Positions 1-64,000 of a DNA stretch of 64,000 nt are shown here, piece after piece. The notes below the pieces were generated by a model. The model was given only the letters and a program-made list of their open reading frames with translations, had not been told where the DNA came from and searched no databases. Both the position numbers and the translations under genes were made by a program. The first letter of the stretch is position 1, and each line of letters opens with the position of its first letter. Origin of the DNA: Bradyrhizobium sp. NFR13 (lineage in GTDB: Bacteria > Pseudomonadota > Alphaproteobacteria > Rhizobiales > Xanthobacteraceae); contig NZ_FOTP01000001.1 of assembly GCF_900114605.1 (NCBI RefSeq), positions 868,001 to 932,000 of the forward strand. The letters are read 5' to 3'.

Positions 1-648
1 AATATGCGGCAGTTCTTCCATCGCCACGGCATGGATGCAGATATCACCGAGCAATTGCTCGGCCGCGGCCAGGAATATCTGAAGAAGACGGTGCCACTAC
101 CGGCAGCCTATCGCCGGCTGTCGGATGGCGACGATCTCGTGATCGGCACGCGCACCTTCCGCGTGCTCACCGGCGCCGGCCATTCACCGGATCAGGTGAT
201 GCTGTATTGCGAGGCCGACAAACTGTTCCTGTCAGCCGATCAGGTGCTGAGCAAGATCTCGCCCAATGTCAGCGTCTGGGCGCATGAGCCGGACGAGAAT
301 TCGCTCGGCTCCTATCTGCATTCGCTGCAGCGTCTCGCCGATACGCTGCCCGACGATGTACTCGTGCTCCCGGGTCACGGCGTACCGTTTCATGGCCTCA
401 AGATCCGCATCAAGCAGCTCGCGGACCATCACGAAGAGCGCTGCCAGATGATTGCCGCCGCATGCAAGGATGCCGGCAAGACCTCGGCCGAACTGGTGCC
501 GGTAGTGTTTCACAAGCATAAGCTCGATGCTCACCAGACCGGATTTGCCGCTGGCGAGTTGATCGCCCACGTCAATCACATGCTGGCGCAGAAGCGGCTG
601 ACCTCGACAATGGGTGCCGATGGCGTGTTGCGGTTCAAGGCGACATAA
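1..648 (+). CDS. MBL-fold metallo-hydrolase, 3' part (gene starts before the window)
   Basis: C-terminal part of a metallo-beta-lactamase-fold hydrolase of the glyoxalase II/LACTB2-like kind. The frame is open at the left edge, so the ATG at base 4 is probably internal. Visible metal-site motifs are GAGHSPDQ, SADQVL and LPGHGVPF, which match the later metal-binding motifs of the fold. The first motif, HxHxDH, is missing and must lie upstream. The last 70 or so residues look like the BLACT_WH winged-helix tail that follows the catalytic domain in LACTB2-type proteins. The substrate cannot be named from sequence. A 176-base gap separates it from hemA on the same strand. Confidence 0.85.
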   Translation, partial: NMRQFFHRHGMDADITEQLLGRGQEYLKKTVPLPAAYRRLSDGDDLVIGTRTFRVLTGAGHSPDQVMLYCEADKLFLSADQVLSKISPNVSVWAHEPDENSLGSYLHSLQRLADTLPDDVLVLPGHGVPFHGLKIRIKQLADHHEERCQMIAAACKDAGKTSAELVPVVFHKHKLDAHQTGFAAGELIAHVNHMLAQKRLTSTMGADGVLRFKAT

Positions 649-701
649 CCTGCGGTGAAGCGCCCGCAGCGCAGCAAAAATTCGTGAATGAGCTCAGGCT
701 G

Positions 702-715
702 TTGATGTACGTCAA
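702..715. promoter_or_regulatory. FixK/FNR-type box upstream of hemA
   Basis: The sequence TTGATGTACGTCAA is a perfect TTGA-N6-TCAA site, the consensus of FNR/FixK/FnrL regulators in alphaproteobacteria. It lies 110 bases before the hemA start codon. Oxygen-dependent control of hemA by such regulators is known in related purple bacteria and rhizobia; the assignment here is by motif and position only. Confidence 0.75.
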
Positions 716-727
716 AAGCCGGAGCAC

Positions 728-744
728 TTGGTCAAATTGACCAA
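728..744. promoter_or_regulatory. 17-bp perfect palindrome, candidate operator of hemA
   Basis: TTGGTCAA-A-TTGACCAA is a perfect inverted repeat of 8+1+8 bases, centred 27.5 bases after the centre of the FixK-type box. If that box sits at the usual -41.5 activating position, this palindrome would cover the -10 region and so could bind a repressor. The regulator is unknown. Confidence 0.5.
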
Positions 745-824
745 TTGCGCCTCGACAGTCAGGCTGGAAAAGCTCTAAAACGCACCTGACGCAGGGTTCA
801 GGTTCGGTTTTTGGGTCTTTTGCG

Positions 825-2054
825 ATGGATTACAGCAAGTTCTTCAGTGACGCACTCAATCGTTTGCATGACGAGCGCCGCTATCGCGTCTTCGCCGATC
901 TCGAGCGCATTGCCGGCCGGTTCCCGCATGCGGTCTGGCACACTCCGAATGGCCCGCGCAATGTCGTGATCTGGTGCTCCAACGACTATCTCGGCATGGG
1001 CCAGCACCCGAAAGTGGTCGGCGCCATGGTCGAAACCGCGACGCGCGTCGGCACCGGCGCCGGCGGTACCCGCAACATCGCGGGCACCCATCATCCGCTG
1101 GTGCAGCTCGAGGAAGAACTCGCCGACCTCCATGGCAAGCAGGCCGCCCTGCTGTTCACCTCTGGCTATGTCTCGAACCAGACCGGCATTTCGACGCTCG
1201 CCAAGCTGATGCCGAACTGCCTGATCCTGTCCGACGCGCTGAATCATAATTCGATGATCGAAGGCATCCGGCAGGCCGGCTGCGACCGCGTGGTGTTCCG
1301 CCATAACGACGTCGCGCATCTCGAAGAGCTACTGAAAGCCGCCGATCCCGCGCGGCCGAAGCTGATCGCCTGCGAGAGCCTGTATTCGATGGACGGCGAT
1401 GTCGCGCCGCTGGCTGCGATCTGTGATCTCGCCGAACGTTATGGCGCCATGACCTATGTGGATGAAGTCCATGCGGTCGGCATGTATGGCCCGCGCGGCG
1501 GTGGCATCGCGGAGCGCGATGGCGTGATGCATCGCATCGACGTGCTCGAAGGCACCCTCGCGAAAGCCTATGGCTGCCTCGGCGGCTATATCGCGGCGAG
1601 CAAGGACATTGTGGACGCCGTACGTTCCTATGCGCCGGGCTTTATCTTCACGACCGCACTGCCGCCCGCGATCTGCTCGGCCGCGACCGCGGCGATCAAG
1701 CATCTCAAGACCTCGACCTGGGAACGCGAACGCCATCAGGACCGCGCTGCGCGGCTGAAATCGGTACTGATTGCCGCCGGCATTCCGGTGATGTCCACCG
1801 ACACCCATATCGTGCCGGTGTTCGTCGGCGATGCCGAACTCTGTAAGAAGGCCAGCGACCTGCTGCTCGAGGATCACGGCATCTATATCCAGCCGATCAA
1901 TTATCCGACCGTCCCCAAGGGCGGCGAGCGCCTGCGCATCACACCATCGCCCTATCACGACGACGTGCTGATCGATCACCTCGCAGAATCGCTGCTGCAG
2001 GTGTGGGATGAACTCGGCCTGCCGCTGCGCACCAAGGCGCTGGCAGCGGAGTAG
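825..2054 (+). CDS. hemA: 5-aminolevulinate synthase
   Basis: PLP-dependent condensation of glycine with succinyl-CoA to 5-aminolevulinate, the first step of haem and bacteriochlorophyll synthesis by the Shemin (C4) pathway used by alphaproteobacteria. The 409-aa length is usual. Recognisable segments are the glycine-rich [18 protein letters not shown], the cofactor-pocket VDEVHAVG, and [15 protein letters not shown], in which Lys247 should form the PLP Schiff base. No strong Shine-Dalgarno is visible before the ATG, but the N-terminus [15 protein letters not shown] matches the family start. An FNR-type box and a second palindrome lie upstream, suggesting oxygen control plus another input. 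Identification is secure. Confidence 0.97.
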
Positions 2055-2071
2055 CTCACACCACCGACAAC

Positions 2072-2186
2072 CAAAACTCGCCATGGCCGGGCTTGTCCCG
2101 GCCATCCACGTCTTTAGGGTGTCGAAGACGGTACCCGGCACATCTAGCGAAGCTCGCTTCGCGCTGGCCGGGCATGACGAGTTTTG
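2072..2186. repeat. palindromic intergenic repeat (REP/BIME-like)
   Basis: Outer arms CAAAACTCG and CGAGTTTTG enclose two internal hairpins: GGCCGGG-CTTGT-CCCGGCC near 2085-2103 and GCGAAG-CTCG-CTTCGC near 2146-2161. It fills the gap between hemA and the next gene. The 'GGCCGGGCATGACGAG' ends are typical of intergenic repeats in Bradyrhizobium-like genomes; that statement is from memory, not a search. Confidence 0.6.
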
Positions 2187-2227
2187 ACTACGCGCATCTT
2201 CCCGGTGCCAGCCCAAGGACTTCTTAA

Positions 2228-2557
2228 GTGGACATCATCTGGAAAGGCATTCTCGGCGGCCTGCTCACTGCCCTGATTGCCTGGTTGTCCAAACGGGGTA
2301 ATACGCTGCCCGGCATCCTGCCACTGTTCCCGACCTTTGCGATCATTGCGCTCCTCATCGTCGGCGCAAAAGGCGACAGTGCGGGCTTCCGGGAAGCCTG
2401 CATGGCCGGCGCGAAGACCATTCCGGCCTATCTCGCTTTTCTCGGCATCTGCTATCTCGCGATCGGCACGTTCGATTACCGCCTCGCTTTGCTGGCCGGC
2501 GTGACCGCGTGGCTATTCATTATCCTGATCGCCTTTTTCGGCCCGCGCTGGATTTAA
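2228..2557 (+). CDS. GlpM-like small inner-membrane protein
   Basis: 109 aa with four predicted membrane spans and a short charged loop. The early segment KGILGGLLTALIAWLSKRGN, followed by LPLFPTFAIIALLIVGAKG, fits the GlpM family, whose Pseudomonas aeruginosa member is about the same length and influences alginate production. Biochemical function is unknown. Translation appears to start at GTG 2228, which gives the family's usual N-terminus. It stands alone between hemA and the sensor kinase, preceded by a palindromic repeat, so cotranscription with hemA is doubtful. Confidence 0.7.
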   Translation: MDIIWKGILGGLLTALIAWLSKRGNTLPGILPLFPTFAIIALLIVGAKGDSAGFREACMAGAKTIPAYLAFLGICYLAIGTFDYRLALLAGVTAWLFIILIAFFGPRWI

Positions 2558-2670
2558 CGACGATCCGGCATTCCCGGGCGTCCGGCCAAATCCCTGTCGC
2601 CTGCACCAGCGCAACCGGCTAGATTTTCGCCTGACGGACGGGCATCAGCCCGCCAAAGGGAGCACGCACG

Positions 2671-5600
2671 ATGCTGCACGACTGGGGCGTGATTGTTGCC
2701 GCCCTCTGCTACATCGGATTTCTGTTCTGCGTCGCCAGCTATGGCGATCGGATCGGGCTGTTCCAGAGCGGCCGCGCCAAGGCCGTCATCTATCCGCTCT
2801 CGCTGGCGATCTATTGCACGTCCTGGACGTTCTTCGGCTCGGTCGGCGTGGCCAGCCGGACCAGTGTGGATTTCCTCGCGATCTATGTCGGCCCGATCCT
2901 GTTCTTCGCCTTCTTCTCGCCCGTGCTGCGGCGTGTGATCCATCTCGCCAAGACCCAGAACATCACCTCGATCGCCGACTTCATCGCCGCGCGTTACGGC
3001 AAGAGCCAGGCCGTCGCCGCCACCGTCGCCGTGATCGCCATCATCGGCTCGGTTCCGTACATTGCGTTGCAGCTGAAAGCCGTGGCGTCGTCGCTGGAAA
3101 CCATCCTCGGCGAAGACAAGGCCATTGCCGGCGTTCCCATCGTCGGCGACATGGCACTGGTCGTGACTCTCGCCATGGCGATGTTCGCCGTGCTGTTCGG
3201 TACAAGGCAGACCAATGCGACCGAGCATCAGCATGGCTTGATGCTCGCCGTAGCTACCGAATCTATCGTCAAACTGGTGGTGTTCATCATCGCCGGCGCC
3301 TTCGTGACATTCTGGATGTTCGACCCCTCGGAGCTGGTCGAGCGCGCGATGAAGACACCGGAGGCGATGCGCGCCATCACCTATGTGCCGTCGTTCGGCA
3401 ATTTCCTCACGATGGTGCTGCTGTCGTTCTGCGCCATCATGCTGCTGCCCCGACAGTTCCACGTCAGCGTCGTCGAGAATTCCAACGACTCCGAAGTAAG
3501 CCGTGCGCGCTGGCTGTTTCCCACCTATCTGATCGCCATCAACCTGTTCGTCATTCCGATCGCGCTGGCGGGCCTCGTGACCTTTCCGTTCGGCGCCGTC
3601 GACAGCGACATGTATGTGCTGGCGTTGCCGATCGAAGCCGGGTCCAACGCGCTCAGCATGGCGGTGTTCATCGGCGGCTTGTCGGCGGCCACCGCGATGG
3701 TGATCGTCGAATGCGTTGCGTTGGCCATCATGGTGTCCAACGATATCGTGTTGCCACTGGTCTTGCGGCGCGGGCCGCAGACGCAGCATGAGCAGACCGA
3801 CTTCGGCAACTTCCTGCTCAAGGCAAGGCGGTTTTCGATCTTCGCCATCATGGTGATGGCCTATTTCTATTTCCGTGCGCTCGGCAATACGCAACTGGCC
3901 GCCATCGGCCTGCTGTCATTTGCGGCCATCGCGCAACTCGCTCCAGCTTTCTTTGGCGGGTTGATATGGCGGCGCGCGACGGCCCGTGGCGCCATGGGCG
4001 GCATGGTGGTCGGCTTCATCGTCTGGGCCTATACGCTGTTCATCCCGAGCTTCCTTGAAGGCAGTACCGCGGGCGTTCTGTTCCTTCAGCACGGCCCCTT
4101 CGGTATCGACGCGTTGCGGCCGCAGGACCTGCTTGGCACCGAACTGCCGCCGCTCCTGCACGGCACTCTGTGGAGTCTGTCGCTCAATATCCTGACCTAT
4201 ATCGTGCTCTCGCTGATGCGGGCGCCATCGTCGATCGAACGGCTGCAGGCCGACGTCTTCGTACCGAACACGCTGGCGCCGATCACACCCGCATTCCGGC
4301 GCTGGCGGACCACGGTGACCGTGCAGGATATCCTCAGCACCGTGACCCAATATCTCGGCCCGGACCGCGCACGCGAATCCTTCGATGCTTTCGCCACGCG
4401 TCGCCGTGTCGATCTCGATCCGGCCGCACCTGCGGATTTCGAACTGCTGCAGCACGCAGAATATCTGATTGCCTCATCGATCGGCGCGGCCTCGTCCCGC
4501 ATGGTGATGTCACTGCTGCTGCGCAAGCGCACGGTGTCGGCCAAGGCGGCGCTTAAGCTGCTCGACGATTCCCATGCGGCGCTACATTTCAATCGCGAGA
4601 TCCTGCAGACTGCGCTCAATCACGTCCGCCAGGGCATCGCCGTCTTTAACCCCGACCTGCAGCTCATCGTCTCCAACCGGCAGTTCGGCGAACTGCTCGG
4701 CCTCCCACCGCAGATCGTACAGATCGGCATCCCGTTGCGCGAGATTCTGGAATTCATCGGCCTCCAGAGCGCGTCGCCCTATGGCGACAACGAAACGCTG
4801 ATGCAGGCGCGGCTGGCTGCCTATACGACTGAGGGCGAGCCTTATCTGGAACGTCTTCAGGACCGCCAGATCGTCATCGAAGTGCGTACCAACAAGATGC
4901 CCGATGGCGGGCTCGTGCTCACCTTCTCCGACGTCACGCCCAGCTTCGAGGCAGCAGAAGCGCTGGAGCGCGCCAATGCGACTCTGGAAAAACGCGTCCG
5001 CGACCGCACCGAGGAACTGACGCGACTGAATTCCGAACTGGCGCTCGCCAAGAGCACCGCGGAAGATGCCAACATCTCCAAGACCCGCTTTCTGGCCGCC
5101 GCCAGCCACGACATTCTGCAGCCGCTCAATGCCGCACGTCTCTATGTCACCAGCCTGGTCGAACGAAAGAGCGGCGGCGAGGATGCACGGCTGGTCGAGA
5201 ATATCGACGACTCGCTGGAAGCCATCGAGGAGATCCTCGGCGCGTTGCTCGACATTTCACGCCTGGATGCAGGCGCCATGAGCCCCGCAATTTCGAGCTT
5301 CCGCATCGGCGACTTGATGCGCTCGCTCGAGATCGAATATGCACCGATCGCGCGCGCCCGCGGCGTGAAGCTCACATTCGTGCCGTGCTCACTGCCCGTG
5401 GAATCCGATCGCCTGATGCTGCGGCGTCTGCTGCAGAACCTGATCTCGAACGCTATCAAATACACGCCGCATGGCCGCGTACTGGTCGGCTGTCGGCGCC
5501 GCGGCAAGGCCCTGCAGATCGGCATCTACGACACCGGCGTCGGGATTCCGATTCTCAAGCGCGGCGAGATCTTCAAGGAATTTCACCGGCTCGAACAAGG

Positions 5601-6189
5601 CGCTCGGATCGCGCGTGGCCTCGGGCTCGGCCTGTCGATCGTCAAGCGTCTCGCGCATGTACTCAATCACGGCATCGCGCTGGATTCCAATCGCAGCGGC
5701 GGCTCGTTCTTCTCGGTGACGGTGCCGGTGGCCAAGGCGATCAATCACACCGCCGCGGTCACGTCAGCAACGCCGCTGTCGAAGTCACCGATGTCGGGCA
5801 CGCTCGTTGTCTGTATCGAGAACGACATGGCGATTCTCGACGGCATGAAGACGCTGCTGCAGGCCTGGGGAGCCGAGGTCGTCGCAGTCGCCGATCCGGA
5901 AGCCGCGATGAACGCGATTGCCGAAATCCAGGCCTCGGGCCGACGCCTCACGGGCTTGCTAGTCGATTACCATCTCGACCGCGGCAACGGCGTCGCCGCG
6001 ATCAGGGAAATCCGCACCCGCTTCGGCAAGGAAATCCCGGCCATCCTGATCACCGCCGACCGCAGCCCGCATGTGCAGTCCGCCGCGCGGCAGGACAAGA
6101 TCGCGGTGCTGAACAAGCCGGTGAAGCCGGCGTCGCTGCGCGCCCTGCTCGGGCAATGGCGCACGCAGCAGATGATCGCGGCGGAATAG
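2671..6189 (+). CDS. hybrid sensor histidine kinase with Na+/solute symporter-like domain (CrbS/MxtR type)
   Basis: 1172-aa membrane kinase. Residues 1 to about 510 form a sodium:solute symporter (SSS) domain with about 13 spans. A PAS domain follows at about 640-745, then a coiled coil, HisKA with the phospho-acceptor in AASHDILQPLNAARL (His813), an HATPase domain with NLISNAIKYTPHG and glycine boxes (about 900-1025), and a C-terminal receiver with Asp1099 in LLVDYHLDRG. This is the architecture of CrbS/MxtR kinases that control acetate use (acs) in gammaproteobacteria together with a LuxR-type partner. The convergent gene ending at 6195 encodes just such a partner. The sensed ligand is not shown by sequence. 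Confidence 0.9.
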   Translation: MLHDWGVIVAALCYIGFLFCVASYGDRIGLFQSGRAKAVIYPLSLAIYCTSWTFFGSVGVASRTSVDFLAIYVGPILFFAFFSPVLRRVIHLAKTQNITSIADFIAARYGKSQAVAATVAVIAIIGSVPYIALQLKAVASSLETILGEDKAIAGVPIVGDMALVVTLAMAMFAVLFGTRQTNATEHQHGLMLAVATESIVKLVVFIIAGAFVTFWMFDPSELVERAMKTPEAMRAITYVPSFGNFLTMVLLSFCAIMLLPRQFHVSVVENSNDSEVSRARWLFPTYLIAINLFVIPIALAGLVTFPFGAVDSDMYVLALPIEAGSNALSMAVFIGGLSAATAMVIVECVALAIMVSNDIVLPLVLRRGPQTQHEQTDFGNFLLKARRFSIFAIMVMAYFYFRALGNTQLAAIGLLSFAAIAQLAPAFFGGLIWRRATARGAMGGMVVGFIVWAYTLFIPSFLEGSTAGVLFLQHGPFGIDALRPQDLLGTELPPLLHGTLWSLSLNILTYIVLSLMRAPSSIERLQADVFVPNTLAPITPAFRRWRTTVTVQDILSTVTQYLGPDRARESFDAFATRRRVDLDPAAPADFELLQHAEYLIASSIGAASSRMVMSLLLRKRTVSAKAALKLLDDSHAALHFNREILQTALNHVRQGIAVFNPDLQLIVSNRQFGELLGLPPQIVQIGIPLREILEFIGLQSASPYGDNETLMQARLAAYTTEGEPYLERLQDRQIVIEVRTNKMPDGGLVLTFSDVTPSFEAAEALERANATLEKRVRDRTEELTRLNSELALAKSTAEDANISKTRFLAAASHDILQPLNAARLYVTSLVERKSGGEDARLVENIDDSLEAIEEILGALLDISRLDAGAMSPAISSFRIGDLMRSLEIEYAPIARARGVKLTFVPCSLPVESDRLMLRRLLQNLISNAIKYTPHGRVLVGCRRRGKALQIGIYDTGVGIPILKRGEIFKEFHRLEQGARIARGLGLGLSIVKRLAHVLNHGIALDSNRSGGSFFSVTVPVAKAINHTAAVTSATPLSKSPMSGTLVVCIENDMAILDGMKTLLQAWGAEVVAVADPEAAMNAIAEIQASGRRLTGLLVDYHLDRGNGVAAIREIRTRFGKEIPAILITADRSPHVQSAARQDKIAVLNKPVKPASLRALLGQWRTQQMIAAE

Positions 6190-6194
6190 CCTGA

Positions 6195-6872
6195 TTATTG
6201 CGGCGTCTGTTCGCCCTGACGCCACTGGCCGCCAGCGATCTTCGCGGCAGCGATGACAGCCTGCGTGCGGCTCTCGACACCGAGCTTCTGCAGGATCGCC
6301 GAGACATGCGCCTTGATGGTCGCCTCGGACACACCGAGCTCATAGGCAATCTGCTTGTTGAGGAGCCCTTCCGACAGCATCATCAGCACGCGGACTTGCT
6401 GCGGCGTCAGCGTCACCAGCCGATCGCGCAGCTTGCTCATTTCCGGATCGGCTGCTGCGGACATGTCCACATCCGGTGGAACCCAGACGTCGCCATCCAT
6501 CACGCGCAGGATGGCGTCGCGCAGCGTATCGACGCCGAACCGCTTCGGAATGAAGCCTGACGCGCCGAAGTCGAGCGATTGGCGGATCGTACCGACATCA
6601 TCGCTGGCGGAAACGATGACCACCGGAATCGCGGGATACTGTGCCCGGAGGTAAATCAGTCCCGAGAAGCCGCTGATCCCCGGCATCGACAGATCGAGCA
6701 GGATCAGATCGACGTCGGAATCCTGTTCCAGCAGCTTGGTCAGATCCTCGAACGTGCCGGCTTCATCAACCGTGGTCGTCGGCAGCACAGTGCTGACCGC
6801 CTGCCGCAATGCACCGCGGAAGAGTGGATGATCGTCAGCAATAATGAGGCGCGAGGGAGCGATAACGGTCAT
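6195..6872 (-). CDS. NarL/LuxR-family response regulator (CrbR/ErdR-like)
   Basis: 225 aa: N-terminal receiver with acidic residues IADDHPLF and phospho-acceptor Asp60 in LILLDLSMPG, and a C-terminal LuxR-type helix-turn-helix (about 155-210) containing LTPQQVRVLMMLSEGLLNKQIAYELG and SEATIKAHVSAIL. It should be phosphorylated by the neighbouring SSS-type kinase, whose gene it meets tail to tail with 5 bases between stops. The start chosen is ATG 6872 (MTVIAPSRLIIADDH); an in-frame start further up would add 40 residues foreign to the family. Homologous regulators activate acetyl-CoA synthetase and acetate-uptake genes; the targets here are an inference. Confidence 0.9.
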   Translation of the reverse strand: MTVIAPSRLIIADDHPLFRGALRQAVSTVLPTTTVDEAGTFEDLTKLLEQDSDVDLILLDLSMPGISGFSGLIYLRAQYPAIPVVIVSASDDVGTIRQSLDFGASGFIPKRFGVDTLRDAILRVMDGDVWVPPDVDMSAAADPEMSKLRDRLVTLTPQQVRVLMMLSEGLLNKQIAYELGVSEATIKAHVSAILQKLGVESRTQAVIAAAKIAGGQWRQGEQTPQ

Positions 6873-7235
6873 CAAAATCCATGCAAAAATCTTGCGGCAA
6901 ACCAGCGACCGCGTTGAGACGACGCGCAAAAGCGCATTTCGCCACAAGTGTCCCCCGCGCGACAACGTCTTGCAAGCGTCCAATGCTGCCACGCGGTAAA
7001 TTGGTGAACGGACCCCATTGTGCGCCGCAATATTTCACGTGCACGCATATGTCCCGAATGGCTGCGGCGTCTGCGCGCAGCCCCCTTGCGAAGGGCCTAA
7101 AGTCGTATTGGGTCGCATTTCCCCGCGATGCTACCTTTCGCATCGAAGTTCTCTGCAATGAGCCGACAGAAGTTCGGCGCAGCGAGCGAGAATCCAAGAA
7201 CGAAGTTGGCAACATATTTGGGGAGCGATTCAAAC
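6873..7235. other. divergent control region between response regulator and MFS gene
   Basis: 363 bases with no convincing gene. It holds the promoters of two divergent genes. The clearest structure is a pair of direct repeats on the MFS side, TCGTATT (7103-7109) and TCGCATT (7113-7119), ten bases apart, with a third related TCGCATC at 7138-7144. I see no clear -35/-10 pair. Confidence 0.5.
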
Positions 7236-8924
7236 ATGTCCACCATGGCAGCAACATCCGCGAAGTCCGCGGGGATGACGAAGGACGAACGTTTCGTCAT
7301 CTTCGCCTCCTCGCTCGGCACTGTTTTCGAATGGTATGACTTCTATCTGTTCGGCTCGCTGGCCGGTATCATCGGCGCGCAATTCTTCGGCGTGATCGAT
7401 CCCGCCACCAAGGCACCGATGTTCAACCAGGCCACGCGCGACATCTTCGCGCTGCTGGCCTTCGCCGCGGGCTTTATCGTTCGTCCGTTTGGCGCCATCG
7501 TGTTCGGACGCGTCGGCGACATCGTCGGCCGCAAATACACCTTCCTCGTCACCATCCTCATCATGGGTCTGTCGACCTTCATCGTCGGCATTCTGCCCAA
7601 TGCGGCGACCATCGGCATCGCAGCTCCGATCATCCTGATCGGCCTGCGCCTGCTGCAGGGTCTGGCGCTGGGCGGCGAATATGGTGGTGCAGCGACTTAC
7701 GTGGCGGAGCATTCGCCGCCCGGAAAACGCGGCTACTACACATCGTTCATTCAGACCACGGCTACACTCGGCCTGTTCCTGTCGCTGCTCGTGATCCTGT
7801 TCACGCGGTCGGCGCTGGGCGAGGGCGAATTCGCTGCCTGGGGCTGGCGCATTCCGTTCCTGGTCTCGGTGGTTCTGCTCGGCATCTCGGTCTGGATCCG
7901 TCTGCGCTTGAATGAATCGCCCGTGTTCCAGAAGATGAAGGACGAAGGCAAGGGCTCCAAGGCTCCGCTGACCGAAGCCTTCGGCAACTGGAGCAACGCC
8001 AAGATCGTGCTGATCGCACTGTTCGGCGGCGTGATGGGCCAGGGCGTGGTCTGGTACACCGGCCAGTTCTACGCGTTGTTCTTCATGCAATCGATCCTCA
8101 AGGTCGACGGCTACACCGCAAACCTCCTGATCGCATGGTCGCTGCTGCTCGGTACTGGCTTCTTCATCTTCTGGGGCGCCCTGTCCGACAAGATCGGCCG
8201 CAAGCCGATCATTCTGGCAGGCTGCCTGATCGCAGCACTGACCTTCTTCCCGATCTTCCGGATGATCACCACCAACGCCAACCCGACGTTGGAAAAGGCG
8301 ATCGAGTCCGTGAAGGTGGAAGTCGTTTCAGATCCTGCGCTGTGCGGCGATCTGTTCAACCCGGTCGGCACCCGCGTGTTCTCCACGCCTTGCGACACGG
8401 CCCGCGCCTATCTCGCTTCGTCGTCGGTCAAGTACTCGACCTCCTACGGTGCAGCGGGCTCGGGTGTGAAGGTCGTTGTCAACGGCAAGGACGTGCCCTA
8501 CACCGCGGCTGCAGCGTCGAACCCACAGGTTCTCGCAGCGGTTCAGGCGGCGGGCTATCCCAAGGCGGGCGACGCGCAGATCGTGAAGATGGCGCATCCG
8601 TTCGATATCTTCCGTCCGCAGGTCGCGGCGGTGATCGGACTGCTGTTCATCCTGGTGCTGTTCGTGACCATGGTCTACGGGCCGATCGCGGCAATGCTGG
8701 TCGAACTGTTCCCGACCAAGATCCGCTACACCTCGATGTCGCTGCCCTACCACATCGGCAACGGCTGGTTCGGCGGACTTCTCCCGGCGACCGCCTTCGC
8801 CATCGTGGCCTCGACCGGCGATATCTATGCCGGTCTGTGGTACCCGATCATCTTCGCGGCGATCACCGTGGTCATCGGCTTCTTCTTCCTGCCGGAGACC
8901 AAGGACGTCGATATCGGCGCCTAA
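7236..8924 (+). CDS. MFS transporter, metabolite:H+ symporter (MHS) type with large loop insertion
   Basis: 562 aa, MFS family. Family marks include FEWYDFYLFGSLAG in TM1, GRVGDIVGRKY in the TM2-TM3 loop and GALSDKIGRKPII in the second half. The MHS subfamily imports carboxylates, betaine or shikimate with protons. Unusual is an approximately 110-residue hydrophilic segment (about 345-453) between TM8 and TM9, with two cysteines near 370 and 386, where most MHS members have a short loop. Start at ATG 7236 is preceded by GGGGAGCG. It is divergent from the CrbR-like regulator, so a short-chain acid substrate is plausible but unproved. Confidence 0.88.
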   Translation: MSTMAATSAKSAGMTKDERFVIFASSLGTVFEWYDFYLFGSLAGIIGAQFFGVIDPATKAPMFNQATRDIFALLAFAAGFIVRPFGAIVFGRVGDIVGRKYTFLVTILIMGLSTFIVGILPNAATIGIAAPIILIGLRLLQGLALGGEYGGAATYVAEHSPPGKRGYYTSFIQTTATLGLFLSLLVILFTRSALGEGEFAAWGWRIPFLVSVVLLGISVWIRLRLNESPVFQKMKDEGKGSKAPLTEAFGNWSNAKIVLIALFGGVMGQGVVWYTGQFYALFFMQSILKVDGYTANLLIAWSLLLGTGFFIFWGALSDKIGRKPIILAGCLIAALTFFPIFRMITTNANPTLEKAIESVKVEVVSDPALCGDLFNPVGTRVFSTPCDTARAYLASSSVKYSTSYGAAGSGVKVVVNGKDVPYTAAAASNPQVLAAVQAAGYPKAGDAQIVKMAHPFDIFRPQVAAVIGLLFILVLFVTMVYGPIAAMLVELFPTKIRYTSMSLPYHIGNGWFGGLLPATAFAIVASTGDIYAGLWYPIIFAAITVVIGFFFLPETKDVDIGA

Positions 8925-8933
8925 TTCCGCAAA

Positions 8934-8955
8934 GCCGGCAGCCCGAGCTGCCGGC
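8934..8955 (+). terminator. stem-loop after the MFS gene
   Basis: Nine-base stem GCCGGCAGC / GCTGCCGGC with a 4-base loop, ten bases after the MFS stop. There is no T-run directly after it; a true terminator follows about 20 bases later. Confidence 0.45.
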
Positions 8956-8975
8956 TTACGCGACGACAACAAACC

Positions 8976-9004
8976 GGCCGCGGAGCAATCCGCGGCCTTT
9001 TTTT
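8976..9004 (+). terminator. rho-independent terminator of the MFS gene
   Basis: Stem GGCCGCGGA / TCCGCGGCC with a GCAA loop followed by seven T residues. It ends the MFS transcript before the convergent yjbQ gene. Confidence 0.9.
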
Positions 9005-9025
9005 GTTTCAGCAGATCTGCTAGCG

Positions 9026-9496
9026 TCAGGTCGCGCCGATAAATTGCAGCACCACTTCACGGCGATGCGGGCGGGCACGGTGCTCGATCAGGTAGATGCC
9101 CTGCCAGGTACCAAGCGCGATTTTGCCGGACAGGACCGGAACATGCAGCGAGGTCGCAGTCAGCATGGTGCGAACATGCGCAGGCATGTCATCGGGCCCC
9201 TCCGTGTCGTGCGTCCAGCTAAAATCCTGAGGCGCGAGGCGATCGAGCGTCGTCATGAGATCAACCAGCACGGAAGGATCGGCGTTTTCCTGGATGGTGA
9301 GCGACGCTGAGGTATGGCGGATGAACAGCGTCAACGCACCTTCTCGGGCACCGATCTCGCTCAGAAATTTGGCGACCTCGCGGGTCAGATCAACGAAACC
9401 TGCGCCGGATGTCTGCACTGTCAGTAGCGACGACACGACAGTTTCGACGCGAACTGCAGACGGTGCGCTGCGCGTGATGGACTTGGCAGATGTCAT
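9026..9496 (-). CDS. YjbQ/UPF0047 family protein (secondary thiamine-phosphate synthase type)
   Basis: 156 aa, single YjbQ domain. The conserved segments LFIRHTSASLTIQENADPSV, DMPAHVRTMLTATSLHVPV and GTWQGIYLIEHR are all present; the histidine/aspartate set belongs to the presumed metal site. Family members show weak thiamine-phosphate synthase activity, but the main cellular role is unsettled. The ATG at 9496 is preceded by GGGGATGTT. It is convergent with the MFS gene and separated from it by a terminator. Confidence 0.92.
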   Translation of the reverse strand: MTSAKSITRSAPSAVRVETVVSSLLTVQTSGAGFVDLTREVAKFLSEIGAREGALTLFIRHTSASLTIQENADPSVLVDLMTTLDRLAPQDFSWTHDTEGPDDMPAHVRTMLTATSLHVPVLSGKIALGTWQGIYLIEHRARPHRREVVLQFIGAT

Positions 9497-9588
9497 AACA
9501 TCCCCTTTCGGCTGACAGATCCCGGCTGATGAACCAAAACGCGCTTATGGCGTTCCCATTTCAATCGAGATGGACAAGGGAAAACGCC

Positions 9589-9756
9589 ATGAAGCCTAAA
9601 ACATCAAGGGACATTCCGGGGCCGGGACCACGCAAGGACGAACAGCGTGCGCGGGAGAAAGCTGTCATCAAGGATGCAGACAAGACCGATCAGGCCGACC
9701 GCGACATCATCCATGGCGACGGCGACAATATCGGGCTCGACCGCAAATACAAATAA
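9589..9756 (+). CDS. small hydrophilic protein of unknown function (55 aa)
   Basis: Starts MKPKTSRDIPGPGPRKDEQR at ATG 9589 with AAGGG eight bases before it. The product is rich in Lys, Arg, Asp and Glu, has no hydrophobic segment, and ends DNIGLDRKYK. I do not recognise it. The composition suggests a disordered cytoplasmic protein, as in many small stress-related proteins of rhizobia. An upstream in-frame ATG at 9529 would add 20 residues but lacks a ribosome site. It is convergent with the following DUF6894 gene. Confidence 0.5.
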   Translation: MKPKTSRDIPGPGPRKDEQRAREKAVIKDADKTDQADRDIIHGDGDNIGLDRKYK

Positions 9757-9771
9757 GAGCTGCGCACGGCG

Positions 9772-9993
9772 CTAATCGTCGGAGCTGACCACATCTGCGC
9801 GGTGAATTTCCTCGCCCTCCTCATTGCGGACGGAAATGGCGAAGTGCTTGCCGCGCAGCTCGGGCCTGATCTTGTAAATATCACCTGCGAGCTTGTCTGC
9901 GACCTCCGCGGCCAGCAATTCATTGCGCAAAATCTGCCCGGAAGCGTCAGGCACGGTCGTTCCATCGACCAGATCAAAATAAAATCTCGGCAT
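9772..9993 (-). CDS. DUF6894 family small protein
   Basis: 73 aa beginning MPRFYFDLVDGTTVPDASGQ, the characteristic start of the small proteins now called DUF6894, which are numerous in Bradyrhizobium-type genomes. It ends with an acidic tail. Function is unknown. The ATG at 9993 is directed by GGGAGGAG seven bases upstream, so the TTG codon before it is not needed. The ATG lies next to a gap of about 160 bases in which I see nothing definite. Confidence 0.75.
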   Translation of the reverse strand: MPRFYFDLVDGTTVPDASGQILRNELLAAEVADKLAGDIYKIRPELRGKHFAISVRNEEGEEIHRADVVSSDD

Positions 9994-10154
9994 CAAAGTA
10001 CTCCTCCCTTGGGTCGAAAACCTTGAGTCGAAAAATGTCCGATTGGGCTCCTGTCTGCTTGCGCTGAACTATTCTCGATATCGCGGCAAAACGCCCCCCA
10101 CATCATATCGATCAACGACGTGAGCACTGCCATCTGTAGCGAGACTGACGGGGC

Positions 10155-10691
10155 TCAGATCTTCCCGCTGGCGTCACGCTGGATGCGGCTCGCCATGTCG
10201 ACAAGGCGTCGCCACGCGTTTTCGACAAAGGCCATCACCCGATCGACGTCGCGATCGCTCGGCAGCGGAATCTCGATCTTCCTCTCGCCGTCGGCACTGC
10301 CTGACTTCCCGGGCTTCAGCGAATCCTGCTTCGGCAGCGCTTCATCGGTCTTGCCGGCGACGGCGGGACCGCGCTGCGCAAGCTCCGCCTTCAGCTTGTC
10401 GTTGTCCTTCTGCAGCCGTCCGATCTCGGTATCGAGCGCGGCACGCTCATCCGGCAAAATATAGCAGGCCCAGCCGGATCCCTTGTCCGTGCAGGTCGAA
10501 ACCGTGCCGGTGCGGGTGTCCAGGCGAATGACGCCTTCAGTGATCGGCGACAGCGAATAACGGCCGTTCTCGATGTCCGGGAGGGCCTGCGCAGACGCAC
10601 TGACGATCCCGGCCATCAGAACCGCGCCAACCCGCGCAGCGTAGCGCATGGACTGCCCGGGGAAGGTAAAACGCACCACAGCATTCTTCAT
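10155..10691 (-). CDS. hypothetical exported protein with coiled-coil segment
   Basis: 178 aa. A hydrophobic segment at about 18-35 ending ASAQA looks like a signal peptide. A short domain (about 40-80) contains two cysteines (VSTCTDKGSGWACYILPDERAA), then a coiled coil DTEIGRLQKDNDKLKAEL, a Pro/Lys linker and a basic amphipathic tail (DRVMAFVENAWRRLVDM). I cannot name the family, although proteins of this layout occur in related genera. A later start, ATG 10649 (MRYAARVGAVLMAG), would give a more normal signal peptide. It is probably periplasmic. Confidence 0.6.
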   Translation of the reverse strand: MKNAVVRFTFPGQSMRYAARVGAVLMAGIVSASAQALPDIENGRYSLSPITEGVIRLDTRTGTVSTCTDKGSGWACYILPDERAALDTEIGRLQKDNDKLKAELAQRGPAVAGKTDEALPKQDSLKPGKSGSADGERKIEIPLPSDRDVDRVMAFVENAWRRLVDMASRIQRDASGKI

Positions 10692-10746
10692 GGAGATGCT
10701 CCGCGTTGCGAGTTCGGGCGATAGCCGCCTTTGCTCTCAGATGTGC

Positions 10747-11370
10747 TCAGATTTGAGATTTGAAAGGCGCCCGCTTTGCTTTCAACGCATCAGCCAGCAA
10801 TTCGAGCCGGTCCTGCCCCCAAAATACTTCGCCGTTGAGCACATAGGCCGGCGAGCCGAACACGTCAGCCGCAATCGCCTCCTGACGGTTCTGTTCGTAT
10901 GTCGCAGCCACACCGCTCGACGCCGCACGCTCCACCAGTTTCGCGCCCGGCAGTCCCGAATCATCCGCCAGCCTGATCAGCACGGCCGTGTCGCCGAGAT
11001 TGAGCTGACCTTCCCAGACTGCAGGAAATGCGCGGCGCAGGAACGGGTCCGGATCGTGTCCGGCCTCGAGCGCCGCGATCACCAGACCATCGGCGAGTCG
11101 ACCATCGAATGGCCAGTTCTTCGGCTGCAGATGGAAATCGAGACCGCGCTTGTCGCGCCAGCGCTGCAATTCAAGCATCCGGTAGCGCTGCCGTACCGGA
11201 TGACGCTTGCCCAGCGGGAGTCCGCCGGTTTCCGAAAACAGATCGCCGAGAAATACCGGCTTGTGATTCACCTTGAGATCATAAGTACTTACGAGATCGC
11301 GAAAGAGCGCGTGGCCGATATAGGCCCAGGGCGATGGCAGCGAAAAATAGTAGTCGATCTCTTGAGACAT
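10747..11370 (-). CDS. DsbA-family 2-hydroxychromene-2-carboxylate isomerase-like protein
   Basis: 207 aa of the thioredoxin-fold DsbA/kappa-GST superfamily. The N-terminal IDYYFSLPSPWAYIG has serine where redox DsbA proteins have CxxC, as in HCCA isomerases (NahD type) that use glutathione. The C-terminal GSPAYVLNGEVFWGQDRLELL is the usual cis-Pro and substrate region. The start is ATG 11370; the longer frame to 11457 has no family similarity. The true substrate is unknown, since no aromatic-degradation genes are adjacent. Confidence 0.82.
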   Translation of the reverse strand: MSQEIDYYFSLPSPWAYIGHALFRDLVSTYDLKVNHKPVFLGDLFSETGGLPLGKRHPVRQRYRMLELQRWRDKRGLDFHLQPKNWPFDGRLADGLVIAALEAGHDPDPFLRRAFPAVWEGQLNLGDTAVLIRLADDSGLPGAKLVERAASSGVAATYEQNRQEAIAADVFGSPAYVLNGEVFWGQDRLELLADALKAKRAPFKSQI

Positions 11371-11546
11371 TCCGGGCTCCGGCAGAGGCATTTCAAACTC
11401 TGCGGTACTCCAACAGAGCGCCCTGCGCCGTGCAAGATAGATCACCTCGAAAGTCATTCTTGCGCTGCGGCGATCCCGCGCAGCGGGATTCGAATTTCGC
11501 CAATAAAATCAAGTGAATCAAAGGACTAACAGGTGATCAGCGAATC

Positions 11547-11575
11547 TTGACTTGGCAAGATGCGCTAAGTATGGT
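11547..11575 (+). promoter_or_regulatory. candidate sigma-70 promoter of the atp F0 operon
   Basis: TTGACT (11547-11552), a 17-base spacer and TATGGT (11570-11575), 69 bases before the atpI start. This is the best-matching pair in the 273-base gap upstream of the operon. Confidence 0.5.
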
Positions 11576-11643
11576 CCGCCCGGCTTTGAAGGGTGACGGG
11601 GCGTTATTTCCAGCATTTGCAGCGTTATTTCGAGTGTCGCAAC

Positions 11644-12018
11644 ATGACTAACGGCACACGGGACGATGACAGTGGACGCGGACGTGACGGCAAAACGTCT
11701 CCCGATGAGGCTGCGCTTTCCGCAAGGCTCGGAAGTCTGAATCAGCGTCTGTCCAAACTTCAGGATGAGCGCAAATTCCAGACTGACCAATCCGAAACTG
11801 GAAGCGGAAACGCGCAGTCCAGGGCATCGGCCATGGCAGTGGGTCTCCGTCTTTCCTCGGAACTGGTCGCGGGCGTCGTCGTCGGAACGATTCTTGGCTG
11901 GGGCTTCGATCGTTTGCTGTCGACATCACCGTGGGGGCTGATCGTTTTCATGCTGCTCGGCTTCGTCGCCGGCGTAATGAACGTGATGCGCTCAGCTGGT
12001 GTCGGAAAGAAGCAATAA
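11644..12018 (+). CDS. atpI: ATP synthase protein I
   Basis: 124 aa with a polar N-terminus and two membrane spans, GLRLSSELVAGVVVGTILGWGFD and WGLIVFMLLGFVAGVMNVMR, which are the AtpI/AtpQ family signature. AtpI assists assembly of the c-ring or cation supply. It is the first gene of the F0 operon, followed by atpB after 104 bases. The start at ATG 11644 agrees with family length; 17 residues of upstream frame are discarded. Confidence 0.9.
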   Translation: MTNGTRDDDSGRGRDGKTSPDEAALSARLGSLNQRLSKLQDERKFQTDQSETGSGNAQSRASAMAVGLRLSSELVAGVVVGTILGWGFDRLLSTSPWGLIVFMLLGFVAGVMNVMRSAGVGKKQ

Positions 12019-12122
12019 GAAATTCGTGCCCAAGACCTTTGCGTCGATGGCGCAGCATTTGAGTGCCGGCTGTCCGGCAAGGAAACGCCGGGCGTTCCGG
12101 CCGAATTGAAAGACCGACGTGG

Positions 12123-12872
12123 ATGGCCGATCCGATCCATCAATTTGAGATCCACAAGATCTTCACCCTGGGCCATATCGGCAATCAGGAAATCGCCTTC
12201 ACCAACTCGTCGGCCTATATGTTCGGCGCCGTCGCCGTCGTGTCACTGCTGATGCTCGGTGGCAGCGCCGGTCGCCGGCTGATCCCGAACCGTTTCCAGT
12301 CGGTCGCCGAACTGTCTTACGAATTCGTGTCGAACACGCTACGCAGTAGCATCGGCGAAGAAGGGATGAAGTTCTTCCCCTTCGTGTTCTCGCTCTTCAT
12401 GTTCATCCTCACGGCGAACCTGATCGGCATTATCCCCTACACCTTCACCGTCACCAGCCATCTGATCGTCACCGTCGCGCTGGCGCTGATGGTGTTCCTC
12501 ACGGTGTTCCTCTACGGCCTCTACAAGAACGGCCTCGGCTTCTTCAAGCTGTTCGTGCCCCACGGCATTCCGATTTACATCCTGCCGCTGATCATGGTGA
12601 TCGAGGTCATCTCGTTCCTGTCGCGCCCGGTGTCGCATTCGGTTCGTCTGTTTGCCAACATGCTGGCCGGCCACATCACGTTGAAGGTTTTCGCCGGCTT
12701 CGTGACCTCGCTTTCGGCGCTCGGTGCAGTCGGCATCTTCGGTGCCGTCCTGCCGCTGGCCATGACCACGGCGCTGACCGCGCTGGAACTGCTGGTCGCC
12801 TTCCTGCAGGCCTATGTGTTCACGATCCTGACCTGCATCTATCTCAACGACGCACTTCATCCGGGCCACTAA
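12123..12872 (+). CDS. atpB: ATP synthase F0 subunit a
   Basis: 249-aa proton-channel subunit of F0. It begins [14 protein letters not shown], typical of alphaproteobacterial AtpB. The essential arginine lies in the transmembrane stretch [14 protein letters not shown], and the last span reads [21 protein letters not shown]. Five to six membrane helices are visible. It lies between atpI and the c-subunit gene, in the standard order for a separate F0 operon of this group. Confidence 0.97.
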
Positions 12873-12943
12873 CCGCATTTTAGTGTCCTGGCGGAATTCC
12901 ACCCCTCACCTGTCTTATCCCTATCCCAAGAAGGAGTTTTACT

Positions 12944-13171
12944 ATGGATCCCATCGCAGCGAAGTACATCGGCGCCGGCATTGCTTGTCTCGGCATGGGT
13001 GGCGCTGGCATCGGCGTCGGCATGATCTTCAGCCAGTTCCTCAACGGTGCGCTCCGCAACCCGTCGGCTTCCCAGGGCCAGTTCGCTAACCTGATCTTCG
13101 GCTTCGCCGTGACCGAAGCGCTCGGCATCTTCTCGCTGCTGATCGCGCTGCTGCTGCTGTTCGCCGTCTAA
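12944..13171 (+). CDS. atpE: ATP synthase F0 subunit c
   Basis: 75-aa two-helix hairpin. The polar loop is RNPSASQG, and the proton-carrying carboxylate is Glu58 in [15 protein letters not shown]. It starts [12 protein letters not shown] behind AAGGAG. A multimer of this protein forms the rotor ring. The reason for choosing Glu58 is its position in the middle of helix 2. Confidence 0.97.
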
Positions 13172-13233
13172 GCTGAAACGGATCCGGTTGCCGCTCCATT
13201 CGGGGCGCGCTTCCGATCGATAAGGAGACTGCT

Positions 13234-13803
13234 GTGGCTGAAGGTCAGGGCAAATCCAAGGGCGCCGATCACGGCACTGCCGCACACACAGCGGCAGACG
13301 GTGGTCACAAGGCGTCATTTCCGCCGTTCGAGAGCAACACCTTCGCTTCACAGCTGGTGTCGTTCGCGATCGCGTTCGGCTTGCTCTATCTGATCGTGTC
13401 GCGTCTGGCGCTGCCCCGCGTCGGCGGCGTGCTTGCGGCCCGTCAGCAGGTTCTCGATACGGACCTGAACGAAGCCGCCAAGCTCAAGGCCGATTCCGAC
13501 GCTGCATTGAAGGCTTACGAAACCGAACTCGCCAATGCCCGCGCCAAGGCGCAGGCGATGGCGACCGAGGTTCGTGAGAAGCTCAATGCAGAACAGGAGC
13601 AGGCCAAGGCGAAGCTCGAAGAGAGCCTTGCCAGCAAGCTTGCTGCAGCGGAGCAGACCATCGCGACCACCCGCGCAACGGCGATGGGCAATGTGCGCAG
13701 CATTGCTGCGGACACGGCCTCGGCGATCGTCGAACGTCTGACGGGCGTCAGCCCCGATGCAGGCGCCGTCAACGCCGCGCTCGACGCGTCGCTGAAAGGA
13801 TAA
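13234..13803 (+). CDS. atpF2: ATP synthase F0 subunit b' (b2)
   Basis: 189-aa b'-type stalk subunit: a polar N-terminal tail of about 40 residues, one membrane helix ([20 protein letters not shown]) and a long charged coiled coil rich in Ala, Lys and Glu. Starts at GTG 13234 with TAAGGAG seven bases before it. Photosynthetic and related alphaproteobacteria carry two different b genes, this one and the following one, whose products form a heterodimeric peripheral stalk. Also called atpG or atpX in some genomes. Confidence 0.93.
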
Positions 13804-13807
13804 ACGG

Positions 13808-14296
13808 ATGTTCGGACTTCAAGCTGAATTCTGGGTCGCCGTCGCTTTTGTCATTCTGATGGTGGTGTTCGGCTGGTTCGGTATTCACCGCACCATTCTG
13901 ACGGCACTCGACCACCGCAGCGTCCGCATCAAGCAGGAACTCGACGACGCCCGTCGCCTGCGTGATGAAGCCGCGGCGCTGCTCGCAGACTACAAGAAGC
14001 GTCATGCAGCGGCCGAGCGCGAAGCGCAGGACATCATCACTTCCGCCAAGGAAGAGGCTGAGCGGATTGCCGCAGAAGCCAAGGCCAAGATGGAAGATTT
14101 TGTCTCCCGCCGCACCAAGACCGCGGAAGGCAAGATTGCTCAGGCGGAAGCCCAGGCTGTCGCGGACGTTCGCGCAGCCGCAGCCGAAGCCGCAGTGAGC
14201 GCCGCAACCTCGGTGCTGTCGCAGTCGGTCAAGGGCTCGGTGGCCGACGACCTGATCGCGAAGGGCATCGGCGAAGTTCGCTCCAAGCTGAACTAA
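13808..14296 (+). CDS. atpF: ATP synthase F0 subunit b
   Basis: 162-aa stalk subunit with an N-terminal membrane helix ([20 protein letters not shown]) and a cytoplasmic coiled coil ([18 protein letters not shown] and following). Begins four bases after b', so the pair is translated together. The F1 genes are not in the window, as expected for this family, where F0 and F1 operons are apart. Confidence 0.95.
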
Positions 14297-14320
14297 GCGA
14301 AGCACTTCAAACTAAAAAAA

Positions 14321-14351
14321 GCCGGCGCGAGATCATCGCGCCGGCTTTTTT
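14321..14351. terminator. bidirectional terminator between atpF and the lipoprotein gene
   Basis: Ten-base stem GCCGGCGCGA / TCGCGCCGGC with A-run before (14314-14320) and T-run after, so it can end both the atp transcript and the convergent lipoprotein transcript. Confidence 0.93.
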
Positions 14352-14368
14352 GTTGGCTGAATGTCCTC

Positions 14369-15052
14369 TTAGCGCCGCTTGCGGGCGGGCGCCTGCGATT
14401 TCAGGGCCTGCGGATCGAAGCCGATATAGAAGATATAGGAATCGCCTGCAGTGCCCGTCGGCACCGGATAGACGAGATCCTCGCCGACCAGACTGAACGG
14501 CACGCTGGTCTCGCTGCCGATCTGTACATTGGTCTGGAATACCTTCGTGGCAATGGTCTTCGGCGTCACACCTTCCTGCACCACGGCGACACGCAGCGGC
14601 ACATCCACCGCCGCCGGCGCACCGGCCGGCCCGACGATGACGCGGCCCTGGATGCCGATCTTGACCGAGATCTGACCGGCATTGAGATCGCAGGAGCGCG
14701 CGGTGCGGGTGATGGTGGCCTGGAAAGCCAGATCGTTGCCTACCGCCGGCTTGCCTGCAGCACCAACCGCATAGGTCGAGGCGCCTGGCCGGATGCTGAC
14801 GCTCGGGCAGGTCAGATCGTTCTCATCGGTCTGCGGCGATTGCGGCGCGCCGACCTCGGTGGACTTGCCCGAGAACAACTGGGTGAAGCGATCGGTCATC
14901 GACGGACTGCCGCCACCACTGCTCGGCGAGCCACCGCCAAACATGCTGCCGCCGCCGCAACCGGCCAGCGTCAGGCTTGCGGTAGTGATCACCAGCAGGC
15001 TGCGGAGCGCGCCGGTGCGGCCGCTGATCGGCATCGAACGAATGTTGCGCAT
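14369..15052 (-). CDS. hypothetical lipoprotein
   Basis: 227 aa. The N-terminus ends in a lipobox LAGC, after which comes a Gly/Ser-rich spacer (GGGSMFGGGSPSSGGGSP). The remaining domain (about 75-220) has two cysteines (DLTCPSVSIRPG, TARSCDLNAG) and a beta-rich pattern. Members of this uncharacterised family are widespread in Bradyrhizobium-like genomes, probably anchored in the outer membrane. No partner genes suggest a role. It shares a bidirectional terminator with the atp operon. Confidence 0.8.
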   Translation of the reverse strand: MRNIRSMPISGRTGALRSLLVITTASLTLAGCGGGSMFGGGSPSSGGGSPSMTDRFTQLFSGKSTEVGAPQSPQTDENDLTCPSVSIRPGASTYAVGAAGKPAVGNDLAFQATITRTARSCDLNAGQISVKIGIQGRVIVGPAGAPAAVDVPLRVAVVQEGVTPKTIATKVFQTNVQIGSETSVPFSLVGEDLVYPVPTGTAGDSYIFYIGFDPQALKSQAPARKRR

Positions 15053-15122
15053 TATGAAGATATCCCCGGAGATTCAGTCGTTTGCGCTGCCCCGCCCAAG
15101 GCGTGCGCAGGGCCTTATAACA

Positions 15123-15178
15123 GCGCAATGGCGGCGAACCCAAGGCACTTGAGAGAGGACAGATGCGCGCCATTGCGC
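15123..15178. repeat. 11-bp inverted repeat with 34-base loop
   Basis: GCGCAATGGCG (15123-15133) and CGCCATTGCGC (15168-15178) are exact inverted copies. They lie in the gap between the GNAT gene stop and the lipoprotein start, so on the minus strand the stem would form just after the GNAT gene. Confidence 0.6.
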
Positions 15179-15206
15179 CACATCCGGACATCGCGCTGCA
15201 GCACGA

Positions 15207-15794
15207 CTACCCGCGGAAGTCCTCGTGCAGCATGCCGTAAAGCAGGTGATCCTGCCAGATGCCATTGATGCAGAGATAACGCCGCGCCAGCCCTTCGCGC
15301 GAGAAGCCGCATTTCTCCAGCACCCGCACCGACGGCATGTTGGTGGGAATGCAGGCCGCCTCGATGCGGTGCAGATTCAACTCACCGAACAAAGTCGGCA
15401 ACAGCACCCGCAGCGCCGCGGTCATGACGCCCTGCCCGGTATAGGGCTGGCCGACCCAGTAACCGATGGTGCCGGCCTGGACGATGCCCCGGCGCACATT
15501 GGCCAATGTGACGCCGCCCAGCAGCGTGCCGTCGGACTCGCGAAACACCAGAAACGGATAGGCGCGATCGGCCGCCGCATCGTCGGCATAGCGGCGCAGC
15601 CGGCGACGAAAGCCGGAGCGCGTCAGGTCGTCTGACGGCCAGATCGGCTCCCACGGCGTGAGATAACCCCGGCTCTGCTCACGCAGATCGGCCCATTGCG
15701 GAAAGTCGCTCATCACGGGTGCGCGCAAGGCAACGCCGTAGCCGCGCGGCGCCAGCGCCGCCGGCATGCTCGATGGCAAACGAAACAGGGCCAT
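15207..15794 (-). CDS. GNAT-family N-acetyltransferase (RimJ-like)
   Basis: 195 aa, GNAT fold. The acetyl-CoA loop is GYWVGQPYTGQGVMTAAL (the Q/RxxGxG/A motif), followed by LHRIEAACIPTNMPSVRVLEKCGF, the classical motif B of RimJ/RimL-type enzymes that acetylate ribosomal-protein N-termini or small amines. It starts at ATG 15794 behind GGGAGCGACC. It is last in a run of minus-strand genes after the M16 peptidase (34-base gap), probably the tail of the thrC transcript. Confidence 0.9.
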   Translation of the reverse strand: MALFRLPSSMPAALAPRGYGVALRAPVMSDFPQWADLREQSRGYLTPWEPIWPSDDLTRSGFRRRLRRYADDAAADRAYPFLVFRESDGTLLGGVTLANVRRGIVQAGTIGYWVGQPYTGQGVMTAALRVLLPTLFGELNLHRIEAACIPTNMPSVRVLEKCGFSREGLARRYLCINGIWQDHLLYGMLHEDFRG

Positions 15795-15828
15795 AGGGTC
15801 GCTCCCTGATGCCTTGGACCTCGCCGGC

Positions 15829-17118
15829 CTAGTGGAGCAGGCTCTTGTCCTTGGCGCGGGTCAATCCTTCCGCAAAAGCCACCGCCGTGTCCAGCCCCCG
15901 ACCGCTGCCGAGCGCCGCCACCGCCGGCCGGCTACGCGTCAGCAGGCCGCGGGCGACGTTGCGGGTCGATTCCACGCTGACGTCATCGATGCGCTGGACG
16001 AGTTCTTCCACGGTGAGCGGACGGCCATAGGCCAGCATGTGCCGCGCCAATTGCTCGGCGCGCGAACTGCAGCTCTCCAGCGCCATCAGCAGGCCAGCCT
16101 TCATCTGCGCCTTGGCGCGCGCGATCTCGGCCTCGGTCAATGTCTCCACCGACTCGTTGATGACGTCGACGATGACTTCCATCATCTCCGGCGCATCGGT
16201 GGGGTCGGTGCCGGTATAGAGACCGAAGAAGCCGGTGTCGGTATAGGGCGCGTGGAACGTGTAGATCGAGTAGCAGAGACCGCGCTTCTCACGCACTTCC
16301 TGGAACAGACGCGACGACATCCCGCCGCCGAGAATGTTGGTGAAGACCTGCAGGCTGAACAGCGACAGGTCCGACTGCGGCAGACCTTCCAGCGCCAGCG
16401 TTAGATGCGCCTGTTCGAGATCGCGATTGACCACGCGCGAGCCGCCCTTGCCGAACATCGCCGGCTGCGGCTTTGGCGCGGCAGTACCTGCGAAGCTGGA
16501 GAAACGATCCGACGCCTCATGCACGACCTGGCGATGATTTACGGCGCCCGCGGCAGCCACCACCATGTCCGGCCCGCGATAATGCGTGGACAGATAGTTC
16601 TGCAGCATGTCGCGATCAAAACCCTTCAGAGTCTTGGCGGTGCCCAGAAGCGAACGGCCCATCGGCTGGTCGGGATAGCAGAGCTCATTGAGATGTTCGA
16701 ACACGACATCGTCCGGCGTATCCTGCGCCGCACCGATCTCCTGCACGATCACGCTCTTCTCGCGCTCCAGCTCGTCCGGCACGAAAGTGGGATTGGCGAG
16801 AATGTCCGAGAGCACATCGAGCGCCAGCGGCACATCGGCCTTCATCACGCGGGCATAATAGGCCGTGGTCTCGGTCGAGGTCGCGGCATTGAGATCGCCG
16901 CCGACCGCCTCGATCTCCTCGACGATCTCGCGCGAGGAGCGCTTCTTGGTGCCCTTGAACGCCATGTGTTCGAGCAGATGCGAGATGCCGTGCTCGTTGG
17001 GCTTCTCATCGCGGCCGCCGACGCCGGTCCAGACGCCGAGCGCGGCAGTTTCCAGATGCGGCATGGTATCGGTGATGACCGTCAGGCCCGAAGGCAGCTT
17101 TGTAACCTCGACGGTCAT
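15829..17118 (-). CDS. M16-family zinc peptidase (mitochondrial processing peptidase-like)
   Basis: 429 aa with the inverted zinc motif HLLEH at 47-51 (HxxEH) and a downstream glutamate in EIEAVGGDLNAATSTETTAYY. The C-terminal half, with LGGGMSSRLFQEVREKRGLCYSIY, is the second M16 domain. These enzymes degrade peptides or process leader sequences; in alphaproteobacteria they are the bacterial relatives of mitochondrial processing peptidase. The start codon overlaps the thrC stop as ATGA, so the two are translationally coupled, an arrangement conserved in the family. Confidence 0.95.
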   Translation of the reverse strand: MTVEVTKLPSGLTVITDTMPHLETAALGVWTGVGGRDEKPNEHGISHLLEHMAFKGTKKRSSREIVEEIEAVGGDLNAATSTETTAYYARVMKADVPLALDVLSDILANPTFVPDELEREKSVIVQEIGAAQDTPDDVVFEHLNELCYPDQPMGRSLLGTAKTLKGFDRDMLQNYLSTHYRGPDMVVAAAGAVNHRQVVHEASDRFSSFAGTAAPKPQPAMFGKGGSRVVNRDLEQAHLTLALEGLPQSDLSLFSLQVFTNILGGGMSSRLFQEVREKRGLCYSIYTFHAPYTDTGFFGLYTGTDPTDAPEMMEVIVDVINESVETLTEAEIARAKAQMKAGLLMALESCSSRAEQLARHMLAYGRPLTVEELVQRIDDVSVESTRNVARGLLTRSRPAVAALGSGRGLDTAVAFAEGLTRAKDKSLLH

Positions 17119-18533
17119 CAGGACACTCCTTGTTTCGCAGCGCGGCTGACTGACAGCACGAACTGCTCAATATCGCTCTGGTGGTTCTTCATGACCTTGA
17201 TATGCTCGGGCTTCGTCATCAGCCCTTCCAGATAGACCGGCAAGGCCGGCCGGACGCCGCAAGCGGCTTCCACCGCATCGGGGAATTTCGCGGCATGCGC
17301 CGTCGACAGCACGACGTTGGGCACATGCATCTCGGTGGTGTCGCGATCGGCCACGGCCAATGCCACGGCGGTATGTGGATCGATCAGATCGCCGGTCTCG
17401 CGCCACGCGGTGCGAATGGCAGCCGCCGTCTCGTCCTCGTCAGCGCGACCGGATTCGAAATCGGCACGGATCGCAGTCAGTACTTTCTCCGGCAGCACGA
17501 ACCGGCCCGACTGCTTGAGCGAATCCATCAATCCGCGCACCAGCGCAGCATCGCGGCCCGAGGCCTCGAACAGCAGGCGTTCGAAATTCGACGACACCTG
17601 AATGTCCATTGACGGCGACGACGAGGCGTGCACTTCACGCACTTCATAGATGCCCGTCTTGAGCGTGCGATCGAGGATGTCGTTGACGTTGGCGGCGACG
17701 CGCAGCAAGCGCACTGGCAGACCCATGCGCTTGGCCACATAGCCCGCAAAGATGTCGCCGAAATTGCCGGTCGGTACGGTGAAATCGACACTACGCGCGG
17801 GCGCACCGACGGCAACGGCGGATGTGAAGTAGTAAACCACCTGCGCGACGATACGCGCCCAGTTGATCGAGTTCACACCCGACAGTGAGACCGCATCGCG
17901 GAACTTGTGGTGGTTGAACAGGCCCTTCACGATCGCCTGGCAATCGTCGAAATGGCCCTCGACGGCGAGCGCATGGACGTTCGCTGCGCCGGTCGTGGTC
18001 ATCATGCGACGCTGCACGTCGGAGATGCGGCCGTTCGGAAACAGCACAACGAGATCGACATTGTCCCGGCCGGCAAAGGCATCAACAGCAGCACCGCCGG
18101 TGTCGCCCGAAGTCGCGACCACGATGGTGGTGCGCTGGTTACGCTTGGCGAGGACGTGATCCATCAGCCGCGCGATGAGCTGCATGGCGACGTCCTTGAA
18201 CGCCAGCGTCGGGCCGTGAAACAGCTCGAGCACGAACTGGTTCGGCGCTGTCTGGTCGAGCGGCACCACGGCGGGATGGCGGAAGGTGGCATAGGCCTCA
18301 TTGGCCATGCGCCCGAGATCCTCGTCGGAAATCTCGCCGGCCACGAATGGCCGGAGCACCTCGACGGCGACTTCCCAATAGGGCCGGCCGAACAGCGACG
18401 CGATGGTCTCGGTCGAGAGCTGAGGCCAGACCTCGGGAATGTAGAGACCGCCGTCGCGGGCAAGCCCGGTCAGCATGACATCGCAAAAGCCGAGTTTCGG
18501 GGCCTCTCCCCGCGTCGAGATATAGGTCGTCAA
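17118..18533 (-). CDS. thrC: threonine synthase
   Basis: PLP enzyme converting O-phosphohomoserine to threonine. 471 aa from the chosen start. The PLP lysine is in FHGPTLAFKDVAMQL (Lys113), with ATSGDTGGAAVDAFAG and VPTGNFGDIFAGY binding the cofactor phosphate. The start is read as TTG 18533 because LTTYISTRGEAPKLGF is the family N-terminus and GGAGG lies five bases before it; the frame continues to an ATG at 18563 whose extra residues overlap that ribosome site. A perfect palindrome lies 57 bases upstream. Confidence 0.95.
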   Translation of the reverse strand: MTTYISTRGEAPKLGFCDVMLTGLARDGGLYIPEVWPQLSTETIASLFGRPYWEVAVEVLRPFVAGEISDEDLGRMANEAYATFRHPAVVPLDQTAPNQFVLELFHGPTLAFKDVAMQLIARLMDHVLAKRNQRTTIVVATSGDTGGAAVDAFAGRDNVDLVVLFPNGRISDVQRRMMTTTGAANVHALAVEGHFDDCQAIVKGLFNHHKFRDAVSLSGVNSINWARIVAQVVYYFTSAVAVGAPARSVDFTVPTGNFGDIFAGYVAKRMGLPVRLLRVAANVNDILDRTLKTGIYEVREVHASSSPSMDIQVSSNFERLLFEASGRDAALVRGLMDSLKQSGRFVLPEKVLTAIRADFESGRADEDETAAAIRTAWRETGDLIDPHTAVALAVADRDTTEMHVPNVVLSTAHAAKFPDAVEAACGVRPALPVYLEGLMTKPEHIKVMKNHQSDIEQFVLSVSRAAKQGVS

Positions 18534-18589
18534 AGCGTCCTCCAAAGGCGCGGAAACCGCCAAGCCTTTGATAATAATGGGGTTAAAAC

Positions 18590-18604
18590 TTCACGCCGCG
18601 TGAA
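18590..18604. promoter_or_regulatory. 15-bp perfect palindrome upstream of thrC
   Basis: TTCACGC-C-GCGTGAA in the 127-base gap between SURF1 and thrC. It may be an operator for thrC or a weak stem at the end of the SURF1 transcript. No T-run follows on the minus strand directly, which favours an operator. Confidence 0.45.
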
Positions 18605-18660
18605 ATCAGAGGGCACCATAATGGGTTTCGCCGGGCGAGGAAACCGACTTTGGCCGGGGT

Positions 18661-19416
18661 TCAGGCGCGCCGCTGGCCCCTGATCCAGACCCCGAATGCA
18701 ATCACCACGGCCGCCGCAAGGCCAAACCAGGTGATGGCATACTGCATGTGGTCGTCCTTGAGATGGATTTCGAGCGGACCCGGCTTCGGGATGGCGTTGG
18801 CCGGTACGGGACTTTCCAGATCGACATAGAACGGGGCCACAGCGCCCCAGCCGAGCGCCTGCGCCATGACGCGCTGGTCGCGATTGAACCAGAGACGCTT
18901 GCTGACGTCGTCATGGGGCGTCAGCGTGCCCGCGGTTTCGGGAAAACGCAGATAGCCGGTCAGGGTCACGGGAGCGCCGGTGATGAGCTTCTGCACGGCG
19001 CGGTCCTGCTGGGCGCGATCCTGCATCGTGTTCTGCACGAAGCCGGCATTGATCACGACGGTTTCGCCGGATGCGAGCTGCGCCGGCAGGAAGGCCCAGG
19101 TCACCGGGCCAGGTACATCTGACCGCACGCCGGAGCCGGAGCTGTAGACCATGCCGTCCGGAGCGGCTTTGTAGGTCGCCGAAAAGCTGACGCGGCGAAA
19201 TTCATCCGTCGCCGCGGTCAGCGCGCTCCATGTGGCTGGCGCAGGCAATACACCGGGCGCAGCTGCCAGACGCTCCGTGAGCGCAGCAATCAGCGCGTGT
19301 TTCTCGGTACGGCGCTGCAACTGCCAGAAGCCGAGGCCGAGGAGCACGCCAACGATGATCAGCGTAACGATGCCAAGACCGGTGATACTGCGCCGGCGCG
19401 CTGCAACAGAGTTCAT
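18661..19416 (-). CDS. SURF1 family cytochrome oxidase assembly protein
   Basis: 251 aa with an N-terminal membrane helix (GLGIVTLIIVGVLLGLGFWQLQR) and a C-terminal one (MQYAITWFGLAAAVVIAFGVW), enclosing a periplasmic domain. GFWQLQR and YAITWFGLA are hallmarks of SURF1/Shy1, which helps insert haem a into subunit I of aa3 oxidases. It overlaps the DUF983 gene by ATGA. A longer reading up to 19536 is rejected because it adds a non-family sequence and overlaps the neighbour fully. Confidence 0.95.
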   Translation of the reverse strand: MNSVAARRRSITGLGIVTLIIVGVLLGLGFWQLQRRTEKHALIAALTERLAAAPGVLPAPATWSALTAATDEFRRVSFSATYKAAPDGMVYSSGSGVRSDVPGPVTWAFLPAQLASGETVVINAGFVQNTMQDRAQQDRAVQKLITGAPVTLTGYLRFPETAGTLTPHDDVSKRLWFNRDQRVMAQALGWGAVAPFYVDLESPVPANAIPKPGPLEIHLKDDHMQYAITWFGLAAAVVIAFGVWIRGQRRA

Positions 19417-19808
19417 TTCGGCGTGCGATCGATGAGCTGGCCTTCGGAGGCCTTGTGGTGGAATTGCAGGGCGATCAGCAACGACTTCATGGACCGCAAG
19501 GGTAACAGCGTGGTTGCCAGAATCAGCGGCAGCCACAGCGCGGCATGCAGCCAGAACGGCGGCTGGTACTTGACTTCGACGATGAGGGCAGCACCGACCA
19601 CGATGGCACCGGCGAGCATGATGATGAAGATGGCCGGGCCATCACCGGTATCGATGAAAGCATAATCCAGTTCGCAACGCTCACATCGCGGCGCCAGATT
19701 GATGAAGCCCGCATAGAGCTTGCCCTCGCCACAACGCGGGCATTTGCAGGTGAGGCCGCGGATGACGGTCTGGCCAAGCGTAACGGAGGCAGCGAGTTGA
19801 TCGGGCAT
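19413..19808 (-). CDS. DUF983 family membrane protein with zinc-ribbon-like cysteines
   Basis: 131 aa. The N-terminal segment has CPRCGEGKLY and later CERC, a four-cysteine metal site; two membrane helices follow (IFIIMLAGAIVVGAALIVEV and HAALWLPLILATTLLPLRSM). DUF983 genes are regularly found between coxC and SURF1 in alphaproteobacteria, suggesting a part in oxidase assembly, but none is biochemically characterised to my knowledge. A GTG six codons upstream is another possible start. The stop overlaps the SURF1 start. Confidence 0.88.
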   Translation of the reverse strand: MPDQLAASVTLGQTVIRGLTCKCPRCGEGKLYAGFINLAPRCERCELDYAFIDTGDGPAIFIIMLAGAIVVGAALIVEVKYQPPFWLHAALWLPLILATTLLPLRSMKSLLIALQFHHKASEGQLIDRTPK

Positions 19809-19842
19809 CGAGTCAATTTCTTTCACGCCGCAGAGGCCAACG

Positions 19843-19867
19843 AAAAAGGGCGGCCCTGCGGCCGCCC
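19843..19867 (-). terminator. rho-independent terminator after coxC
   Basis: Read on the minus strand, an eight-base stem GGGCGGCC / GGCCGCCC with a 4-base loop is followed by five T residues. It lies 20 bases after the coxC stop and ahead of DUF983, so it should separate or attenuate the distal genes. Confidence 0.85.
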
Positions 19868-19887
19868 TCTTGTAGCACCGAATGCGG

Positions 19888-20745
19888 TCAGTGCGCGGCT
19901 GCGCCGGCGATGGGGCCGCCATAGCCCCAGACATAAATCGTGACGAACAGGAACAGCCAGACCACGTCCACGAAGTGCCAGTACCAGGCGGCGAATTCGA
20001 AGCCGAGGTGCTGTTTCGGCGTGAAGTGACCGGCATAGACGCGGAACAGGCAAACCAGGAGGAAGATGGTGCCGACCAGCACGTGGAAACCGTGGAAACC
20101 GGTCGCCATGAAGAAGGTCGCGCCGTAGATATTGCCCTTGAAGCCGAAAGCGGCGTGGGCATATTCGAACGCCTGCACGCAGGAGAAGGCAGCGCCGAGC
20201 AGTACGGTGAGGATCAGTGCGTGCTTCACAGCCTTGCGGTCACCTTCCAGCAGGGCGTGATGCGCCCAGGTCACCGTGGTCCCCGAGGTCAGCAGGATCA
20301 GCGTGTTGAGCAGCGGCAGATGCCAGGGATCGAAGGTCTGGATGCCTTTCGGCGGCCAGACGCCACCAAAGAGTGCTTCGCGGGTGGCATGGACGGGATC
20401 GCCGGGGAACAGCGATGAATTGAAATAGGCCCAGAACCAGGCGACGAAGAACATCACTTCCGAAGCGATGAAGAGGATCATGCCGTAGCGGTGGCTGATC
20501 TGCACCACGCGGGTGTGGTCGCCCTTGTACTGGGCTTCGCGAACCACGTCGGTCCACCAGCTTGCGAAGGTGTAGAGCACGCCGATGGTGCCGACGCCGA
20601 ACACGATGGGTGCAGCGGCATACATATGATGCATCCAGCTGACCGCACCGACCGCCATGATGAAGGCGAACAGCGAGCCTACCGCCGGCCACGGCGAGGG
20701 ATCGACGAGGTGATAGTCGTGGTGCTTAGCTTGCGCCGTAGCCAT
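19888..20745 (-). CDS. coxC: cytochrome c oxidase subunit III
   Basis: 285 aa, seven-helix subunit III. Typical features are HDYHLVDPSPWPAVGS at the N-terminus, SEVMFFVAWFWAYFN with the conserved glutamate, GTTVTWAHHALLEGDR, GFHGFHVLVGTIFL and the C-terminal HFVDVVWLFLFVTIYVWG. It stabilises proton uptake by the aa3 oxidase. ATG 20745 has GGAGAGAACC just before it. It follows ctaG on the same strand and is followed by a strong terminator. Confidence 0.97.
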   Translation of the reverse strand: MATAQAKHHDYHLVDPSPWPAVGSLFAFIMAVGAVSWMHHMYAAAPIVFGVGTIGVLYTFASWWTDVVREAQYKGDHTRVVQISHRYGMILFIASEVMFFVAWFWAYFNSSLFPGDPVHATREALFGGVWPPKGIQTFDPWHLPLLNTLILLTSGTTVTWAHHALLEGDRKAVKHALILTVLLGAAFSCVQAFEYAHAAFGFKGNIYGATFFMATGFHGFHVLVGTIFLLVCLFRVYAGHFTPKQHLGFEFAAWYWHFVDVVWLFLFVTIYVWGYGGPIAGAAAH

Positions 20746-20840
20746 TGCGGTTCTCTCCGTCAGCTGCGCCGGTTGAAGCCGGTGCGAGTTCTCTCAATTT
20801 ATAACTCGGAACGCTCCAGGATTTCTCCTGGCGTTTTCTC

Positions 20841-21473
20841 TTAGAGGTTGCCCTTGCGTTTGTCGGTCTCCGTCGCCGCCAGTGGCTTCGGCGCCGGGTC
20901 GCGCAGGGGGTAGAACGTGTAGGACAGTGTAATCGACTTCAGTCCGTCATTCTCGTTGTCCGCGGCCAGCGCAGGATCGACATAGAATACGACGGGCATT
21001 TCGCGCTTCTCACCGGGCGCCAGGGTCTGGTCGGTGAAGCAGAAGCAATTGATCTTCTGGAAATACGCTCCCACCGTCAGCGGCGCCACGTTATAGGCAG
21101 CCTGTGCGGAGGTGGTGCGGGCGGACTGGTTGGTCACGGTGTAGAAAACGGTCACGACCTCGCCGATCTTGACCTCGATCTCGCTCTGCTCCGGGACGAA
21201 CTTCCACGGCAGGCCGCCCGACACATTGGCATCGAAGCGCACGGCGATTGTGCGCGCGATCGGGCCGCTTGCGGGCGCCGAACTGGCGACCATCGTGGTG
21301 CCGTTGAAACCGGTGGCGCGGCAGAACCAGTTATAGAGCGGCACGGCCGCGTAGGACGCGCCGACCATGAAGGCCACCAGCAGACCGCAAGCCGCAGCCA
21401 CTGTCGCATCGCGACCCAGACGGCGGCGCGGCTGGTTCACTTCAACTGGCTTGATCTGCGGCTGATCGGTCAT
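20841..21473 (-). CDS. ctaG: cytochrome c oxidase assembly protein CtaG (Cox11)
   Basis: 210 aa. One N-terminal membrane helix ([30 protein letters not shown]) and a periplasmic Ig-like domain. The copper-binding pair is in [12 protein letters not shown]. Cox11 delivers Cu to the CuB site of subunit I. Its start is near the stop of the small coxF gene, and the order ctaB-coxF-ctaG-coxC is that of other alphaproteobacteria. Confidence 0.96.
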
Positions 21474-21491
21474 GTCACTCAGCTCTTGTCA

Positions 21492-21665
21492 CTACATGGG
21501 CCGGATGAGAACGGCCGGCCCCTTGACCATGGTGACGGCAAAGAACAGCACGACGAGAATGCCGAGCGCCCAGGCAATGGCCAGCGAGCGTTCACGACGG
21601 CTTTTCTTCTGTGCCTCAGTAAGGACGATGCCTTCTGGCTCTTCAGGCTTGCGCTCGTTGTCCAT
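21492..21665 (-). CDS. coxF: CoxF-type small membrane protein (57 aa)
   Basis: A short gene between ctaB and ctaG. The product starts MDNERKPEEPEGIVLTEAQK, carries a basic KKSRRERS stretch and then one membrane helix (LAIAWALGILVVLFFAVTMV) ending RPM. It is the CoxF family of cox clusters, of unknown function but constant in position. Stop at 21492 is 18 bases from the ctaG start, and its ATG is 16 bases after the ctaB stop, so all three are tightly coupled. Confidence 0.85.
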   Translation of the reverse strand: MDNERKPEEPEGIVLTEAQKKSRRERSLAIAWALGILVVLFFAVTMVKGPAVLIRPM

Positions 21666-21681
21666 GGGATCATGCGCCCCT

Positions 21682-22635
21682 CTACCAGACCAGCGGGAGG
21701 ATGGCCTTCACGACCACCTCGAGCAGCAGAATGGCAAACAGTGCGAACAGATAGACGATCGAGAAAGCAAACAGCTTGCGCGTCGCGCGGTTAGCGGGCG
21801 TGCCTTCGCGCAGACGATAGACCTGCACGGCGAGATACATCATGCCGGCGCCGAGGATCAACGAAGCGGTGCCGTAGATGGCCGAGAAATAGCCGAGCGG
21901 CCAAGGCGCCACGGCAGTTGCAACCAGCACGACAGTGTAAAGCAGGATCTGCAGCCGGGTCGCATCGGGACCGGCGACCACCGGCAGCATTGGCACGCCG
22001 GCGCGGGTGTAATCGTCGTTGCGGAACAGCGCCAGCGCCCAGAAATGCGGCGGGGTCCAGAAGAAGATGATCAGGAACAGCAGGATCGGCTCCATCGAGA
22101 GCGTTCCTGACGCCGCAGCCCAGGCGACGACCGGCGGCAGCGCACCGGCGGCACCGCCGATGACGATGTTCTGCGCGGTCCAGCGCTTCAGAGCGATGGT
22201 GTAGATCACGACATAGAAGAAGATCGTGAACGCGAGCAGCGCGCCGGCCAGCCAGTTTACGAGGATACCCAGCGTCATCACCGAGAAGAAGGCCAGCACC
22301 AAGCCGAAGGTCAGTGCTTCCGGCCGGGTGACACGGCCGCGCGGGATCGGGCGGTTGGCGGTGCGCGACATCAGCGCGTCGATATCGGCCTCGTACCACA
22401 TGTTCAGCGCGCCGGAGGCGCCGCCACCGACAGCGATGCAGAGAATCGAGGTGATCGCCAGCACCGGATGATGATCGCCCGGTGCCAGGAAATAACCGAC
22501 CATGGCCGTGAACACGACCAGCGACATCACCCGCGGCTTGAGCAGCGCGATGTAGTCGGCAACACCCGCTTCGGAAATGCGGGGGCTGGACAGGTCGATG
22601 GCGTGGTGGTCGAGGACGGACAAGATCAATCTCAC
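21682..22635 (-). CDS. ctaB: protohaem IX farnesyltransferase (haem o synthase)
   Basis: UbiA-type prenyltransferase that makes haem o from haem b, the precursor of haem a. Nine helices. The first Asp-rich motif is in [19 protein letters not shown] and the second in [15 protein letters not shown]. The family N-terminus is [20 protein letters not shown], so the start is GTG 22635 or TTG 22623; the reading up to 22683 adds atypical residues. It lies between coxA and coxF. Confidence 0.95.
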
Positions 22636-22720
22636 TTTGTTACGAGCACTCCGCCGAAGCCAGACTGGCCGCGGCGGAGGCATTCACTGGCGCAGCGCCC
22701 GAAGGCGCCACGGATAGTTG

Positions 22721-24403
<1,683 letters not shown>

Positions 24404-24449
24404 CTAATTTCTTACAGTGCGTGCGGAGCCTCGCGGCTCCGCCACCCGC

Positions 24450-25295
24450 TCACTGCGCCACAGCAGTTCCAGCCGAAGCGTAGGAATTCGCCGGATTGGA
24501 CGCGAACTTCTTCTTCGCCGTCTCGACCCATGCGGTGAATTCCTGATCGCTGACGACGCGGATCGCGATCGGCATGAACGCGTGATCCTTGCCGCACAGT
24601 TCCGAACACTGACCGTAGAACATGCCGGTCTTGGTGGCCTTGAACCAGGTCTCGTTCAGACGGCCCGGAACGGCGTCGATCTTGATGCCAAAAGACGGGA
24701 TCGCAAAGGAGTGGATCACGTCGGACGCCGTGGTCTGCACGCGGACGACCTTGTTCACGGGAACGACGACCTCGTTATCGACGGCGAGCAGACGCGGCTG
24801 CTTGTCGGCAGCCATCAGCGAGTCGAATTCGAACGGACCGTTATCGGGATAGCTATAGGTCCAGAACCACTGCTTGCCCGTCGCCTTGATGGTCAGGTCG
24901 GCCTTGGGCACATCGAGCTGCAGGAACAGCAGACGGAACGACGGCACCGCAACCGCGACCAGGATAAGCACCGGAATAATGGTCCAGGCGACCTCGATCA
25001 GCGTATTGTGGGTGGTCTTGGACGGAACCGGATTGGCCTTGGAGTTGAACTTCATCACCACGATGACGAGAAGTACAAGCACGAACAGCGTGATGGCGGT
25101 AATCAGCCAGAGCAGGAAATTATGAAACCAGGTGATGTTTTCCATCACCGGCGTGGCGGCTTCCTGCAGCTTGAATTCCCACGGCGCGGGCTGTCCCATC
25201 ACCTCTGCGAATGCAGCACCGCCAAAAGCGAGCCCGGCCCCAACAACTGCTAACCCCAGCAACCGGCGGCCAATCTGGCCCCTCGACATCCTCAT
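24450..25295 (-). CDS. coxB: cytochrome c oxidase subunit II
   Basis: 281 aa. Signal peptide ending AFGGAAFAE, two membrane helices, then the cupredoxin domain with the CuA ligands in GQCSELCGKDHAFMPI (Cys, Cys, His, Met) and the electron-entry tryptophan region KQWFWTYSYPD. There is no fused cytochrome c domain, so this is the plain aa3-type oxidase. It is the first gene of the minus-strand operon. Confidence 0.98.
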   Translation of the reverse strand: MRMSRGQIGRRLLGLAVVGAGLAFGGAAFAEVMGQPAPWEFKLQEAATPVMENITWFHNFLLWLITAITLFVLVLLVIVVMKFNSKANPVPSKTTHNTLIEVAWTIIPVLILVAVAVPSFRLLFLQLDVPKADLTIKATGKQWFWTYSYPDNGPFEFDSLMAADKQPRLLAVDNEVVVPVNKVVRVQTTASDVIHSFAIPSFGIKIDAVPGRLNETWFKATKTGMFYGQCSELCGKDHAFMPIAIRVVSDQEFTAWVETAKKKFASNPANSYASAGTAVAQ

Positions 25296-25342
25296 GCCGC
25301 TCGCGCTCCCATATTTACTGTCGCATTTCGGCGTGTCGCCGA

Positions 25343-25371
25343 ATTATGCCGCCCGATCCACACCCTAACAA
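25343..25371 (-). promoter_or_regulatory. candidate promoter of the cox operon
   Basis: On the minus strand: TTGTTA (-35), a 17-base spacer, CATAAT (-10), about 48 bases before the coxB ATG. The best pair in this gap. Confidence 0.5.
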
Positions 25372-25384
25372 TTTGCCAAAACGC

Positions 25385-25401
25385 CCAACCAATTGGCTTG
25401 G
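25385..25401. promoter_or_regulatory. near-perfect palindrome upstream of the cox promoter
   Basis: CCAACCAATTGGCTTGG, matching its reverse complement at all but one symmetric pair of positions, sits 14 bases upstream of the proposed -35 element. This is an activator-like position. The regulator is unknown. Confidence 0.35.
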
Positions 25402-25778
25402 TGGCAGTTGTTAGAATGCGTCGAAATCTAGCCTCTCAAACCATAATTCGCGCTCTGTCGCAATGCAGGAGTGGCGCATCCCGTAATGCATTCGACGGTA
25501 TTGAACGAAGGTCGCAATTGCTGCATGAAATCAGCTATAAACAGGCGTGCGACAGCCGAACGGCGCTTGACAGCTGAATTGTCCGATGTAGGCACGGATC
25601 AGGCGATCGGCAGGATGCTGATTCGCGCCCGCGAGCGTTATCGTGGCTCCGTGGATGCCTTCAAGGCGCCGTCATTGCCGTATCATTCCGTGGTCTGGAA
25701 AAATCCTCCGGACAGACAGCGTCAAGCGTGCTGCCCTGGACTACGACCACCACGTCACCGCCTAAGGAACCGACCCGG

Positions 25779-26354
25779 ATGGGGCACTCGAAGTTGCAGC
25801 ATAAACCGACCCTGAACCGCCCGGCCCGCGGGATCGTAGGCTGGCGACTCTTTGGCTGGCAACGGCTGGCGCTCGGTTGTCTGGCCCTGGCAGCGATCGC
25901 CGCCGTGCCGGCTACCGCCAAGGCCCAGGGTGCGGTGCGCTCGGTTCATGGCGACTGGCAGATCCGCTGCGATACCCCGCCCGGCGCCCAGGCCGAGCAA
26001 TGTGCCCTGATCCAGAGTGTGGTGGCGGAAGACCGTTCCAATGCCGGGCTGACCGTGATCGTGCTGAAGACCGCCGACCAGAAAAGCAAACTGATGCGCG
26101 TGGTGGCGCCACTCGGCGTGCTGCTGCCGTCCGGCCTCGGCCTCAAGCTCGACAATCAGGATGTCGGCCGCGCCGGCTTCGTGCGCTGCCTGCCCAATGG
26201 CTGCGTTGCCGAAGTCGTGATGGACGACAAATTGCTCGGCCAGCTCCGCACCGCCAAGACCGCCACCTTCATCATCTTCGAGACCCCCGAAGAAGGCATC
26301 GGCTTCCCGCTCAGCCTCAACGGCATCGGCGAGGGTTACGACAAGCTGCCCTGA
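25779..26354 (+). CDS. invasion-associated locus B (IalB) family protein
   Basis: 191 aa. Basic N-terminus and hydrophobic stretch (LALGCLALAAIAAVPATAKAQG) form a signal peptide. The mature part has the IalB pattern: HGDWQIRCDTPPGAQAEQCALIQ, then a beta-rich core with VRCLPNGCVAEVVMDD, four conserved cysteines in all, and a C-terminal GFPLSLNGIGEGYDKL. The name comes from Bartonella; in non-pathogens these periplasmic proteins have no assigned function. It is convergent with the PepSY gene. Confidence 0.9.
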   Translation: MGHSKLQHKPTLNRPARGIVGWRLFGWQRLALGCLALAAIAAVPATAKAQGAVRSVHGDWQIRCDTPPGAQAEQCALIQSVVAEDRSNAGLTVIVLKTADQKSKLMRVVAPLGVLLPSGLGLKLDNQDVGRAGFVRCLPNGCVAEVVMDDKLLGQLRTAKTATFIIFETPEEGIGFPLSLNGIGEGYDKLP

Positions 26355-26356
26355 TC

Positions 26357-26371
26357 GGCAGCGTTGCTGCC
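26357..26371. terminator. short hairpin between convergent genes
   Basis: GGCAGC-GTT-GCTGCC between the IalB-like and PepSY gene stops. There is no T-run, so termination here is only possible. Confidence 0.3.
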
Positions 26372-27562
26372 CTACTCTCCCGGCACCAGTCCGGGAGCAC
26401 GGCGATCGCGGCGGCTTGGTTGCGACGCGGCGCGCAACTTCCGGCGCGAGAAATACAGGATGAAGCCGGTCACGGTGAACAGCGGCATCAAGGCCGCGGC
26501 CAGCAGGAATACGATGCGACCGGGCAGCCCCAGGAACGCACCGGTATGGATGTGCAGCACCGCGGCCAGAACGCGCTCACCGAATGTCTTGTCGTTATAG
26601 AGCTCTGCCGACACCATGCGGCCGGTCACGCCATCGATGCGGAAATCGTCGCGCGCTTCGTCAAATGACGCATCCTTTGCCACCGAGCGGATACGCACGA
26701 CACTGCCCGGTCCGTTCGGCAGCTGCATGATCGCCATCGCATAGCGGCTGCCTTGATCAGCCAGAAACGTCGACCAGACCTTGTCGAGTGACGGCGTCGC
26801 CGGCGCATCAACCGCAGGTGCCTTGGCGCCGCCCTTCGCCCCGCGCGGTGCCTGCGCGGTCGCCGCGGGCTTACTCGACAGAAGCCAGGTGGCGCTGGCC
26901 TTGTACCAGTCGAACGACCACCACAGGCCAGTGAGAATGGTCACCAGATAGACCGGCAGCAGCCAAGTGCCGACGACGCTGTGCAGCGACCAATGAAACG
27001 GACGCCCGCTTAGTGCCAGCTTCGGCTTCAACCAGGTCTTGATGCTGCTGACACGGCGCGGCCAGCGCAGCACCATCCCGGAGATCAGCAACACGAACAG
27101 GCCGAGCACGGAGACGCCGGTAATCAGACGGCCATAGCCATTGCCGTTGCCCGGCAGCAGCAGAAAGCGATGCAGGTTGCGCAGCGTCGCGAAGAAGCTC
27201 TCCCCCTGCATAGCCGAGACGACACGGCCATCATAGGGATCGACATAGACGGACGAGCGCTCTCCGGTCTCGCTGCGGGCAAAGCGCATCCGCACCGCCG
27301 TGCCGGGCTCGCTCGAAAAGACGATGAGGCCAACCTTGCCCGCCCCCGGCACCGCCTGGACCCGCGCCACGAGCTCATCAGGCCCGAGCACAGGCGCCGG
27401 CCGCGGATCGACCTTCGTCACGTCGCGATTCAGCGCCGCGACGATTTCGTCCTCGAAGCTCAGCATGGCACCGGTCAGACCGATCACGCCCAGGATCAGC
27501 GAGACCGCCAGGCCGATGATGGAATGGACTTGCAGGAATGCGGATTTGGTTCGTGAGGCCAT
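26372..27562 (-). CDS. PepSY-associated membrane protein
   Basis: 396 aa from ATG 27562. Four membrane helices: LQVHSIIGLAVSLILGVIGLTGAML, GVSVLGLFVLLISGMVL, HSVVGTWLLPVYLVTILTGLWW and LLAAALMPLFTVTGFILYFSRRK. Periplasmic PepSY-type segments lie between them, one with YVDPYDGRVV and one with RIDGVTGRMVSAELYNDK. Conserved histidines, in HSIIG, HRFLLL, HWSLHSVVG and HIHTG, resemble haem-binding sites of the family related to iron-reductase and siderophore utilisation. An Ala/Lys-rich loop (about 240-265) looks disordered. It has no iron genes nearby, so its substrate is open. Confidence 0.85.
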   Translation of the reverse strand: MASRTKSAFLQVHSIIGLAVSLILGVIGLTGAMLSFEDEIVAALNRDVTKVDPRPAPVLGPDELVARVQAVPGAGKVGLIVFSSEPGTAVRMRFARSETGERSSVYVDPYDGRVVSAMQGESFFATLRNLHRFLLLPGNGNGYGRLITGVSVLGLFVLLISGMVLRWPRRVSSIKTWLKPKLALSGRPFHWSLHSVVGTWLLPVYLVTILTGLWWSFDWYKASATWLLSSKPAATAQAPRGAKGGAKAPAVDAPATPSLDKVWSTFLADQGSRYAMAIMQLPNGPGSVVRIRSVAKDASFDEARDDFRIDGVTGRMVSAELYNDKTFGERVLAAVLHIHTGAFLGLPGRIVFLLAAALMPLFTVTGFILYFSRRKLRAASQPSRRDRRAPGLVPGE

Positions 27563-27938
27563 GAAAAACGACAGTATCTCGCAGGAAAAGACCGCGTCCC
27601 GGCCTTCTGGCGCGTCGACGAACGATGGTTTCCTCATAGCCTGCGAAGGACGCCGCTGCCATCAATCCCGGCCTCCGGCAATTTGTAATAGTTCAAATCA
27701 GAACCGAGGACCCAGCGGCACCTCGATCCGGCGCCTCCCCCCCCGGTGCGATGGCACCATTGACGCGATGCTGATCGGCTCTCCCTTTTTCCCACCACAG
27801 CACCTATCTTGTCTGGAATCGCCTGTTTCACCGCAGGTTACGCCGTTGTAAGGCGACCCATCCCCGGGTTGTCGCTACAAATTGACATCGCGGCCCGACG
27901 CCCGTCGCCGGGGCCGCGCCGCTGACATTGGAGCCTGC
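27563..27938. other. 376-base divergent region upstream of the PepSY gene and tldD
   Basis: No gene seen. It contains a C-tract (nine C near 27738-27746) and a GTTACGCCGTTGTAAGGCG stretch, but I see no clear promoter or operator. Confidence 0.4.
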
Positions 27939-29366
27939 ATGACCAGCCCAGCCACCACCTCCCTGCTCGACCGCGCCAATCTCGACCGTGACGAGGTTCG
28001 CCGCGAGTTGCTGCGCGGGCTGCAGGGCGCCGACGATGGCGAGCTGTTCCTCGAATACAGCCAATCGGAGGCACTCGGCTTCGACAACGGCCGGCTGAAG
28101 CAGGCGACCTATGACACCGCGCAGGGTTTCGGCCTCCGCGCCGTCAAGGACGATGCGGTCGGCTATGCGCATTCCTCGGATGTGTCGATCCCGGCGCTGA
28201 TCCGTGCGGCTGATGCGGTCAATGCGGTCCGTGGCGGCTATGCTGGCACCTTCGCGGCGGCGCCCTCGCATACCAATGTGCGGCTCTATAGTGACGACAA
28301 TCCGCTGGACGCGCCGGGCTTCGAGGCCAAGGTCAAGCTGCTGGCCGAGATCGACGCCTATGTGCGCGACAAAGACCCCCGCGTCCGCCAGGTCTCCGTC
28401 TCCCTCGGCGCCACCTGGCAGGTGGTCGAGATCCTGCGCCCGGATGGCGAGAGCTACCGCGACATCCGTCCGCTGGTGCGCGTGAACATCTCCGTCGTCG
28501 CCGGTCAGGGTGACCGGCAGGAAAGCGGCTCCAAGGGCTATGGCGGCCGCGAGGGCTATGCCCGCTTCATCGAGAGCGGTTCGTGGCGCACGGCTGCCGA
28601 TGGCGCGCTGCGCGAGGCGCTGGTCAATCTCGAATCGATCCCGGCCCCCGCCGGCGAAATGGACGTGGTGCTCGGCCCCGGCTGGCCCGGTGTGATGCTG
28701 CACGAGGCCGTCGGCCATGGGCTGGAAGGCGATTTCAACCGCAAGCAGACCTCGGCTTTCGCCGGTCTGATGGGTCAGCAGGTTGCCGCCAAGGGCGTGA
28801 CTGTCGTCGATGACGGCACGATCTCGTCGCGTCGCGGGTCGCTGTCGATCGACGACGAAGGCACGCCGACCAATCGAACAACGCTGATCGAGGACGGCAT
28901 CCTGGTCGGCTACATGCAGGACCGCCAGAATGCGCGGCTGATGGGCATGAAGCCAACCGGCAACGGACGCCGTCAAGGCTATGCCCATGTGCCGATGCCG
29001 CGCATGACCAACACTTACATGCTGGCCGGCCAGCGCGATCCCGCGGAAATCCTCGCCTCCGTGAAGAACGGCATCTATGCGGTGAACTTCGGCGGCGGCC
29101 AGGTCGACATAACCTCCGGCAAATACGTGTTTCAGTGTACCGAGGCCTACAAGATCGAGAACGGCAAGATTGGCGCGCCGCTGAAGGGCGCCATGATGAT
29201 CGGCAACGGTCCGACCGACCTGCACCGCATCAGCATGATCGGCAACGATCTCGCGCTCGATGACGGCATCGGGACTTGCGGCAAGCACGGCCAGGGCGTG
29301 CCGGTCGGCGTCGGCCAGCCGACGCTGCGCATGGACAAGGTGACCATCGGAGGAACGGGCCAGTGA
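27939..29366 (+). CDS. tldD: metalloprotease TldD
   Basis: 475 aa. The metal motif HExxxH is in MLHEAVGHGLEGD (His255, Glu256, His260). TldD with TldE degrades unfolded peptides and matures some peptides in the cytoplasm; tldE (pmbA) is not in the window. The start is ATG 27939, with GGAG six bases before it, giving MTSPATTSLLDRANL; the 19 extra upstream residues are not family-like. It overlaps lepB by GTGA. Confidence 0.95.
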   Translation: MTSPATTSLLDRANLDRDEVRRELLRGLQGADDGELFLEYSQSEALGFDNGRLKQATYDTAQGFGLRAVKDDAVGYAHSSDVSIPALIRAADAVNAVRGGYAGTFAAAPSHTNVRLYSDDNPLDAPGFEAKVKLLAEIDAYVRDKDPRVRQVSVSLGATWQVVEILRPDGESYRDIRPLVRVNISVVAGQGDRQESGSKGYGGREGYARFIESGSWRTAADGALREALVNLESIPAPAGEMDVVLGPGWPGVMLHEAVGHGLEGDFNRKQTSAFAGLMGQQVAAKGVTVVDDGTISSRRGSLSIDDEGTPTNRTTLIEDGILVGYMQDRQNARLMGMKPTGNGRRQGYAHVPMPRMTNTYMLAGQRDPAEILASVKNGIYAVNFGGGQVDITSGKYVFQCTEAYKIENGKIGAPLKGAMMIGNGPTDLHRISMIGNDLALDDGIGTCGKHGQGVPVGVGQPTLRMDKVTIGGTGQ

Positions 29367-30136
29367 CCACGGATACGGAAACCACAACCGCATCGACTGC
29401 AAAGCGCTGGTCCGGCCAGCTGGCACAGATCGTCGCGATCGTCGGCATCGTCTTCGTGGCCAAGGGTGCGCTCGCCGAGCCGTTCTATGTGCCGTCGGCC
29501 TCCATGGAGCCGACGCTGCTGATCGGCGATGCATTGCTGGCGACAAAGTTTCCCTACGGCTATTCAACAGCCTCGCTGCCGATCCATGTCTCCCTTCCCG
29601 AGACCGGCCGCGTCTTCGCGACCACGCCGAAGCGCGGCGATGTCGTGGTGTTTCGCTGGCCCGGTGACCGCTCCCAGGTCTGGGTCAAGCGTGTGATCGG
29701 CCTGCCCGGCGATCGCGTCGAACTGCGCGGCGGTCAGGTCTGGCTCAATGGCGTCGCGACGTCGGTGAAGGCCGACGGCATCGGTGCCGCGGAAGACGAC
29801 AGCGGCGGCTCCGAACCGGCGCATCGTTATGTCGAAACCCTGCCCGGCGGCGTGTCGCATCCGATCTTCAAGCTGCGTGACAACGGCCGCCTCGACAACA
29901 CACCGGAGGTCACGGTGCCGCCGGACCATCTGTTCGTGATGGGCGATAACCGCGACAATTCCGCCGATAGCCGCGTGCCCGTGTCGCAAGGCGGCGTCGG
30001 CCTGCTGCCGATGGATAATCTCGTCGGCCGCGTCGATGCCATCGTCGGTTCATGGGATCTCGGCGTGCGCAACCAGCCGGTCACCAACTGGCTATCGGGC
30101 TTCCGCATGGCGCGGTTCTTTACCGGGGTGCATTGA
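29363..30136 (+). CDS. lepB: signal peptidase I
   Basis: 257 aa. One N-terminal membrane anchor (LAQIVAIVGIVFVAKGAL). The nucleophile is Ser47 in PSASMEPTLLIGD and the general base is Lys109 in VWVKRVIGLPGD; the last box is FVMGDNRDNSADSR. It cleaves signal peptides at the outer face of the inner membrane. The GTG start overlaps the tldD stop and is preceded by GGAGG, so the two are coupled. Related genomes usually also have another lepB near rnc, so this could be a second copy. Confidence 0.95.
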   Translation: MTTDTETTTASTAKRWSGQLAQIVAIVGIVFVAKGALAEPFYVPSASMEPTLLIGDALLATKFPYGYSTASLPIHVSLPETGRVFATTPKRGDVVVFRWPGDRSQVWVKRVIGLPGDRVELRGGQVWLNGVATSVKADGIGAAEDDSGGSEPAHRYVETLPGGVSHPIFKLRDNGRLDNTPEVTVPPDHLFVMGDNRDNSADSRVPVSQGGVGLLPMDNLVGRVDAIVGSWDLGVRNQPVTNWLSGFRMARFFTGVH

Positions 30137-30166
30137 GCACCGAGAATTGAGCAACGCGACAGCAGC

Positions 30167-30658
30167 TCAGAAGTAAGCAATGGCGCGGCCGCATATGGCG
30201 ACCGCGAACCAGATGGCCATCGATGCCAGCGCGCCTTGCCGTGCGCCCGCAGGCATCGGTGACAGCGGCGGCAGTGCTGCGAGCTTCGGCATGATCATCG
30301 CCTCGACCCAGACGACATTAAGCAAGCCCAGCGCGATCAAAGCCGCCTTGATCTGAAACACGCGGTTCAGCACGACATGGCTCGCTTCGGCCGTAAAAAG
30401 TGTCGCGCCTGTCAGGACGAGGCCGAGAAATCCAGCAATTGCGAACCAGCGCGCCCTACGCAGCAGCGGACCGGGCGCCGTTGCTGCCAATCCGCCCGCG
30501 AGCCGGACATCCATCACCGCAATGGCACCGGCGAAGCACATCAGCGCGACGATGTGGCCGATATTGGCGGACATATAGAGCCAGCGCGATTGCCGGATCG
30601 CAGCGCCAATTGCGGACACTTCCATCGCCATGAAGATTGCGGGTGCGCCCTCGGTCAT
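30167..30658 (-). CDS. DUF6644-like four-helix membrane protein
   Basis: 163 aa with four hydrophobic segments. The pattern SRWLYMSANIGHIVALMCFAGAIAVMDVRLAG, with a conserved histidine in the first helix, and RWFAIAGFLGLVLTGATLF belong to what is now called DUF6644, a group that may bind haem. Function unknown. It lies nine bases after the DUF6152 gene, a pairing often seen, so the two products probably act together at the membrane. Convergent with lepB. Confidence 0.75.
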   Translation of the reverse strand: MTEGAPAIFMAMEVSAIGAAIRQSRWLYMSANIGHIVALMCFAGAIAVMDVRLAGGLAATAPGPLLRRARWFAIAGFLGLVLTGATLFTAEASHVVLNRVFQIKAALIALGLLNVVWVEAMIMPKLAALPPLSPMPAGARQGALASMAIWFAVAICGRAIAYF

Positions 30659-30667
30659 GGGCCGGCG

Positions 30668-31027
30668 CTATCGCAATTCGTAGGTCTTGCCGTCCACGGT
30701 GATGCGCTCGGCGCGCATCTCGTCCTTCTCGACGGTGGATGGATAGCCGAACGCCGAGACCGTCTTGCCGACAGCCACGATATCAGCAGACGCCCCGCGC
30801 GACGTCATGCGGGAGGTCGGCGCAAGAGTGACGGTCCAGGCCTTGTCGGCCCCCTTGATCACGATCGTCGCGTGCGGGTTCTCGAATTTGCTGGTTTCGA
30901 CAGGACCGTTCACAGTGACCGGATTGGCAGTGTCATAGCTGCCCCAGCCGTGATGGGCGACGGCGGCGACCATCGTGCCAGCGATCAGCAATCCAGCGAA
31001 TGTCACTGCGGGCAGGAGACGCGTCAT
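30668..31027 (-). CDS. DUF6152 family periplasmic protein
   Basis: 119 aa. A signal peptide (LPAVTFAGLLIAGTMVAAVA) is followed by the diagnostic AHHGWGSYD at the mature N-terminus, where paired histidines could bind copper or another metal. The rest is a small beta domain with ENPHATIVIKGADKAWTV. The family has no known function. It is immediately upstream of the DUF6644 gene. Confidence 0.8.
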   Translation of the reverse strand: MTRLLPAVTFAGLLIAGTMVAAVAHHGWGSYDTANPVTVNGPVETSKFENPHATIVIKGADKAWTVTLAPTSRMTSRGASADIVAVGKTVSAFGYPSTVEKDEMRAERITVDGKTYELR

Positions 31028-31054
31028 GGCTCAACTCCCTTCGGTGCTGGAATG

Positions 31055-31612
31055 CTACCTCACAACGCCCGAGATGAAACCCGGTTTCCGCCGCGGCGGC
31101 TTGATGTCGTTCTTCAGGAAGCAGCGCGCGTTCTTGCCGGCATAGCCGGGCCGCGCAAAGGTCCAGGCGCGACATTTGTTGTCATCCTTGCAGGCGTCAC
31201 GGCAGGCATCGCCGCGCTCGGCCTTGTCGTCATTCTTGATCTCGAACGAACGATAGTCACCGCCAAAACGATCTGTCGAGGTTTCCACCGGACCCGTGCG
31301 CGGCTCGATGACGCCGGCACCACGCACGCCGGAGACGCAGCAATAGCTCTCGATCCGCGGCGGGACCTTGTCCTTCAGCCAGCACACTGCGTTTTCGGAA
31401 TTGTCGCTCGGATAGTTGAAGCTCCAGGCGCGGCACTTCTTGTCGCGCTCGCAGATCAGCGCGCATTCCGCGGGATCGCCGGACAGCGAGACCGAACGCG
31501 AATAGTCACCGCCAGGACGATCGAAATTGGTTTGCGCCTGGGCAGGTGCAACGGCTGCCAGCAACAGCATGGCAAAGGCTGTCAGACACGCTCTGAACAG
31601 ATTCCTCGACAT
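31055..31612 (-). CDS. exported protein with two PAN/apple domains
   Basis: 185 aa. Signal peptide ends APAQAQ. Two repeated units follow: NFDRPGGDYSRSVSLSGDPAECALICERDKKCRAWSF... and DRFGGDYRSFEIKNDDKAERGDACRDACKDDNKCRAWTF..., each with the PAN cysteine pattern and a terminal VCWLK or RCFLK. PAN modules bind proteins or sugars outside the cell or in the periplasm. Duplicated PAN proteins of this size are common in rhizobia. Partner unknown. Confidence 0.85.
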   Translation of the reverse strand: MSRNLFRACLTAFAMLLLAAVAPAQAQTNFDRPGGDYSRSVSLSGDPAECALICERDKKCRAWSFNYPSDNSENAVCWLKDKVPPRIESYCCVSGVRGAGVIEPRTGPVETSTDRFGGDYRSFEIKNDDKAERGDACRDACKDDNKCRAWTFARPGYAGKNARCFLKNDIKPPRRKPGFISGVVR

Positions 31613-31719
31613 GCAGGATGACTTTCAGCGGTTTGCAACGGCGTAAAGAGGAACGCCATTGGAACGCCGGTCACCTGTACCGCCGATGAACGGATTTTCA
31701 GCTTCGCCAAGCCGCTGAT

Positions 31720-33090
31720 CTAGAAGCAGTATTCCTTATAGGCCGGCGCCACGGAGCCGCCCCAGGCGCCGTGGAACCTGTCGAGCATCTGCTCGGCCGG
31801 GGTCTTGCCGGAATCCAGTATCTGATCGAGCGCATCCAGATGATGGGATTCATCGCGACCGTGGGCGTCGAGTTTGCCGCGCCGGCGCAGACCGCCATGG
31901 GCGAGCAACAGGCACTCCTTGGCGATCTCGAACAGATAGCGATCCTTGATCTTCGCCTTGAAGCCCAGCTTCGGCACGTCGTCGCGCAGCGCCTGGCGCT
32001 CCCCAGCGGTCCAGTGCTTAACGATGTCCCAGGCAGCATCGAGGGCGCCGTTGTCATAAAGCAATCCAACCCAGAACGCCGACAGCGCCGGCAAACGATC
32101 CGACGGCACGCCATCGGCGCCGCGCATTTCGAGATAGCGCTTCAGGCGGACTTCCGGGAAAATCGTCGAGAGATGATTGGCCCAATCCGAGAGAGTGGGC
32201 CGCTCGCCGGGGATCTTTTCGTTCTTGCCCGCGAAGAAATCGCGGAACGACGAACCGGACACATCGATGTAAGTGTCGCCGCGCTTGACGAAATACATGG
32301 GAACATCCAGCGCGTAATCGACCCAGCGTTCGAAGCCCATGCCGTCTTCGAACGCCCATGGGATCATGCCGGAGCGCGCGTTATCGGTGTCGCGCCAGAC
32401 TTCGGAACGGAACGACAGGAAGCCGTTCGGCTTGCCTTCCGTGAACGGGGAGTTCGCGAACAGCGCCGTCGCGATCGGCTGCAGCGCAACGGAGACGCGC
32501 AGCTTCTTGACCATGTCCGCTTCCGAGGAGAAGTCGAGATTGGTCTGCACCGTGCAGGTCCGGTACATCATGTCCAGACCGTATTGGCCAACCTTGGGCA
32601 TGTAGTTGGTCATGATCTTGTAGCGGCCCTTGGGCATCACCGGGATCTGCGCACGCGACCAGGATGGCGTGAGACCGAGACCCAGAAATCCGATGCCGAG
32701 CGGCGTCGCCACTTCACGCACCTGCGCCAGATGCGCCATCAATTCCGACTGCGTCTGATGAATCGTCTCGACCGGCGCGCCGGACAATTCGAACTGACCG
32801 CCGGGCTCCAGCGAGATCGCACCGCCGCCGGTGACGTCATAGAGGCCGATGATATTGCCGGCTTCCATGATCGGCTCCCAGCCGAGCAGGTGCTTCATGC
32901 CTTCGAGCACGGCGCCGATACCGCGCGGGCCTTCGTAAGGCACGGGATTGTGACCGACCAGCGTGAACGGCGTCTTCTCGTGTTCGGTGCCGATGCGGAA
33001 TTCCGATGGCGGCTTCACGCCCGCCGCCAGCCACGCCACGAGTTCGTCGCGCGACTGCAGCGGCGTCATATCGATTTGGTCACGCGCCAT
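31720..33090 (-). CDS. gshA: glutamate-cysteine ligase (plant/alphaproteobacterial type)
   Basis: 456 aa. Joins glutamate and cysteine, the first step of glutathione synthesis. FRIGTEHEKTPF and YDVTGGGAISLEPGGQFELSGAP are hallmarks of the group shared by alphaproteobacteria and plants; two well-spaced cysteines (YRTCTVQTNLDF and the C-terminal KEYCF) are present. The start is ATG 33090 (MARDQIDMTPLQ). A glutathione transferase gene lies about 0.7 kb away on the other side of a MarR gene. Confidence 0.95.
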   Translation of the reverse strand: MARDQIDMTPLQSRDELVAWLAAGVKPPSEFRIGTEHEKTPFTLVGHNPVPYEGPRGIGAVLEGMKHLLGWEPIMEAGNIIGLYDVTGGGAISLEPGGQFELSGAPVETIHQTQSELMAHLAQVREVATPLGIGFLGLGLTPSWSRAQIPVMPKGRYKIMTNYMPKVGQYGLDMMYRTCTVQTNLDFSSEADMVKKLRVSVALQPIATALFANSPFTEGKPNGFLSFRSEVWRDTDNARSGMIPWAFEDGMGFERWVDYALDVPMYFVKRGDTYIDVSGSSFRDFFAGKNEKIPGERPTLSDWANHLSTIFPEVRLKRYLEMRGADGVPSDRLPALSAFWVGLLYDNGALDAAWDIVKHWTAGERQALRDDVPKLGFKAKIKDRYLFEIAKECLLLAHGGLRRRGKLDAHGRDESHHLDALDQILDSGKTPAEQMLDRFHGAWGGSVAPAYKEYCF

Positions 33091-33186
33091 GAAAATTCCG
33101 AATGAAAGGCGCTGCAATCTGTCGCGCGCGGTGTCGGGAACGCCCGCGGCCCGTATGGGTCGCGAACGCAGGCAAAAATTTAAGGT

Positions 33187-33687
33187 TCATCGCGCCGGCG
33201 CGGCGTCTCTGGCGGCCGGCGATGTCACTGTCGGTGCCGCTTCTTGGCACGCGCAGCCGAGCCGGTCGAGCAGGCCGCACAATTTTGCTGCATCTGCGTC
33301 GGACAATTTCGAGCCGACATGTTTCTCGATCGCGGTTGAATAGGCGCAGCCCATCTTCTTGTGCAACTCGCGCCCGGCAACCGTGATCTCGACGAACAGG
33401 CCGCGCTTGTCCATCTTGCATTCGCGGCGCGCGGCCAGGCCCTCATCGACCAAGCGATCGATCAGCCGCGACGTCGAATATTGCGGTATCAGCATCTGCT
33501 TTTCGAGCTCGACCGGGCGCATCTCGCCGGTCGGCGAGCGCGACAGCTCGGCAAGTGCGTCGTACCATGCAAGCGGCGGAAAGCCGGCGCGCTTGAGGTC
33601 CTGCTCGACGGCGTCCAGCACCCGGCTCTGGATTCGCATCAGGCGGATCCAGGCGGCTGTCGCCTCGGTGGAAGGTTTGCGTTTCAT
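33187..33687 (-). CDS. MarR-family transcriptional regulator
   Basis: 166 aa with a winged helix-turn-helix (about 45-125): LIPQYSTSRLIDRLVDEGLAARRECKMDKRGLFVEIT includes the recognition helix and the beta wing. A cysteine cluster (CGLLDRLGCAC) near the C-terminus may sense oxidants or electrophiles. It is divergent from a glutathione S-transferase gene across 125 bases that contain two palindromes, so it very likely represses both genes. The C-terminal 20 residues are Ala/Pro-rich. Confidence 0.9.
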   Translation of the reverse strand: MKRKPSTEATAAWIRLMRIQSRVLDAVEQDLKRAGFPPLAWYDALAELSRSPTGEMRPVELEKQMLIPQYSTSRLIDRLVDEGLAARRECKMDKRGLFVEITVAGRELHKKMGCAYSTAIEKHVGSKLSDADAAKLCGLLDRLGCACQEAAPTVTSPAARDAAPAR

Positions 33688-33723
33688 GACTCAGTCCAAA
33701 TGGTGGCGGCACCCTAGCCCACT

Positions 33724-33741
33724 TGATGCAGCTGCATCAAT
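33724..33741. promoter_or_regulatory. 18-bp perfect palindrome, candidate MarR operator 1
   Basis: TTGATGCAGCTGCATCAA, immediately upstream of the proposed -35 of the GST gene and 36 bases before the MarR start codon on the opposite strand. Size and symmetry fit a MarR-family site. Confidence 0.7.
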
Positions 33742-33743
33742 CT

Positions 33744-33771
33744 TGACTCTTTCATGCAGATGCATTTAGTC
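33744..33771 (+). promoter_or_regulatory. candidate GST promoter containing a second MarR-like half-palindrome
   Basis: TTGACT (33744-33749), 16-base spacer, TTTAGT (33766-33771). The spacer carries ATGCA-GA-TGCAT (33755-33766), which shares the ATGCA/TGCAT core of the perfect palindrome 28 bases upstream. Confidence 0.5.
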
Positions 33772-33812
33772 ACCCGCGTGGTTAAACCAATGTCTTCAGG
33801 GAGGAATTTTCG

Positions 33813-34427
33813 ATGAAGCTGTATTATTCGCCGGGCGCCTGCTCGCTCTCCCCTCATATCGCACTTCTCGAAGCCGGCCTGCCTTACGATCTCGTGAAGG
33901 TCGATCTCAAAGCCAAGAAGCTGGAAAATGGCGACGACTATCTCGCCATCAACCCCAAGGGCCAGGTGCCGGCCCTCGGCCTCGATAGCGGCGAACTCGT
34001 CACCGAAGGTCCGGTCATCGTGCAGTACATCGCCGACAAGGCTACCGCCAAGAATCTGGCGCCGGCCCATGGCAGCGATGAGCGCCGTCAGCTGCAGGAG
34101 TTTCTTGGCTTCATCAATGGCGAACTGCACAAGAATTTCAGCCCGCTGTTCCAGCCGGCGTTCGACGACGAGGTCAAAGGCTTCTTCAAGACCCGCCTGA
34201 TGGGCAAGTTCAAATATCTCGATAGCCATCTGGCGGGTAAGGACTATCTGCTCGGCAAGGATTTCAGCGTCGCCGACGGCTATCTGTTCGTGATGTTGAA
34301 GTGGGCCGACCGGATGAGCATCGACCTCTCCGAATTCAAGAACCTGATGGCCTACAAGGATCGCGTCGCCGCCCGCCCGCAGGTGCAGGCTGCGCTGGAG
34401 AAGGAAGGTCTGATGAAGGCGGCGTGA
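33813..34427 (+). CDS. gstA: glutathione S-transferase, beta class
   Basis: 204 aa. MKLYYSPGACSLSPHIALLEAG has the beta-class Cys10; the glutathione site continues in PKGQVPALGLDSGELVTEGPVIVQYIAD, and the C-terminal helical domain ends at DRVAARPQVQAALEKEG. It conjugates glutathione to electrophiles. ATG 33813 is preceded by AGGGAGG. It is divergent from a cysteine-rich MarR regulator and near gshA, suggesting an electrophile-response unit. Confidence 0.93.
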   Translation: MKLYYSPGACSLSPHIALLEAGLPYDLVKVDLKAKKLENGDDYLAINPKGQVPALGLDSGELVTEGPVIVQYIADKATAKNLAPAHGSDERRQLQEFLGFINGELHKNFSPLFQPAFDDEVKGFFKTRLMGKFKYLDSHLAGKDYLLGKDFSVADGYLFVMLKWADRMSIDLSEFKNLMAYKDRVAARPQVQAALEKEGLMKAA

Positions 34428-34455
34428 GCTGCTGACATCGAGCTGAAATACGAAA

Positions 34456-34484
34456 GGGCCGGATCGATGATCCGGCCCTTTTTT
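34456..34484 (+). terminator. rho-independent terminator of the GST gene
   Basis: Stem GGGCCGGATC / GATCCGGCCC with GAT loop and six T residues. It is flanked by an A-run on the other side, so it could also work weakly in reverse. Confidence 0.92.
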
Positions 34485-34538
34485 GTTTTGTCGGGATGCA
34501 ATGTTCAACACGACGCGATGACATCTAGCGCCGTCGTC

Positions 34539-34639
34539 CCCTCCCCCCTTGCGGGGGAGGGTTAGGGAGAGGGGTAGCCGCAAACGCCGGAGCCTGAGGT
34601 TACCCCTCTCCCCGGCCCTCCCCCGCAAGGGGGGAGGGA
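34539..34639. repeat. C/G-tract palindromic repeat, copy 1 (intergenic)
   Basis: Begins CTCCCCCCTTGCGGGGGAGG (34541-34560) and ends with the mirrored CCCTCCCCCGCAAGGGGGGA (34617-34636); the arms are each near-palindromic and together an inverted repeat. It lies 15 bases after the fadJ-like stop. The same element occurs at 55418-55533, there inside a gene. Confidence 0.85.
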
Positions 34640-34654
34640 GCACTACTGTCCGTG

Positions 34655-36868
34655 TTACGCCGCCGCCTTCTTCGGCGGGAAGCGGCCGTAGAACGTCTCG
34701 CCCTTGGCAGCCATCTCTTCGAGCAGCTTCGGCGGGGTGAAGCGCGAGCCGTATTTGGCTTCAAGCTTGTGGCAGAGCTCGACAAACTTCTTGGTACCCA
34801 TGAAGTCGATATAGCTCAGCGTACCACCGGTGAACGGTGCGAAGCCGAAGCCGAGGATCGAACCGACATCCGCCTCGCGCGGATCGACGATCACATTGTC
34901 CTCGACCGTGCGCGCGGCTTCCACCGCCTGCACCACCAGGAAGCGCTGCTTCAGCTCCTCGATATCGAGCGTGTCGGGATCGACCGGTTTCGGCAGCAGA
35001 GGCGCAATGCCCTTCCACAAGGCCTTCGAACCCTTGCCCTTCGGCGGATATTCGTAAAAGCCCTTGCCGTTCTTGCGGCCAAAGCGTTCCTGCTTCTCCA
35101 CCATCTCGACGATCAGCTTCTTCTGCGCCTGATCGACGGCTTGCGAGCCGAGATCGGCCTCGGTGGCCTTCATGATCTTCAGCACGAGGTCGAGCGCGAT
35201 CTCGTCCGACAGCGACAGCGGCCCGACCGGCATGCCGGCCATCTTGGCGGTGTTCTCGATCATCGCCGGCGGCACGCCTTCGAGCAGCATTTCGAGGCCC
35301 TCGGCCGTGAAACGCAGCACGCAGCGATTGGCGAAGAAGCCACGCGAGTCATTGACGACGATCGGCGTCTTGCCGATGACGCGGATGTAATCCAGCGCGG
35401 TGGCGAGCGCGACATCGCCGGTGTTCTTGCCGACGATGGTTTCCACCAGCATCATCTTCTCGACCGGAGAGAAGAAGTGGATGCCGATGAATTTCGACTG
35501 ATCTGTAAATTCTTCCGCCAGCGAGTTGATCGGCAGCGTCGAAGTGTTCGACGCGATGATCGCGCCTTCCTTCAGCAGCGGCTGCACCTTCTTGTAGATC
35601 TCGGCCTTGACCGCGCGGTCCTCGAACACGGCCTCGATGACGAGGTCGCATTCCCGGATCACTTCAAAATCCGCGGTTGCCGTGATCTTCGACATCAGCG
35701 CGTCGCGATCGGCTTCCTTGGCGCGGCCCTTGGCGATCAGCCCGTCGATCACCGACTGGCAATGCGCACGACCCTTGTCGGCCGCAGCCTGATCACGGTC
35801 GATCAGCACCACATCGATGCCACCCTTCGCCGACACGTAACCAACGCTGGCGCCCATGAAGCCGGCGCCGATGATGGCCAGCTTCTTGACCTTCGTCGGC
35901 GGCACGTTGGTAGGACGACGCGCCCCCTTGTTGAGCTCCTGCATCGACAGGAACAGGCTGCGGATCATCGCCGCCGCTTCTTTGGTCTGCAGGATATGCG
36001 CGAACTGACGGGACTCGACGCGGAGCGCTGCATCCATCGGCAATTGCAGGCCTTCATAGACGCACTGCATGACCGCACGCGCAGCCGGATAGTTGTCGAA
36101 GGTTTCGCGGCGATAGATCGCGTTACCCGCCGGGAACATCATCATGCCCTGCTTGGAATAGACGGGGCCGCCAGGCAGCTTGAAGCCCTTCTCGTCCCAG
36201 GGCGCCACCGGTTTGCCGCCAGCCTTGATCCACTCCTTGGCAGCCGGAATGAGATCTGCTGATGGCACCACCGCGCCGACGATCCCCATCGCCTTCGCCT
36301 TGACGAGATTGATCGCGTCACCCTTCAGCAGCATCTGCATCGTGTCCTGCGGCTGCAGCATGCGCGCGAGGCGCTGCGTGCCACCACCACCGGGGAACAG
36401 GCCGACCTTGATTTCAGGCAGGCCCAGACGCGTCTTCGGGTTTTCCGAAGCAACGCGGTAGTGGCAGGCCAGCGTCAGCTCGAAAGCACCGCCGAGCGCA
36501 AGGCCGTTGATGGCCGCGACCCATGGCTTGCCGGATGTTTCGATCTTGCGCAGCGTCAGCGACAGTTTGCGGCTCTCGTCGAACAGCATCTGCTGCGCGG
36601 CTTCCTCGCCTTTGGCTGCCTTGGTCTCGACGAACACCTTGCCCATGCCTTCCAGCATCGACAGATCGGCACCGGCCGAGAAAGCTTCCTTGCCGGAGGC
36701 GATGACGACGCCCTTCACGGCGGCATCCGCAGTGGTCTGATCGACAATGGCACCGAGTTCCTCGATGGTCGCCACGTCGAGCACGTTCATTGAACGGCCG
36801 GAAATATCCCAGGTGACGAGGGCGATGCCATCGGCGTCGGTCTCAACCTTGAAATTCTTGAAGGTCAT
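34655..36868 (-). CDS. fadJ: fused enoyl-CoA hydratase / 3-hydroxyacyl-CoA dehydrogenase
   Basis: 737-aa bifunctional beta-oxidation subunit. Residues 1-190 are a crotonase domain (GKEAFSAGADLSMLEG and GLALGGAFELTLACHYRVA). From about 330 comes the NAD domain, IIGAGFMGASVGYVSAKGG, followed by dehydrogenase motifs (IEAVFED, SNTSTLPI, GIHFFSPVEKM). It converts enoyl-CoA to 3-ketoacyl-CoA. It follows the thiolase gene by 12 bases in the same operon. It may equally be called fadB; FadJ-like is chosen from length and domain order. Confidence 0.94.
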   Translation of the reverse strand: MTFKNFKVETDADGIALVTWDISGRSMNVLDVATIEELGAIVDQTTADAAVKGVVIASGKEAFSAGADLSMLEGMGKVFVETKAAKGEEAAQQMLFDESRKLSLTLRKIETSGKPWVAAINGLALGGAFELTLACHYRVASENPKTRLGLPEIKVGLFPGGGGTQRLARMLQPQDTMQMLLKGDAINLVKAKAMGIVGAVVPSADLIPAAKEWIKAGGKPVAPWDEKGFKLPGGPVYSKQGMMMFPAGNAIYRRETFDNYPAARAVMQCVYEGLQLPMDAALRVESRQFAHILQTKEAAAMIRSLFLSMQELNKGARRPTNVPPTKVKKLAIIGAGFMGASVGYVSAKGGIDVVLIDRDQAAADKGRAHCQSVIDGLIAKGRAKEADRDALMSKITATADFEVIRECDLVIEAVFEDRAVKAEIYKKVQPLLKEGAIIASNTSTLPINSLAEEFTDQSKFIGIHFFSPVEKMMLVETIVGKNTGDVALATALDYIRVIGKTPIVVNDSRGFFANRCVLRFTAEGLEMLLEGVPPAMIENTAKMAGMPVGPLSLSDEIALDLVLKIMKATEADLGSQAVDQAQKKLIVEMVEKQERFGRKNGKGFYEYPPKGKGSKALWKGIAPLLPKPVDPDTLDIEELKQRFLVVQAVEAARTVEDNVIVDPREADVGSILGFGFAPFTGGTLSYIDFMGTKKFVELCHKLEAKYGSRFTPPKLLEEMAAKGETFYGRFPPKKAAA

Positions 36869-36880
36869 GTTGGCCGCTCC

Positions 36881-38089
36881 TTACACGCGTTCGATGATGG
36901 TGGCGGTGCCCATACCGCCGCCGATGCAGAGGGTGACGAGGGCCGTCGATTTGTTGGTGCGCTCGAGTTCGTCCAGCACGGTGCCGAGGATCATCGCGCC
37001 GGTGGCGCCGAGCGGATGGCCCATGGCGATGGCGCCGCCGCAGACATTGATTTTCTCATTGTCGATCTCGAAAGCCTGGATGAAGCGCAGCACCACCGAG
37101 GCGAAGGCCTCGTTGAGCTCGAACAGATCGATGTCCGACAGCTTCATGCCGGAACGCTCCAGCACCTTCTTGGTGACGTCCACCGGACCGGTGAGCATCA
37201 TCGCCGGCTCGGAGCCGATATTGGCGAAGGCGCGGATTCTTGCGCGCGGCTTCAGGCCGGCCTTCTTGCCGGCCTCGGCACTGCCAAGCAGCACGGCGCC
37301 AGCACCATCGACGATACCCGACGAGTTGCCGGCGTGATGGACGTAGTTGACGCCTTCGATTTCCGGATGCGACTGGATCGCGACGCCGTCGAAACCGCCC
37401 ATCTGCGCCACCGTGGCGAAAGACGGCTGGAGCGCAGCCAGCGACTGCATCGTGGTGGACGGGCGCATATGCTCGTCCTTGGCCAGAATGGTGAGGCCGT
37501 TGATGTCCTTGACCGGAATGACCGAGTTCTTGAAGCGGCCTTCATCCCAGGCCTTGGCAGCGCGCTGCTGGCTCTGCACAGAATATGCATCGACGTCGTC
37601 GCGGGAGAAACCGTATTTGGTTGCGATCAGATCGGCCGAGACGCCCTGCGGCATGAAATAGGCGGGAACGGCGATCGACGGATCGACCGGCCATGCGCCA
37701 CCGGCGGCACCAATGCCGACACGGCTCATGCTCTCGGCACCGCCGCCAATGGTCATTTCGTGCTGGCCAGACATGATCTGCGCCGCGGCAAAGTTCACGG
37801 CGTCGAGACCGGAAGCGCAGAAGCGGTTGATCTGGATGCCCGGCACGTCGTTACCGTAACCGGCCGACAACGCCGCCATGCGTGCGATGTCGCCGCCGGC
37901 CTCGCCGACCGGATCGACCACGCCGAGGATGACGTCATCGATGGTGCCGGGCTTGAGGTTGTTGCGCTCCTTCAGAGCCTTCAGCGGCGCAGTGGCGAGC
38001 GCCAGCGCGGTCACCTCATGCAGCGAGCCATCGGCCTTGCCGCGGCCGCGCGGCGTGCGAACGTGATCGTAGATATATGCCTCGGGCAT
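36881..38089 (-). CDS. fadA: acetyl-CoA acyltransferase (3-ketoacyl-CoA thiolase)
   Basis: 402-aa thiolase. Nucleophile Cys91 in QINRFCASGLDAVNFAA; the second active cysteine, Cys388, is in LCIGGGMGTATIIERV; HPLGATGA carries the catalytic histidine. It releases acetyl-CoA from 3-ketoacyl-CoA. Its partner gene is immediately downstream, and an acyl-CoA dehydrogenase gene is upstream across a palindromic repeat, giving a complete oxidation cycle. Confidence 0.94.
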   Translation of the reverse strand: MPEAYIYDHVRTPRGRGKADGSLHEVTALALATAPLKALKERNNLKPGTIDDVILGVVDPVGEAGGDIARMAALSAGYGNDVPGIQINRFCASGLDAVNFAAAQIMSGQHEMTIGGGAESMSRVGIGAAGGAWPVDPSIAVPAYFMPQGVSADLIATKYGFSRDDVDAYSVQSQQRAAKAWDEGRFKNSVIPVKDINGLTILAKDEHMRPSTTMQSLAALQPSFATVAQMGGFDGVAIQSHPEIEGVNYVHHAGNSSGIVDGAGAVLLGSAEAGKKAGLKPRARIRAFANIGSEPAMMLTGPVDVTKKVLERSGMKLSDIDLFELNEAFASVVLRFIQAFEIDNEKINVCGGAIAMGHPLGATGAMILGTVLDELERTNKSTALVTLCIGGGMGTATIIERV

Positions 38090-38133
38090 GGTGTCTCCCT
38101 CGAGATTAATCGTGCTGTTCGAATTCCGAAGAC

Positions 38134-38259
38134 GCTGTCATCGCCCGGCTTGACCGGGCGATCCAGTAAACACTGGCGCTGGTGAGTTACTACGAACGCC
38201 TCTGTTTACTGGATCCCCGCTCTGCGCGCACCTTCGGTGCGCTAGGCGGGAATGACAGC
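38134..38259. repeat. palindromic intergenic repeat between fad genes
   Basis: Outer arms GCTGTCAT (38134-38141) and ATGACAGC (38252-38259); inner arms ATCCAGTAAACA (38161-38172) and TGTTTACTGGAT (38203-38214), each exact inverted pairs; further hairpins CGCCCGG-CTTGA-CCGGGCG and GCGCACC-TTC-GGTGCGC. A compound element of the kind scattered in this bacterial family. Confidence 0.75.
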
Positions 38260-38284
38260 CTGAGTGTATGGCAACAACAGAGTA

Positions 38285-40075
38285 TCAGAACGCTTCCGCC
38301 GGAAGCTCCATCGTCGTGGCCGCACCCGTCTGGATGCGGGCGAGATGGAGGGCGGTTTCGGGCAACATCCGCTCCATGAAGAAGCGGCCGGTGACCAGCT
38401 TGGTCGTCAGATAGGGCGTCGCGCCATCAGTGGCAATCTTGTCCTGTGCGACCTTGGCCATTTTCGCCCACATGTAAGCGAAGGCCGTGAGACCGAACAG
38501 CTGCATGTAATCGGTTGCGCCCGCGCCGGCATTGTCGGGCTTGGCCATGGCGTTGTTCATCAGCCACATGGTCGCCTGCTGCAGATGACCGAGCGCGTTC
38601 GACAGCGGATCGATATAGGGCTTCATGGCTTCGTTGCCGCCATGCTCCTTGGCAAACGCCGCAACCTCACCAAAGAAGGTCATCGCCGCACGGCCGCCGT
38701 CGCGCGGCAGCTTGCGGCCGACGAGATCGAGCGCCTGAATGCCGTTGGCGCCTTCGTAGATCATGGCAATACGTGCATCGCGCACGAACTGTTCCATGCC
38801 CCATTCGGCGATATAGCCGTGGCCGCCGAACATCTGCTGCGCCGACACCGCATTGGCGAAACCGCCGTCGGTGAGGATGCCCTTCAGTACTGGCGTCATC
38901 AGGCCCATGTGATCGTCGGCGGCCTGGCGCTCCTTCGGATCGTCGGAACGATGCGCAACGTCGCTCTTCAGCGCGGTCCACACCACCATGGCGCGGGCAG
39001 CCTCGTTGAAGGCACGGATGGTCAGCAGCGTGCGGCGCACGTCAGGATGCACCATGATCGAATCCGCCGGCTTGTCCGGCGACTTCGGCCCGGTCAGCGA
39101 GCGGCCCTGCAGGCGGTCCTTCGCATAGGCGACGGCGTTCTGGTAGGCGACTTCGGACTGCGCGAGGCCCTGCACGGCGACGCCGAGACGGGCTTCGTTC
39201 ATCATCACGAACATGCCCTGCATGCCCTTGTTCTCTTCGCCGATCAGCCAGCCGGTGGCGTTGTCGTAATTCATTACGCAGGTGGAATTGCCGTGGATGC
39301 CCATCTTGTGCTCGATGGAGCCGCAGACGACGCCGTTGCGGGCGCCGAGCGAACCGTCGTCATTGACCAGCACCTTCGGCACCACGAACAGCGACACGCC
39401 CTTGATGCCGGCCGGTGCGCCCTCGATGCGGGCGAGCACGAGGTGGATGATGTTGTCGGCCATATCGTGTTCGCCGGCCGAGATGAAGATCTTGGTGCCG
39501 GTGATCTTGTAGCTGCCGTCAGCCTGCGGCGCTGCCTTGGTGCGCAACAAGCCCAGATCCGTGCCACAATGCGGCTCGGTGAGATTCATCGTGCCGGTCC
39601 ATTCGCCGGCGACCATCTTCGGCAGATACTTGGCCTTCTGCTCCGGCTTGCCGTGCACGATCAGCGCCGCGGTCGCGCCCATGGTGAGGCCGCCATACAT
39701 CGAGAACGCCATATTGGCGGAGATCTGGAATTCGGCGACGGTCTGCGACAGCGTCACAGGCAGGCCCTGACCGCCAAACTCCGTCGGCGCCGACAGACCA
39801 AGCCAGCCGCCCTCGGTGACCTGCCTGAAGGCTTCCTTGAAGCCCTTCGGCGTAGTCACGCTGCCATCGTCGTTGCGCTTGCAGCCTTCGAGATCGCCGA
39901 CGCGATTCAGCGGCTGCAGCACTTCTTCGCTGAGCTTGGCAGCTTCGCCCAGAATCGCCTCGCGCACATCCGCCGATGCATCGGCGAAGCCGGGCAGATT
40001 GTTGTAGCGATCGAATTGAAACACATCGTTGAGCAGGAATCCGACGTCTTCGAGCGGGGCTTTGTAGCTGGGCAT
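38285..40075 (-). CDS. acyl-CoA dehydrogenase
   Basis: 596 aa, FAD-dependent. The N-terminal extension (MPSYKAPLEDVGFLLNDVF) and C-terminal extension mark the long DmdC/FadE-like acyl-CoA dehydrogenases (ACDH_C). Core motifs are LTEPHCGTDLGLLRTKA, ITGTKIFISAGEHDMADN and MFGGHGYIAEWGMEQFVRDARIAMIYEGANGIQALDL, the last with the catalytic glutamate region. It performs the first step of fatty-acid oxidation. It is upstream of the thiolase/fadJ-like pair, with a palindromic repeat in between. Confidence 0.93.
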   Translation of the reverse strand: MPSYKAPLEDVGFLLNDVFQFDRYNNLPGFADASADVREAILGEAAKLSEEVLQPLNRVGDLEGCKRNDDGSVTTPKGFKEAFRQVTEGGWLGLSAPTEFGGQGLPVTLSQTVAEFQISANMAFSMYGGLTMGATAALIVHGKPEQKAKYLPKMVAGEWTGTMNLTEPHCGTDLGLLRTKAAPQADGSYKITGTKIFISAGEHDMADNIIHLVLARIEGAPAGIKGVSLFVVPKVLVNDDGSLGARNGVVCGSIEHKMGIHGNSTCVMNYDNATGWLIGEENKGMQGMFVMMNEARLGVAVQGLAQSEVAYQNAVAYAKDRLQGRSLTGPKSPDKPADSIMVHPDVRRTLLTIRAFNEAARAMVVWTALKSDVAHRSDDPKERQAADDHMGLMTPVLKGILTDGGFANAVSAQQMFGGHGYIAEWGMEQFVRDARIAMIYEGANGIQALDLVGRKLPRDGGRAAMTFFGEVAAFAKEHGGNEAMKPYIDPLSNALGHLQQATMWLMNNAMAKPDNAGAGATDYMQLFGLTAFAYMWAKMAKVAQDKIATDGATPYLTTKLVTGRFFMERMLPETALHLARIQTGAATTMELPAEAF

Positions 40076-40172
40076 GGGATTCTCTCGGTTTGAATTCGAT
40101 GAGTGGATGATACGGCGCCGCCGTGTCAGTTTTAAGCGATTGCTATTGGGCTAGAAGCAGACAGAAGGCGGC

Positions 40173-40559
40173 TCATTCCCGCGCCAATTCCTCGCCCATC
40201 AACCGGTGCAACAGGTTGATGGCCTTGAGTGGCCTGACCATCACCTTGAAGTGGGTGATGCGCCCATCGTCGGCGAAGGTGATCATGTCGACGCCATTGA
40301 TTTTGATGCCGTCGATCTCGTTCTCGAATTCGAGCACCGCGCCGTTGTCGCTGCGCCATTCGCCCTTGTAAGCGAAGCCGGGGCCACCCAGCACTTTCTC
40401 TGCAGTCGTCAGATACTTGAACACGATCTCACGGCCACGCTGCGGCGCATGCACGACCGGGCTTTCGAACACGGCGTCGGGATGCAGCAAATCCCACAGC
40501 GCGGCCCGATCATGAGAGCGCATGAAGCCGTACCATCTATCGAGACCGGTCATGCTCAT
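40173..40559 (-). CDS. SnoaL-like/NTF2-fold protein
   Basis: 128 aa, nuclear-transport-factor-2-like fold: LDRWYGFMRSHDRAALWDLLHPDAVFESPVVHAPQRG and ADDGRITHFKVMVRPLKAIN are typical of SnoaL-type polyketide cyclase and ketosteroid isomerase relatives. The true substrate is unknown. The start at ATG 40559 is preceded by GGGAGGGAG. It is divergent from a TetR gene, with a perfect palindrome between, so it is probably repressed by it; a link with the acyl-CoA genes behind it is possible. Confidence 0.82.
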   Translation of the reverse strand: MSMTGLDRWYGFMRSHDRAALWDLLHPDAVFESPVVHAPQRGREIVFKYLTTAEKVLGGPGFAYKGEWRSDNGAVLEFENEIDGIKINGVDMITFADDGRITHFKVMVRPLKAINLLHRLMGEELARE

Positions 40560-40649
40560 CGGCTCTCCCTCCCGCATCGGGCACTGTTCGGCCAGCGCCG
40601 CTCCATACACTTCTGCATGGACGTTAACGCCAGAGCGTGGATTTCGTCA

Positions 40650-40663
40650 ATACACATGTGTAT
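40650..40663. promoter_or_regulatory. 14-bp perfect palindrome, candidate TetR operator
   Basis: ATACACATGTGTAT, 9 bases before the TetR start codon and 90 bases before the divergent SnoaL gene. Position and symmetry fit autoregulation. Confidence 0.65.
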
Positions 40664-40672
40664 GGTCGGGGA

Positions 40673-41224
40673 ATGGATGACCAACTGACCAAGGACCGCC
40701 TGACGCGTTCGGCCTGGCTCGATCACGGGCTGAGGATCCTCGCGCGGCAGGGCGTCGACGCGCTGAAGGTCGGCGCACTGGCGACCGGACTGAACGTCTC
40801 GCGCGGCAGTTTCTATTGGCATTTCAAGGATATATCTGATTTCAGATTACAGCTTCTGCAGCGCTGGCAGGAGCGGACGACCGATCAGGTGATCGAGGGA
40901 ATCGACACGTCGATCGTGGGCGCCGCGCGTCTGACCCACCTGATGAAGCTCGCCTTCAACGAAGATCGCAGCCTGGACCGCGCCATCCGCGCCATGGCCT
41001 CGACCGATGCGGACGTCGCCAAAATGGTCGCCTCGGTGGATGCCAGGCGGGTCGGCTACATGGCGAAATGGCTGATCGAAGCCGGGGTCGAAAGCCAGCG
41101 GGCGCTGCCCCGCGCCGAGTTTCTATACTGGGCCTATATCGGCCAGTCAGCGGTGATGGACCCACGCCACAGCGCCATCACCGAACTGGATGTCGACGAT
41201 TTGAGTGCGCTGTTTACGCGCTGA
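40673..41224 (+). CDS. TetR-family transcriptional regulator
   Basis: 183 aa. The N-terminal helix-turn-helix is clear: RLTRSAWLDHGLRILARQGVDALKVGALATGLNVSRGSFYWHFKD. The C-terminal ligand domain is unassigned; SSxxxx features for known effectors are lacking. Start at ATG 40673 because it follows the palindrome; the longer reading would begin inside the operator. Divergent from the SnoaL-like gene, its likely target. Confidence 0.9.
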   Translation: MDDQLTKDRLTRSAWLDHGLRILARQGVDALKVGALATGLNVSRGSFYWHFKDISDFRLQLLQRWQERTTDQVIEGIDTSIVGAARLTHLMKLAFNEDRSLDRAIRAMASTDADVAKMVASVDARRVGYMAKWLIEAGVESQRALPRAEFLYWAYIGQSAVMDPRHSAITELDVDDLSALFTR

Positions 41225-41451
41225 CGCCAAAGCCAGAGACATCCGATCCTACCTGCAAATCGGCACAAGTGTATCAGCGAGTTAACTTTTAAGGCCGGCC
41301 GAGCCCGATCCTTAACCCGTTATTTACCCTAACCCTGAAAAGTCCGGATCAGAGGCAGACGACCCGCGCACGTTACGATTGTCTTCACAATGGGACGCGC
41401 GGGGGACGCTGCAGGCGCTGGTGGGCGTCAAGCTCGGAACCGGACCAAAGC

Positions 41452-44400
41452 ATGAATTCGCGCGTATCGTGGAGTGTTGACGGGATTGAGCCATCGGTTC
41501 GCGAGCGGGCCGAAGCTGCAGCGCGCCGTGCCGGCATGTCGCTGGGCGACTGGCTGAACTCGACCATCGGCGAAGCTCCCCCGCGCTATAACTCGCCCAA
41601 CGCACGCCCTCGCGACCAGGAACGCCCCCTCACCCCGCGTGCGGCCCTGCCGCAGCGCGACGCGGCCGATGTCGTCGAAATCCACGAGCGGCTCGACGCC
41701 ATTGCCCGGCAGATCGAATTGTTCTCGAAGCCTGCACAACGCAGCAGCGAGCCCGGCGTCGCGCGCCAGCTCAATGATGCGATCTCGCGGCTTGACGCGC
41801 GTTTATCGCAGATCAGCGAGCCCGCATATCGCCCCGCGCCGCCGCAACAGCCGCGCATCGATATGGTCGAGCGTGCCGCCAATCAGGTCTATAGCGCCTC
41901 GCCGCCAATCGATCCGTTCTCGCTGGACTTCGCCATCGCCGAGATCGCCGCCCGTCAGGGCGAACTCGACGGCACGCCGCGGATGGCCCCGCGCAGCGCG
42001 CCGCCAATTGCGCCGTCCTTCGTACAGCCGCCTTATGCGCAGCCCGCCGCGCCGCCGCAGAGCTTCATGCCGGATATGTCTGGTTTGGAACGGCAGCTGT
42101 TCCAGATCACCACAAAGATCGATGCGCTGCAGCGCCCGGACAACAATATCGAGCAGTCGATCGCGGCTTTCCGCGGCGAACTCGCCGACATCCGCAACGT
42201 CATCACCGAAGCGATGCCGCGTCGCGCGATTGAATCAATCGAGAACGAGATCCGCGAGCTTGGCCGCCGCATCGACGACACCCGCCACAGCGGCATCGAT
42301 GGCACCGTGCTGGCCAATCTCGAACGCGCACTCGGCGACATCCACAAGACGCTGACCACGCTGACGCCGGCCGAACAACTCGCCGGCTTCGACGAGGCGA
42401 TCCGCAATCTCGGCGGCAAGATCGACATGATCGTGCGCTCGAGCAACGATCCCGGCACTATGGAACAGCTGCAGGGCGCGGTCGCTGCGCTGCGCGCCAT
42501 CGTGTCCAACGTCGCCTCCAACGAATCGCTCGGCCGTCTCAGCGACGACCTGCAGACGCTGTCGTCGAAGGTCGATCAGCTCGCCCGCGCCGACAACAGC
42601 GATTCCTTTGCCGCGCTCGAGGCGCGCATCATGACGCTGACGACGGCGCTGGAAAATCGCGAACGCCCGGCCGTCATGGCCAGCTCGGATCATCTGGAAA
42701 CCGCATTGCGGGCGCTTTCCGAGCGTCTCGACCATATGCCCGTCGGCAATGACTCGTCGTCGGCCTTCGCGCATCTCGAACAGCGCGTCTCCTATCTGCT
42801 CGAGCGGATGGAGAGCATTACCGATACGCGCGGCAACAATCTCGGCCGCGTCGAGGACGGGCTGCAGGACATCCTGCGCCATCTCGAACGCCAGCAGTCG
42901 GTGTTCGCCGCGCTGGACAATCCCCGCAGCAAGACGCCATCGGTCGATCCCGGCCTGGTCGACACCATCAAGCGCGAACTGTCCGACATGCGCTTCAGCC
43001 AGTCGGAAACCGACCGCCACACGCAGGATTCGCTTGAGGTCGTGCATTCGACGCTCGGCCACGTCGTCGACCGCCTCGCAAGGATCGAGGGCGATCTGCG
43101 CGCGGTCAGCGTCGCGCCTGCCAAGCAATCCGCGCCCGTTGCCACACCCGCTCCGACCCCGCGCCCGGCAACTGCACCGGTCGTTTCGGTGCCGGCTCCG
43201 CCGCGTCCGCAGATGCCCAATCCGGTGAAGCCACAGGCTGCGCCATCGCAGGTCGAAGTGCGTCCGCCGCAGGTTCATTTCGATGCCGCACCGCGCGACT
43301 TCGCCGCGACCGCGATCTCGCACGAACCGACACCGGCTTTCGCGGTGCCGAAGGCCATCAGCGAAATTCTCGATCCACCGCCCGCGCCAAAGCCGGTCGC
43401 ACATTCTGCATCCGCTGCCGAGCGTTCCTCGGCCCGCCCGATGGTTGACCCGGCTTTGCCGCCGGATCATCCGCTGGAGCCCGGCACGCGTCCGCAGGGC
43501 CGCGGCGCATCGCCATCCGAACGCATCGCCGCGTCGGAAGAGGCGATCAGCGAAATCGCCGTCGATACGCCCGAACCGGCCACCGCGTCGAGTTTCATTG
43601 CTGCCGCACGGCGCGCCGCACAGGCTGCCGCCGCAACCGGCAACGACAAGTCCAGGTCCGACAAATCGAAGGCCACCAGACCCGGGCCGCAGCTTGCCGA
43701 TAGCGAAAAGTCATCTTCCACGATCGGCTCGAAGATCCGCTCGCTGCTGGTCGGCGCCAGCGTGATCGTGATCGTGCTCGGCTCGTTCAAGATGGCGATG
43801 ACGCTGCTGGACAGCGGCTCGCCGGCGCCGGTGGCCGAGAATGTTCACACGGCACCGCCGCTGCAGCTGAACGCGCCCGAGCCGGCCGAGGTCCCGACCA
43901 AGCCCGCCGCTCCCGTGCCGGCGGCGCCGTCGATGACATCGCCCACCCCGATCGGCAAGCAGTCGCTGATCGCACCACCCGCTGCCGTCGAGCCTGCACC
44001 ACAGCCGGTGCCGCAGGCTGCGCCCGTGCCATATGTGTCGCCTGACGTGACCGGCAGCATTGCCGCGCCACAGGCCAGCGCCACCGGGCCGGTGTTGCCA
44101 TCGAGCGGCCAGAAGATCACCACGGCCCCGGTCCCTGCCGGCGAGCGCCTGCCCGAGACCATCGGCAGCGCCACGTTGCGCAACGCGGCGCTCAAGGGCG
44201 ACGCCTCGGCAGCGTTCGAAGTCGGCGTCCGCTATGCCGAGGGCAAGGGCGTGGCGCAGAACTACGACGAAGCCGCCAAGTGGTATGACCGCGCGGCACA
44301 GGCCAATGTCGTGCCGGCCATGTTCCGCCTGGGCGCGCTGTTCGAGAAGGGCCTCGGCGCGAAGAAGGATCTCGACGTCGCGCGCCGCTATTACGTGCTC

Positions 44401-44838
44401 GCCGCCGACCGTGGCAATGCCAAGGCGATGCACAATCTCGCCGTCCTGGATGCCGATGGCGGCACCAAGGGCGCCAACTACAAGAGTGCGTCGTACTGGT
44501 TCCGCAAGGCGGCCGATCGCGGCGTCGCCGACAGCCAGTTCAATCTCGGCATCCTCTATGCCCGCGGCATCGGCGTCGAACAGAACCTCGCCGAGAGCTT
44601 CAAGTGGTTCAGCCTCGCCGCCGCTCAGGGCGACGTCGATGCCGGCCGCAAGCGCGATGACGTCGCCAAGCGCCTCGATCCGCAGTCGCTGGCTGCCGCC
44701 AGGCTGGCGGTCCAGACGTTCACACCGGAAGGCCAGCCCGAAGACGCCATCAACGTGGCCACTCCCGCGGGCGGTTGGGATGCCACACCGGCACAGGCCG
44801 GGGCGAAAGCATCGATGGGCAAGCGGGCTGCGCGCTAG
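41452..44838 (+). CDS. PodJ-like polarity protein with C-terminal Sel1 repeats
   Basis: 1128 aa. N-terminal segment SWSVDGIEPSVRERAEAAARRAGMSLGDWLN is typical of the PodJ-like proteins of rhizobia. A very long cytoplasmic region (to about 760) has coiled coils and Pro/Ala-rich linkers. One membrane helix follows (about 764-784, LLVGASVIVIVLGSFKMAM), then a periplasmic Pro/Ala linker, then about four Sel1/TPR-like repeats (about 913-1060), for example AAFEVGVRYAEGKGVAQNYDEAAKWYDRAA. This is the layout of PodJ, which localises pole-specific proteins. No glycosyl hydrolase or peptidoglycan domain is seen beyond the repeats. Its own transcript ends at a hairpin. Confidence 0.85.
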   Translation: MNSRVSWSVDGIEPSVRERAEAAARRAGMSLGDWLNSTIGEAPPRYNSPNARPRDQERPLTPRAALPQRDAADVVEIHERLDAIARQIELFSKPAQRSSEPGVARQLNDAISRLDARLSQISEPAYRPAPPQQPRIDMVERAANQVYSASPPIDPFSLDFAIAEIAARQGELDGTPRMAPRSAPPIAPSFVQPPYAQPAAPPQSFMPDMSGLERQLFQITTKIDALQRPDNNIEQSIAAFRGELADIRNVITEAMPRRAIESIENEIRELGRRIDDTRHSGIDGTVLANLERALGDIHKTLTTLTPAEQLAGFDEAIRNLGGKIDMIVRSSNDPGTMEQLQGAVAALRAIVSNVASNESLGRLSDDLQTLSSKVDQLARADNSDSFAALEARIMTLTTALENRERPAVMASSDHLETALRALSERLDHMPVGNDSSSAFAHLEQRVSYLLERMESITDTRGNNLGRVEDGLQDILRHLERQQSVFAALDNPRSKTPSVDPGLVDTIKRELSDMRFSQSETDRHTQDSLEVVHSTLGHVVDRLARIEGDLRAVSVAPAKQSAPVATPAPTPRPATAPVVSVPAPPRPQMPNPVKPQAAPSQVEVRPPQVHFDAAPRDFAATAISHEPTPAFAVPKAISEILDPPPAPKPVAHSASAAERSSARPMVDPALPPDHPLEPGTRPQGRGASPSERIAASEEAISEIAVDTPEPATASSFIAAARRAAQAAAATGNDKSRSDKSKATRPGPQLADSEKSSSTIGSKIRSLLVGASVIVIVLGSFKMAMTLLDSGSPAPVAENVHTAPPLQLNAPEPAEVPTKPAAPVPAAPSMTSPTPIGKQSLIAPPAAVEPAPQPVPQAAPVPYVSPDVTGSIAAPQASATGPVLPSSGQKITTAPVPAGERLPETIGSATLRNAALKGDASAAFEVGVRYAEGKGVAQNYDEAAKWYDRAAQANVVPAMFRLGALFEKGLGAKKDLDVARRYYVLAADRGNAKAMHNLAVLDADGGTKGANYKSASYWFRKAADRGVADSQFNLGILYARGIGVEQNLAESFKWFSLAAAQGDVDAGRKRDDVAKRLDPQSLAAARLAVQTFTPEGQPEDAINVATPAGGWDATPAQAGAKASMGKRAAR

Positions 44839-44850
44839 GTCGAATTTCCG

Positions 44851-44880
44851 GACCGCCGGATCGAACCGGCGGTCTTATTT
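44851..44880 (+). terminator. hairpin after the PodJ-like gene
   Basis: Stem GACCGCCGG / CCGGCGGTC with six-base loop followed by TTATTT, 13 bases after the stop. Confidence 0.7.
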
Positions 44881-44953
44881 CCTCAACAAACCTTCAGCAG
44901 ACTGGGCACGGCGAGGTGCGCGCCGGGCCGGACTGAACGACGAGGAAATTGAT

Positions 44954-45769
44954 TTGTCTTTTCGGAATGACGACACATCGGGGGACGCAGAACGCCCATC
45001 GGGGATCCCGACGGTCAACCCCTGGGCCGCACGTCCCGTCGAGCCGCCAGCCCCATCGCAGCCTCCGCCGCCCGAGGCACCGCGCAGCAAATGGTTTAAC
45101 TGGCCCTCGGTCGCATTCGCGGTCCTGATATTCGGCGGTATCGGCGCGCAGGCCTATCAGGAGCTCTCCAAACCCGAAGCCTGGGCCTATTGGAAAGACC
45201 TCTATGTCTCGCCGAGCATGGCGTCTTCAGAAGTCGTCAATCTCGATCCGGACAATTCGGGCCGGGGCCGCCCGGCGCTGGCGATCACGGGCGAGATTGG
45301 CCCCGCCACTGCGAGCTGGTTTCGCGAAAAGCTCGATGAAGCCAAGCTCGCGCCCGGCGATACCGTGCTGCTGTCGTCTCCGGGCGGAAATGTCGGTCAG
45401 GCCATCATCATGGGCGAGATCATCCGTGCGCGCGGGCTGACCACTGCCGTGGGCACGGTGGATTCGGCGGGCCGCATCAAACCGTCCTACTGCGCCAGCG
45501 CCTGCGTAATGACCTATGCCGGCGGCAAGGCCCGCATCGGCGTCGAGGGCTCAAAGCTGGGTGTTCACCGCTTCGTCTCGCCCAGGCCGGGGGCAGATCC
45601 TGTCGCGTCCGCGCAACGCACCATGGGCTATGTGCTGAGCTACATGACCAAGATGGGCGTGGCCTCGTCAGTCGTCGAGGCGATGTCAGCCACCGAGAAA
45701 ATCCGCTGGCTCGGCACCAGCGAGGCTGCCGCCATGAACCTCGTCACCGATCCGGCCAGGAAGTCGTGA
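44954..45769 (+). CDS. ClpP/crotonase-fold periplasmic protein (COG3904-like)
   Basis: 271 aa from TTG 44954 (LSFRNDDTSGDAERPSG), the start favoured by AGGAAATTGAT before it. A Pro-rich stretch is followed by one membrane helix (WPSVAFAVLIFGGIGAQAY). The outer domain has the ClpP/SppA-like features: LLSSPGGNVGQAIIMGEIIRARG and SYCASACVMTYAGGKARIGVEGSKLGVHRF, where the Ser in CASACV and the His are candidate catalytic residues. Substrate unknown. It follows the PodJ-like gene after a terminator; the neighbourhood suggests an envelope role. Confidence 0.8.
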   Translation: MSFRNDDTSGDAERPSGIPTVNPWAARPVEPPAPSQPPPPEAPRSKWFNWPSVAFAVLIFGGIGAQAYQELSKPEAWAYWKDLYVSPSMASSEVVNLDPDNSGRGRPALAITGEIGPATASWFREKLDEAKLAPGDTVLLSSPGGNVGQAIIMGEIIRARGLTTAVGTVDSAGRIKPSYCASACVMTYAGGKARIGVEGSKLGVHRFVSPRPGADPVASAQRTMGYVLSYMTKMGVASSVVEAMSATEKIRWLGTSEAAAMNLVTDPARKS

Positions 45770-45984
45770 CGCCGCCGGCCTGCGCCCGACCCGACAAAAT
45801 TTACCACCTTGAAAGGTGCATCATCGGTCGCGGCGGAAAACCGCGCATTTACCGGATTCTTTAATCCCATCAACGGACGATATCGTCTAAGACGGGGACG
45901 CGGCTCGCAATCCGCGCCGCCTCCAGAACCACGCCGTGAGCGGTTTCGGCCCAACTCAGGGCCAGAATTCCGAAGCGAACGCGC

Positions 45985-46914
45985 GTGCAACTATATCTCC
46001 CGATCGCCGACATTCCGATCAATGTGTTGCTCATCCTGGCGATGGGCGCCGCAGTCGGCTTCGTGTCCGGCATGTTCGGGATCGGCGGCGGCTTCCTGAT
46101 GACACCGCTGCTGATTTTCGTCGGCATCGCTCCTGCAGTGTCGGTCGCGTCGGTGGCGAGCCACATTGCAGCCTCGTCTTTCTCCGGCGCACTGTCCTAC
46201 TGGCGACGCCGCGCCATCGATCCCGCGCTTGCGACTGTCCTTCTGACCGGCGGCGTGGTCGGTACGGCGCTCGGCGTCTGGACATTCACGCTGCTGCGCA
46301 ATCTCGGCCAGCTCGACCTCACCATCTCGCTGTCTTATGTGATCCTGCTCACCGCCGTCGGCGGATTGATGTTCTGGGAAGGCCTGCGCGCGCTGCTGCG
46401 CATGCGGCGCGGCGATCCTGTGAGCCTGCGCCGGTCCGGCAGCCATAGCTGGGTTCACGGCCTGCCGCTGAAGATGCGATTCAAGCGCTCCAAGATCTAT
46501 CTCTCGGTGATCCCGGTGATCGCCGTGGGCCTCCTGATCGGCTTCATCGGCGCCGTGATGGGCATCGGCGGCAGCTTCATCCTGATCCCGATCCTGATCT
46601 ACTGGCTGCGCATTCCGACTTCGACCGTCATCGGCACATCCATGGTGTTGACGCTGGTCACCATGGTGATCGCGACATTGCTGCACGCCGTCACCAATCA
46701 TCTGGTCGACGCCGTGCTGGCCCTCATCCTGATGGTCGGCGGCGTCACCGGCGCCCAGTTCGGCGCCCGCGCTGGGCAGAAGATTCGCGGCGAGCATTTG
46801 CGGCTGCTGTTGGGCCTGCTGATCCTGGCGGTCGGCGTCCGCTTCGCTGTAGAACTGGTCGTTCGCCCCGCGGATCTGTACATGATCCGCGAGACCGGAG
46901 GCGTCGCTCCATGA
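45985..46914 (+). CDS. TauE/SafE family sulfite/organosulfonate exporter
   Basis: 309 aa with eight membrane helices in two homologous halves, each with the TSUP motif: GFVSGMFGIGGGFLMTPLLIF and GFIGAVMGIGGSFILIPILIY. The family moves sulfite, sulfoacetate or other organosulfur anions. GTG start at 45985, which gives VQLYLPIADIPINVLLILAMG. The TIGR02186 gene overlaps its stop (ATGA), a conserved pairing in alphaproteobacteria. Confidence 0.93.
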   Translation: MQLYLPIADIPINVLLILAMGAAVGFVSGMFGIGGGFLMTPLLIFVGIAPAVSVASVASHIAASSFSGALSYWRRRAIDPALATVLLTGGVVGTALGVWTFTLLRNLGQLDLTISLSYVILLTAVGGLMFWEGLRALLRMRRGDPVSLRRSGSHSWVHGLPLKMRFKRSKIYLSVIPVIAVGLLIGFIGAVMGIGGSFILIPILIYWLRIPTSTVIGTSMVLTLVTMVIATLLHAVTNHLVDAVLALILMVGGVTGAQFGARAGQKIRGEHLRLLLGLLILAVGVRFAVELVVRPADLYMIRETGGVAP

Positions 46915-47684
46915 TACGCGCGCTCCCGATCATCGCCGCACTCGGCATCGGAATGCTCGCCCCGGCCCGCGCCGAGCAACTGATCGTCTCGGTGTCGAAC
47001 CATCGCGTGACCGTGACGCCGAATTATGCCGGTGAGGAACTGGTACTGTTCGGCGCGGTCGAGAAAGACGACAAGACACCGCCCGGTCGCAACAACTACA
47101 ATCTCGTCGTCACCGTCAACGGACCGCGCACCGACCTCACGACCCGGCGCAAGGAACGTCGCTTCGGCATCTGGATCAACACGGATTCGCGCCAGTTCCT
47201 GCAGGTGCCGTCCTATCTCGCCGTATTTTCCAACCGTCCCATGGACGCCATCGCGCCCGCCGACGTACAGCGTCGCCAGCAGCTCGGAATCAATAACATC
47301 CTGCTGACCCAGCGCGTCGGCACCGACTATGCCGATGTTGTGGCGACCGACCCGTTCCGGAGCGCCTTTGTGCGACTGCGCAAGGAACATGGATTGTATC
47401 GCGAGGAGACCTCAGCGGTGACATTCCTGACGCCGACGCTGTTCCGTACCAGCATTCCGCTGCCCGCCGAGGTGCCCATCGGAACCTATGACGTCGAGAT
47501 CAAGCTGTTCGCCGATGGCGCGCTGATCTCGAAAGCAGAGACGGCGTTCGATATCGTCAAGGTCGGCTTCGAGCAGTTCGTCGCCAATGCGGCGCGCAAT
47601 CACGGGTTCATCTACGGGCTGCTCACTGCCGCGATGGCGCTGATGTCCGGCTGGGCCGCGTCGATCGTGTTCAGGCGGGATTAA
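46911..47684 (+). CDS. TIGR02186 family membrane-anchored protein
   Basis: 257 aa. Signal peptide (LPIIAALGIGMLAPARAE), a large periplasmic beta domain and a C-terminal helix (GFIYGLLTAAMALMSGWAASIVF) with a basic tail. Starts LIVSVSNHRVTVTPNYAGEELVLFGAVE, typical of this alphaproteobacterial family, nearly always encoded next to a TauE-type exporter. It could be an accessory subunit of the exporter, but that is inference. Its stop overlaps the convergent Nramp stop by three bases. Confidence 0.9.
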   Translation: MIRALPIIAALGIGMLAPARAEQLIVSVSNHRVTVTPNYAGEELVLFGAVEKDDKTPPGRNNYNLVVTVNGPRTDLTTRRKERRFGIWINTDSRQFLQVPSYLAVFSNRPMDAIAPADVQRRQQLGINNILLTQRVGTDYADVVATDPFRSAFVRLRKEHGLYREETSAVTFLTPTLFRTSIPLPAEVPIGTYDVEIKLFADGALISKAETAFDIVKVGFEQFVANAARNHGFIYGLLTAAMALMSGWAASIVFRRD

Positions 47685-48988
47685 AGAAAGATTCCGGCGA
47701 CCATCGCCACCACACTGATCGCCATTGCTGCCGTCGACAGCCAACCGAGCCAGTGCAACGGCCCCGTGATTACAAAATCGCCCATCACATCCTTGCGGCG
47801 TGACATCACCATCAGCAGCACCATCACCGGCACGGCCAGAACGCCGTTGATGACGGCGCTCCAGTACAGCGCCGAGATCGGATTGATCGAGGTGAAATTC
47901 AGCGCGATCCCGATCGCCGCGGACAGCGCCAGCACACTGTAGAACGCCACCGCCTCGCGTGGCTTGCGATCGAGACCGACCAGCCAGCGCTGGCCCTCGC
48001 CGACGGCATAGGCAGTGGAGCCTGCAAGCACAGGGATCGCCAGCAGACCGGTACCGACGATGCCCAGCGCAAATATCCACTCCGCGAATATTCCGGCGAT
48101 CGGACGCAAGGCTTCAGCCGCCTGCGCCGAGGTCTCGATATCGGTCTTGCCGGAAGCATTGAGCGTGGCCGCAGCCGTGATGATGATCGACAGCGCGATC
48201 AGGTTGGAAAATGCCATGCCGACGATCGTGTCGGCCCGAATGCGCGAAAACTCCATCGCGGCACCAATCGGCCGCTCGATCAACGGAGCCTTGGCGGGAT
48301 CGATACGTTCGTCCTCCGCCTCCTGCGAGGCCTGCCAGAAGAACAGATAGGGCGAAATCGTCGTCCCTAGAATCGCGACGACGGTGGTGAGATACGAGGC
48401 GCTCCAGGTGATTTGCGGCAGCAGGATGCCTGTGAGAGCCGCGCTCCAGTCGACCTTCACCACCGCAAGCGCGGCAACATAGGAGAACAGGCAGAGCGTC
48501 AGCCACTTCAGCACCGAGACGTAACGCTTGTAGTCAAAGAAGATTTGCGCGCCGACCGACAGTACGCCGAACAACACGACATAGATGATGCTGTGACCGC
48601 CAATGAGCAGCTTGGTGGCGTCGGCCATGGCGCCGAGATCAGCCGCAATATTGATCGTGTTGGCGATGAACAGCAGCGACACGATGAGATGCAGCAGCGG
48701 CGCCGGATAGTGCCGGCACACATTGCCGGAAATACCACGACCGGTCACGCTGCCGACACGTCCGGAAATTTCCTGGATCGCGACCATCAGCGGAAAGGTC
48801 AGCAGCATGGTCCAGCCGATGCCGTAACCAAGTTGTGCCCCGGCCTGACTATAGGTGCCGATGCCGGAAGGATCGTCGTCGGAAGCGCCGGTGATCAGGC
48901 CAGGACCAAGCCGTTTCAGAAAGCCTTTCGGACCAGTAGCTTCTGCCTCCTGATCATCAGGCTTCCTCTCGCTCGACTGGTCCGACAT
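47681..48988 (-). CDS. Nramp-family transporter with altered metal-site motifs
   Basis: 435 aa, eleven membrane helices. TM1 reads GASDDDPSGIGTYSQAGAQLGYGIGW where classical Nramps have DPGN, and TM6 has GTTISPYLFFWQASQEAEDE where they have MPH. The Nramp fold and the following conserved ISPYLFFW segment are clear. The changes imply a metal preference unlike Mn/Fe importers such as MntH, perhaps Mg or another ion. No metal regulator site is seen upstream. Confidence 0.85.
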   Translation of the reverse strand: MSDQSSERKPDDQEAEATGPKGFLKRLGPGLITGASDDDPSGIGTYSQAGAQLGYGIGWTMLLTFPLMVAIQEISGRVGSVTGRGISGNVCRHYPAPLLHLIVSLLFIANTINIAADLGAMADATKLLIGGHSIIYVVLFGVLSVGAQIFFDYKRYVSVLKWLTLCLFSYVAALAVVKVDWSAALTGILLPQITWSASYLTTVVAILGTTISPYLFFWQASQEAEDERIDPAKAPLIERPIGAAMEFSRIRADTIVGMAFSNLIALSIIITAAATLNASGKTDIETSAQAAEALRPIAGIFAEWIFALGIVGTGLLAIPVLAGSTAYAVGEGQRWLVGLDRKPREAVAFYSVLALSAAIGIALNFTSINPISALYWSAVINGVLAVPVMVLLMVMSRRKDVMGDFVITGPLHWLGWLSTAAMAISVVAMVAGIFL

Positions 48989-49043
48989 CTGATCCCTGCC
49001 ATCTCACCGCCCGGCAACGTGCCGTCGCAGCTAACGTTCCGAA

Positions 49044-49826
49044 TCAGGAACTGGCAATGGGCTGGATCAAGGTCCGCACACCGGGTTCGAGGATACGCAG
49101 ACGGGCCCCGAAGCCGAGCGTATCGAAGGATGCGCGCAGGTCGCCGGCGGTCTGTTTGAAATGCGCCCATCCGTCGGTGTGGACCGGCACGATCGTCGCA
49201 TCGGGAAACGCGCGCGCCGTCTCGATCGTGTCATTGGTGTCCATGGTGAGGTGGAATGGCCCGCGGGTTTGAGCCGCGCCGGCGAAGGGCAGCACCACGC
49301 CGGCCGGAAAACGGCGCGCGACCTCGGCCACGCCATCGAACCAGACGGTGTCGCCCGTAATGTAGACCGGCCTGCTCCCTGGCGCGTTCGAGCTCAGCAC
49401 AAATCCGATGACATCGCCCGACAGCGGCTCGATGCCGGCCGGCCCATGGCGCGCGGGCGTCGCGGTGATCGTCAGCGCGTGGCCATCCTTGCCTGTCAGC
49501 TCGGTGCTGTCCCATGGCGCGAGACCTTCGACATCCCCACCGAGGCGCCTGGCGCCCGCAATGGTTGTCAGCGTGCGCGGCGCGTGGCGCAGGAAATCGC
49601 GCCCGGAATTATCAAGATTGTCGGAGTGCTGATCGTGACTGAGCAGCACCGCATCAACCGCGCCGACCTGCGCAGCAGAGATCGCGGGGCCGACAAGTTT
49701 TTCCAGCGTGACATGCGGCAGCTTGTAGGCGCCCGGATGATCGAAGGTGGGATCGGTGAGCAACCGGAAGCCGTCAAATTCAATCAGCGCGGTGGGGCCG
49801 CCAATCAGAGTGATGGTGAGAGACAT
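49044..49826 (-). CDS. MBL-fold hydrolase (UlaG-like)
   Basis: 260 aa. Metal-site features: LLTDPTFDHPG, AVLLSHDQHSDNLD (the HxxHxDxxD-like site with Gln in place of the usual second residue), ATPARHGP, ITGDTVWF and VPVHTDGWAHF. This places it with UlaG-like and phospholipase-D-like MBL proteins. It follows the EamA gene with three bases between, so it belongs to that transcript. Substrate unknown. Confidence 0.85.
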   Translation of the reverse strand: MSLTITLIGGPTALIEFDGFRLLTDPTFDHPGAYKLPHVTLEKLVGPAISAAQVGAVDAVLLSHDQHSDNLDNSGRDFLRHAPRTLTTIAGARRLGGDVEGLAPWDSTELTGKDGHALTITATPARHGPAGIEPLSGDVIGFVLSSNAPGSRPVYITGDTVWFDGVAEVARRFPAGVVLPFAGAAQTRGPFHLTMDTNDTIETARAFPDATIVPVHTDGWAHFKQTAGDLRASFDTLGFGARLRILEPGVRTLIQPIASS

Positions 49827-49829
49827 GAA

Positions 49830-50756
49830 CTACTCCTGTCGCAGGGGGGCGGGTGAAGCGGCCGGTCTGGTGACGAGATAGATACCGAGGGCGACCGGGA
49901 CGATCCCCAGGAGATCACGACTTTCGACATGCTCGCCGAGCACCATCCAGGCGAACAGCATACCGAGGGGCGGCATCAGGAAGTGATAGGCGCTGGCAGC
50001 GGTGGCGCCGCAGGTCTTCAGCAGATGAAACCACAGCAGATAGCCGAGGATAGAACCGCCCAATGTCAGGAATGCAAACGAACCGGTCAATCGCGCACTC
50101 GGCACTATTGCGCCCATATCGGAAAACGTAAGCGCCACCGGGATCAGCACCACGCCGGCCGCAAGATTCTGCACGCCGTTGCCGAGCCACAGGCTGCCCT
50201 TCGGGGCCAGCGACTTGAACAGGATCGTTCCGGTCACAATGGACGCGAGCGATGCCAGCGTGAATACGATGCCGTGTGCGCTATCGATGCCCACCGACAT
50301 GCGATGCCAGACGATCGAGGCGACGCCTGCGATGCCGAGCAAGAGCCCGGCAACCTTGCGTCCGGTGAGCGGCTCCTTCAGCAACAGCGCCGCGAGCACA
50401 GCCGTAAACACCGGGTTTGCGCTGACGATGAGGCCACCGAGACCCGCGGAGATGGTTTGCAGGCCGGTATAGCCGAGGCCGAGATACAGCGCGTTATTGG
50501 CCAGGCCGATGACGGCGTAGGCCGCGACATCGCGCCAAGACAGCGACCATGCGTTCCGGCGCAGGGCAGAGATGCCAAGGATCAGAACACCCGCGATCGA
50601 GAACCGCGCGGCGAGCAGAATGAGCGGCGGGCAATCGGTAACGGCGATCTTCCCTGCGACGAAGGAGAAGCTCCAAAGCAGACAGAAGATGCCGATATAG
50701 ATCGGCAGCGGATTGAAGGCGGCACGGGGAACCGCGACTGACGGCGCGAGTGACAT
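49830..50756 (-). CDS. EamA/DMT-superfamily transporter
   Basis: 308 aa, ten membrane helices in two EamA repeats. LLWSFSFVAGKIAVTDCPPLILLAARFSIAGVLILG is the first repeat; the second begins with AASAYHFLMPPLGMLFAWMVLGEHVESRDLLG, whose Pro-rich PxxxxxxA...LGE pattern is family-typical. Such proteins usually export amino acids or metabolites. It is divergent from a LysR gene, presumably its regulator, and the MBL hydrolase gene follows. Confidence 0.9.
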   Translation of the reverse strand: MSLAPSVAVPRAAFNPLPIYIGIFCLLWSFSFVAGKIAVTDCPPLILLAARFSIAGVLILGISALRRNAWSLSWRDVAAYAVIGLANNALYLGLGYTGLQTISAGLGGLIVSANPVFTAVLAALLLKEPLTGRKVAGLLLGIAGVASIVWHRMSVGIDSAHGIVFTLASLASIVTGTILFKSLAPKGSLWLGNGVQNLAAGVVLIPVALTFSDMGAIVPSARLTGSFAFLTLGGSILGYLLWFHLLKTCGATAASAYHFLMPPLGMLFAWMVLGEHVESRDLLGIVPVALGIYLVTRPAASPAPLRQE

Positions 50757-50851
50757 CGGAAATCTCCTTTGTCCTTGGTCTATGCGCCCGCCTTCTCATT
50801 TGGAAATTAAATGATATACTCGTTATCAGTTGAAAATCGAATGGACAGCCG

Positions 50852-51715
50852 ATGCTCGATCTCGAACTCCTGCGCAGCTTCGTCTCAGTGGTCGATGCTC
50901 GCGGCTTTACCCGCGCCGGCGAGCGCGTTCACCGCACCCAGTCTACTGTCAGCCAGCAAATCAAGCGATTGGAAGAGGATATCGGCCAGCCGCTGCTGAA
51001 TCGCACCGGCAAGGACGTGACCCCGACCGAAGCCGGCGAGCGGCTCTTGTCCTACGCACGACGGCTGCTGGCGCTGGCGGAGGAAGCCCGCGACGTGCTG
51101 GCCCGGCCGACCAATGAAGGCGCTGTCAGGCTCGGCATCCCCGAGGATTTCGCGGCCTATCGCCTGACCGAATTGCTGGCGAATTTTTCGCGGTCGCGCC
51201 CCGGCTTGCGGCTCGACGTGCGCGCCGACCAGAGCACGTATTTGCGCCGCGATCTCGAACGCGGCGAACTTGACCTGGCACTGTTCAAGCGCGCCGTCGG
51301 TGAGAAAGGTGGCATTGCGGTGTGGCCCGAGCGGATCCATTGGGTCACGAGCAAGGCGCATCCGATTGACCCCGCCGTCCGGTCTGTCCCGTTGATCGGC
51401 TTTCCCGCCGGCTGCATTTACCGGACCCGCGCGATCCATGCCATCGAGGCGGCAGGCCGCAGTTGGCACATGGCCTATACGAGCTCCGGCCTCGCCGGCA
51501 TCCAGGCCGCGGTCGCCGCCGGACTTGGCCTCAGCATCCTGTCCGATATGGCTATCCAGCCCGACCATCGCATCCTGACAGCGAAGGAAGGCTTCGCGCC
51601 GATCGACCAGACTGAAGTGGCGCTGATGGCCGCCCCCGACGCGAGCCCGGCAACGCTGCGGCTTGCCGATCACCTCGCCGAGTTCTGCGATACGGTGCAG
51701 GCGAAGGCGGCGTAA
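50852..51715 (+). CDS. LysR-family transcriptional regulator
   Basis: 287 aa. N-terminal helix-turn-helix: LLRSFVSVVDARGFTRAGERVHRTQSTVSQQIKRLEEDIGQPLL, then the effector-binding domain (about 90-285). It is divergent from the EamA exporter with 95 bases between, in which AT-rich TTGGAAATTAAATGATATAC may contain its binding site. It likely controls the exporter/hydrolase pair. Start at ATG 50852. Confidence 0.93.
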   Translation: MLDLELLRSFVSVVDARGFTRAGERVHRTQSTVSQQIKRLEEDIGQPLLNRTGKDVTPTEAGERLLSYARRLLALAEEARDVLARPTNEGAVRLGIPEDFAAYRLTELLANFSRSRPGLRLDVRADQSTYLRRDLERGELDLALFKRAVGEKGGIAVWPERIHWVTSKAHPIDPAVRSVPLIGFPAGCIYRTRAIHAIEAAGRSWHMAYTSSGLAGIQAAVAAGLGLSILSDMAIQPDHRILTAKEGFAPIDQTEVALMAAPDASPATLRLADHLAEFCDTVQAKAA

Positions 51716-51727
51716 GCCGGGGGATTG

Positions 51728-52264
51728 ATGATGCCGACATCCAATGTGATCACTGTCGAGCACCTGAGCGCCGAGTCGTTCGAGCCGTTCGGGTGGGTGC
51801 TCGGCAAGTCCCACGCGCTGAAGACAACACCGATCGCGTTTCGCAGCCCCGCAAGCGATTTCTGGCACGAACACTTCTTTGATCCCGGCACGGGAGGCGA
51901 CACCGAGGTCCTTTGGGTGGAGTACCGCGACAACAGTCCGCTCGTCTCAAAGCTCGAAGTCCATCACATGACCCAGCAGGCGGTCGTGCCTCTCACGAAA
52001 GAGATCGTTCAGGTCCTTTGTTTGAGTGACGCAAACCAGAGTCCCGACCTGGCGACGCTGCGCGCGTACCGCCTGTCTCCCGGTGTCGGAGTCTGCATGC
52101 GTCCCGGCGTCTGGCACGCAACGCGCGCCGACAATGCGACCTGCCTGATGCTGACCCGTCGCTCGACGACCAAGGATCTCATCGATCATCTCATCAATGA
52201 TCACCCGGCGAAGGAGTCCGCCATCTCGGAGATCACACCCGTTCGCCTCGACACAGAGGGCTAG
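51728..52264 (+). CDS. ureidoglycolate lyase (AllA)-like cupin protein
   Basis: 178 aa. AllA-type motifs: ESFEPFGWVLG near the N-terminus, LEVHHMTQQAVVPL in the core, and GVGVCMRPGVWHATRAD with the conserved tryptophan-histidine. AllA splits ureidoglycolate in allantoin use, but distant members have other sugar-acid roles; no other purine gene is near. It starts 12 bases after the LysR stop, so the two may be cotranscribed. Two ATGs in a row (51728, 51731) make the exact start uncertain. Confidence 0.75.
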   Translation: MMPTSNVITVEHLSAESFEPFGWVLGKSHALKTTPIAFRSPASDFWHEHFFDPGTGGDTEVLWVEYRDNSPLVSKLEVHHMTQQAVVPLTKEIVQVLCLSDANQSPDLATLRAYRLSPGVGVCMRPGVWHATRADNATCLMLTRRSTTKDLIDHLINDHPAKESAISEITPVRLDTEG

Positions 52265-52294
52265 GCGACTGCATCGACATGCATCGCGTGCTCG

Positions 52295-52987
52295 CTAGCA
52301 GCAGCGCGACGCAGCGATCGCGTGCATGCGCCGGTCGCCAAGCACATGGGCGACGAATCCGAGGGTCTGGAAGATTTTCGCGAAGGCCGCGTCGCGGATG
52401 TTGAGGCCGCCAGTATAGGCGCCGAAAGCCGGCATCACCGCGCGGGTGCCGTCGCTGGCAAAACAACGACGTTCGACGGCGCGCCCCCGGGTGCTGACAC
52501 GCGCCTTTGGATGCAGGTGACCGGCAATCTCGCCTGCAGCACCTGTCGGCTCATGGCGGAAGGTGACCGGGCCGATGGCGACCTCGTCTGCGACGGTGCC
52601 ACCGAGATCTGGCGGCAGCGCGGGATCGTGATTGCCTGATATCCAGATCCAGTCGCGACGCATCTGCAATGCGGACAGCACCTCGCGATTGGCCGGCGAC
52701 AACCGCTCATGGGCGTCACGATCGTGGAAACTGTCGCCGAGCGCAATCACGATACGCGGATCGTGACGCGCGATTGCCGCACCGAGGCGACCGAGCGTGG
52801 CGATCGTATCGTAGGGCGGGAGCAGCACGCCGCGATTGGCATAGCTCGAGCCCTTTTCGAGATGCAGGTCGGACACGACGAGAAGTTTCTGCTCTTCCCA
52901 ATACAAGGCGCCCGACAGGTCCGCAGCCAGCGTGACGCCGGCGATGCTGACGGTGCTCATATCGACGGTGATGGTCTCAGCGTGCAT
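52295..52987 (-). CDS. pdeM: ligase-associated DNA damage response endonuclease PdeM
   Basis: 230 aa calcineurin-like metallophosphoesterase. Metal motifs: VVSDLHLEKG, GDSFHD, SGNHDP and GHLHPK, in the order of the TIGR04123 family. It is one of four proteins usually encoded together (helicase, this phosphoesterase, MBL exonuclease and ATP ligase) in a DNA-repair cassette. Here it lies 38 bases downstream of the helicase gene. An alternative start at 52960 is possible. Confidence 0.92.
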   Translation of the reverse strand: MHAETITVDMSTVSIAGVTLAADLSGALYWEEQKLLVVSDLHLEKGSSYANRGVLLPPYDTIATLGRLGAAIARHDPRIVIALGDSFHDRDAHERLSPANREVLSALQMRRDWIWISGNHDPALPPDLGGTVADEVAIGPVTFRHEPTGAAGEIAGHLHPKARVSTRGRAVERRCFASDGTRAVMPAFGAYTGGLNIRDAAFAKIFQTLGFVAHVLGDRRMHAIAASRCC

Positions 52988-53025
52988 GGTGCTCTTTTAA
53001 GACGAATGCGAGATTCGCAAAACCC

Positions 53026-55761
53026 TTACGATCCTGTCTCTTGGAATCCCGCCGCCTCTTTCACGAGTTCCTCGGCAGCTTCCGCCAGGAGCTCGTCCGA
53101 TGCCTCGCCGTATACCGCTTCACGGCCGATTTCCAGCATCACCGGCACCGCAAGCGGCGAGACGCGATCGAGTTCCCGGTGAACAATACGGCCCTGGATG
53201 CGCGTCAGCATGTCGCTCAATCGCCGAATGTCCAGCAATCCCGTCGCCGCATCGGCTCGCGCGGCACGCAGCAGCACATGATCGGGCTGATGCTTGCGCA
53301 ACACGTCGTAGATCAGGTCCGTGGAGAACAGCACCTGACGGCGCGACTTCTCCTCGCCGGTGAAACGCGTGTGGATCAGCCCCGAGATCACCGCGCAAGT
53401 GCGGAATGTCCGCTTCATCAGCGCCGATTCCGCGAGCCAGGCTTCAAGATCGTCGCCGAGCATGTCGGGGTCGAACAAAGCGGCGAGATCGAGCCTGCCC
53501 TGCCGGATCATGTGGGACGTGTCACCGAGGCCCCATATGGCCAGCGCATATTCGTTGGCGACAAAACCCAGCGGCCGCGCGCGGGCGCGTTCAAGACGGC
53601 GTGTCAGCAGCATACCCAGCGTCTGATGCGCGAGGCGGCCTTCGAACGGATAGCAGACGAGGTAATACTTGTCGGCGCGCGGAAAAGTCTCGACCATCAG
53701 CTCGCGGGTGCCCGGCACGTGCGAGACGTGGGCCTGCAGCGACAGCCACTCGCGGACCTGGTCGGGCAGCCCCTTCCAGGCGCGTTGATCGTCCAGCAAT
53801 TTGCGCACGCGTTCGGCGAGATAGGTCGAGAGCGGAAACTTGCCACCCATATAGGACGGCACTTTCGCGTCCTTGTCATGCGCGCGCGAGACATAGACCT
53901 GGTCCTCGACCAGGGATCCATAGCGCACGACTTCCCCGGCAAAGACAAAGGTGTCGCCGACCACAAGGCCTTCGATGAAATATTCTTCGATCTGGCCGAG
54001 CATGCGCCCGCCGCGCGCCAGCCCACCAGTGACACCCTTCTTGCTTTTTCCGCTGCCTCCGCGCACCAGCCGCACCTTCAGCATCGTATCCTCGACGATG
54101 GTGCCGACATTCATGCGATACATCTGGCGCACCTTTGGATTGGTGACGCGCCACTTGCCCGAGGTGTCCTGCTTGATGCGGGCAAAACGTTCGTAGATTT
54201 TCAGCGCGTAGCCGCCGGACGCCACGAACTCCACGGTATCGTCGAAATCGACACGCGACAGTTCGGCATAAGGCGCCGCCGAGCGCACTTCGTCATAGAG
54301 ATCGTCCGCGCGAAACGGTGCGCCGCAGGCGCAGCCAAGTACATGCTGCGCCAGCACATCGAGCGAGCCAGTTCGCAACGGCGGCGTGTCCTGTGCATTT
54401 TCGGCAACAGCATCGATGGCGACGCGGCATTCCAGCACCTCGAAACGATTGGCCGGAACCAGTACAGCGCGCGAAGCTTCATCGATGCGGTGATTGGCGC
54501 GGCCGATCCGCTGCATCAGCCGCGAAGCGCCCTTGGGCGCGCCGACGTTGATGACGAGATCGACATCGCCCCAGTCGACGCCGAGATCGAGCGACGAGGT
54601 ACAAACCACACCTCGTAGTTTCCCGGCCGACATCGCGTCCTCGACCTTGCGGCGCTGCGCGACGTCGAGGGAGCCATGATGAAGCGCGATGGCGAGGCCA
54701 TCGTCATTCATGCGCCAGAGATCCTGGAACAGCATCTCGGCCTGGCTGCGGGTGTTGACGAAGACCAGCGTCGTTTTGTTGGCCTTGATGAGATCGTAGA
54801 TTTCGCCAAGCGCATGGCGCGCGGAGTGGCCGGCCCAGGGCAAGCGTTCCTTGGTGTCGAGCATCTCGACCACCGGCTCGGCTGCGCCGCCGGCGACGAC
54901 GATATCGGCAGAGACGCGCGCGCCGACGGGCTGCGGCACCAGGAAACGCGCCAGCGAGTCAGGCTCGGCCACCGTCGCCGACAGGCCGATGGCCCGCATG
55001 TCAGGCGCCAGCTTCCACAGCCGCGCGAGCCCGAGCGACAGCAGATCGCCACGCTTCGACGTCACCAGCGCATGCAACTCGTCGAGCACGACGCGCTTGA
55101 GTGACGAAAATAGAAACGGCGCATCGTCGGACGACAGCAGCAAGGCCAATTGTTCCGGCGTGGTCAGAAGAATATCCGGCGGATAGCGCCGCTGCCGCGC
55201 GCGGCGCGACACCGGCGTGTCGCCGGTGCGTGTCTCGACCTTGATCGGGAGCTGCATCTCCGCGATCGGCGTTTCCAGATTGCGCGCGATGTCGACGGCG
55301 AGGGCTTTGAGCGGGGAAATGTAGAGCGTGTGCAGGCCACCGGTGCGTTGAACGGCGCGGCCGGTGGAGACCAGCTTGCTTGGCGCAGTCCCAGCGAGCG
55401 CAGGTGCTGCTTTCGTACCTCCCCCCTTGCGGGGGAGGTCGGCAGCCGCGGGCTGCCCGGAGGGGGGTATCGCAGGTAGGACAACGCTTGTGGGCCCCCC
55501 TCCCCGGCCCTCCCCCGCAAGGGGGGAGAGAGAAGGCACCGCAGCGTTTTTGTTGCCACTCAGTTCCGCCAGCGTCGGCAGGAATCCGGCCAGCGTCTTG
55601 CCGGCACCGGTCGGCGCGATCAGCAGCGCCGAGCGATCGTCGCGCGCCTTCTCCAACAGCGCCAACTGATGCGCACGCGGCGACCAGCCGCGCGTGGCGA
55701 ACCAGCGCAGGAAGTGATCAGGCAGCAGGTCGGGTTTGGCGACGGATTTACGAGGCGGCAC
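53026..55761 (-). CDS. ligase-associated DNA damage response DEXH helicase (Lhr-like) with in-frame repeat insertion
   Basis: 911 aa. Walker A APTGAGKTLAGFLPTL (about 49-63), DEXH box VVLDELHALV, motif SAT in LSATVAEPDS, and the C-terminal motif VI around QRIGRANHR; a winged domain and a C-terminal Lhr region follow. It is the TIGR04121 type, which unwinds DNA for the linked nucleases and ligase. Between motif I and motif Ia, residues about 77-115 (GGGPTSVVLPAIPPSGQP and neighbours) are encoded by an intergenic-type palindromic repeat. The frame stays open throughout. Confidence 0.93.
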   Translation of the reverse strand: MPPRKSVAKPDLLPDHFLRWFATRGWSPRAHQLALLEKARDDRSALLIAPTGAGKTLAGFLPTLAELSGNKNAAVPSLSPLAGEGRGGGPTSVVLPAIPPSGQPAAADLPRKGGGTKAAPALAGTAPSKLVSTGRAVQRTGGLHTLYISPLKALAVDIARNLETPIAEMQLPIKVETRTGDTPVSRRARQRRYPPDILLTTPEQLALLLSSDDAPFLFSSLKRVVLDELHALVTSKRGDLLSLGLARLWKLAPDMRAIGLSATVAEPDSLARFLVPQPVGARVSADIVVAGGAAEPVVEMLDTKERLPWAGHSARHALGEIYDLIKANKTTLVFVNTRSQAEMLFQDLWRMNDDGLAIALHHGSLDVAQRRKVEDAMSAGKLRGVVCTSSLDLGVDWGDVDLVINVGAPKGASRLMQRIGRANHRIDEASRAVLVPANRFEVLECRVAIDAVAENAQDTPPLRTGSLDVLAQHVLGCACGAPFRADDLYDEVRSAAPYAELSRVDFDDTVEFVASGGYALKIYERFARIKQDTSGKWRVTNPKVRQMYRMNVGTIVEDTMLKVRLVRGGSGKSKKGVTGGLARGGRMLGQIEEYFIEGLVVGDTFVFAGEVVRYGSLVEDQVYVSRAHDKDAKVPSYMGGKFPLSTYLAERVRKLLDDQRAWKGLPDQVREWLSLQAHVSHVPGTRELMVETFPRADKYYLVCYPFEGRLAHQTLGMLLTRRLERARARPLGFVANEYALAIWGLGDTSHMIRQGRLDLAALFDPDMLGDDLEAWLAESALMKRTFRTCAVISGLIHTRFTGEEKSRRQVLFSTDLIYDVLRKHQPDHVLLRAARADAATGLLDIRRLSDMLTRIQGRIVHRELDRVSPLAVPVMLEIGREAVYGEASDELLAEAAEELVKEAAGFQETGS
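55418..55533. repeat. C/G-tract palindromic repeat, copy 2 (inside the helicase gene)
   Basis: CCTCCCCCCTTGCGGGGGAGG-like arm at the left and CCCTCCCCCGCAAGGGGGGA at 55509-55528 on the right: the same element as at 34539-34639, about 116 bases, lying in frame in the helicase gene. The middle parts of the two copies differ. Confidence 0.9.
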
Positions 55762-55785
55762 GCATGAGAGTTAGGCATTCACCGT

Positions 55786-55844
55786 CGTCATTGCGAGGCT
55801 AGGAAAGCTGGCTTGCCGGCTTTCCCGGGCTCGTAATGACAGCG
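55786..55844. repeat. nested palindromic repeat between helicase and ABC protein genes
   Basis: Outer arms CGTCATTGCGAG (55786-55797) and CTCGTAATGAC (55830-55840) pair with one mismatch; an inner pair GGAAAGC / GCTTTCC (55802-55808, 55819-55825) forms a second stem. A different family from the C/G-tract element. Confidence 0.8.
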
Positions 55845-55856
55845 AGGTCGGAGACG

Positions 55857-57077
55857 CTATTGCGTCACCGACTTGTCGGAGATGATCCAGTCCTTGCCGT
55901 CGAACCGCTGGGTGTACAGCGTCGCCATCGGAACATAGGCATCATTGGTATAGCTGTAGCTCACCCCCGGCAGCATTTGCGGAGCGCGGAAGCCATTCAG
56001 GCCGATGGCCTGTTTCAGCACGTTCTCATGGGTGAGCTCGTCGCCGCAGCGGCGCAGGATCTCCGCCATGGACACGGCCTGACCATAGCCGAAGAAGGCG
56101 ATCGAATTATCGGCAGAGACCGTGGGCAGATATTTCGCGCGCAAAGCCTCAAACGCCACGATGTCGGGATCCTTGGCATAGAGCGGCGAACCGATATCCT
56201 TGCCATAGGCAATCGAGACGATGCCCTTGGCATTCTCCAACCCTGCCGCCTCCAGGATCGACCGGCCGGTGGAGCCCGCCGACAATAGCTGCAGCGGCTT
56301 CCAGCCGAGCTCGACCACCTTGCGGATCGACTGTGACGTCGCCTTGCCAGTGGTGATGTTGTAGAAAACATCGGCACCGGATTTGGCGAGATTGATCAGC
56401 TGCGAGTCGATCGTGGGATCGGTGAGGTCATAGGTCACCTCGGCGATCACCTTCGCGGTGCCGCCAGCTTTCGCGAGTTCATCCTTGAACGGCCCCAGGA
56501 AATCCCGGCCGAAATCATCGTTCTGATAGAGAATTCCGACTTTCGCATTCGGATTCACGCTGACGACGTATTTGGCGAGAATGCGCGCTTCGGTCGGATA
56601 GAGCGGCAGGCCCGCCATGGTCCATTTGTTGTTCTTCGGATCGTTCCACTTCGATGCGCCGGTGTTGAGCAGCAACTGCGGCACGCCCTTCGAATTGAGA
56701 TATTTGTGCACAGCCGTCTGCGGCGCTGTGCCGAGCGAGCCGTACAGAGCCAGGACTTCTTCCTGTTCCACCAGACGGCGCGTCGCCTCGACCGCCTTCG
56801 GAGCGCTGTAGGAATCATCCATCGTGAGGAACTTGACCTTGCGGCCGTTGATGCCGCCTTTCTCGTTCAAGCTCTGGAAATAGGCTTCGCCGACGCGGCC
56901 GAGCACGCCATAGAGCGAGCCGGGGCCGCTATGCGGAATGGTTTGCCCGATCTTGATCTCGGTGTCGCTGGCGCCCGGATCGTATTTCTTGTCCGCCGCA
57001 AAGGCCGAATGGGCCAGTATCGAGACAACTGCAGCGAGTGTTGCGGTCCTGAAGACGGACCTGTGGCGTGAAGGCAT
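55857..57077 (-). CDS. branched-chain amino acid-type ABC substrate-binding protein
   Basis: 406 aa, signal peptide cut after AHSAFA (27). Periplasmic-binding fold type I (Leu/Ile/Val-binding): IKIGQTIPHSGPGSLYGVLGRVGEAYFQSLNEKGGINGRKVKFL. The ligand is not predicted; relatives bind amides, aromatic acids or amino acids. No permease or ATPase genes are near, so it must use subunits encoded elsewhere. A helicase lies downstream across a palindromic repeat. Confidence 0.92.
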   Translation of the reverse strand: MPSRHRSVFRTATLAAVVSILAHSAFAADKKYDPGASDTEIKIGQTIPHSGPGSLYGVLGRVGEAYFQSLNEKGGINGRKVKFLTMDDSYSAPKAVEATRRLVEQEEVLALYGSLGTAPQTAVHKYLNSKGVPQLLLNTGASKWNDPKNNKWTMAGLPLYPTEARILAKYVVSVNPNAKVGILYQNDDFGRDFLGPFKDELAKAGGTAKVIAEVTYDLTDPTIDSQLINLAKSGADVFYNITTGKATSQSIRKVVELGWKPLQLLSAGSTGRSILEAAGLENAKGIVSIAYGKDIGSPLYAKDPDIVAFEALRAKYLPTVSADNSIAFFGYGQAVSMAEILRRCGDELTHENVLKQAIGLNGFRAPQMLPGVSYSYTNDAYVPMATLYTQRFDGKDWIISDKSVTQ

Positions 57078-57423
57078 CTGGCGTTTTCTCCCCGAAACCC
57101 GCTGTGCGGGTGTGTTTTTATGACCCGCCGCCGCGTTGATCGCGGCTGTGCGGGCTTGCCCATATCCTCTGCGGACACGGCAGGGTTGGCAATCCCCAGC
57201 GGGTTGCGACGTGTTTTCCGTGGGTTGGGCGATTGACGGGTCGCGAGCGCCAGGAAACGTGACGTAACACGCATCCGGGCAACGGTACCTAAACGCTTAT
57301 TTAACCGGCTTTTTCCGACCGAACTCTCTGCGGTTGCAATGTCAGACAGTGTGGCCGCGCGGATACAGCCAATATGGCCCGACTCCCCTATCCTACCGGT
57401 TCAAATCTGAATTGGGGTCGACC
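57078..57423. other. 346-base divergent region before the first outer-membrane gene
   Basis: No gene seen. It holds the ABC-protein promoter on one strand and the OMP promoter on the other. At 57356-57368 is CGCGCGGATACAG, which recurs at the same distance (56 bases) from the ATG of the second OMP gene. I see a TTAACCGG-containing AT-rich stretch near 57300 but no clear -35/-10 pair. Confidence 0.5.
57356..57368 (+). promoter_or_regulatory. conserved promoter block of OMP gene 1
   Basis: CGCGCGGATACAG, ending 56 bases before the ATG. The near-identical CGCGCGGCTACAG is equally placed before the next gene. Confidence 0.5.
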
Positions 57424-58797
57424 ATGAAACGTATTCTTCTTGCGAGCGCCGCGCTGCTCGGAACCGCTGTGAGCGCGCAGGCTGCCGATCTGGCCGTCAA
57501 GGCCCCTTATTACAAGGCGCCGATCGTCGCCGTCTACAACTGGACCGGCTTCTACATCGGCGTGAACGCCGGCGTCGGCATTGGCCGCGACCGCACCACC
57601 CACAGCCTCAACAACGACTCGCTCTATATCTCGCCGCAGGGCGGATTCGGCGGCGGCCAGATCGGCTACAACTGGCAGGCCGACTCGCTGCTCGGCCCGA
57701 TCGTTTACGGCCTCGAAGCCGACATCCAGGGCTCAGGCCTCACGGGCGGTGGCGCCTTCGTGTCCCCGGGCGTGGCCTATGGCCAGAAGTCGGATTGGTT
57801 CGGCACTGTGCGCGGCCGCGTCGGCCTCGCGACCGGTCCGGTCCTCAGCTATTTCACCGGCGGTTTCGCTTACGGCAACATCAAGAGCACGATCACCGAA
57901 GGCGGCGTGACGGCGTTCTCGGAGAACCGCACTGCAACGGGCTGGACCATCGGCAGCGGCGTCGAAGCAGCGCTGGGCGGCAACTGGACCGGCAAGATCG
58001 AATATCTCTATCTGAACCTCGGCAACAAGACGAACGCCTTCGGCGCGCCGTTCGCTGGCCAGTTCACCAACAACGAAATCCGCGAAAACCTCTTCCGTGT
58101 CGGCCTGAACTACCGCATCGGCGGCAACAGCGTTTACACCCCGGTGGCTGCGGCAAACTGGACCGGCTGGTATCTCGGCGGCAACGTCGGTTCCGGCACC
58201 GGCCGCAACGCGACCACGCTCGGCGCGCCGGGCTTCACTCCGGAACAGTTCAGCCTGAACCCGGATGGCATCAATGGTGGTGGTCAGATCGGCTACAACT
58301 GGCAGTCGACCAACTGGGTGTACGGTCTTGAGACCGATATCCAGGCGTCAAGCCAGCGCGATAACAAGACCGTGGTTGTTCTCGGCTCCGCCGCTTATGA
58401 TCAGAAGCTGCCCTGGTTCGGCACAGTTCGTGGCCGTCTCGGCTACTCGGTTGGTTCGAGCCTGTTCTACGTCACTGGCGGTTATGCTTATGGCGGCGTG
58501 AAGACCAAGATCAGCTCTGCTGGTGTCGAACTCGCCAACTTCTCGACCACCAAGAGCGGCTGGACTGCAGGTGCCGGCATCGAGACCCCGTTCAAGCTGC
58601 TCGGCCTCTTCGGACCGAACTGGACCTCGAAGACCGAATATCTTTACGTGGATCTCGGCTCGACATCAGGTTCGTTCCCTGTCGTCCTCGCCGGCGCTGG
58701 TGCTACGACGCTTACCTCCAGCAGCAAGGTCACCGAGCACATCTTCCGCACCGGCCTGAACTATCACTTCAACAGCCCGGTCGTTGCGAAGTACTGA
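57424..58797 (+). CDS. double-barrel outer-membrane protein (Omp31/OmpA-like), copy 1
   Basis: 457 aa. Signal peptide ends SAQAAD. Two homologous halves follow (about 30-235 and 240-457), each with the Omp31-type pattern NWTGFYIGVNAG, GQIGYNWQ, VYGLEADIQ, WFGTVRGRVG, TGGFAYGN, GVEAALGGNW, YLYLNLG and FRVGLNY, ending in aromatic-rich HFNSPVVAKY. Single barrels of the family are about 220 aa; this is a fusion of two, hence 16 strands or two barrels. Its closest match in the window is the next gene. Confidence 0.93.
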   Translation: MKRILLASAALLGTAVSAQAADLAVKAPYYKAPIVAVYNWTGFYIGVNAGVGIGRDRTTHSLNNDSLYISPQGGFGGGQIGYNWQADSLLGPIVYGLEADIQGSGLTGGGAFVSPGVAYGQKSDWFGTVRGRVGLATGPVLSYFTGGFAYGNIKSTITEGGVTAFSENRTATGWTIGSGVEAALGGNWTGKIEYLYLNLGNKTNAFGAPFAGQFTNNEIRENLFRVGLNYRIGGNSVYTPVAAANWTGWYLGGNVGSGTGRNATTLGAPGFTPEQFSLNPDGINGGGQIGYNWQSTNWVYGLETDIQASSQRDNKTVVVLGSAAYDQKLPWFGTVRGRLGYSVGSSLFYVTGGYAYGGVKTKISSAGVELANFSTTKSGWTAGAGIETPFKLLGLFGPNWTSKTEYLYVDLGSTSGSFPVVLAGAGATTLTSSSKVTEHIFRTGLNYHFNSPVVAKY

Positions 58798-58825
58798 TCC
58801 CAGCGACATCCGCTAAAATCGAAAA

Positions 58826-58851
58826 CCCCGGCCTCGCGGCCGGGGTTTTTG
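58826..58851 (+). terminator. terminator of OMP gene 1
   Basis: CCCCGGCC-TCGC-GGCCGGGG followed by five T residues. The same hairpin recurs after OMP gene 2. Confidence 0.93.
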
Positions 58852-58938
58852 TTTGCGTCTTTGTTTGCGTCCTGGGCAACGCCATTCTGGGAAAATTAAC
58901 CATAAGGGACCCAATATCGAAATACCGCAATTTCTGGT

Positions 58939-58951
58939 CGCGCGGCTACAG
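58939..58951 (+). promoter_or_regulatory. conserved promoter block of OMP gene 2
   Basis: CGCGCGGCTACAG, 56 bases from the ATG as in OMP gene 1. A further shared segment, CTGAATTGG / CTGAACTGG, lies just before each start codon. Confidence 0.5.
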
Positions 58952-59006
58952 ACAGCACTCCGTTACCCCTTCATAGTTCGGCCAGAAACCTGAACTGGAT
59001 CCCATC

Positions 59007-60389
59007 ATGAAAACCCTTCGCCTTACCGCCGCGGCACTGCTCGCTCTGACCGCCGGTGCGCAAGCCGCCGACATGGCCGCGAAGGCCCCCTACTACAAGG
59101 TGCCAGTAACAGCGGTTTATGACTGGACCGGCTTCTACATGGGCGTGAATGTCGGCATCGGGCTCGGACGGGATCGCGCTATTCACAACAACCCGGTACT
59201 GGGCGCCGATTCGCTCTTCCTGTCGCCACAGGGCGGCATCGGCGGCGGCCAGATCGGTTACAACTGGCAGGCCAACTCGCCGCTCGGTGCGATCGTCTAT
59301 GGCGTCGAAGCCGACATCCAGGGTGCCGGCCTGAGCGATGGCCGCACCAATGTCGGCGGCCCGCTCCTTTCGACCACTTACGATCAGAAGATCGACTGGT
59401 TCGGCACCGTTCGCGGACGCGTCGGCCTCGCCACCGGCCCCGTGCTCAGCTACGTCACCGGCGGCTACGCTTACGGTAACGTCAAGACCAGCATCACCGA
59501 AGCCGGCCTCGGCACGGTGTTTTCGAGCAACAAAATGCAGGACGGCTGGGTCATCGGCAGCGGCGTTGAAGCTGCGCTAGGTGGCAACTGGACCGGCAAG
59601 ATCGAGTATCTCTACCTAAACATGGGCAACAAGGGTTATGCGTTCGGCCCCTTCGCCCAGACGCTCGATACCGAAGTGCGCGAGAACATCTTTCGCGTGG
59701 GCTTGAATTACCGCGTCGGTGGCAACAACAGCACCACACCCGTCGTTGCGGCAGACTGGACCGGCTGGTATCTCGGCGGCAATGTCGGCTCCGGCACCGG
59801 GCGCAATCGCAGCAGCATCGTCAAGCCCGCCGACCTGTTGGCCGGAGATCCCGGCGCGAACGAGATCTTCAACCTCGCTCCCGATGGCATCAATGGCGGC
59901 CTGCAGCTCGGCTACAACTGGCAGATGTCGAACTGGGTCTACGGCCTCGAAACCGATATTCAGGCATCCAGCCAGCGCGACAACAAGACCGTCGTTGGCT
60001 TTGGGACGGTCCCATATGATGTCAAGCAGCCCTGGTTCGGCACCGTTCGCGGACGGCTCGGTTATTCGGTCGGCTCGACGCTGTTTTATGCCACGGGCGG
60101 TTACGCTTACGGGGGCGTGAAGACCAAGATCGCCGAAGGCGGCGACCTGGTGCTCAACACTTCGACAACCTTGAGCGGCTGGACCGCGGGTGCAGGCATT
60201 GAAACCCCGTTCAAGCTGCTCGGCCTGTTCGGGCCGAACTGGACTTCGAAGACCGAGTATCTCTATATCGACCTCGGCTCGACCTCGAACATCGTGAACA
60301 CCACGATCGTCACGACCAACGTCACCGAGCACATCTTCCGCACCGGCCTGAACTATCACTTCAACAGCCCGGTCGTTGCGAAGTACTGA
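59007..60389 (+). CDS. double-barrel outer-membrane protein (Omp31/OmpA-like), copy 2
   Basis: 460 aa, same layout as the preceding gene: signal peptide ending GAQAAD, two Omp31-type halves (NWTGFYMGVNVG and NWTGWYLGGNVG units) and the identical C-terminus HFNSPVVAKY. The second half is closer between the two genes than the first half is. It is a tandem paralogue, with 86 bases identical at the 3' end (60321-60406 against 58729-58814). Probably a porin-like surface protein; substrate unknown. Confidence 0.93.
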   Translation: MKTLRLTAAALLALTAGAQAADMAAKAPYYKVPVTAVYDWTGFYMGVNVGIGLGRDRAIHNNPVLGADSLFLSPQGGIGGGQIGYNWQANSPLGAIVYGVEADIQGAGLSDGRTNVGGPLLSTTYDQKIDWFGTVRGRVGLATGPVLSYVTGGYAYGNVKTSITEAGLGTVFSSNKMQDGWVIGSGVEAALGGNWTGKIEYLYLNMGNKGYAFGPFAQTLDTEVRENIFRVGLNYRVGGNNSTTPVVAADWTGWYLGGNVGSGTGRNRSSIVKPADLLAGDPGANEIFNLAPDGINGGLQLGYNWQMSNWVYGLETDIQASSQRDNKTVVGFGTVPYDVKQPWFGTVRGRLGYSVGSTLFYATGGYAYGGVKTKIAEGGDLVLNTSTTLSGWTAGAGIETPFKLLGLFGPNWTSKTEYLYIDLGSTSNIVNTTIVTTNVTEHIFRTGLNYHFNSPVVAKY

Positions 60390-60416
60390 TCCCAGCGACA
60401 TCCGCTCAAACGAAAA

Positions 60417-60441
60417 CCCCGGCCTCGCGGCCGGGGTTTTT
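60417..60441 (+). terminator. terminator of OMP gene 2
   Basis: CCCCGGCC-TCGC-GGCCGGGG then five T, identical to that after OMP gene 1. It also precedes the convergent methyltransferase stop. Confidence 0.93.
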
Positions 60442-60460
60442 GTTTGCCGGTGTACAGGCT

Positions 60461-61387
60461 TCACGACTTCGACGCGACCATCACCAGACTTGGCACCGGC
60501 ATCTCGCGCTCGTTGCGGATCGAGCCGTGATCGACATGGTCCACAACAAGACCGGCATCGGACAGCAATCCACGCAGATGCGTCTCGCTCTGGGCGTAGC
60601 GCAGGCCGGCGCCCAGAATGACGCCCTCGCCGTCATGCGTCTCGGCCGTGAACGCGAACAATCCGCCCGGCTTCAGCACGCGACCGGCCTCGTCGGTCAA
60701 CGGCGTGAGATCGTGCAGATAGATCATCATATCCGCGGCCAGAATCAGGTCGGCGCTCATCTCCGGCCGATGCGCCAGGCCGGCCGCAGCGTCTGCGACT
60801 TCAAGCTCACTATAAAGCCCGGTTGCACGTGCCTGCTGAATCATGCCCGGCGATAGATCGATGCCGATGATCTCGTGGGTGTGAGCGGCAAAGGCGCGGG
60901 CGGCCAAACCAGTCCCGCAGCCGAGATCGATGGCGCGATGGAAGGCTGCCGACTTGCCCTGCGCAGCGCACGTTTCCAGCACGGCCTTGAGCAGGAGTGC
61001 CGGGCCGCGATAGCCGAGTTCACCGACCAGTGAGGCCTCGAACTTCGGGGCATACTGATCGTAAAGAGCCGTGACATAGCCGGGCGGCATTGCTGCAAGC
61101 GGATCGCGATTCAGCCGCATCAGTCTCAAGCCTGCCCCCAGAAAGTCGCGAGAATTCGCCGCTTTTGCACGCTGAAACGCGGCAATCGCGCCGTCCCTAT
61201 CGCCGAGCTTTTCGCTGATGTCACCGAGCGCAAACCAGGCGGACGCAAAGCCCGGCGCGACCTCGATGGCCTGCCGAAACAGGTCAGCAGCGGCCTCCAG
61301 ATCGCCGCGCAATTGCAGATCGCGGCCGTAGTCGAAGCGACGATCGGCGACCAGATCGCCTGATGACATGAAGACGCGGCTGGGCAT
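60461..61387 (-). CDS. TPR-containing SAM-dependent methyltransferase
   Basis: 308 aa. Residues about 15-90 contain two TPR units (QLRGDLEAAADLFRQAIEVAPGFASAWFALGDISEKLGDRDGAIAAFQRAK). A class I methyltransferase domain follows with motif I DLGCGTG (154-160), motif II acidic residue in IIGIDLSPG, and the motif IV-like ADMMIYLHDL. Probably modifies a small molecule or protein; no neighbour tells which. Convergent with OMP gene 2 and divergent from the exonuclease gene with 69 bases between. Confidence 0.87.
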   Translation of the reverse strand: MPSRVFMSSGDLVADRRFDYGRDLQLRGDLEAAADLFRQAIEVAPGFASAWFALGDISEKLGDRDGAIAAFQRAKAANSRDFLGAGLRLMRLNRDPLAAMPPGYVTALYDQYAPKFEASLVGELGYRGPALLLKAVLETCAAQGKSAAFHRAIDLGCGTGLAARAFAAHTHEIIGIDLSPGMIQQARATGLYSELEVADAAAGLAHRPEMSADLILAADMMIYLHDLTPLTDEAGRVLKPGGLFAFTAETHDGEGVILGAGLRYAQSETHLRGLLSDAGLVVDHVDHGSIRNEREMPVPSLVMVASKS

Positions 61388-61456
61388 GCGGGAACCGATG
61401 GGTCAAAGGGGCGTTCGCAGACTCGAACCAACCCCAGGCGGGCTTATATAACCGAC

Positions 61457-62497
61457 ATGCGTCCTCAAGACATCCTCATGTCCGCCCCTGCCGGCCTCTG
61501 CTGCAAACCGGGCGGCTTTCATATCGATCCGGTCAGGCCGGTGGATCGCGCGCTTATCACGCACGGCCATTCCGATCACGCCCGCCCCGGTCACGGCCGT
61601 GTGCTGGCGACGCAGGAAACCCTCGACATGATGCGGCTACGCTATGGCGACAATTTCGCCGGCAGCACGCAGGCCATTGCCTACGGCGAAACGGTCAGGC
61701 TCGGCGACGTCACCGTGTCCTGCCATCCCGCCGGCCATGTGCTGGGATCGGCGCAGATGGCGGTGACCTGCAAGGATATCTGCATCGTCGCCTCTGGCGA
61801 CTACAAGGACGCGCATGATCCGACCTGCACGCCGTTCGAGGTCGTGCCCTGCGATGTGTTCATTACCGAAGCGACGTTCGGGCTTCCGGTGTTTCGTCAC
61901 GGTGATGCCGCCAACGAGGTGAAGAAGCTGCTGGCTTCCGTCGCGCTGTTTCCGGAGCGCGCGCATCTGGTCGGCGCCTATTCGCTGGGAAAGGCGCAGC
62001 GGGTCATCAAGCTGATCCGTCAGGCCGGTTATGATGCGCCGATCTATCTGCATGGCGCGATGGAGACGATCACACACTACTATCAGAGCCGCGGCATCGA
62101 TCTCGGTGACTTGCGCCCGGTGAAAGGCGTCAGGAAAGCCGATCTCGCCGGCACCATCACGCTGGCGCCACCCTCGGCCACGTCGGATGTGTGGACGCGG
62201 CGCTTTCCCGATCCCGTCACCGCCTTCGCATCCGGCTGGATGCGCGTGCGCGCCCGTGCACGGCAACGCGGCGTCGAGCTGCCGCTGGTGGTTTCCGATC
62301 ATGCCGACTGGGACGGCCTCTGCGCCACCATCGGCGCAACCGGCGCCGGCGAAATCTGGGTCACCCATGGCCAGGAAGACGCGCTGGTGCATTGGTGCCA
62401 GAGCAAGGGCCTGACCGCGCGGCCTCTTGCGTTGGTCGGCTATGGCGACGAGGAGGAAGAGGAAACTCTGCCGCCCGGCGAAAGCGCCGACGCATGA
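61457..62497 (+). CDS. ligase-associated DNA damage response exonuclease (MBL fold)
   Basis: 346 aa, metallo-beta-lactamase/beta-CASP type nuclease of the TIGR04122 group. Active-site HGHSDH (36-41, HxHxDH), CHPAGHVLGSAQM, VASGDYKDAHD, and DHADWDG in the C-terminal region. It should process DNA ends for the linked ligase. It is the third cassette member; the stop overlaps the ligase start as ATGA. MRPQDIL start fits the family. Confidence 0.93.
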   Translation: MRPQDILMSAPAGLCCKPGGFHIDPVRPVDRALITHGHSDHARPGHGRVLATQETLDMMRLRYGDNFAGSTQAIAYGETVRLGDVTVSCHPAGHVLGSAQMAVTCKDICIVASGDYKDAHDPTCTPFEVVPCDVFITEATFGLPVFRHGDAANEVKKLLASVALFPERAHLVGAYSLGKAQRVIKLIRQAGYDAPIYLHGAMETITHYYQSRGIDLGDLRPVKGVRKADLAGTITLAPPSATSDVWTRRFPDPVTAFASGWMRVRARARQRGVELPLVVSDHADWDGLCATIGATGAGEIWVTHGQEDALVHWCQSKGLTARPLALVGYGDEEEEETLPPGESADA

Positions 62498-64000
62498 ACC
62501 GCTTCGCCGAACTGCTCGATCGCCTGGCCTACGAGCCCGGCCGTAACAACAAGCTGCGACTGATCACGGGTTATTTTCGCGAAGTGCCGGATCCCGACCG
62601 TGGCTACGCGCTGGCGGCTCTGACAGGTGCGCTGTCGTTCAAGCATGCGAAAGCCGGATTGATCCGCGACCTCATCGCATCGCGCACCGACCCGGTGCTG
62701 TTTGAGCTTTCATACGATTATGTCGGCGATCTCTCGGAAACGGTCGCGCTGATGTGGCCGAAGTCTCCGGACATCGCGCATAACAATCCGCCCCCGCCGA
62801 CGCTCACCGAAGTGGTCACCACCCTCCGCACGCTCGGTAAGTCCGAGCTCCCCGCGCAATTGATGCGCTGGCTCGATGAACTCGACGAGACCGGGCGCTG
62901 GGCACTGCTGAAGCTCGTCACCGGCGCGATGCGGATTGGCGTTTCGGCGCGGCTGGCCAAGACCGCCGCCGCGGCGCTCGGCGACAAGGATCCGCATGAC
63001 GTCGAGCTGGTCTGGCCCGGCCTTGCGTCGCCCTATGGCGAATTGTTCGCCTGGCTCGAAGGTCGCGCGGAGAAGCCGGTCAATCGCGATCCGGCGCCGT
63101 TCCGCCCGGTGATGCTGGCACATGCCGTCGAAGATTCCGACTTCGCCAATCTCGACGCGTCCGATTTCGTCGCGGAGTGGAAATGGGATGGCATCCGGAT
63201 TCAGGCGGTCAGCGGCAAAGGCGATGACGACAGGATCGTCACGCGGCTCTATTCGCGCACCGGCGAGGACATCACCGGAAGCTTTCCGGACCTGACGCCA
63301 TCGCTGCGGCTGCCCGGCGCGATCGATGGCGAGTTGCTGGTGCTGCGCGAAGGTCGCGTGCAGTCATTCAACGTGCTGCAACAACGGCTCAACCGGAAGA
63401 GCGTGACGCCGAAGCTGATGAAGGAATATCCCATTCATCTGCGCGCCTATGATTTGCTCAGCGATGGCGAGACGGATTTGCGCGAACTGCCATTCGAACA
63501 GCGACGAACCAAACTGGAAAGATTCATCGCGGAGCTCGACGACGACAGGATCGATCTGTCCGACCAGATCCCGTTCGCAACATGGGATGCCCTCACCGCC
63601 GCGCGTGCCGATCCTGTCAGTGCCGGAGCCGGCGAAGATGCCGATGCCGTCGAAGGCGTGATGCTGAAGCGGCGCGATTCCGCCTATCTCCCGGGACGAC
63701 CGAAAGGCCAGTGGTGGAAATGGAAGCGCGACCCGCACATCATCGACGCCGTGCTGATGTATGCGCAACGCGGCCACGGCAAGCGCTCGTCCTATTATTC
63801 GGATTACACCTTCGGCGTCTGGACCGCAGGCGAGAGCGGCGATCAGCTGGTGCCGGTCGGCAAAGCCTATTTCGGCTTCACCGACGAGGAGCTGCTGCAA
63901 ATCGATCGCTTCGTCCGCCGCAACACCACCGAGAAGTTCGGCCCGGTCCGCCACGTCACCCACGAACCCGACAAGGGGCTGGTGCTGGAAGTCGCCTTTG
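62494..64000 (+). CDS. ATP-dependent DNA ligase (cut by the window end)
   Basis: 502 residues are visible and the frame is open at base 64000. Adenylation motif I EWKWDGIRIQA, with Lys230 as the AMP-binding lysine, is preceded by an N-terminal DNA-binding domain (LLDRLAYEPGRNNKLRLITGYF) and followed by IDGELLVL and VEGVMLKRRDSAYLPGRPKGQWWKWKRD (motifs IIIa-V). It is the ligase of the TIGR04120 group, about 540-560 aa in full, sealing nicks with ATP. Cotranslated with the exonuclease. Completes the four-part repair set. Confidence 0.93.
   Translation, partial: MNRFAELLDRLAYEPGRNNKLRLITGYFREVPDPDRGYALAALTGALSFKHAKAGLIRDLIASRTDPVLFELSYDYVGDLSETVALMWPKSPDIAHNNPPPPTLTEVVTTLRTLGKSELPAQLMRWLDELDETGRWALLKLVTGAMRIGVSARLAKTAAAALGDKDPHDVELVWPGLASPYGELFAWLEGRAEKPVNRDPAPFRPVMLAHAVEDSDFANLDASDFVAEWKWDGIRIQAVSGKGDDDRIVTRLYSRTGEDITGSFPDLTPSLRLPGAIDGELLVLREGRVQSFNVLQQRLNRKSVTPKLMKEYPIHLRAYDLLSDGETDLRELPFEQRRTKLERFIAELDDDRIDLSDQIPFATWDALTAARADPVSAGAGEDADAVEGVMLKRRDSAYLPGRPKGQWWKWKRDPHIIDAVLMYAQRGHGKRSSYYSDYTFGVWTAGESGDQLVPVGKAYFGFTDEELLQIDRFVRRNTTEKFGPVRHVTHEPDKGLVLEVAF

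Follow-up and report, generated by a model that had tools for sequence, protein, structure and literature searches.

Composite palindromic repeats are known from the intergenic regions of the Hyphomicrobiales, where the Rhizobium intergenic mosaic elements (RIME) and Bru-RS are examples, and the element described below resembles these, by description only, in being a composite palindrome. Another example has been described in Rickettsia, where the Rickettsia palindromic elements (RPE-1 and others) are dispersed palindromes that lie in frame in protein genes and are tolerated there. Many RPE copies are coding (PMC10969869), and RPEs have also been reported in uvrB and dnaE of R. conorii (PMC3733652; PMC10969869). 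RPE-4 and RPE-6 belong to the CGTC and GTAG superfamilies, and the CGTC REP superfamily is described as including both (PMC3733652).

Among the GTAG/CGTC REPs, intragenic copies have been recorded in the genes for DNA polymerase I, a DNA ligase and RNA helicases, and in uvrA and uvrB, while recB of X. campestris and X. oryzae carries different REPs at about one site (PMC3733652). In this work, it was pointed out that in-gene REPs often lie in replication and repair genes; coincidence was doubted, the question was left open, and a tuning of repair and mutation was speculated upon (Di Nocera et al., 2013; PMC3733652). Whether palindromic repeats in repair genes reflect accident or purpose has thus been debated since 2013. 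In Bradyrhizobium japonicum, which is of the same bacterial family as the strain studied here, Br-REP1 and Br-REP2 are likewise abundant intergenic palindromes; their printed consensus, however, is not one of C/G-tract hairpins, and the term in-frame is absent from that paper (PMC5082802). The in-gene REPs and the recB case make clear that this kind of event is known, and in-frame repeat insertion itself is not new. What is new here is the repeated colonisation of the same site, together with the set of host genes. The word Lhr is absent from the main text of PMC3733652; in the open-access literature, which leaves most subscription papers outside, no description of the element or its in-gene inserts was found, and its arm sequence was met in unrelated occurrences only.

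The locus lies in a 64,000-nucleotide stretch of Bradyrhizobium sp. NFR13 DNA (the window), where a palindromic repeat sits within the frame of an Lhr-like helicase gene. This is a real and well-supported in-frame insertion, and one case among the repeated entries of such elements into a small number of repair and helicase proteins in this bacterial group. The features concerned are as follows.

34539-34638, strand not given: intergenic copy of the element, between convergent genes
52295-52987, minus strand: ligase-associated endonuclease PdeM (TIGR04123), adjoining the helicase gene
53026-55761, minus strand: ligase-associated DEXH-box helicase (TIGR04121, Lhr-like), 911 aa, GTG start
55342-55554, minus strand: predicted disordered loop, helicase residues 70-140, containing the element, pLDDT about 30
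55417-55532, minus strand: palindromic element within the helicase frame, 116 nt, two short C/G hairpins around an inner inverted repeat
61457-62497, plus strand: ligase-associated exonuclease (TIGR04122)
62494-64000, plus strand: partner ATP-dependent DNA ligase (TIGR04120), truncated by the window end, linker VALMWPKSPDIAHNNPPPP

The helicase scores 1103.8 bits against TIGR04121 (curated cut-off 850), and its three partner genes (TIGR04120, TIGR04122 and TIGR04123) are all present near it in the window. By fold, the PDB entry that it resembles most closely is Lhr (5v9x), in which about 6 residues separate the aligned blocks where the insert loop sits. The loop lies between the motif I helix and the strand preceding motif Ia, and its pLDDT of about 30, against a mean of 65.1 for the whole AlphaFold model (31 sequences, a shallow alignment), predicts disorder, in agreement with the loop placement proposed in an earlier note on this DNA. 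The gene is under strong purifying selection, as core dN/dS is 0.02-0.11 over 12 pairs, among them a single pair of empty genes at 0.042, and reaches 0.02-0.23 over the short N-terminal segment that precedes the insert. The description of the helicase as essential-looking is not supported, since in 10 of the 61 genomes searched (G031, G032, G039, G042, G044, G047, G050, G052, G056 and G058) the matches are weak only, with best E values from 1.7e-5 to 2.3e-11. As a separate observation, the helicase matches at G005:C1:980112-982462 divide into two stretches that overlap and meet near residue 570, which suggests a frame change there.

The helicase frame reads across the element without a stop. 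The element is reversed, its TCGGC-followed arm standing at the 3' end in the gene sense, and its best common block with the intergenic copy is 38 nt at 95% identity, accompanied by cross-complementary arms, so that the recurrence of an intergenic repeat in the helicase frame, as first noticed, is upheld. The gene-strand copy folds strongly (z = -5.7 as DNA and -5.4 as RNA, equalled by 0 of 200 shuffles), and the intergenic copy matches 12 distinct places in its own genome at E <=1e-4, the window's two included; because of these matches and the folding, the match inside the helicase is not a chance one. The element is probably non-autonomous, multi-copy and palindromic. A search of the genome for copies inside genes, which the earlier note had proposed, placed one of 11 distinct places inside a gene by codon-usage score, namely the helicase (the window's intergenic copy standing outside this set). 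When frames spanning eight other own-genome copies were scanned with Pfam, five had no domain and three had a single domain fully downstream of the copy (BPD_transp_2; AMP-binding; MurB with its FAD domain). A named Rfam family for the element was rejected, as the window gave 0 matches at gathering score. The idea that the element is specially open for translation was also rejected: in 85 copies a mean of 2.64 of the 6 frames is open, matching dinucleotide shuffles (2.64), against 3.10 for random 130-nt windows.

The element is like an RPE in being a dispersed palindrome that is tolerated in frame, and, judged from sequence, its open frame together with the low dN/dS of the host would agree with the RPE pattern of in-frame insertion into a gene under selection. 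The likeness drawn in the earlier note stands to that extent; it does not extend to a single insertion, as the site has been filled many times, nor to the CGTC and GTAG end tags, which most copies lack. In 26 two-arm copies of the Tardiphaga genome G017, CGTC lies within 8 nt before the element in 1 and GACG after it in 0, while GTAG precedes 0 and CTAC follows 3; in the window's intergenic copy, CGTC stands directly before the arm. Inverted ends are present in the same G017 copies, and exact flank duplication is 0 nt in 23 of 26 and 1 nt in 3 of 26, the element ends being ill-defined. With most copies untagged, the element is likened to an RPE in how it works and is not classed as one. It further differs from the GTAG/CGTC REPs in having two hairpins within about 100-150 nt, and its recurrence spans dozens of species, unlike that described for intragenic REPs (PMC3733652). 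In contrast to RPEs, here set apart by description, the helicase linker is one site refilled by different elements.

This refilling is seen when relatives are compared. The helicase was searched in 61 genomes and in named genomes (best 80 of 210), and the segment running from motif I up to the strand that precedes motif Ia was read, giving 109 readable loci, of which 102 are distinct and 100 have both motifs. Element-derived sequence is present in 41 of these 100 linkers (labels partly by eye), comprising 31 full copies, 2 A-type half copies, 5 single hairpins and 3 possible remnants; the other 59 are short or without a recognised element. The sister genome G002, whose helicase is 96% identical, has a linker without the element, of 114 nt against 267 nt in the window. 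The estimate of 39 added residues fits the element itself; the whole linker is 51 aa longer than that of G002. The frame is kept in 98 of the 100 linkers, the exceptions being L130, which contains a run of N, and G016, and with the low dN/dS this bears out the view of a tolerated in-frame copy between motifs I and Ia. In the G016 locus (L047), the C tract is one base short and the frame is broken in an otherwise conserved gene, where homopolymer slippage might switch the gene, or a sequencing error might be the cause. In an alignment of 98 proteins (without G016 and L130), extra segments of at least 40 aa occur solely at the linker and near residue 282. At this second site, L111 and L112 carry 43 aa in frame that match family C, and remnants of such an insert are seen in L086 and L141. 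In the hypervariable helicase linker, neither a target-site duplication nor a clean empty site was found, a point against the reading of recurrent insertion given below.

The linker inserts fall into several families, which together show both orientations and all three reading phases. Family A (the window, G001, G007, G016 and G017) is in phase 1 and reversed wherever the marker is visible (3 of 5), family B (G009, G011, G006, G022 and Rhodopseudomonas rhenobacensis) is forward in phase 2, as is family D of Bradyrhizobium, family E (Bradyrhizobium and a MAG) is forward in phase 0, and family C is a different palindrome. Phases were taken from hairpin positions, with which an automatic count disagrees for L044, L052 and L114; the forward marker that this count gives for L045, which is one contig with L074, was taken as a chance match. 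Five labelled inserts fold weakly (L049, L070, L120, L133 and L136, z -0.5 to -1.9, from 40 simple letter shuffles each). On a tree built from the DNA of the gene core, the labels require at least 33 changes; presence or absence alone requires 25, falling to 23 when single hairpins and remnants are scored as lacking the element. The tree is a quick one, with support below 80 on 32 of 97 inner branches. Two T. robiniae strains, whose cores are 97% and 98% identical to the query, carry elements that differ from each other. Empty linkers are found in G010, G012 and G013 despite 8, 5 and 5 element matches in their genomes, so that the supply of elements alone is not decisive; the empty G002 has a single match.

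From these comparisons, it seems quite probable that the locus reflects repeated and for the most part neutral insertion into permissive loops, with translation running through the insert. A copy of a multi-copy palindromic element would have entered the helicase at a disordered loop that tolerates insertion, moved presumably by a transposase or by repair, and would now be translated as part of the protein. The loop would act as a recurrent landing pad that accepts different elements in either orientation and any phase, and the insertions that survive would be in frame and free of stops because of the strong purifying selection on the helicase. The intergenic site at 34.5 kb was compared in 10 genomes with both flanks besides the window's own. 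The element is absent in G002, related or other palindromic elements stand there in G001, G009, G016, G017 and G010, and a repeat of another kind is found in G011, G007 and G014. Serial occupation of one place by different repeats is thus also a property of ordinary intergenic sites, and the helicase loop acts like intergenic DNA that happens to be translated.

Several other readings of the linker were weighed. It has been considered that close relatives might share the extra residues as a conserved, non-repeat helicase domain misread as a repeat, for which no point in favour was found; seven genomes (G002, G003, G008, G010, G012, G013 and G014) have a short linker, the insert DNA matches dispersed copies, and the best-matching TIGR04121 stretch of the window helicase begins only at residue 130. 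This reading is hardly credible, and a conserved extra domain was rejected on the empty relatives. A pseudogene or an assembly artefact, which the unkept frames of G016 and L130 would suit, is very improbable, given the 98 linkers that remain in frame, the low dN/dS of the sequence flanking the insert on either side and the recognisably common, diverged insert of G000 and G016. A further possibility, rather unlikely as a full account, is that true insertions were few and that the variety arose by allele exchange and by gene conversion involving a resident element and copies elsewhere. By eye, L045 and L049 seem to combine sequence from more than one element family, close Bradyrhizobium switch between D and empty alleles, and the 34.5-kb intergenic spot likewise holds different elements across species; some label changes, above all those between D and empty in Bradyrhizobium, may indeed reflect allele exchange. 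Orientation and phase, however, vary by family, which conversion of one resident copy would not readily give, and empty linkers are interspersed, so that the number of events can drop, though hardly to one.

The element is rarely met in genes, and similar inserts, which the earlier note does not mention, have been found in a small number of other genes. In 1.6 Mb (28%) of the G017 genome, 94 element places were scored, and 4 score in frame inside genes: DNA polymerase I (PolA, 0.31), the ligase (0.26), the helicase (0.25) and HrpB (0.15), the next score being 0.06, on a codon-usage measure trained on the same DNA. The blocks were picked in the knowledge that the helicase, PolA and HrpB lay within them, the ligase case not being foreknown; the informative result is that no further gene stood out in 1.6 Mb, although the score misses some cases. 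The other 90 of the 94 places were not scored in genes, which differs from the many coding copies of Rickettsia (PMC10969869). Three G017 frames (4654811, 4950887 and 4960416) that passed on base composition were rejected, their codon-usage scores being 0.03, -0.06 and -0.13, and look antisense-like.

Among 40 listed copies from four self-chosen genomes (19 in G017, 9 in G009, 8 in G001 and 4 in G022), the helicase itself excluded, 7 lie in frame within genes: HrpB in three genomes (examined in G001, G009 and G017), DNA polymerase I in three and the TIGR04120 ligase in one. Over 198 places in 164 loci (some places doubled), every score of at least 0.12 belongs to the helicase, ligase, PolA, HrpB or UvrB, with L239 at 0.10 and L226 at 0.08. 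The score misses some true cases, such as the L312 ligase, which is absent from the scores listed and was found by reading frames and named as TIGR04120. The ligase linker could be read in 22 of 30 loci, where, by eye, elements are present in G022 and G017, a half copy in G013 and a remnant in G012, the remaining read loci, that of the window genome included, being empty; that of Bradyrhizobium dw_411 holds two elements. The PolA linker, read in 15 of 30 loci, has elements by eye in G017, G003, G001, G022, G007, G015, G004 and G005, a remnant in G014 and none in the window genome; the G017 insert falls between the 5'-3' and 3'-5' exonuclease domains (Pfam boundaries, G017 only). A UvrB at L307:3-1916, from the genome of L081, carries an in-frame family C element in an N-terminal extension, at about residues 90-140, with the matched core starting at residue 241; it scores 668.7 bits over 397 residues, a value that misses the cut-off of 743 since the gene is cut short by the end of the locus. 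The tolerant linkers of these further hosts (ligase, DNA polymerase I, HrpB and UvrB) would act as the helicase loop does.

All five host genes encode nucleic-acid enzymes, which plain neutrality does not predict. If 5% of genes are assumed to be nucleic-acid genes, five of five would be expected by chance about 3 times in 10 million, a rough figure that is biased by peptide queries favouring copies that resemble those already seen; the helicase and ligase are neighbours, as are PolA and HrpB, leaving perhaps three independent neighbourhoods, for which three of three is expected roughly 1 time in 10,000. An adaptive or second-order selection, in which elements are retained in repair enzymes since they alter the protein or its expression and so tune repair and mutation, would account for this bias, which appeared although the coding scores ignored gene function and which is equally known for other repeats in other bacteria (PMC3733652). 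The very stable hairpin of the coding mRNA (-87.9 kcal/mol as RNA for the coding strand) would also fit. Against this, core dN/dS is similarly low in insert-bearing pairs and in the sole empty pair, the insert sequences are wholly different, sisters are without an insert, and no phenotype of the inserts is on record, so that such selection seems quite doubtful. The fuller version is a shade more doubtful still: that repeats are kept since insertion alters the action or amount of the enzyme, tuning mutation or the repair of palindromic DNA, with the loops as an evolvable control site reached independently by different repeats in several bacterial lineages.

Under recurrent, mostly neutral insertion, the locus is a clear example of repeat DNA repeatedly supplying new protein segments at a single place, and the repair-gene bias recurs here in a repeat most of whose copies bear neither of the superfamily tags described in PMC3733652. 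One gene gives dozens of natural versions, empty or variously filled and in either orientation, and close pairs, such as the two T. robiniae strains, whose elements differ, and the empty G002, open the question to test through a comparison of insert-bearing and insert-free enzymes.

Other repeats are found around the helicase gene. A CGTC-type REP-like palindrome (CGTCATTGCGAGG ... CTCGTAATGAC; likeness by eye) stands at 55786-55840, just 5' of the helicase start, and in many Bradyrhizobium loci element-like palindromes recur directly before the gene, upstream of the mask placed over the helicase linker at a distance of about 310-460 nt. Further along the window, 57334-58797 and 59007-60389 form a tandem duplicate of two similar genes whose aligned blocks are 75-87% identical; an NCBIfam search gave no match for them, and each is followed by a near-identical, terminator-like inverted repeat.
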